Part shown: one piece after another, positions 1-20,659 of the stretch | Position numbering within the stretch: position 1 is the stretch's first letter | Layout of the letters: each line of letters begins with the position of its first letter | Virus record (IMG/VR): IMGVR_UViG_3300047510_002083 | Span: 1-20,659 of that record | Length of the DNA stretch: 20,659 nucleotides | DNA from: a virus | Reading direction: 5' to 3' (one strand) | Program-made: the position numbers and the translations under genes | The notes under the pieces: generated by a model | Told to the model about the DNA's origin: nothing | Database searches by the model: none | Seen by the model: only the letters and a program-made list of their open reading frames with translations

Positions 1-351
1 GTACCACTTGTACCTGATGAACCCGAACTACCAGAAGTTCCACTTGATCCTGACGTTCCATTTATACCTGAAGACCCTGATGTTCCCGATGAACCCGAAG
101 TACCACTAGACCCTGAAGTACCACTTGTACCTGATGAACCCGAACTACCAGAAGTTCCACTTGATCCTGACGTTCCATTTATACCTGAAGACCCTGATGT
201 TCCCGATGAACCCGAAGTACCACTAGACCCTGAAGTACCACTTGTACCTGATGAACCCGAACTACCAGAAGTTCCACTTGATCCTGACGTTCCATTTATA
301 CCTGAAGACCCTGATGTTCCCGATGAACCCGAAGTACCACTAGACCCTGAA
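1..351. repeat. three perfect 117-bp tandem repeats
   Basis: Copies 1-117, 118-234 and 235-351 are identical by eye. Each encodes 39 residues, or 13 Gly-X-Y triplets, of the collagen-like protein. The array touches the left edge, so the copy number is unknown. Related but diverged modules continue to about 1580; for example the units near 590-720 and 720-810 share long identical stretches. Perfect identity in one part and divergence elsewhere suggests recent unequal recombination or an assembly effect. Confidence 0.9.
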
Positions 352-1700
352 GTACCACTTGACCCGGAGGTACCATTTGTACCTGAAGATCCTGAACTAC
401 CTGAAGTACCACTTGACCCTGATGTACCATTTATTCCAGAAGAACCTGAACTACCTGATGTACCAGAAGAACCTGATGTACCAGATGTTCCCGAAGAACC
501 AGAACTTCCACTTGTACCAGATGAACCTGAAGTACCATTAACTCCTGAAGAACCGCTGGATCCTGAAGTTCCAGAAGAACCTGAACTACCTGATGTACCA
601 CTCGATCCCGAAGTTCCGTTTGTACCTGACGAACCTGAACTACCAGAAGTTCCACTTGACCCTGACGTTCCATTTATACCTGAAGATCCCGAAGAACCTG
701 ATGTTCCTGATGAACCTGAACTACCTGATGTACCACTCGATCCCGAAGTTCCGTTTGTACCTGACGAACCTGAACTACCAGAAGTTCCACTTGATCCTGA
801 CGTTCCATTTATACCTGAAGAACCACTTGATCCTGATGTTCCAGACGAACCTGAAGTTCCACTCACACCTGATGAACCACTTGACCCCGAAGTACCGCTT
901 ACTCCTGAACTACCACTTGAACCAGAAGTTCCATTTATACCTGAAGAACCACTTGATCCTGATGTTCCAGACGATCCTGAAGTTCCACTCACACCTGATG
1001 AACCACTTGACCCTGAAGTACCACTCGATCCTGAACTTCCACTTGAACCTGACGTTCCATTTGTTCCTGAAGATCCACTGCTACCTGACGTTCCATTAAC
1101 ACCCGAAGACCCGCTACTTCCAGATGTCCCTGATGTACCAGAAGAACCAGAGCTACCTGAACTACCACTTGAACCTGACGTTCCGTTTGTTCCTGATGAA
1201 CCACTACTACCTGAAGTTCCATTCACCCCCGATGAACCACTTGACCCAGAAGTTCCATTGACACCAGAAGATCCCGAACTTCCAGAAGAACCAGAACTAC
1301 CCGAAGTTCCGTTTGTACCTGACGAACCTGAGGTACCGTTAGTACCCGAAGAACCAGAACTTCCGCTAGTTCCATTTACACCTGAAGATCCTGAAGTTCC
1401 ATTCACACCAGAAGAACCAGATGTTCCCGAAGAACCTGATGATCCAGAAGTACCACTTGACCCTGAAGAACCACTCGAACCTGATGGTCCATTGGTACCA
1501 TTCATACCTGAAGATCCTGAAGTACCTGATGAACCTGAAGATCCTGAAGACCCTGAAGTACCAGAAGATCCTGAAGTACCAAGAAGATCTTGTACCTGAG
1601 CTTTAAAAGTTTGAGTTTCAGTGTCGTTGTTAACTACAACCCATGCTCCAGGAACAGATCCTGTGAAATTAGGTAATTGTGAGATTTTTTTGTTTGCCAT
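1..1700 (-). CDS. collagen-like (Gly-X-Y) fibre protein, 3' end outside window
   Basis: The frame opens with ATG at 1700 and stays open to the left edge, giving 566 complete codons with no stop. About 40 non-repetitive residues come first (MANKKISQLPNFTGSVPGAW and onward, up to VQDLL). Then follows an uninterrupted collagen-like array in which every third residue is Gly: GTS, GSS, GTN, GVN, GMN, GPS. The X and Y positions are mostly Ser, Thr and Asn with almost no Pro, so a bacterial or phage collagen-type triple helix without hydroxyproline is expected. Such arrays form elongated trimeric shafts in phage tail fibres or head decorations. A globular C-terminal tip would lie beyond position 1. 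The last three modules in the window (1-351) are perfect 117-bp repeats. The gene begins 7 nt after the preceding small gene, so the two are probably co-transcribed. Proline-rich plus-strand frames here are antisense shadows. The assignment to tail or capsid is inference. Confidence 0.85.
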   Translation of the reverse strand, partial: MANKKISQLPNFTGSVPGAWVVVNNDTETQTFKAQVQDLLGTSGSSGTSGSSGSSGSSGTSGSSGMNGTNGPSGSSGSSGSSGTSGSSGSSGTSGSSGVNGTSGSSGVNGTSGSSGSSGTNGTSGSSGTNGTSGSSGSSGSSGSSGVNGTSGSSGSSGVNGTSGSSGSSGTNGTSGSSGSSGSSGSSGTSGTSGSSGSSGVNGTSGSSGSSGTNGTSGSSGSSGSSGTSGSSGSSGVSGTSGSSGTSGSSGSSGINGTSGSSGSSGVSGTSGSSGSSGVSGTSGSSGTSGSSGSSGINGTSGSSGTSGSSGSSGTNGTSGSSGTSGSSGSSGTSGSSGSSGINGTSGSSGTSGSSGSSGTNGTSGSSGTSGSSGSSGTSGSSGSSGVNGTSGSSGTSGSSGSSGTSGTSGSSGTSGSSGSSGINGTSGSSGTSGSSGSSGTNGTSGSSGTSGSSGTSGSSGTSGSSGINGTSGSSGTSGSSGSSGTSGTSGSSGTSGSSGTSGSSGINGTSGSSGTSGSSGSSGTSGTSGSSGTSGSSGTSGSSGINGTSGSSGTSGSSGSSGTSG

Positions 1701-1707
1701 CTTATTT

Positions 1708-2028
1708 TTAATATTGGTATTCTAACCCAAAATTATCTTGTGTTGTCATTATGTTTCCATACTCATAAAGAATGTAGTAGGTTTCTCCTTCAGGTGTTGG
1801 GTCATCACACCCTTCGGGCCATAATGTAAAATCTATGAATTCGTATGACGTAGCGGGAGTTGCGGTACTAAATGAACCGACAATATACCATACTTCTCTT
1901 GTTGCCAATGGAGGAATTGCGTAGTTTGTAACACTCAATTCATCAGCACATCTCGAATAGTTAATCACAAGATTTCTACTCGGCATCAAGTTTTTTATAT
2001 TGACTCTTCTACAAACGCAATTTGACAT
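1708..2028 (-). CDS. small Cys-containing protein upstream of collagen-like gene, unknown function
   Basis: A 106-residue protein with no signal peptide or membrane segment. It opens with a CxC pair (MSNCVCRRVNIKN), has a third Cys at NYSRC and a fourth at PEGCDD, and ends in a Tyr/Phe-rich tail. The pattern of an early Cys pair, then a strand ending in Y-x-x-C, recalls short beta-sandwich modules seen in Bacteroidota phage tail or fibre proteins. That comparison is from memory of the pattern and is weak. The gene has its own unit start: a TATTTATA box at 2046-2053 lies 17 nt upstream of the ATG, just after the capsid-gene terminator. The collagen-like gene follows after 7 nt, so an adaptor, baseplate or decoration role with the fibre is plausible. 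Confidence 0.7.
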   Translation of the reverse strand: MSNCVCRRVNIKNLMPSRNLVINYSRCADELSVTNYAIPPLATREVWYIVGSFSTATPATSYEFIDFTLWPEGCDDPTPEGETYYILYEYGNIMTTQDNFGLEYQY

Positions 2029-2045
2029 ATATTATACATTATCAT

Positions 2046-2053
2046 TATAAATA
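2046..2053 (-). promoter_or_regulatory. TATTTATA box before the 2028 start
   Basis: The coding-strand octamer TATTTATA lies 17 nt upstream of the ATG at 2028 and 14 nt after the gp23 terminator hairpin. This is where a promoter restarting transcription would be expected. Confidence 0.5.
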
Positions 2054-2067
2054 TCTTTTAAATAAAA

Positions 2068-2089
2068 AAGGGAGGATTTCTCCTCCCTT
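2068..2089 (-). terminator. intrinsic terminator after gp23
   Basis: A perfect 9-bp stem (AAGGGAGGA with TCCTCCCTT) closes a 4-nt loop that reads GAAA in the minus transcript. It is followed on the minus strand by a T-rich run (TTTTTATTT). It begins about 20 nt past the gp23 stop codon. The stable GNRA-type loop and U tract make this a convincing rho-independent terminator for the abundant capsid transcript. Confidence 0.88.
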
Positions 2090-2109
2090 ACTCATAACAT
2101 TTATGACTA

Positions 2110-3960
2110 TTATCTCAAAGATTGTAGGTCAAATGTTCTAACACCATCAACTGTGATACGTCCGTAGAAACGGTTGTTAACCATTTTCTTAGCGTAACGT
2201 GTCATAATACCCTTGATAGGAGTAAAGTTGAATGGATTGTACATAGTTGGAGTCAACTGAAGAGGTACATATGGAGCGTAGATGTAACCAGTGTCCAACA
2301 AGCTAGTTCCCTTGTGACCAATCAAAACTTGGTTAGGTGGGAAGTATGGATCACGGTAAACTTGGTATCTACCTGCCAATGTTCCAACTCTTTCGATACC
2401 CATGTTGTACTGATCCTGATCAGGAGACGCGTTAGACACGTGGAAGTACTCCAAGTCATCAAAGATAGCCGATACTTCTGAAGATACAACGATCCAGTTA
2501 GCACCACCTCTAAGAGTTGATTTATGGATTTGAGCTGAAAGCTGGTTGATAGCTGTGATCAACGTTTGGTTCCAGTCCTTCTGAGTGTAAGGAGTAGTAC
2601 CAGAAGAAGAAAGTCTCTTCCATCCGTTGTAATCCCAACGTAGATCCCACGCCGCACCTTTTCTCAAGTCTCTCAAGATCTCACGGTCGATTTCAGCCGC
2701 CACTTGCTCAGACAACAAAGCTGTCAATTCAGCTTCAGCGTCGATGTTGTGGAATGCTGCAACGTCTTGTGCCAATTCAGGAGACCATTGTGCTCTAAGT
2801 TTTCTTTCTGTAACAGAAACAGTTACTGACTCAAGGTCGAAAGAAACTTCACCAATTTGATCTTCGAATTCAAGCTCCTTGTACAATCTGTAGATTGCAA
2901 TGAAAGATGCTGAGTCTGCTGAAGAAGCTGAGAATGTAGTACCTGTGTAACCATCAGGAGATGTCTGACCACACTCAACACAAACTGGAGTTTGAAGATC
3001 AAGCTCTAAGTAAATTCTACCATCACTAGTACAGATGTCGTTGTATTGACCACCAGAACCTGAAGTTGGCCATACAGTTTGAGCATTTCTTCCGTACTGG
3101 ACAATACCTTTACCGTATTTTTGAGTAACGACATTGAACAAGATAGCACCCGTTCCCAATCCCCAACCAGCTTGACCTGAAGTTGCTGTAGTTGGAAGGA
3201 TAACCAATCCTGAAAGGAATTCTTCGGTATCCATAGTGTTACCGTTAGGTCCGATCAATTGACCTTGACCATCAGAGTAGAAACCACTCATTTCGATAAT
3301 AACCTTTCTATAGTTACTATTAGGATATCCTGAAGGAATTAATACACTATTGTCCCATACTACAGTGTTAGTAACAGCTGTAATAGCTGACCACTTACCT
3401 TTTGAGTAATCAAACAATCCTGGAGGATTCAAACCAGCTTCGTTACCTTCGTAGAACAAGTCATACAAGTCCTTAGTGAAGATATCGTTGTAACCAGCAG
3501 CACCCGCAGGAACTTCAGTGTAGCCAGCGTTTGGATTACCTTGGTTACCAGCAGTTGCGTAACCAGGAGCACCTACTGGTGGGTAGTGATTACCACTGAA
3601 TTGGTTTTCAGTACCACCTGAGTAACCTTGGATTTTAGGTACGAAGTAGAACAACTTACCGATAGGTAGGTTCATAGCTTGTACAGATACGATGTCGTTA
3701 GCGAGTAATTTAGAGAATACTCTTCTAACGATTGGGAAAACTACAGTTTCGAATGAACCTGAGTCAGATGTTGAAGAAGCTTCGTTGATTAAGTGTGAAG
3801 CTTGGTTTTCGTACAACTGAGCGATGTTTTCTTTTAAGTGACCATTAAGACCCTCAAGGAATCCTAATTTGTCCCATTTGTTGATTGTGTCTTCTTTGAT
3901 AACTTTCAAATGCTTCATGCCGATGTTACCAACAAGACCACTTTCTAATAATGCACCCAT
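2110..3960 (-). CDS. gp23: major capsid protein, T4 gp23 family
   Basis: A 616-residue protein (T4 gp23 is 521). The N-terminal part (IKEDTINKWDKLGFLEGL, then QLYENQASHLINEA) and the block FETVVFPIVRRVFSKLLAND, followed by VSVQAMNLPIGKLFYFVP, match the T4 gp23 plan: a short propeptide, then PxVRRxxPxLIAxDxxxVQPMxxPTG. The C-terminal half keeps the family flavour (ELxxLLSEQVAAEIDREILRD, then the NWIVVSSEVSAIFDDL stretch, and TPIKGIMTRYAKKMVNNRFYG near the end). A likely gp21 cleavage site lies after Glu60 in LINE/A, matching the T4 (I/L)-x-E rule and giving a mature protein of about 556 residues. The gene follows gp22 by 23 nt in T4 order. It is preceded by a long A-rich leader without a Shine-Dalgarno sequence and ends in a strong terminator. 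The protein forms the hexameric lattice of the head. Confidence 0.96.
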   Translation of the reverse strand: MGALLESGLVGNIGMKHLKVIKEDTINKWDKLGFLEGLNGHLKENIAQLYENQASHLINEASSTSDSGSFETVVFPIVRRVFSKLLANDIVSVQAMNLPIGKLFYFVPKIQGYSGGTENQFSGNHYPPVGAPGYATAGNQGNPNAGYTEVPAGAAGYNDIFTKDLYDLFYEGNEAGLNPPGLFDYSKGKWSAITAVTNTVVWDNSVLIPSGYPNSNYRKVIIEMSGFYSDGQGQLIGPNGNTMDTEEFLSGLVILPTTATSGQAGWGLGTGAILFNVVTQKYGKGIVQYGRNAQTVWPTSGSGGQYNDICTSDGRIYLELDLQTPVCVECGQTSPDGYTGTTFSASSADSASFIAIYRLYKELEFEDQIGEVSFDLESVTVSVTERKLRAQWSPELAQDVAAFHNIDAEAELTALLSEQVAAEIDREILRDLRKGAAWDLRWDYNGWKRLSSSGTTPYTQKDWNQTLITAINQLSAQIHKSTLRGGANWIVVSSEVSAIFDDLEYFHVSNASPDQDQYNMGIERVGTLAGRYQVYRDPYFPPNQVLIGHKGTSLLDTGYIYAPYVPLQLTPTMYNPFNFTPIKGIMTRYAKKMVNNRFYGRITVDGVRTFDLQSLR

Positions 3961-3983
3961 TTTTAATATTTTTTTTAGGTTGT

Positions 3984-5564
3984 TTATTTTGCGATTTTTT
4001 GCATGATGTCCTTCATTCTTAGGAACTGAGGATTCTCATACGTTTTTGACTCGATCAAGTTTTGAGCTGAACCTGAAGCTGGTGATTTTTCAATCTTACT
4101 TACTGATTCAGTCACAACATTTTGAGTCGTGTTGTTTAGTTCATTCTTGATAGAATTGTAGAGAGATTTGGATTCCTTCAAAGTTTCAACATTGTCAAAT
4201 CTTCTAAGAATATTGATTTTCTCTTGCTTCGTAGTTGTATGTTCTGTAAACAATCTTGTAGCATATGCTAAGTTTGAGTTGAACACAGCAACCTCATTCA
4301 ATTTTTCTCTGAACACGTTAAGAGCCTTACGGTATTCTTCGTTTTTCTCTCTTAATCTTTGGACTTCTTCGTTAACGTTAGCAGCACCTTTTGTGTAATC
4401 GTAGTTTCTGTTGTTAGAAACTCCTTTTCTCAAACCGCGACCATCTTTAGAACCGAATCCGTAAGTTCTTGCAGCTTCTTTAGCTTCAGACTTTTCGTAA
4501 TCTTTCTTACCAGGATGTGTTTTAGACTTATCACCTTTGTTACCTCCGAATTTACCTTCGTAGTCTTTGTAGTGTCCGTCCTTACCTTCACCAGCCTTTT
4601 TCTTAACTCCGTCTACAGTCTTACGCTTGTATTCGTCTTTGTTAGAACCATAATTTTTGTCCTTAGCTTCTTCCATCTCCTCTTCGGTGAATTCAAATTT
4701 CTTAGGTTTAAGGTTCATACCAACTCCCTTAGCACGTCCCTTTGGTTCGATTGCTCCTTCCTTAGTTTCTGCCTTGGTAGTTAGTTTAGCTGATTTTAGG
4801 TTACCCATAACTGGTTTGATGGTCATTTTACCTTCATTAACATCAGAGTCATCCATGTCATCCATGTCTTCCTCTTCGTCCATTTCGATCTCGTAAACTA
4901 CCTCATCCATCTCTTCGTCCATTTCTTCAGTGTACTCAGAATCATGTCCCATTCCTTCACCCATTTCAGTTTCATTGAAAATGTCTGCGATCATTTGATC
5001 CAATTCTTCGTCCGAAATTTCTTCGTCATCTGAAACTTCAACGTCCATGTCCATTTGCTCGTCCATTTCTTCGCCCATAGAGTCTTCCTCTTCTTCGCCT
5101 TCCATTTGGATAATGTACTCAACGTCTTCGTCCTCATCTTCGATGTGAACTTGGTTATCGTCTTGTGTAACGATAATTCCATCCTCATCACTCATCGCCT
5201 TGAAAACCTTTAAGATTTCTTCGTCAGATGCTCCTGTTAGATCGATTGGTAGTTCATCTTCCTCAGAATCAAAATCCATTTCCATTTCATCCTCTTCGGA
5301 ATCCATTTCCATTTCATCATCTTCATCAGATTCTTCCTCCGAATCCATATCAATTCCTAAAATGTCCTCAGCGTCTTGCTCATCCATTTCAGTCATATCC
5401 ATTTCTTCGTCGTGTTCAGCCTCTTTCAGAGACTCTTTTACTAGTTCAGAGATTTCTTCCTTCATGGTTGAAGCAAGTATTCCTTTTGCATTTTCAGCGA
5501 CTACTTGTTCCAAATTTTTCATTTGTAGTAGTGCTTCCTCGACTAATGACTTGTTGTCTGCCAT
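3984..5564 (-). CDS. gp22: prohead core scaffold protein, gp22-like
   Basis: A 526-residue protein between gp21 and gp23, the T4 gene 22 position, but about twice the T4 length (269). It has three parts. Residues about 1-240 are extremely acidic, with long Asp/Glu/Met runs such as DEEMDMTEMDEQDAEDILG. Residues about 255-390 are lysine- and glycine-rich and basic. Residues about 395-526 hold a helical, coiled-coil-like segment (QRLREKNEEYRKALNVFREK, then LAYATRLFTEHTTTKQEKIN) that resembles the C-terminal half of gp22-type scaffolds. In T4, gp22 builds the transient core around which gp23 assembles and is then destroyed by gp21. A TATTTATA box 25 nt upstream and a preceding terminator indicate a fresh transcription start. 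The family call rests on position plus the C-terminal part; the first two parts look lineage-specific. Confidence 0.85.
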   Translation of the reverse strand: MADNKSLVEEALLQMKNLEQVVAENAKGILASTMKEEISELVKESLKEAEHDEEMDMTEMDEQDAEDILGIDMDSEEESDEDDEMEMDSEEDEMEMDFDSEEDELPIDLTGASDEEILKVFKAMSDEDGIIVTQDDNQVHIEDEDEDVEYIIQMEGEEEEDSMGEEMDEQMDMDVEVSDDEEISDEELDQMIADIFNETEMGEGMGHDSEYTEEMDEEMDEVVYEIEMDEEEDMDDMDDSDVNEGKMTIKPVMGNLKSAKLTTKAETKEGAIEPKGRAKGVGMNLKPKKFEFTEEEMEEAKDKNYGSNKDEYKRKTVDGVKKKAGEGKDGHYKDYEGKFGGNKGDKSKTHPGKKDYEKSEAKEAARTYGFGSKDGRGLRKGVSNNRNYDYTKGAANVNEEVQRLREKNEEYRKALNVFREKLNEVAVFNSNLAYATRLFTEHTTTKQEKINILRRFDNVETLKESKSLYNSIKNELNNTTQNVVTESVSKIEKSPASGSAQNLIESKTYENPQFLRMKDIMQKIAK

Positions 5565-5589
5565 AATTTAAATTGTGAATAATTTACCA

Positions 5590-5597
5590 TATAAATA
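5590..5597 (-). promoter_or_regulatory. TATTTATA box before gp22
   Basis: Coding-strand TATTTATA lies 25 nt upstream of the gp22 ATG, between the terminator at 5654-5678 and the gene. It would drive gp22 and gp23 expression separately from gp21. Confidence 0.5.
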
Positions 5598-5653
5598 TAT
5601 CCAATTTGTAAAAAATTCTTTTTTATGGATATAACAAACAAATTAAAATAAAA

Positions 5654-5678
5654 AATCCCCCACTTTTGGTGGAGGATT
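5654..5678 (-). terminator. intrinsic terminator after the gp21 / small-ORF unit
   Basis: In the minus transcript the arms TCCTCCAC and GTGGGGGA (extended by two A-T pairs) close a CAAAA loop and are followed by TTTTTTATTTTAATT. One pair is a G-U wobble in the minus RNA but a C-A mismatch in the plus RNA, so the hairpin is built for minus-strand transcription. Its loop and G-run match the hairpins at 17498 and 18386, suggesting one terminator design used repeatedly. Confidence 0.85.
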
Positions 5679-5699
5679 ATTATTTAGTTATTGTAAAAT

Positions 5700-5900
5700 T
5701 TACTTCTCTACAACTTCATCGATCTTACTCTCAGATACAGATGTGATTCTCCAATCGTGTGGGAAACCTGCGTATCTTGAAGTGACCTTAGCTTCAACGT
5801 CTGTTACGTTGAAACCTCTTACGAGTTTTTCTTCTCTAATTTTTTTGATCTTTCCTGTGTTCTCATCGGGAAGGTCATAAGTGATTTTTGCAACAAAGTT
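5700..5900 (-). CDS. small conserved-looking ORF with no canonical start codon
   Basis: The frame reads NFVAKITYDLPDENTGKIKK, continues through EEKLVRGFNVTDVEAKVTSR and PHDWRITSVSES, and stops at 5700-5702 (66 codons). Composition and pattern are clearly protein-like, recalling small Bacteroidota DUF4494-type proteins (strand, charged turn, LVxxFxVTDVEAKVT). That resemblance is from memory and unproven. There is no ATG, GTG or TTG anywhere in the frame, and a TAA sits directly before the AAC codon at 5898-5900. So the start is unknown: a rare ATT/ATC start, an indel in this genome or assembly, or recoding from gp21. The ORF lies 5 nt after the gp21 stop and before a terminator, so it shares the gp21 transcript. 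The start coordinate given is simply the first sense codon after the in-frame stop. Confidence 0.5.
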   Translation of the reverse strand, partial: NFVAKITYDLPDENTGKIKKIREEKLVRGFNVTDVEAKVTSRYAGFPHDWRITSVSESKIDEVVEK

Positions 5901-5905
5901 TTAAA

Positions 5906-6637
5906 TTATCTGTTTAAATAATGGTTCAATTTATTCAATAAGTCAATAGAGCGGTCCATACCTTTTCCAGAACTTTGTGCTGTAGATGATATTCTTGCCA
6001 TTTTTTCTTCCTCTAAGTTCTCCTCGAAATTGTTTCTGTCTTTTACGTCTGTAAAGAGATAAGCTCCTGGTGTGGATGGTGATGATACCAAATCAAAACA
6101 GATTAGTTCAAAATCGTCTTGTACTTCGTTTTGTTCACCGATTTTCTTCAGAGATCCTACACCACGAGATGAAATACCCAAGGTTACTCCTTGACGAAGA
6201 AGGTTTGCTGCTTGGTCACCTTTGGTTGATACAATACCTCTTTCGTGGAAACCTGGTGAGGTAAGGAGTTTGAGTTTACCCATAAGGATATGTCCGTCCC
6301 ACCAAATCTCGTTGATTGCGTGTGATACACGATCCAAATCAATTAGTGATGATTCAGGGTGATTGAGTTCAGACAGGGCAACTCCCTTGTCGATCATTTT
6401 CTTGTAGTTATCCGCCTCTCTTTTGAGGATTCTCTCAGGATATACACGACCATTTCTGTTTGGTGTGTTGTACTTTTGAAGAACGGCATAAAACTCAAAT
6501 GGTTTTGAATAGTCCAACATATTTTTGTTGGATTCCTCGATAATTGACTTGTTGAATTCGTGGTTGGGCGAGATATGTCCCGCATCCATCTCAATCAATA
6601 TTCCCTTACCAATTTCACTTGGACCTAAAATTCGCAT
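5906..6637 (-). CDS. gp21: prohead core protease, T4 gp21 family (peptidase S77)
   Basis: A 243-residue serine protease that matures the procapsid by cleaving scaffold and capsid proteins after (I/L)-x-E. Visible family features: NTPNRNGRVYPERIL near residues 57-71; the catalytic-His segment ALSELNHPE with His93; an acidic strand INEIWWDGHILMGKLKLL; and the catalytic-Ser motif GISSRGVGSL, with Ser156 or Ser157 as nucleophile. Then comes FDLVSSPSTPGAY (residues 181-193), the conserved segment closing the fold. Length and motif order fit T4 gp21 (212 residues). The C-terminal tail (FEENLEEEKM and onward) is probably removed by self-cleavage. The gene begins a transcription unit with a TATTTATA box 16 nt upstream and is followed by gp22 and gp23, as in T4. 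Confidence 0.95.
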   Translation of the reverse strand: MRILGPSEIGKGILIEMDAGHISPNHEFNKSIIEESNKNMLDYSKPFEFYAVLQKYNTPNRNGRVYPERILKREADNYKKMIDKGVALSELNHPESSLIDLDRVSHAINEIWWDGHILMGKLKLLTSPGFHERGIVSTKGDQAANLLRQGVTLGISSRGVGSLKKIGEQNEVQDDFELICFDLVSSPSTPGAYLFTDVKDRNNFEENLEEEKMARISSTAQSSGKGMDRSIDLLNKLNHYLNR

Positions 6638-6653
6638 ATAGATATCTTTTAGA

Positions 6654-6661
6654 TATAAATA
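6654..6661 (-). promoter_or_regulatory. TATTTATA box before gp21
   Basis: Coding-strand TATTTATA lies 16 nt upstream of the gp21 ATG, in the 106-nt gap after the preceding gene. The gap is otherwise AT-rich. Confidence 0.5.
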
Positions 6662-6743
6662 TACTGATTATAGTTCTTTTACTTTTTTTGAAATGGTGAA
6701 GTCAAAATAGGAAGATTTTTTGAAACTATTGACGTAGATTTCT

Positions 6744-7091
6744 CTATAGTTTCAGTTTTGGGTCTTTGAAATCCATTTCAGTATTGAAGAAAAGTGTTAT
6801 TTCTAAATTCATAAAACTCTTTTTTCCATATGTAATACCACTTGTTCTAAGATCTAAATCTACAATATATTTTTCTTTGAACATACCTCTATCTAATACC
6901 TCGTATACAGAATTCTTTATTGATTTTCCAAATGTGGAAACAACACGTTCCACATTTTCGTATTCATCCTTGGGGGTAACCCAACTTTGAATGTTTAGAT
7001 AAATTGACTTTAAATTTTTGGAATCAACTGTTCCATAGTTAATTTTAGCGTCAGGAAATCCTACTAAACGTGAGGTTTTACCTTTTTTCAT
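6744..7091 (-). CDS. unknown 115-residue protein in the gp67/gp68 position
   Basis: Not recognised. It is a soluble 115-residue protein with a basic start (MKKGKTSRLVGFPDAK), a mixed middle (LKSIYLNIQSWVTPKDEYEN, then VVSTFGKSIKNSVYEVLD) and a beta-rich end (EKYIVDLDLRTSGITYGKKS, then LEITLFF). There are no Cys residues, signal peptide or membrane helix. It lies between the portal and protease genes, where T4 carries the small core proteins gp67 and gp68. Its composition does not resemble those acidic helical proteins, so it may be an unrelated virion protein. It diverges from the bS21 gene. The ATG at 7091 is preceded by an A-rich leader (TATTAAAAATAAT) rather than a Shine-Dalgarno sequence. 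Confidence 0.78.
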   Translation of the reverse strand: MKKGKTSRLVGFPDAKINYGTVDSKNLKSIYLNIQSWVTPKDEYENVERVVSTFGKSIKNSVYEVLDRGMFKEKYIVDLDLRTSGITYGKKSFMNLEITLFFNTEMDFKDPKLKL

Positions 7092-7137
7092 ATATTATTT
7101 TTAATACTCATATGTTTATTGATGAATAAAATATATC

Positions 7138-7155
7138 ACCAAAGTGGTCTTTGGT
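7138..7155. promoter_or_regulatory. 7-bp inverted repeat in the divergent bS21 / 7091 intergenic region
   Basis: ACCAAAG and CTTTGGT flank a TGGT loop, followed on the plus strand by CAAATTTTTTT. It lies 34 nt before the bS21 ATG and 46 nt before the divergent minus-strand start. It could be an operator, or a structured bS21 leader if transcription starts further upstream. No plus-strand gene lies upstream that would need a terminator here. Confidence 0.35.
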
Positions 7156-7177
7156 CAAATTTTTTTCAACAAGCGAT

Positions 7178-7185
7178 TATTTATA
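7178..7185 (+). promoter_or_regulatory. TATTTATA box directly before bS21
   Basis: The same octamer, here on the plus strand, lies 4 nt before the bS21 ATG. Its reversal together with the gene is the best evidence that the box is directional and belongs to gene starts. Confidence 0.5.
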
Positions 7186-7189
7186 AGAT

Positions 7190-7381
7190 ATGCTCATAGT
7201 AGAAGTCAGGAATAATAATATTGAAAAAGCACTCAAAGTGCTAAAAGGGAAGGTTATTAAAACCAAACAATTAAATCATCTGAGAGATGGGCAATACTTC
7301 GAAAAGAAGTCTGTAAAGAGGCGTAATCAAATAAACAACGCCAAGTACCTCCAAGGTAAAAAAGATCAGGAAACTTACTGA
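7190..7381 (+). CDS. rpsU: phage-encoded 30S ribosomal protein bS21
   Basis: A 63-residue basic protein that aligns end to end with Bacteroidota bS21. It opens MLIVEVRNN like the host MLIIPVKDGENIDRAL pattern, continues with NIEKALKVLKGKVIKTKQLN, then LRDGQYFEKKSVKRRNQIN, and ends with the conserved Lys-Tyr-Leu-Gln near residue 53. Host bS21 binds the 30S platform near the 3' end of 16S rRNA. In Bacteroidota it is known to help hide the anti-Shine-Dalgarno sequence. A phage copy could replace the host protein and bias initiation toward phage mRNAs, which is inference. It is the only plus-strand gene in the window. It sits antisense inside the head module, overlaps the end of the 7375-8079 gene by 7 bp and has its own TATTTATA box, so it is probably expressed independently of the late operon. 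Confidence 0.9.
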   Translation: MLIVEVRNNNIEKALKVLKGKVIKTKQLNHLRDGQYFEKKSVKRRNQINNAKYLQGKKDQETY

Positions 7382-8079
7382 ATATTGTTGTAGAGACTAT
7401 ATAGTCTTACATAATTGATTTTAGAATATTCTTCGTTTTGGATTTGTTGGATTGTTTCGGTCAACTTGTTCTTTGTTACCTCATCTTCAACAGAAGTGAT
7501 GTGTGATAATGCATCAATTGTTTTTGTTTTCAAATCAGTAAATTCTTTTGACAATTCAGTATCTTCTGTCATCAAAACTTTTGATAAATCTTGCTTTGAA
7601 CTTTCATCCAAATTTTCAATATAATTTTCAAGTTGTTTTCCAGCAATTCTAAAGATAGAATCGATTGGTAAATTGATAGACTCTTGTACTTGTTGTTTTT
7701 CCATCAATTTGTTGATTACATTTTTTCTACTTGATACTGACTCCAAAATTGTATTTGGTTTTGTATAAACTAAATTATCAACATCTTGATATTGGTTTTC
7801 ACAAACAACATCTTTTACCCACTTATTGATTTCAGTGAAATTTGCTTTGGATAAACTCCTCTCAATCTGACGAAGACTTTCATTTACAAAAAGATCCGCA
7901 ACTTCTTTTTCCAAACCTTGTTTGGTGTTGAGTTGATTATAGATATGATATACTGAACTGACTTCTTTATTCTCCAAGATATTCTTCTTGAAGGTATTCA
8001 TTTCTTTTTTGAAGGTTTCGTTCACATAAGAACCAACCAACTTGTTTTCTATTTTGGATAATATTTCTCCGAATTTCAT
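7375..8079 (-). CDS. unknown helical protein between portal and prohead protease genes
   Basis: The chosen start (ATG at 8079, MKFGEILSKIENKLVGSY) gives 234 residues. A longer reading from 8142 would overlap the portal gene by 38 bp with a less natural N-terminus. The protein is almost all alpha-helical, Lys/Glu/Asn/Ser-rich, with no Cys beyond one and no membrane segment. Heptad-like stretches occur at ESLRQIERSLSKANFTEINK and near the C-terminus (DEVTKNKLTETIQQIQNEEY). Position after gp20 and before gp21 suggests a prohead core or portal-associated protein. No family is recognised. A TATTTATT variant box lies 14 nt upstream of the start. The 3' end converges with bS21, overlapping 7 bp. Confidence 0.75.
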   Translation of the reverse strand: MKFGEILSKIENKLVGSYVNETFKKEMNTFKKNILENKEVSSVYHIYNQLNTKQGLEKEVADLFVNESLRQIERSLSKANFTEINKWVKDVVCENQYQDVDNLVYTKPNTILESVSSRKNVINKLMEKQQVQESINLPIDSIFRIAGKQLENYIENLDESSKQDLSKVLMTEDTELSKEFTDLKTKTIDALSHITSVEDEVTKNKLTETIQQIQNEEYSKINYVRLYSLYNNIQ

Positions 8080-8093
8080 TGCAAAACTTTTAT

Positions 8094-8101
8094 AATAAAT
8101 A
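8094..8101 (-). promoter_or_regulatory. TATTTATT variant box before the 8079 start
   Basis: One base different from the TATTTATA octamer, 14 nt before the ATG, in the 25-nt gap after the portal stop. The spacing equals that of the variant box at 18306-18313. Confidence 0.35.
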
Positions 8102-8104
8102 TTA

Positions 8105-9919
8105 TTAGTCAATGATTTTACGTAATTCTTTTTCAATTTCACCTAAAGATCGTCTACCTTTCTCTAAATCGATCTCTGATATTACACCCAAATCATTTTT
8201 TTCTACGATGATATTCATCCTTTTTTCAACCGTTTCAGGAGTAACTGGTGCTTCTTCACCTGCAGGTGCTTCAAATCCAGTTTCTGGTGCCTCGGTTGGT
8301 AATTCACCAAATTCAGCATCAACACCAACGGTTTCAGTTTCACCTGTGACTGCCGGTTTACCATTTCCGTATAACTTATCAACAGTATCAAAGATACCCG
8401 TTCTGGTAATTACATTCGGAGTATTTTGAATTTCAGTAGCAACTGCCTTTTCAACTCTTTGTTGTTGTAAATCAAGTTTGATTTCTTCATCTGAGAATCC
8501 TAAGATGTGTTTCTTAGCCCATGATTGTGACACTGGTGCAATACCTTCAATCGGCATAACCGCATCTTTATACAACAACATCTTTTCTTTCCAAACGTCG
8601 ATGGTCAACAAGTCCGCTTGTTTTGATGGATTTGTCAAACTAAGTTGGAATGAACCCAATTCATCTTCAAATCCTAACAAGAACAAGTGGATAATCGCAA
8701 TCTTATTCAATTCAGCAATCATAGACTTCTGAATACGATTGATAGTACGAGCAAAACGAATGTCTTGTAGAGACAAGTTTCTACCATCACCAACAACTTC
8801 TTCAAATCCCAAAAACGCTTTAGGTATTCTAAGTGCGGTCAATAGTTTCTTTTGGATGTATTCGATATCGGCAATTTCAGATAGATTTTGCGCTCCTTGA
8901 AGAGTTTCAATTGGATTAGGTGCCGCTGGATCACGAACAGGAATAAAGAAGTCTTGGTCAACCGCCATTTGGTTGAATCTCATATCAACATTACCAGTAC
9001 TTGGATCTGTGATCATATCTTTCTTAAACTGAGCCGCAAATCTCTGTACATATGGTTGGATATCTCCATCGTCCATGTTACCCACGTAAACCTTAAAAAC
9101 ACGTCTTTCAGGAGCTCTTGATACACGGTATACCAACATCGCATCCTCACCAAGAACCAATTGTTTCCAAATCCTTCTGGCCTTTTCTAACATCGAAGTA
9201 CCATAAGGAAGTTTTCTGTCGTCACCCAACAATCTAAAGTGGGCAATCTCCCATGAGTTAAATTCAAGTTGTTTGTTTTTCCAAGTAAAAGTAAGACTTT
9301 GTACATGGTCACCTGTGCCAGCTAAAGAGGCTCCCGAAGATGCCCTACCTCTCATACCAACTTCAATACGTTCCATTTCAATGTTTGGAAGTTGTAAACA
9401 TCCAACAACACCCTTTTCAGGATCTAACTTCAAGAATACAAAGTTATCACCATACTTAGCGGTATTTCTTGTCCACATCGGTAGGTTGGTATTGATATCC
9501 AACGAGTTGTTGAACAAATCTCCCAATATTGATTTGATGCGAGGTGAATCAGAATAAATCTGAAGCATGTATCCATTCTCATCAACGGTTGTTGATTCTT
9601 CAGCGTAAGTATCCAAAGCCGCTGCAATCTCAGGAGTATATTCCATAGATTCGTAGTCATAGTATGAAGACAAACGAGTTGGTTCATAATAGACTGCTTG
9701 ACTATAAAGGTTATTTTCAATCTTGGCCCATTGTTGTGTCAAATAATATGTTTGACGGGCTTGTAATTTTTCTTTTTCGTACTCGGCTTTATCCGTGGTA
9801 CGAAGCAATTCTTTTTTATCAAATTTGTACGTTGGTAGGTCTTGTCCCAATAGGGAATTTGGTCCCATAGTTTGGGATAACCTCTGCCAAATCGTTAAGT
9901 TTTTTTCATTTTCTTCCAT
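8105..9919 (-). CDS. gp20: portal vertex protein, T4 gp20 family
   Basis: A 604-residue protein (T4 gp20 is 524) that forms the dodecameric portal through which DNA is packaged and to which the neck attaches. Family signs include the N-terminal segment YYEPTRLSSYYDYESMEYTP followed by EIAAALDTYAEEST. The core has TRNTAKYGDNFVFLKLDP, then WEIAHFRLLGDDRKLPYGTS and VYRVSRAPERRVFKVYVGNM. The clip and stem region has FNQMAVDQDFFIPVRD and LLTALRIPKAFLGFEE. These are the blocks typical of gp20 in T4-like phages. The C-terminal about 90 residues are Pro/Glu/Thr-rich and probably flexible. The gene follows terminase by 33 nt. In T4 the tail sheath and tube genes 18 and 19 lie between these two; here they are absent. 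Confidence 0.95.
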   Translation of the reverse strand: MEENEKNLTIWQRLSQTMGPNSLLGQDLPTYKFDKKELLRTTDKAEYEKEKLQARQTYYLTQQWAKIENNLYSQAVYYEPTRLSSYYDYESMEYTPEIAAALDTYAEESTTVDENGYMLQIYSDSPRIKSILGDLFNNSLDINTNLPMWTRNTAKYGDNFVFLKLDPEKGVVGCLQLPNIEMERIEVGMRGRASSGASLAGTGDHVQSLTFTWKNKQLEFNSWEIAHFRLLGDDRKLPYGTSMLEKARRIWKQLVLGEDAMLVYRVSRAPERRVFKVYVGNMDDGDIQPYVQRFAAQFKKDMITDPSTGNVDMRFNQMAVDQDFFIPVRDPAAPNPIETLQGAQNLSEIADIEYIQKKLLTALRIPKAFLGFEEVVGDGRNLSLQDIRFARTINRIQKSMIAELNKIAIIHLFLLGFEDELGSFQLSLTNPSKQADLLTIDVWKEKMLLYKDAVMPIEGIAPVSQSWAKKHILGFSDEEIKLDLQQQRVEKAVATEIQNTPNVITRTGIFDTVDKLYGNGKPAVTGETETVGVDAEFGELPTEAPETGFEAPAGEEAPVTPETVEKRMNIIVEKNDLGVISEIDLEKGRRSLGEIEKELRKIID

Positions 9920-9952
9920 CTCTTACAAAAATTACTATCAAATAATTATTTC

Positions 9953-11728
9953 TCAACGCTTCATACCTCCGAATAACCATAAATAGTCCTTATATTCTTT
10001 CAGAGATGGTTGATTTCTGTATGCTGGGTTGTTAAACTGTTGTCCTGTGTTAGGAAGAGCCGGATTGAAGAATTGTTGATTAGGTTTTTCATACGTCTCA
10101 ACAGTCCAAGATTCCAACATACTTTTGGCTTGTTCATTTACCTTACTGAGTTGAGTAAATGATGTCTCAGCAACATACACCGCCATGGCCATTGCCATAA
10201 TCAAGTCGTCATGTTGTCCTTTCATGTGGTCAGGTCGTCCGTTGATGTAAACAAATGTATTCATCTCATTCAACAATCTGTTGGATCTAACCTTTAGTCC
10301 ATGTCTTAAACCCTCCTCATAAGAAGCAATAATCTGAACCCTTTTTTGGCTGAAATTCAAACCAGGTATTTTATCTTTTACCTTTGGATCAAACTTCCAT
10401 TTATTACCGTATTCAACACCTTCAACATACAAATCTTTATATCCCAACTCTTGCAACTTTCTTGAGGTTGCAACACCCATACCACCGGTGATATCAATAA
10501 CAATAAAAGCAGAATACATCGTACCCCACTTAAAGGCAATTTCTGCTAACACATCAGGTGGAACTTTTCCCAAATATTCGGCAACCTGTTCCCTATCATC
10601 AAAATCATAAATCTGAATTGTAGAAAAGTCCTCAGAATCACCCCTTGATACGTCAACACCCATAATGTATTTGTGACCAATCTCAGGTTCCTTCCATATC
10701 CAAAAACCACCACTAATCATCTTACTAACAGGTTCTTTGATGGTATTCTCAGTAATATTTTGAATCAAATTAGAATCAAATACATTATCACCCGACCCCA
10801 AGAAATTACACTCCAATTCCTGAGCAACCTTTCGTTTGTCGTATTTCAGTTTTTTTACCATCGCTTCAAACCATGAAGACGATGGCTTATATCCTTCCTG
10901 AAACTTACTTACAATCTCTTCAAAATTTCTTTGAAATGGATTAGTGTCAGAGTAATCAATTCTTACTTCTTTATCATCATATTCATCACGATTAAGGAAA
11001 TAATGAATAATATCCTTAGTTTTTACCAAATACAGGTCTTTTGTATAACGAGGGTCACGATACCAATACATCTCGGTAATCTTGAAGTCGTTCATATTAC
11101 GTAACGCCTGATCGTAAATCTCGTAGTAAATAGGATCATATCCGTTAGGTGTGGAGATAACGATTACCTTACCACCAGTAGAAAGTGACGCCATACACGC
11201 AGCCCAAAAGTCTCCGTCAGCATCAATAAAGGCCGCTTCGTCAAAAATAAGAATAGTGGGGGTATAACCACGGAGTGCGTCTTTTGATGTTGCCACCGCT
11301 TTTACCTCACACCCATTACTTAGTTTATAATGTTTTGCGGCATTTTTATCAGGTGAAAACCCAACACCAACCCAATCAGGCCATTGAGATGTAAACTCTC
11401 TAATCTTATTTGCAAATTCAACAGATGTATCCTGTTTGTTTGCGATAATCAGAACCTTTTCAGGTTTTGTTTTTCTAGCAAAAACAAGTTTTTTACTTGC
11501 CCATGCTGCGGTTACGGTTGATACACCAGCCTGTCTGTATTTTAGGGCAATATTTTCATTATAAGAATCATAATCCTCAATCAATCTGACCTGATCGGGG
11601 AATAATTCCAAAGGCACATAACGTGATTGTGTGTTATCGTAAGTTTGTAGATATGTTTTCAAGGAGTATGAGGTATTACTCATACACCTTGAATATTCTA
11701 ATAAAAGTTGTTCTTTAGTTAAACCCAT
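9953..11728 (-). CDS. gp17: terminase large subunit, T4 gp17 family
   Basis: A 591-residue DNA-packaging motor with ATPase and nuclease halves. ATPase: adenine-binding region near LFPDQVRLIEDYDSYNENIA; Walker A-like KYRQAGVST at residues 63-71 (a T4-like deviant P-loop with an early Arg); Walker B ILIFDEAAF with Asp163 and catalytic Glu164; and the coupling motif VISTPNG near 190-196. Nuclease (RNase H fold): Asp359 in GVDVSRGDSEDFS, Asp412 in VIDITGG, and HDDLIMAMA with Asp507/Asp508. All key acidic residues are present, so the enzyme looks intact. It follows the 431-residue unknown gene by 8 nt, the slot taken by small terminase gp16 in T4, but that neighbour does not resemble gp16. The start is the first ATG after the neighbour's stop. 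Confidence 0.97.
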   Translation of the reverse strand: MGLTKEQLLLEYSRCMSNTSYSLKTYLQTYDNTQSRYVPLELFPDQVRLIEDYDSYNENIALKYRQAGVSTVTAAWASKKLVFARKTKPEKVLIIANKQDTSVEFANKIREFTSQWPDWVGVGFSPDKNAAKHYKLSNGCEVKAVATSKDALRGYTPTILIFDEAAFIDADGDFWAACMASLSTGGKVIVISTPNGYDPIYYEIYDQALRNMNDFKITEMYWYRDPRYTKDLYLVKTKDIIHYFLNRDEYDDKEVRIDYSDTNPFQRNFEEIVSKFQEGYKPSSSWFEAMVKKLKYDKRKVAQELECNFLGSGDNVFDSNLIQNITENTIKEPVSKMISGGFWIWKEPEIGHKYIMGVDVSRGDSEDFSTIQIYDFDDREQVAEYLGKVPPDVLAEIAFKWGTMYSAFIVIDITGGMGVATSRKLQELGYKDLYVEGVEYGNKWKFDPKVKDKIPGLNFSQKRVQIIASYEEGLRHGLKVRSNRLLNEMNTFVYINGRPDHMKGQHDDLIMAMAMAVYVAETSFTQLSKVNEQAKSMLESWTVETYEKPNQQFFNPALPNTGQQFNNPAYRNQPSLKEYKDYLWLFGGMKR

Positions 11729-11736
11729 AAAGTAGT

Positions 11737-13032
11737 TTAGGATCTACTGATACCCAAACTACCTAAAAAGTCATCTAAATCATCCAAATCATCGTCATCA
11801 GGAGAATCAACATCAGAATCTGATTCATCATCAGAACTGTAGTCTTCATCATCGTGGGTTTCGTTTAGATGGTCAACAATTTCAGTAACCATTCTATCCA
11901 AGACTTGAGTTGCTTTAGCATCACCTCTAAGGATTGCCTTTGCTAGTTTGAAAAATTCCTCCGCAGTAAGAGCTGAGAAACGAGCGAATAGGTAGTTCTG
12001 TATCCATCGTTTATCTTCGTCAAATAATTTTTCAGGATATGCTTGAATGAATTTTTCCCATAATACAGGTCCAAGTCTCAAATCCCAAATTTCATTTACC
12101 AAAGTGTCTGTTGATGCCATAACCATTTCGGCTTGCTTAGGGTCATCTGGTAATCCTTGTGTCCCAAGAATCTCCATAGTCCCTTTTATTAATTCGTGTA
12201 CTAAAACAGGGAAAAACACACCACGCGCCTTTACTGTAGGCGGATCTGTTTCAATATCAACTTCTTCTTTACCCGCAATACCACCTTGACCCATCATGTT
12301 ATCCATGACTTGGTCAGGAAGTACCCAATATAGTAAATCATTTACTGACATCAGTACACCATAAAGGTTCAACAGACGAGGGTCTAGTCTGTCTAATTCA
12401 TCTTTCACCAATTCGAACATGTAGTGTCCTTTTTTTGATGATCCTTGAATCAAGGCATTTATAAATCTTCTTTTTGCCTTCTCAATATCGTACCTTTCAA
12501 ACGCTGTGATGAAATCATCTAAATCATCTTCTTGTTGTTGGAAATTTTGTTCAATTTCTTCCTCTTCAGGCTCTTCACCTTGTTTTGAAAACCCTTCCAT
12601 ACCAATTTCACCCATACCAACTAATTTGGCGTCATATTGAACTTGATCAGGTCTTACACCCATTTCTTTACGAACCAAATCCACAGCTAAATTTTCTAAA
12701 TACTCCTTGTTTTGTGATTGAATATCAAACACATCTCTCACAGCACCCATCATAGCCATTTGTAATCCCATCAAAGCGTTTTGTGAACTAACGTCTTCTT
12801 GACCTGTGTATCTTTTTACTTTTTCAACTACATCTTTGAATCTCTTAGATGCAATTTTTTCTTCAAAAGAAACAGGTACTTCCTCTGATTTGATATCGGG
12901 AAATGCAGGACTTTTCGATAATGGAGTTTCAGCCTTCTCCATTCTTTTCTTAATGTCAGGGGACATCCCTCTTGTTTGTTTTTCAAATTCACCTCTGTTT
13001 TGAGGGTCTTGTTCTTGGATATTCTTTTTCAT
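11737..13032 (-). CDS. unknown 431-residue late protein immediately upstream of terminase
   Basis: Not recognised. The N-terminus is Lys/Pro-rich and looks disordered (PLSKSPAFPDIKSEEVPVSF). The middle is helical and better ordered (SQNALMGLQMAMMGAVRDVF; KAKRRFINALIQGSSKKGHY; LNLYGVLMSVNDLLYWVLP). A beta-containing stretch VKARGVFFPVLVHELIKGTM follows, then more helices (WIQNYLFARFSALTAEEFFK). The C-terminus is a strongly acidic tail (DDDDLDDLDDFLG). There is no HExxH motif despite VHELIK, no P-loop and no HTH that would suggest small terminase. The ATG overlaps the previous gene's TAA by one base (TAATG), so translation is coupled. An abundant virion or packaging accessory protein is likely from context only. 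Confidence 0.78.
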   Translation of the reverse strand: MKKNIQEQDPQNRGEFEKQTRGMSPDIKKRMEKAETPLSKSPAFPDIKSEEVPVSFEEKIASKRFKDVVEKVKRYTGQEDVSSQNALMGLQMAMMGAVRDVFDIQSQNKEYLENLAVDLVRKEMGVRPDQVQYDAKLVGMGEIGMEGFSKQGEEPEEEEIEQNFQQQEDDLDDFITAFERYDIEKAKRRFINALIQGSSKKGHYMFELVKDELDRLDPRLLNLYGVLMSVNDLLYWVLPDQVMDNMMGQGGIAGKEEVDIETDPPTVKARGVFFPVLVHELIKGTMEILGTQGLPDDPKQAEMVMASTDTLVNEIWDLRLGPVLWEKFIQAYPEKLFDEDKRWIQNYLFARFSALTAEEFFKLAKAILRGDAKATQVLDRMVTEIVDHLNETHDDEDYSSDDESDSDVDSPDDDDLDDLDDFLGSLGISRS

Positions 13033-14012
13033 TACTTTTTGTTTTCAAAAGTGATACCTAACTGATCAAAAGTTAAATAATCAGGAATTTTTGTCACAGG
13101 AGCCTTTGGATTGTCATCAACCATGTTTTTACCAGCCTTTGGTTTTGGTTGGTGCTTCGGATTTTTGAATGGATCCATCTTACCAGGTTTCTCGGTTGTA
13201 CCAGGTTTTACCTTAGGAGGTGCCGTGGTAGGTGCCTGTTCATTAGTTTCAGCCTTTGGTTTTGGTTTGTGTTTTGGATTCTTGAACGGATCACTTTTAC
13301 CAGGAGCTTCTTTTGTACCAGGTTTTACTTTAGGTGGTGCCGTAGTGGGTGATTGTTCCATAGCCTCTTTTTTGGTTAAAGTATAATACTTTCCAACGGG
13401 TTTGTCCACTTTGGTATTACCAACGAGTTTTGAACCTGTGTTTGTACCGATCTCTCGTCTGATTACTCCTTGTTCACTTAGTGTGTTCAAAAGTTCACTT
13501 TTGGTCATTCTTGGATTGATATGTTTCTCAACCAATTTACGTAAAGCACTTTCTACAACTGGTTGAAGTGGATTTTTACCTTCCTTCATAGTTTTTTTAA
13601 CATCCATTACACATCTTTCGAATTTAGCCTTTTCAGCCTTCGTGTATGAATCTCTTTCTCTACCTTCCAAACCTAATGAACTTGTACAAACTGCCCACGG
13701 ATTTTGATCTTTCTTACTCTTTTTTTCTTCAATATTGTCAGCCTCGTCCATACCATCTTGGTACATACCAGGTGTTTTTCCTGGATCAACACCAAATCCG
13801 TCATTGGTGTCAGGTCCTACTTGATGTGGGGCTTGTGTTGTTTCACCACTTCCATAAGGATTCAAAGGATCATCGTCTTGACCTTCCTTCATTTCTTTTT
13901 CATAGACTTGATAAGTTGCTCCTTTTTGTTGAAGTTTTACTTCATCGGGTGAACCTTTCTTTACTTTGATAGTGATAGTTTCTTGTTCTTTAGTTTCTTT
14001 TTTGTTTTTCAT
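13032..14012 (-). CDS. unknown Lys/Pro-rich late protein with two 39-residue repeats
   Basis: A 326-residue protein that is largely low in predicted order. The N-terminus is charged (ITIKVKKGSPDEVKLQQKGA). A compact two-Cys segment follows near residues 105-135 (NPWAVCTSSLGLEGRERDSY, then KAEKAKFERCVMDVKK), then a helical part (RKLVEKHINPRMTKSELLN). Residues about 216-293 hold two tandem 39-residue repeats built on PTTAPPKVKPG and GKxDPFKNPKHxPKPKA, basic and Pro-rich. The C-terminal end is short and structured (IPDYLTFDQLGITFENKK). It starts in a 4-bp ATGA overlap with the gene before and ends in a TAATG overlap with the gene after. A basic, flexible protein in a structural operon could bind DNA or bridge virion parts; this is inference and no family is claimed. 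Confidence 0.75.
   Translation of the reverse strand: MKNKKETKEQETITIKVKKGSPDEVKLQQKGATYQVYEKEMKEGQDDDPLNPYGSGETTQAPHQVGPDTNDGFGVDPGKTPGMYQDGMDEADNIEEKKSKKDQNPWAVCTSSLGLEGRERDSYTKAEKAKFERCVMDVKKTMKEGKNPLQPVVESALRKLVEKHINPRMTKSELLNTLSEQGVIRREIGTNTGSKLVGNTKVDKPVGKYYTLTKKEAMEQSPTTAPPKVKPGTKEAPGKSDPFKNPKHKPKPKAETNEQAPTTAPPKVKPGTTEKPGKMDPFKNPKHQPKPKAGKNMVDDNPKAPVTKIPDYLTFDQLGITFENKK
13134..13366. repeat. two tandem 117-bp coding repeats, diverged
   Basis: The units 13134-13250 and 13251-13366 encode the two 39-residue Pro/Lys-rich repeats. They differ at many third positions, so they are older than the perfect repeats at 1-351. The equal 117-bp period appears coincidental because the sequences are unrelated. 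Confidence 0.8.
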
Positions 14013-14401
14013 AATACGGATTTTTTTTCAAATTCCAAGATTAGGTCTCTTTCGTACAATTTATCCATAACTTTTTTTTCGGTATCACCAAATCTGAATA
14101 CCAATCTAAGTTGATTTTCAGAAGTTTCTTCGGTTTCCCAGGCTAATGCGATGATATCTTCCATCGCATCTGTAATTCCCATATAATCAGATTTTTGGAT
14201 TAGTTCCAATTCTATGGAGGTATTCTTTAAAGTTCCAACCTTTGTTATAAAATCAATTTGGGGTGGCTCAGGATAACCACTAGCTGGTTTAGCATCCCAA
14301 TTCTCACCCCAAACATCCAGATTTTCTCCAAAAATGAATTCATACATATTATCACCTCTATAGTTTGGACCCAGCCCATTCACATAGATTAGATAACTCA
14401 T
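14009..14401 (-). CDS. unknown 130-residue late protein
   Basis: Not assigned to a named family. The N-terminus is distinctive: MSYLIYVNGLGPNYRGDNMY, then EFIFGENLDVWGENWDAKPA with three Trp/Tyr-rich turns and a PEPPQID stretch. A helical C-terminus follows (ITDAMEDIIALAWETEETSE; KKVMDKLYERDLILEFEKK). The protein is compact, acidic, without Cys and without a signal peptide. Both ends are translationally coupled through 4-bp ATGA overlaps with the genes before and after, so it is made in step with the 510-residue acidic protein and the repeat protein. A role in the virion or its assembly is likely from context only. Confidence 0.8.
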   Translation of the reverse strand: MSYLIYVNGLGPNYRGDNMYEFIFGENLDVWGENWDAKPASGYPEPPQIDFITKVGTLKNTSIELELIQKSDYMGITDAMEDIIALAWETEETSENQLRLVFRFGDTEKKVMDKLYERDLILEFEKKSVL

Positions 14402-15930
14402 AACACTTCACCTTTAGTTGTTACTTTGATTTGTTCACCTTGGTGTTCAAATACCAAGTTATTTTTATTTGTTTTACCTAAGAACTTTATGTCTTTAGAT
14501 TCAGACAACATGAACTCAACAGCCGTTTTTTGTTCAATAGTTTCCGCAACTATTTTGATCGAACTTGATTTCGTATTTTTTTTAGGTTGAGTTTTCTTTT
14601 CTGATTCAGAAACCATAAAGTACTTTTCAAGAACTTTATCTACTTTAGATTCAGAGAAAATACCATCCATAATTTTAGAAATTGATGAATGTGTTTTTTC
14701 TTCTTCACTCATTTCTTCGTTACGTTGGTTTTTGATGTTTGAGTAAACACCAATTACCTTACTGTCTCTTCCGTCAAACTTATCACGAAGGTCTCCCTCA
14801 CCCATTTCACCTCTTCTTTTACGAAGTTTGAATGGTCCTCCGAATTTTTCTTTATACATATCCCAAAACATTCTACCTGGTCTCAATTTAAAATCGAAAG
14901 GTCGTTCATCTCTATCGTCTATTGGAAACCACTTTTGATTTGGATACTTTGAAACAAACTCATCGAAATCATCATATTCTTCTTCATCATAATCAAAGTC
15001 GAAATCTCTCATTTGTCTATCATCTTTGTCATAGAAACCGTGGTCACCGATTCCCAAGTACATGTCGTCTTGCTCACCCATTTCACCTTCAGCCGGTGCT
15101 TCAAGATCCATGTCAAGACCCAAATCCAATTCTTCGTCACCAGATACTTCCATGTCGAGGTCATCACCTTCCATACCGTAGTCAGTCTCTTCTTCTTCGA
15201 TTTTAGCAACGATATCTTCCTTATCTTCCAAATCCAATTTACTTAGATCAAGAGCTGAAATAATTGAGTTCATTACGTACTTGATGTCCTCAGAGGTCAT
15301 ACCAACTGAATCATTCATTGTACGGATTTTCTGACCCAATTTACCAGTCAGTTTCTGAATTACTTTGAAATCAACTTCCTCGTCTTCAGCACCCATTTCA
15401 GGTGTTTCTTCTGAATCCGTATCCATTTCATCACCAGCTTCCATGTCCATATCCATAGACACTTCCTCGTCACCCATATCCATATCCATCTCAACATCCA
15501 TCTCATCAGAAGCAGGTGTTTCAGGTGCAGGTGCTGGTTCAGCTGATTTTGGTAATTTCAGTGTAAACTTTTTTTGTTCGTCCAAAGTGAACATTGATAC
15601 TTCTTCATCGTTTTCATTCAAACGATTAAGTTCACCTGCCATCAAGTTCATTCTCTTCAAGGCTTGTGAATACGATTTGTAGTACTTACGATTTTTGATT
15701 GGATCTACATACTCCAATGACTCGTCAATTCTTTTCTTGATAATATAACCAAGTTTTTCTTTTACGATTTCGTACTTATTTCCGTCAGCTAAAGTCTTTC
15801 CGAATTCAACACGAGATGTCTCATTGATTGAGGATGGTCTAGATTCTTTATAACGAGCGATTTCAAGGATTCTTTGAATTTTGTCTTGTCCTTGTAATTT
15901 TTCACTTCCAATTGGTTTTAGGTCAGCCAT
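14398..15930 (-). CDS. unknown 510-residue acidic late protein
   Basis: The N-terminal about 120 residues are mixed charge and helical (KIQRILEIARYKESRPSSIN; KRIDESLEYVDPIKNRKYYK). Two highly acidic Met/Asp/Glu-rich stretches follow near 140-200 (EMDVEMDMDMGDEEVSMDMD) and 235-325. They are separated by an ordered helical segment (VIQKLTGKLGQKIRTMNDSV). The C-terminal part is basic then helical (FKLRKRRGEMGEG; HSSISKIMDGIFSESKVDK) and ends in a small beta-rich segment (DIKFLGKTNKNNLVFEHQGE). The alternating acidic and basic blocks resemble those of the gp22-like scaffold in this window, but the two do not align by eye. An internal head or core protein is a reasonable guess. The gene opens the tight operon that runs down to the portal and has the same AATATTAAAATG leader as the capsid gene. 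Confidence 0.78.
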   Translation of the reverse strand: MADLKPIGSEKLQGQDKIQRILEIARYKESRPSSINETSRVEFGKTLADGNKYEIVKEKLGYIIKKRIDESLEYVDPIKNRKYYKSYSQALKRMNLMAGELNRLNENDEEVSMFTLDEQKKFTLKLPKSAEPAPAPETPASDEMDVEMDMDMGDEEVSMDMDMEAGDEMDTDSEETPEMGAEDEEVDFKVIQKLTGKLGQKIRTMNDSVGMTSEDIKYVMNSIISALDLSKLDLEDKEDIVAKIEEEETDYGMEGDDLDMEVSGDEELDLGLDMDLEAPAEGEMGEQDDMYLGIGDHGFYDKDDRQMRDFDFDYDEEEYDDFDEFVSKYPNQKWFPIDDRDERPFDFKLRPGRMFWDMYKEKFGGPFKLRKRRGEMGEGDLRDKFDGRDSKVIGVYSNIKNQRNEEMSEEEKTHSSISKIMDGIFSESKVDKVLEKYFMVSESEKKTQPKKNTKSSSIKIVAETIEQKTAVEFMLSESKDIKFLGKTNKNNLVFEHQGEQIKVTTKGEVL

Positions 15931-15944
15931 TTTAATATTTTTTT

Positions 15945-16112
15945 TTACATGTTTAATCCGTTCATTCCTCCGAGTTTAACTGCGGTGGTTTGTACTATTG
16001 CCACACCTTCACCATTTGTAAAAATGGGATGTGGTAGAGGGTTTATTGTAACGGTTCCGTCACAGTTTACGCAATCCTCGTAATCATACTGTCCATTTGT
16101 GATTTCAGGCAT
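15945..16112 (-). CDS. small 55-residue protein with a CxxC pair
   Basis: The ATG at 16112 opens MPEITNGQYDYEDCVNCDGT, continues through TINPLPHPIFTNGEGVAIVQ and ends in a Gly/Met/Asn-rich tail with TAA at 15945. It is not recognised. The CVNC pair could bind a metal or form a disulfide, and the rest looks like a short beta-rich module. It starts 15 nt after a TATTTATA box and ends 14 nt before the 510-residue acidic gene, so it is probably the first gene of that late operon. It is small enough to be missed by length cut-offs. The regular codon use, box and spacing argue that it is real. Confidence 0.65.
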   Translation of the reverse strand: MPEITNGQYDYEDCVNCDGTVTINPLPHPIFTNGEGVAIVQTTAVKLGGMNGLNM

Positions 16113-16127
16113 AGTTAAATTTTACTA

Positions 16128-16135
16128 TATAAATA
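16128..16135 (-). promoter_or_regulatory. TATTTATA box before the late operon
   Basis: Coding-strand TATTTATA lies 15 nt upstream of the 55-residue gene, in the 48-nt gap after the nucleotidyltransferase gene. If it is a promoter it would drive the whole tight operon through terminase and portal. Confidence 0.5.
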
Positions 16136-16160
16136 TATTGAATTTATGAAATCTTTATTT

Positions 16161-16913
16161 TTATTCTATTTCTTGATTTTCCAAGGATAATTTTTTGTCC
16201 ATCAAACTGTTCTTAAATTTGAATAGTTTGTCAATATACCCTGAACGTCTAAGGAATTTGAATACCAAGTTTTCGTATGAATACTCTCCTTTTTCTTCCA
16301 ACCCTGCAGTTCTATACTTTTTGAGTTGGTCTTTGAATTTCTCAATTTTATCAAGGGCTTTATCCAAGTCCTCATCTGTTACTTCTTCAATCAATGAGTC
16401 AATTTTACTCATTACACTTTTGGCTTTCTTTTCAAGGAAACTTTTGTCAATTTTGACATCTTCCATTTTTGGTTTTTCAACCCATTCGTCAAACAAGACT
16501 GAATACACTCCCGTTGAGTGGTGAGCCTCGTTTACATCTTCAGCGTACAACTCAACATCGAAACCCTTTACGGTAATTTTATGTGTTGTATTGAACAAAG
16601 TTTTTTTAAGGTTGAATAACTCTTTATAAACTTCTTGGTCCTCACCATCAAATTGTGAGAAGTCCACAAGTAAATGAAGGTCAATATCTGAGAACTTGGA
16701 CCAGTTGTAGTTTGCCAATGATCCCGTAAATCTCACATCGTCAATAAACAAATCTTCACCCAAGAAATCCATGAATTCACCAGCAATTGTCAAAAGAGCC
16801 TTTCTAATTCCTGGTTTGAGAACTGCATCTTCAGTATTATATCCATTCCAAATCTCAGGGTTTAAAGTATCCTGAGTTCCAAACGATACCAATATATCAG
16901 AGTATTTGTCCAT
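16161..16913 (-). CDS. nucleotidyltransferase-fold (pol beta superfamily) protein
   Basis: A 250-residue protein. The pol-beta-type nucleotidyltransferase signature is clear: VRFTGSLANYNWSKFSDIDL gives Gly64-Ser65, then Asp76 and Asp78 (GS-x10-DxD). A third acidic strand, FDVELYAED, supplies Asp119 or Glu121. These are the metal-binding residues of the superfamily, so an active NMP- or AMP-type transfer is possible. Residues about 150-230 are helical and charged (KKAKSVMSKIDSLIEEVTDE; LDKALDKIEKFKDQLKKYRT) and may bind a partner. Substrate and partner are unknown. The known range of such phage proteins (tRNA-type, antibiotic-type, toxin-type MNT) cannot be narrowed by eye. It has a TATTTATA box only 4 nt before its ATG and sits between the KTSC gene and the late operon. 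Confidence 0.8.
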   Translation of the reverse strand: MDKYSDILVSFGTQDTLNPEIWNGYNTEDAVLKPGIRKALLTIAGEFMDFLGEDLFIDDVRFTGSLANYNWSKFSDIDLHLLVDFSQFDGEDQEVYKELFNLKKTLFNTTHKITVKGFDVELYAEDVNEAHHSTGVYSVLFDEWVEKPKMEDVKIDKSFLEKKAKSVMSKIDSLIEEVTDEDLDKALDKIEKFKDQLKKYRTAGLEEKGEYSYENLVFKFLRRSGYIDKLFKFKNSLMDKKLSLENQEIE

Positions 16914-16917
16914 AAAC

Positions 16918-16925
16918 TATAAATA
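16918..16925 (-). promoter_or_regulatory. TATTTATA box directly before the nucleotidyltransferase gene
   Basis: Coding-strand TATTTATA lies 4 nt before the ATG, in the 24-nt gap after the KTSC gene. The spacing is the same as at bS21 and at 17486-17493. Confidence 0.45.
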
Positions 16926-16937
16926 CTCCGATATTAA

Positions 16938-17183
16938 TTAAGGGAGTTTGTTGAACTTATATGATTTGGAAATCTTGGTTGTGAAGTATTTTCCTTGTGA
17001 TTCTGCCAATCTGAATTCAGCATATACCGTATGTGGTACTCCCTCGTATTCATAACGAGATCCGTTTTTAAACTCGGCAATCATCTTTTTAGTTGCCGTA
17101 TCATATTCTGTTTTGTTCAAATTTGACGAATCAATCTCGTTGATAATTCTTGTTCCGTCGATTGTTTGTGATTTTACAGCCAT
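16938..17183 (-). CDS. KTSC domain protein
   Basis: An 81-residue protein covering one KTSC domain (named for lysyl-tRNA synthetase C-terminal association). It shows the family pattern: EIDSSNLNKTEYDTATKKMI, then AEFKNGSRYEYEGVPHTVYA, then FRLAESQGKYFTTKISKSYK. The fold is a small beta-rich module of unknown biochemical role, common in phages and in bacteria. The start was placed at the ATG at 17183 (MAVKSQTIDGT), one base after the TAA of the gene before. A longer start at 17207 (MMTKPLCN) would overlap that gene by 23 bp and adds residues outside the domain. Confidence 0.87.
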   Translation of the reverse strand: MAVKSQTIDGTRIINEIDSSNLNKTEYDTATKKMIAEFKNGSRYEYEGVPHTVYAEFRLAESQGKYFTTKISKSYKFNKLP

Positions 17184-17184
17184 A

Positions 17185-17481
17185 TTACAAAGGGGTTTTG
17201 TCATCAATTCTACCTAGTAATTCTGAAAAGTAATCATCAAATTCATTTCCTTGGTTTTCAATAAGACCAAACCTACGAGCCTCACTTTTTAATTTTTGTA
17301 GGTCATATATAATCTCCTCTCGTTTGATATACATTTCTCGTGTCATTCCTTCACCCTTTTGAAGTTGACGGTCTTTTACTCCACTATCAATAAACATCTT
17401 TCTCAATTTGATGTATCCACGGAGGATATTGAGTACATCCGATTTTTTTAATTCTATAAATCTTTTGAGATGTGGTGTCAT
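17185..17481 (-). CDS. unknown 98-residue helical protein
   Basis: Starts at ATG 17481 (MTPHLKRFIELKKSDVLNIL). A TTG further upstream would run through the promoter-like box and terminator and is unlikely. The protein is basic and fully helical, with probable coiled-coil stretches (IKLRKMFIDSGVKDRQLQKG; EEIIYDLQKLKSEARRFGL) and an acidic C-terminal end (EFDDYFSELLGRIDDKTPL). It has no Cys. No family is recognised. It is the first gene of the unit that continues into the KTSC gene, with a 1-nt gap, and it has a TATTTATA box 4 nt before its start, just after a terminator. Confidence 0.72.
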   Translation of the reverse strand: MTPHLKRFIELKKSDVLNILRGYIKLRKMFIDSGVKDRQLQKGEGMTREMYIKREEIIYDLQKLKSEARRFGLIENQGNEFDDYFSELLGRIDDKTPL

Positions 17482-17485
17482 AGTA

Positions 17486-17493
17486 TATAAATA
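17486..17493 (-). promoter_or_regulatory. TATTTATA box directly before the 17481 start
   Basis: Coding-strand TATTTATA lies 4 nt before the ATG and 4 nt after the terminator hairpin at 17498-17522. With so little room, transcription would have to start at or near the ATG. Confidence 0.5.
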
Positions 17494-17497
17494 CAAC

Positions 17498-17522
17498 AAA
17501 CCCCCACTTTTGATGGGGGTTT
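17498..17522. terminator. terminator hairpin after the beta-barrel gene
   Basis: The stem AAACCCCCA / TGGGGGTTT (9 bp) closes a 7-nt loop. The T-rich run is moderate on the minus side (TTTGTTGTATTT) and good on the plus side (TTTTGTTTT), so it may work in both directions. It starts 5 nt beyond the beta-barrel stop. The 21-nt core, loop included, is the same as at 18386-18408. Confidence 0.8.
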
Positions 17523-17526
17523 TGTT

Positions 17527-18291
17527 TTACAGATACATTGCAAATGTTATGGTTGGTAAAATCAGTCGTTCCCAATACGAGTAAGTTCCCACTACCGTGT
17601 TGTAATCATAAACTTCATACCCACCCAAATTAGGGTCTTGAGTGTCAACAATACCATCCCAATTTAAGTCATAACCCAAGAACTTATATTCATCATAGGT
17701 ATATCTTTGAGAGAAGTTCGCAAATCCAAAGTTCCAATATCTTCTATCACGATTTGTGTATATTCTAAAATTGGGGGTGATTATTGCCGTCTCTGTTGAT
17801 GGTAGGTACCAAGCCTCATAGACAAAACCAATTCTACTTCCCATCTTGTGATATCCACCAATGTTCAATGCAGTTCCATTGAGTTCAATATCATCACTGT
17901 TAAAACTTGAATATCCTACACCCAAACTAAATTGGTTGTCAGGAGTTCCATATGTTCCAACCGCAAAAGGTAGAAGGAAAGTTCCACGACCAACTGTTGG
18001 TACACCTGCAAGTAATCCTGTCTTTACGAATAGTTTGTCACTAACTTGTGTGTGGTATGAAGCGGTTCCGTAGACACCCAAAAACAAGGGGGTTCCAACT
18101 CCAACTGAAACCTTATCAGTGATTCCATATTGGAAGTCGATTAGTGGACCCACGACATTTAGGTATGCACTGTCCTTTTCAATACCAAACCCTGATGGTG
18201 AAAAAACATATCTACTGGCGTGACCATTAGATGTTTGAGCGGATGTCAAAAACGACATCATAATTCCGAAAATAAATAATAGTTTTTTCAT
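17527..18291 (-). CDS. secreted beta-barrel outer-membrane-like protein with an EF-hand-like loop
   Basis: A 254-residue protein with a classic Sec signal peptide (MKKLLFIFGIMMSFLTSAQT, cleavage near residue 19). About 200 residues of alternating beta strands follow, rich in Gly, Tyr and Phe (DKVSVGVGTPLFLGVYGTAS; NQFSLGVGYSSFNSDDIELN; SRIGFVYEAWYLPSTETA). This is the look of a small outer-membrane barrel of Bacteroidota. Residues 208-219 read DLNWDGIVDTQD, an EF-hand or dockerin-type calcium loop (DxNxDGxxDxxD) set between late strands. The gene is a single-gene unit between two near-identical terminators, with a TATTTATT variant box 14 nt upstream. A phage-made outer-membrane protein could block superinfection, change surface properties or help lysis. 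Which of these applies cannot be told from sequence. A captured host gene is equally possible. Confidence 0.8.
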   Translation of the reverse strand: MKKLLFIFGIMMSFLTSAQTSNGHASRYVFSPSGFGIEKDSAYLNVVGPLIDFQYGITDKVSVGVGTPLFLGVYGTASYHTQVSDKLFVKTGLLAGVPTVGRGTFLLPFAVGTYGTPDNQFSLGVGYSSFNSDDIELNGTALNIGGYHKMGSRIGFVYEAWYLPSTETAIITPNFRIYTNRDRRYWNFGFANFSQRYTYDEYKFLGYDLNWDGIVDTQDPNLGGYEVYDYNTVVGTYSYWERLILPTITFAMYL

Positions 18292-18305
18292 ATTCTATTT
18301 TTCTT

Positions 18306-18313
18306 AATAAATA
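18306..18313 (-). promoter_or_regulatory. TATTTATT variant box before the beta-barrel gene
   Basis: One base from the octamer, 14 nt before the ATG, downstream of the terminator at 18386-18408. This repeats the terminator-box-gene order. Confidence 0.35.
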
Positions 18314-18385
18314 AGGTGGAAATTCCAAATAAAAAGTTGATTACGGATTATTACCAAAACCAATATTATTTTTACGGAAAAATAA

Positions 18386-18408
18386 AACCCCCACTTTTGA
18401 TGGGGGTT
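18386..18408 (-). terminator. terminator closing the RNA-repair-like operon
   Basis: The stem AACCCCCA / TGGGGGTT (8 bp) closes a 7-nt loop and is followed on the minus strand by TTATTTTT. It begins 6 nt beyond the stop of the last operon gene. Confidence 0.88.
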
Positions 18409-18414
18409 CTTTGT

Positions 18415-19011
18415 TTAGTCCAAACTATTTGGTAGATATAGTAGTGTTGGGTTCTTTTTTTGGATATCTAATTCCGGATATTTTTTTTGAAACTCCATCA
18501 CGTCAAATCGTTTGGTAATCAAGTGGCACCCACTTTTGGTTGGGATCGCCGCTTCAATCTTCGGACCTTCAGGTCTAATACTGTTGATGAATTCCCAAAC
18601 TTCACCAACGAAACCATGGTCCTGTACATCAATATCCACAATCCACCGTTTCTCATAAGTCTTGAGTTGACCAACCACACTATCAAAGACGTGTTGTTGG
18701 TTGATCTGACCAGACTGAATTCTCTTTACAATCTGAGGGATCATCTCCAAAGCAACGTCTTTGTGATTTTGTTTTTGGATATGGATGTACGCACGGGATT
18801 TGAACATCTCACACAATTGGATGATCTCATCGTATCGTTTTTCCAAATACTCAATGGAATTGACACAATAGGTTTTTATGGTTCTTACAGACTGGTGATT
18901 TGCCTTGTCTGTTGTCTGATCTTTTTTTCGTTTGAAAACGTAGAGCATGTAAAAGTCACCCTCGTTCTCAAAGTTCAAAAGTGGTTTGATTAGTTCTAAA
19001 TTGTTGATCAT
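18415..19011 (-). CDS. protein with primase-polymerase (AEP)-like motifs, last gene of the RNA-repair-like operon
   Basis: A 198-residue protein without a firm family. Two short motifs stand out: a hydrophobic strand ending in an acidic pair, KRWIVDIDVQD with Asp126 and Asp128, and PTKSGCHLITKRFD with Ser160 and His163. A hhhDhD motif followed some 35 residues later by sxH is the core pattern of archaeo-eukaryotic primase-type catalytic sites. Asp170 or the downstream LDIQKKNPTLLYLP strand might supply the third acidic position. The N-terminal region carries a basic strand (SRAYIHIQKQNHKD) where such proteins bind nucleotide or template. It overlaps the kinase gene by 4 bp (ATGA) and is followed by a terminator, so it is made with the RNA end-processing enzymes. 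A role in nucleotide addition at broken RNA or DNA ends is inference. It could instead be an inactive relative. Confidence 0.7.
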   Translation of the reverse strand: MINNLELIKPLLNFENEGDFYMLYVFKRKKDQTTDKANHQSVRTIKTYCVNSIEYLEKRYDEIIQLCEMFKSRAYIHIQKQNHKDVALEMIPQIVKRIQSGQINQQHVFDSVVGQLKTYEKRWIVDIDVQDHGFVGEVWEFINSIRPEGPKIEAAIPTKSGCHLITKRFDVMEFQKKYPELDIQKKNPTLLYLPNSLD

Positions 19012-19391
19012 AACTTTACTTCAAATCTGTTTTTCATCTGTTCTAACTTATCTTCAGGTACTCCATGTTCGTTGATACCACCATGGCGGTTCTCAACAAT
19101 CAAAGAGTGAACTCGATAACCATAGTTTTTAGCAAGATCAAAGTATGGTTTCATTTCCCATTCTTGTGTGAAGGTATTGGATACAACAAGTTTTGGTTCT
19201 TCGTTAATCATCAAACCACCTACACTTGAACGACACCATTCATGAGCTTCCTTCAATTTAGTTACATCAAAATTATATTCACCGTCTCTAACAAAATACA
19301 TGTCGGCCTCAAAGTGCTTTCCACCCAATGATTTTGCTAATGTTGATTTACCACTTCCTGGTAATCCTCGCAGTAAAATAAGTTCTTTCAT
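19008..19391 (-). CDS. small P-loop kinase, polynucleotide-kinase-like (N4BP2/AAA_33 type)
   Basis: A 127-residue protein with a perfect Walker A at residues 9-17 (GLPGSGKST). Asp30 in FEADMYF corresponds to the general base of T4 polynucleotide kinase (Asp35). A Walker-B-like strand and DTN-type motif follow as KLVVSNTFTQEWEMKPYFDL, then AKNYGYRVHSLIVENRHGG and a lid with HGVPEDKLEQMKNRFE. This order is typical of the N4BP2-like polynucleotide 5'-kinases. It has only the kinase domain and lacks the HAD phosphatase domain of T4 PseT (301 residues). The 4-bp ATGA overlaps with the phosphoesterase gene upstream and the primase-like gene downstream imply co-production. Predicted role: adding 5'-phosphate to broken RNA ends for the ligase. 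A small-molecule kinase remains possible. Confidence 0.8.
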   Translation of the reverse strand: MKELILLRGLPGSGKSTLAKSLGGKHFEADMYFVRDGEYNFDVTKLKEAHEWCRSSVGGLMINEEPKLVVSNTFTQEWEMKPYFDLAKNYGYRVHSLIVENRHGGINEHGVPEDKLEQMKNRFEVKL

Positions 19392-20041
19392 GGTAAAATT
19401 CGTTTTTCGTGGTGATCTTTAGGTAAAGTGAGTTTTCGGTAAGGACGATCCTTCATAATGTTACGAATCTCCTCAAGGGAAATTGGGTACAAGTCGTTTC
19501 CGTCCACACCAACATCCATCGCACGTCCCTCGTTGATACGAAGGTTGGGTGGGAGGTGAACGTGTCCGTGAAGATGGACTACACCATCGTTCATTCCGTC
19601 CCACGAGGCAATCGGGTAGTGCATACATACCATCGTATATTTCATAACTTCTTTACCTACGGGTTTACGGATGTCCAAGTGAAGGTAGTCCTGACAAGAT
19701 GAGAAGATATCTTGAATATCACCTTTGTTTCTACGGATGTGGTGGTCGTGGTTTCCAAAAGTCAGGTGAACGTTCTTACAAACAATCCGACTACGGAACT
19801 CAGCGATGGATTCAAAACCACCAAACGACCAGTCACCCAAGTGGACCAAGATATCATTTTCACCAACAATCTCGTTGATTCGGTTAACCAACGTATCGTT
19901 CATATGATCCAAGGACTTATAATCACGAGTGAGGTTATCAGCACCCACCCAATTGGTGGTGGCACGACAAATGTTCCCGTGGTTATAGTGAGTGTCTGAT
20001 GTGAAAAACAGACCTTGTCCTTTTTCTAATACGATTTTCAT
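19388..20041 (-). CDS. calcineurin-like metallophosphoesterase
   Basis: A 217-residue protein with the complete two-metal site of the family: Asp16 and His18 in FTSDTHYNHGN, Asp70 in VHLGDWSFGG, Asn97-His98 in TFGNHDHH, His141 in CMHYPIASW, and His160/His162 in HLHGHVHLPP. It is therefore probably active. Family substrates range from phosphoproteins to cyclic nucleotides and 2',3'-cyclic phosphate RNA ends. Here it stands between an RNA ligase gene and a polynucleotide-kinase-like gene, so repair of 3' ends (2',3'-cyclic phosphate or 3'-phosphate removal) is the favoured reading. This matches the central phosphatase domain of bacterial Pnkp. That function is inference. The start ATG is 21 nt after the ligase stop; its end overlaps the kinase start by 4 bp. 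Confidence 0.88.
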   Translation of the reverse strand: MKIVLEKGQGLFFTSDTHYNHGNICRATTNWVGADNLTRDYKSLDHMNDTLVNRINEIVGENDILVHLGDWSFGGFESIAEFRSRIVCKNVHLTFGNHDHHIRRNKGDIQDIFSSCQDYLHLDIRKPVGKEVMKYTMVCMHYPIASWDGMNDGVVHLHGHVHLPPNLRINEGRAMDVGVDGNDLYPISLEEIRNIMKDRPYRKLTLPKDHHEKRILP

Positions 20042-20045
20042 ACCA

Positions 20046-20053
20046 CAAAGATA
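20046..20053 (-). promoter_or_regulatory. possible host-type -7 box (TATCTTTG) before the phosphoesterase
   Basis: Coding-strand TATCTTTG fits the Bacteroidota -7 consensus TAnnTTTG and lies 4 nt before the ATG. No well-spaced TTG -33 element is seen, so this may be chance. Confidence 0.25.
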
Positions 20054-20062
20054 TAAAAAATA

Positions 20063-20659
20063 TTACAACTTACGAAACTCAGGTTTGATTAATTTCCAAA
20101 TGTTTGGAGAAATATCCTTCCCATCCAACAAACCAAACAACAATGAAGGGTATGTATATTCTTTGGCTAAACGAGCAAAAGTACCCCTATCACCACCATA
20201 CTCTTGGACTTTGATTTGGATGTATTTGAATAAATTATAGTAGTCGGTATCGATAAGTTGAAATCGAGACTTGAGTTCATCTTCATACTCCTTGATTTTG
20301 TTGTAAAACTCATCAGGAACATCCTTCAGAAGTTCATCCATACTCTCACCGTTAGATAGAACCTCCCACACCGCAGTGGTAGATAGATTGGTCATAACCT
20401 TATGAAGACGAACGTATTCCTCACCTTTGATTTTCATACGATCACCGTTAGAGAAACGAACAACAAATCCTTCAGCATTGTTCTCAATCATACCCTTCAA
20501 AGTATTGTAGTCAGAAATACCATCGTATTTTTTTACCACATTGAAGACACTATTGGCGTAGTAATCCAAATCCAACTCGTCACCATTTTCAGTGTTTATC
20601 TCACCCAACATTACAACATCTTCAGTGTCACCATAATTCACAACAATACGATTCTCAGG
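20063..20659 (-). CDS. rnlA: RNA ligase, T4 Rnl1-like, C-terminal part only
   Basis: The frame is open to the right edge (first complete codons read PENRIVVNYGD), so 198 C-terminal residues are present and the N-terminal part with the catalytic lysine (motif I) is outside. PENRIV resembles the PTNRIV segment of T4 Rnl1 that precedes motif IIIa-type strands. Motif IV is EGFVVRFSNGD and motif V is RMKIKGEEYVRLHK, like the KIKxxxYVxLH of Rnl1. The remaining about 120 residues are helical (EVLSNGESMDELLKDVPDEF; LFKYIQIKVQEYGGDRGTFA) and fit the Rnl1 C-terminal helical domain that recognises the tRNA anticodon region. A GTG at 20641 is an internal codon, not the start. In T4, Rnl1 with PseT repairs tRNA cut by host anticodon nuclease; the neighbours here suggest the same kind of job. 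Confidence 0.9.
   Translation of the reverse strand, partial: PENRIVVNYGDTEDVVMLGEINTENGDELDLDYYANSVFNVVKKYDGISDYNTLKGMIENNAEGFVVRFSNGDRMKIKGEEYVRLHKVMTNLSTTAVWEVLSNGESMDELLKDVPDEFYNKIKEYEDELKSRFQLIDTDYYNLFKYIQIKVQEYGGDRGTFARLAKEYTYPSLLFGLLDGKDISPNIWKLIKPEFRKL

Follow-up and report, generated by a model that had tools for sequence, protein, structure and literature searches.

A candidate RNA-repair operon with a stand-alone AEP-like protein in a T4-like phage

Introduction

What common task could an RNA ligase, a metallophosphoesterase, a small kinase and a primase-like protein perform when their genes lie side by side at the end of a phage contig? We asked this of a window of 20,659 bases, which is an entire IMG/VR virus record. 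The window carries a T4-like head module on its minus strand (terminase, portal, prohead protease and major capsid protein), and the host of the virus is probably a member of the Bacteroidota. In the original prediction, made from the letters of the DNA, the four genes were read as a bacterial Pnkp split into separate enzymes, accompanied by a possible nucleotide-adding enzyme and acting on cut RNAs.

Results

Layout of the operon and identity of three enzymes

The minus strand reads, in order, ligase, phosphoesterase, kinase, AEP-like protein and terminator. The genes had been predicted to stand in a row, and all four reading frames were found there: an RNA ligase of the T4 Rnl1 type, open at the contig end and represented by its C-terminal 198 residues (20063..20659); a calcineurin-like metallophosphoesterase of 217 aa (19388..20041); a P-loop polynucleotide-kinase-like protein of 127 aa (19008..19391); and an AEP-like protein of 198 aa (18415..19011). 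As had been noted, the last three genes are joined by 4-bp ATGA stop-start overlaps, one between phosphoesterase and kinase (19388..19391) and one between kinase and AEP-like protein (19008..19011), both reading TCAT on the plus strand. An intrinsic terminator with an 11-bp stem, a 5-nt loop and a T-run (18384..18410, minus strand; folding z = -2.95) closes the operon, in agreement with the original prediction.

The ligase fragment in the window matched PHROG 562 (4e-28) and TIGR02308 (5e-7). A sister contig (L005), whose other three operon proteins are 100% identical to those of the window, carries the ligase at full length (343 aa), and this copy matched PHROG 562 (1.6e-66), PF09511 (2.4e-16, above the cut-off) and, among solved structures, T4 RNA ligase 1 (5e-16). 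The KxDG adenylylation motif is present in the L005 ligase and falls outside the window, where the N-terminal half lies beyond the contig end. Residues K89, D91-G92, E142, E208-G209, K221 and K223 were invariant or nearly so in the L005 copy and 19 relatives. Judged by its motifs and the significant family match, the ligase is assigned to the T4 Rnl1 RNA ligase family. The Rnl1-type ligase of the original prediction therefore stands as to its family (PHROG 562/T4 RnlA), but the gene is incomplete in the window.

The phosphoesterase matched PF00149 above the cut-off and PHROG 547 (1e-40), and its metal ligands DxH, GD, GNHD, H and GHxH were invariant in 22 sequences. With every calcineurin-type metal ligand kept, the description of a complete calcineurin-like phosphoesterase was borne out. 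Comparison of its profile with solved structures gave as nearest relative aq_1665 (1xm7, 9e-9), a hypothetical protein without known function, and showed no specific kinship to the Pnkp phosphatase.

The kinase matched AAA_33 (4e-11), PHROG 2071 (5e-40) and the PNK family phrog_505 (4e-7). The best solved structure for its profile was T4 PNK (E 7e-5, residues 1-123), and further solved matches included seryl-tRNA(Sec) kinase and bacterial Pnkp kinases, among others. Conserved positions comprise the GxPGxGKS motif, D30, N72-T73, R102 and R122; by analogy with T4 PNK, the protein would carry a 5'-kinase P-loop domain with a catalytic Asp and a lid Arg. The C-terminal HAD 3'-phosphatase domain is absent from the 127-aa kinase, whose relatives measure 126-170 aa, truncated copies aside. 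The match to T4 PNK covers nearly the whole chain, and the protein is indeed, as had been claimed, a kinase-only P-loop protein.

The AEP-like protein

For the fourth protein, Pfam gave no match; its family is PHROG 14949, of unknown function. It displays AEP-like motifs I (IVDID, residues 124-128, with D126xD128), II (G161xH163) and III (L181-D182). Eight positions (N4, R28, K30, R73, D126, D128, G161 and H163) are invariant in 45 diverse sequences, and every sequence that includes position 182 has D or E there. The motifs of the AEP superfamily have been defined as hhhDhD/E, sxH and hD/E (PMC5862659), and the protein carries this set in that order. An AlphaFold2 model (pLDDT 88.9) places the motifs at the strand ends of a predicted RRM-like β-α-β-β-α-β unit.

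Profile comparison gave no significant homology to known AEPs: hhalign against five phage Prim-Pols paired motifs I and II at E 0.25, and one PHROG 14949 member matched a phage primase family at E 0.08, over the motif I-II stretch alone. A Foldseek search of the model against the PDB returned nothing significant, a result that says little because the same search with the phosphoesterase model as a control likewise gave no match with E < 0.001. Since no significant AEP profile match was obtained, the protein is filed as AEP-like and not as AEP; AEP homology of PHROG 14949 is not statistically proven, and the label is drawn from motifs and modelled topology. What remains of the AEP-motif protein of the original prediction is thus a set of conserved motifs on an RRM-like model, but not a demonstrated kinship.

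In the viral library, confident matches were to uncharacterised or unnamed phage proteins only. Among cultured or deposited phages, PHROG 14949 occurs in Cellulophaga, Tenacibaculum, Prevotella Lak and crAss-like phages and in a few gut phage records. Its profile also finds CP21_052 of Campylobacter phage CP21 (2e-15); the idea that phrog_8839 forms the bridge to Campylobacter phages was wrong, as the family profile reaches CP21_052 by itself. Matches in the Lactococcus 949 group were too weak for use, and scans with the AEP-like copy and with the Prim-Pol of phage phi17:2 found almost nothing. A scan of cellular genomes yielded a single locus, on a contig from a Bacteroidetes bin, and that contig carries phage-like genes. 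Given its size, the genes around it and the fact that phi17:2 has a Prim-Pol as well, the AEP-like protein is unlikely to be the replicative primase of the phage, a judgement made on a contig that does not include this phage's own primase.

Linkage and neighbourhoods across phages

We gathered relatives of each gene from IMG/VR, computed their neighbourhoods and removed near-duplicates at 90%. Of 39 distinct loci anchored on the ligase, 26 had the phosphoesterase within 6 kb and 24 the kinase. Long contigs were searched whole, and among those holding both members of a pair the two lay within 3 kb of each other in 27 of 33 for kinase and phosphoesterase (1.3 expected from random placement), 16 of 25 for ligase and kinase (1.0 expected), 12 of 23 for ligase and phosphoesterase (0.9 expected), 8 of 16 for AEP-like protein and kinase (0.6 expected) and 8 of 15 for AEP-like protein and phosphoesterase (0.5 expected), counts that are not independent events, as every contig was picked for one or more of these genes and the contigs share common ancestry.

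The genes thus recur together in dozens of phages, in an arrangement far beyond chance. The original prediction had proposed a search for the same neighbourhood in other phages and had named, as evidence against itself, phosphoesterases and kinases found mostly apart from the ligase; the neighbourhood was found in many phages, and each of the two partners was close by in most ligase loci, an outcome that does not refute the prediction. Gene orders vary, on one strand in all of these loci (LIG-MPE-KIN-AEP, MPE-KIN-AEP-LIG, AEP-MPE-KIN-LIG, AEP-LIG-MPE-KIN and more), and 4-bp overlaps join different gene pairs in different loci. These reshuffled orders argue for a maintained functional tie among the genes.

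The surroundings of the AEP-like gene point in the direction of RNA. At least one RNA-repair gene lay within 5 kb in 31 of 46 distinct AEP-like loci, compared with 2 of 38 random segments from the same phages (Fisher P = 1.6e-9), a result favoured by the fact that four of the counted families (HAD_SAK, a second RNA ligase, cREC and CCA) were chosen for occurring nearby. For the families chosen beforehand, the proportions at AEP-like loci and in random segments were 22/46 and 1/38 (kinase), 20/46 and 0/38 (phosphoesterase) and 12/46 and 0/38 (ligase). We counted 98 tRNA genes in 442 kb around AEP-like copies and 14 in 403 kb of random segments. Neighbours identified by Pfam were cREC_REC, HAD_SAK_2 (Swiss Army Knife RNA repair), RNA_ligase PF09414 and a PolyA_pol/CCA enzyme. 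Distant relatives showed similar company: an RNA ligase, a CCA enzyme, a PNK-HAD protein and a phosphoesterase in a gut phage (L086), RlaP in a Lak phage, a CCA enzyme in phi17:2, and Pnk, Rnl1 and a nucleotidyltransferase in pT24. No repair gene was found within 5 kb at 15 of the 46 loci, and 3 of 19 long AEP-bearing contigs held none of the other three genes. Campylobacter phage CP21 is an exception, its AEP-like homologue adjoining a methyltransferase, with the ligase elsewhere.

RlaP is the usual ligase-associated nucleotidyltransferase and accompanies RNA ligases in jumbo phages (PMC7824862). RlaP (PF10127) was present in the Lak phage and absent from the window and from the 43 IMG/VR contigs tested. 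Because it was found in none of these 43, the AEP-like protein could fill the slot left by its absence.

Discussion

The reading that we favour, with a probability of about 0.65, is that the locus, in a T4-like phage, is an operon for RNA repair whose four predicted activities would heal, refill and seal tRNAs or other RNAs cut by nucleases. Host defence nucleases would cut tRNAs (or other RNAs), producing ends with a 2',3'-cyclic phosphate and a 5'-OH. The phosphoesterase, of the calcineurin type, would open the cyclic phosphate and strip the phosphate from the 3' end, the PNK-like kinase would phosphorylate the 5' end, the AEP-like protein may restore the lost nucleotide or nucleotides at the 3'-OH, and the Rnl1 ligase would seal the healed ends. 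The earlier proposal, a set that heals and seals RNA ends and includes a possible nucleotide-adding enzyme, is supported by the identities of three enzymes, their intact active-site residues and the same-strand linkage of all four genes. The fourth family contributes its motifs, the fold topology and an RNA-repair neighbourhood. We infer the RNA or tRNA substrate, the RNA-end specificity of the phosphoesterase, the order of the steps and the addition of nucleotides by the AEP-like protein; tRNA in particular as the substrate, and host nucleases as the cause of damage, are plausible.

Alternative explanations differ in which of these elements they replace. The trio could mend RNA while the fourth protein is not a polymerase, serving instead as an RNA-binding or regulatory protein or as a palm-domain relative with another reaction. 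This would fit the outcome of the profile and fold searches, in which no solved AEP matched significantly, and also the protein's length of 198 aa and its lack of the helicase and C-terminal domains that phage AEPs usually have. We nevertheless consider it unlikely, since D126, D128, G161 and H163 do not vary among the 45 sequences, position 182 stays acidic and the published AEP motif set is matched (PMC5862659); moreover, the motifs sit on strand ends in the model, and the comparisons with Prim-Pols (E 0.25) and with the primase family (E 0.08), weak as they are, fall on motifs I and II.

A change of substrate would turn the operon into a DNA end-repair kit, a phage analogue of LigD with a PNK, which would repair broken DNA or make genome ends ready. 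DNA is also a substrate of PNK, and the weak NCBIfam matches of the phosphoesterase include the DNA-damage family PdeM. LigD, for its part, unites a ligase and a phosphoesterase with a polymerase of the AEP type (for the AEP part: PMC5862659). However, the ligase is of the Rnl1 type, which is an RNA ligase family and not a DNA ligase family, and the AEP-like gene keeps company with tRNA clusters and with genes for tRNA and RNA repair; this explanation appears improbable. It would be very surprising if the ligase were mainly a tail-fibre attachment protein (a role that T4 gp63 also has), with the phosphoesterase and kinase acting on small nucleotides in signalling or NAD salvage. Calcineurin-type enzymes have varied substrates, PHROG 562 bears the double name RNA ligase / tail-fibre attachment, and genes for PRPP synthetase and nicotinamide phosphoribosyltransferase adjoin the trio in the cultured phages Ceto and Amme-3, but the structural neighbours in the window are head genes that lie past a terminator, and healing-type enzymes stay near the ligase despite shuffled orders across phages.

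Within the favoured reading of an RNA-repair operon, a more specific proposal is tentative, and we put the odds somewhat against it: PHROG 14949 may comprise new minimal stand-alone AEPs that act as an RNA-end (tRNA gap-filling) polymerase in place of RlaP, in a four-gene kit, comparable to LigD plus PNK on RNA, directed against nucleases that both cut and take out nucleotides. RloC-type nucleases excise a nucleotide besides cutting (PMC7824862), and an AEP-like protein that fills tRNA gaps would explain how phages survive them. RNA repair in bacterial viruses would then be added to DNA priming and end joining as a task of the AEP superfamily. The analysis offers a testable function for a conserved family with members in phages of Cellulophaga and Tenacibaculum, in Lak megaphages, and in one crAss-like and one Campylobacter phage, and gives a name to a recurrent ligase-kinase-phosphoesterase unit that is annotated piecemeal in many genomes.

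Comparison with known systems

The T4 enzymes are the best solved relatives of both the ligase and the kinase, and the operon shares with the T4 pair of PNK/PseT and RNA ligase 1 an Rnl1-type ligase and a PNK-type kinase. Unlike PseT, the kinase of the window has no HAD phosphatase; a separate calcineurin-type phosphoesterase stands in its place, and the AEP-like protein is added. With the bacterial Pnkp/Hen1 system the operon has in common a kinase, a phosphatase and a ligase by type, the phosphatase being calcineurin-type in both, whereas Pnkp is one chain and the genes of the window are separate, with a T4-like kinase and ligase. Hen1 (PF12623) was not found in 46 phage records, some of which may be incomplete, while one control was positive, and no ORF in the operon loci examined matches two of the families. 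The split Pnkp of the original prediction is not supported as a lineage, given the missing Hen1, the missing fusion and the T4-like kinase and ligase, and the phosphoesterase is nearest to aq_1665; the term holds only as an analogy. In the Pnkp1-Rnl-Hen1 system, the Pnkp1 phosphatase is T4Pnkp-like and of another superfamily than that of Pnkp (PMC4411300). A fused phage family, phrog_8238, is matched in order by the kinase, phosphoesterase and ligase, two of the three weakly, including the phosphoesterase, and the likeness to fused enzymes is therefore one of parts and function.

The same three gene types lie within ~2.5 kb in the cultured phages Vibrio Ceto, Pseudomonas Amme-3 and Aeromonas phiA047, where they are annotated separately as ATPase, phosphoesterase or hypothetical protein, and RNA ligase. 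Because it is present in these phages, the ligase-kinase-phosphoesterase trio is of a known kind, though without a name as a unit; these clusters differ from the operon in having no AEP-like gene among the annotated neighbours. In bacterial NHEJ, LigD brings an AEP-type polymerase, a phosphoesterase and a ligase together on broken DNA ends. It differs from the operon in its DNA substrate, fused chain, DNA ligase and different phosphoesterase, and the operon would resemble a LigD moved to RNA, with PNK added, in principle only.

According to PMC5862659, Burroughs and Aravind (2016) described divergent AEP domains that belong to proteins with a predicted role in RNA repair, chiefly from kinetoplastids. 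In RlaP and in these domains, as far as the two accounts describe them, a nucleotide-adding enzyme is likewise placed with an RNA ligase and a PNK (PMC5862659, PMC7824862). RlaP has a Pol-beta fold, unlike the small stand-alone protein of PHROG 14949, and the RNA-repair AEPs of Burroughs and Aravind, in the summary given there, are domains of multidomain proteins, whereas PHROG 14949 is a stand-alone phage protein. Some of the context may already stand in Burroughs and Aravind (2016), and the new part is the stand-alone AEP-like partner in phages.

Genes surrounding the probable RNA-repair operon

Beyond the terminator of the operon, the minus strand of the window encodes a 250-aa protein (16161-16913) of PHROG 36119, a family of unknown function. 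The protein carries a Pol-beta-like pattern, GSLANYNWSKFSDIDLHLLVD with GFDVELYAED further on, and resembles the nucleotidyltransferase family PF01909 weakly (E 0.04). Judged by its sequence, it may be a second nucleotidyltransferase. Among the first set of loci with the archaeo-eukaryotic primase (AEP)-like gene, it was kept only in L005, the sister contig of the window. A KTSC-domain protein is encoded at 16938-17207 (minus strand; PF13619, 4.7e-17), and this domain is listed among the translation-related functions of phages (PMC7824862). The gene at 17527-18291 is flanked by two terminators, at 17498-17522 and 18384-18410, which are near-identical in sequence (AACCCCCATCAAAAGTGGGGGTT). At the start of the contig, where its reading frame is open, a minus-strand protein adjoining the head genes (3-1700) consists nearly entirely of SSGTSG/NGTSG-type repeats.

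Relatives and neighbourhoods in other phages

The AEP-like gene is enclosed by tRNA clusters in the phage contigs L030, L032, L033 and L039, each of 13-20 tRNA genes spread over ~5.6-10.6 kb. A remote relative from outside Bacteroidota phages, CP21_052 of Campylobacter phage CP21 (L362, 6491-7231), retains the invariant motif residues and is adjoined by a putative N6-adenosine methyltransferase. An Rnl1-like ligase match in the CP21 genome is split over two overlapping reading frames, away from CP21_052.

Genes for ribose-phosphate pyrophosphokinase and nicotinamide phosphoribosyltransferase adjoin the ligase-kinase-phosphoesterase trio in Pseudomonas phage Amme-3 (L317, 507-6121) and Vibrio phage Ceto (L319, 2256-7396). 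The sharing of this neighbourhood by two unrelated phages suggests that RNA repair is tied to NAD salvage.
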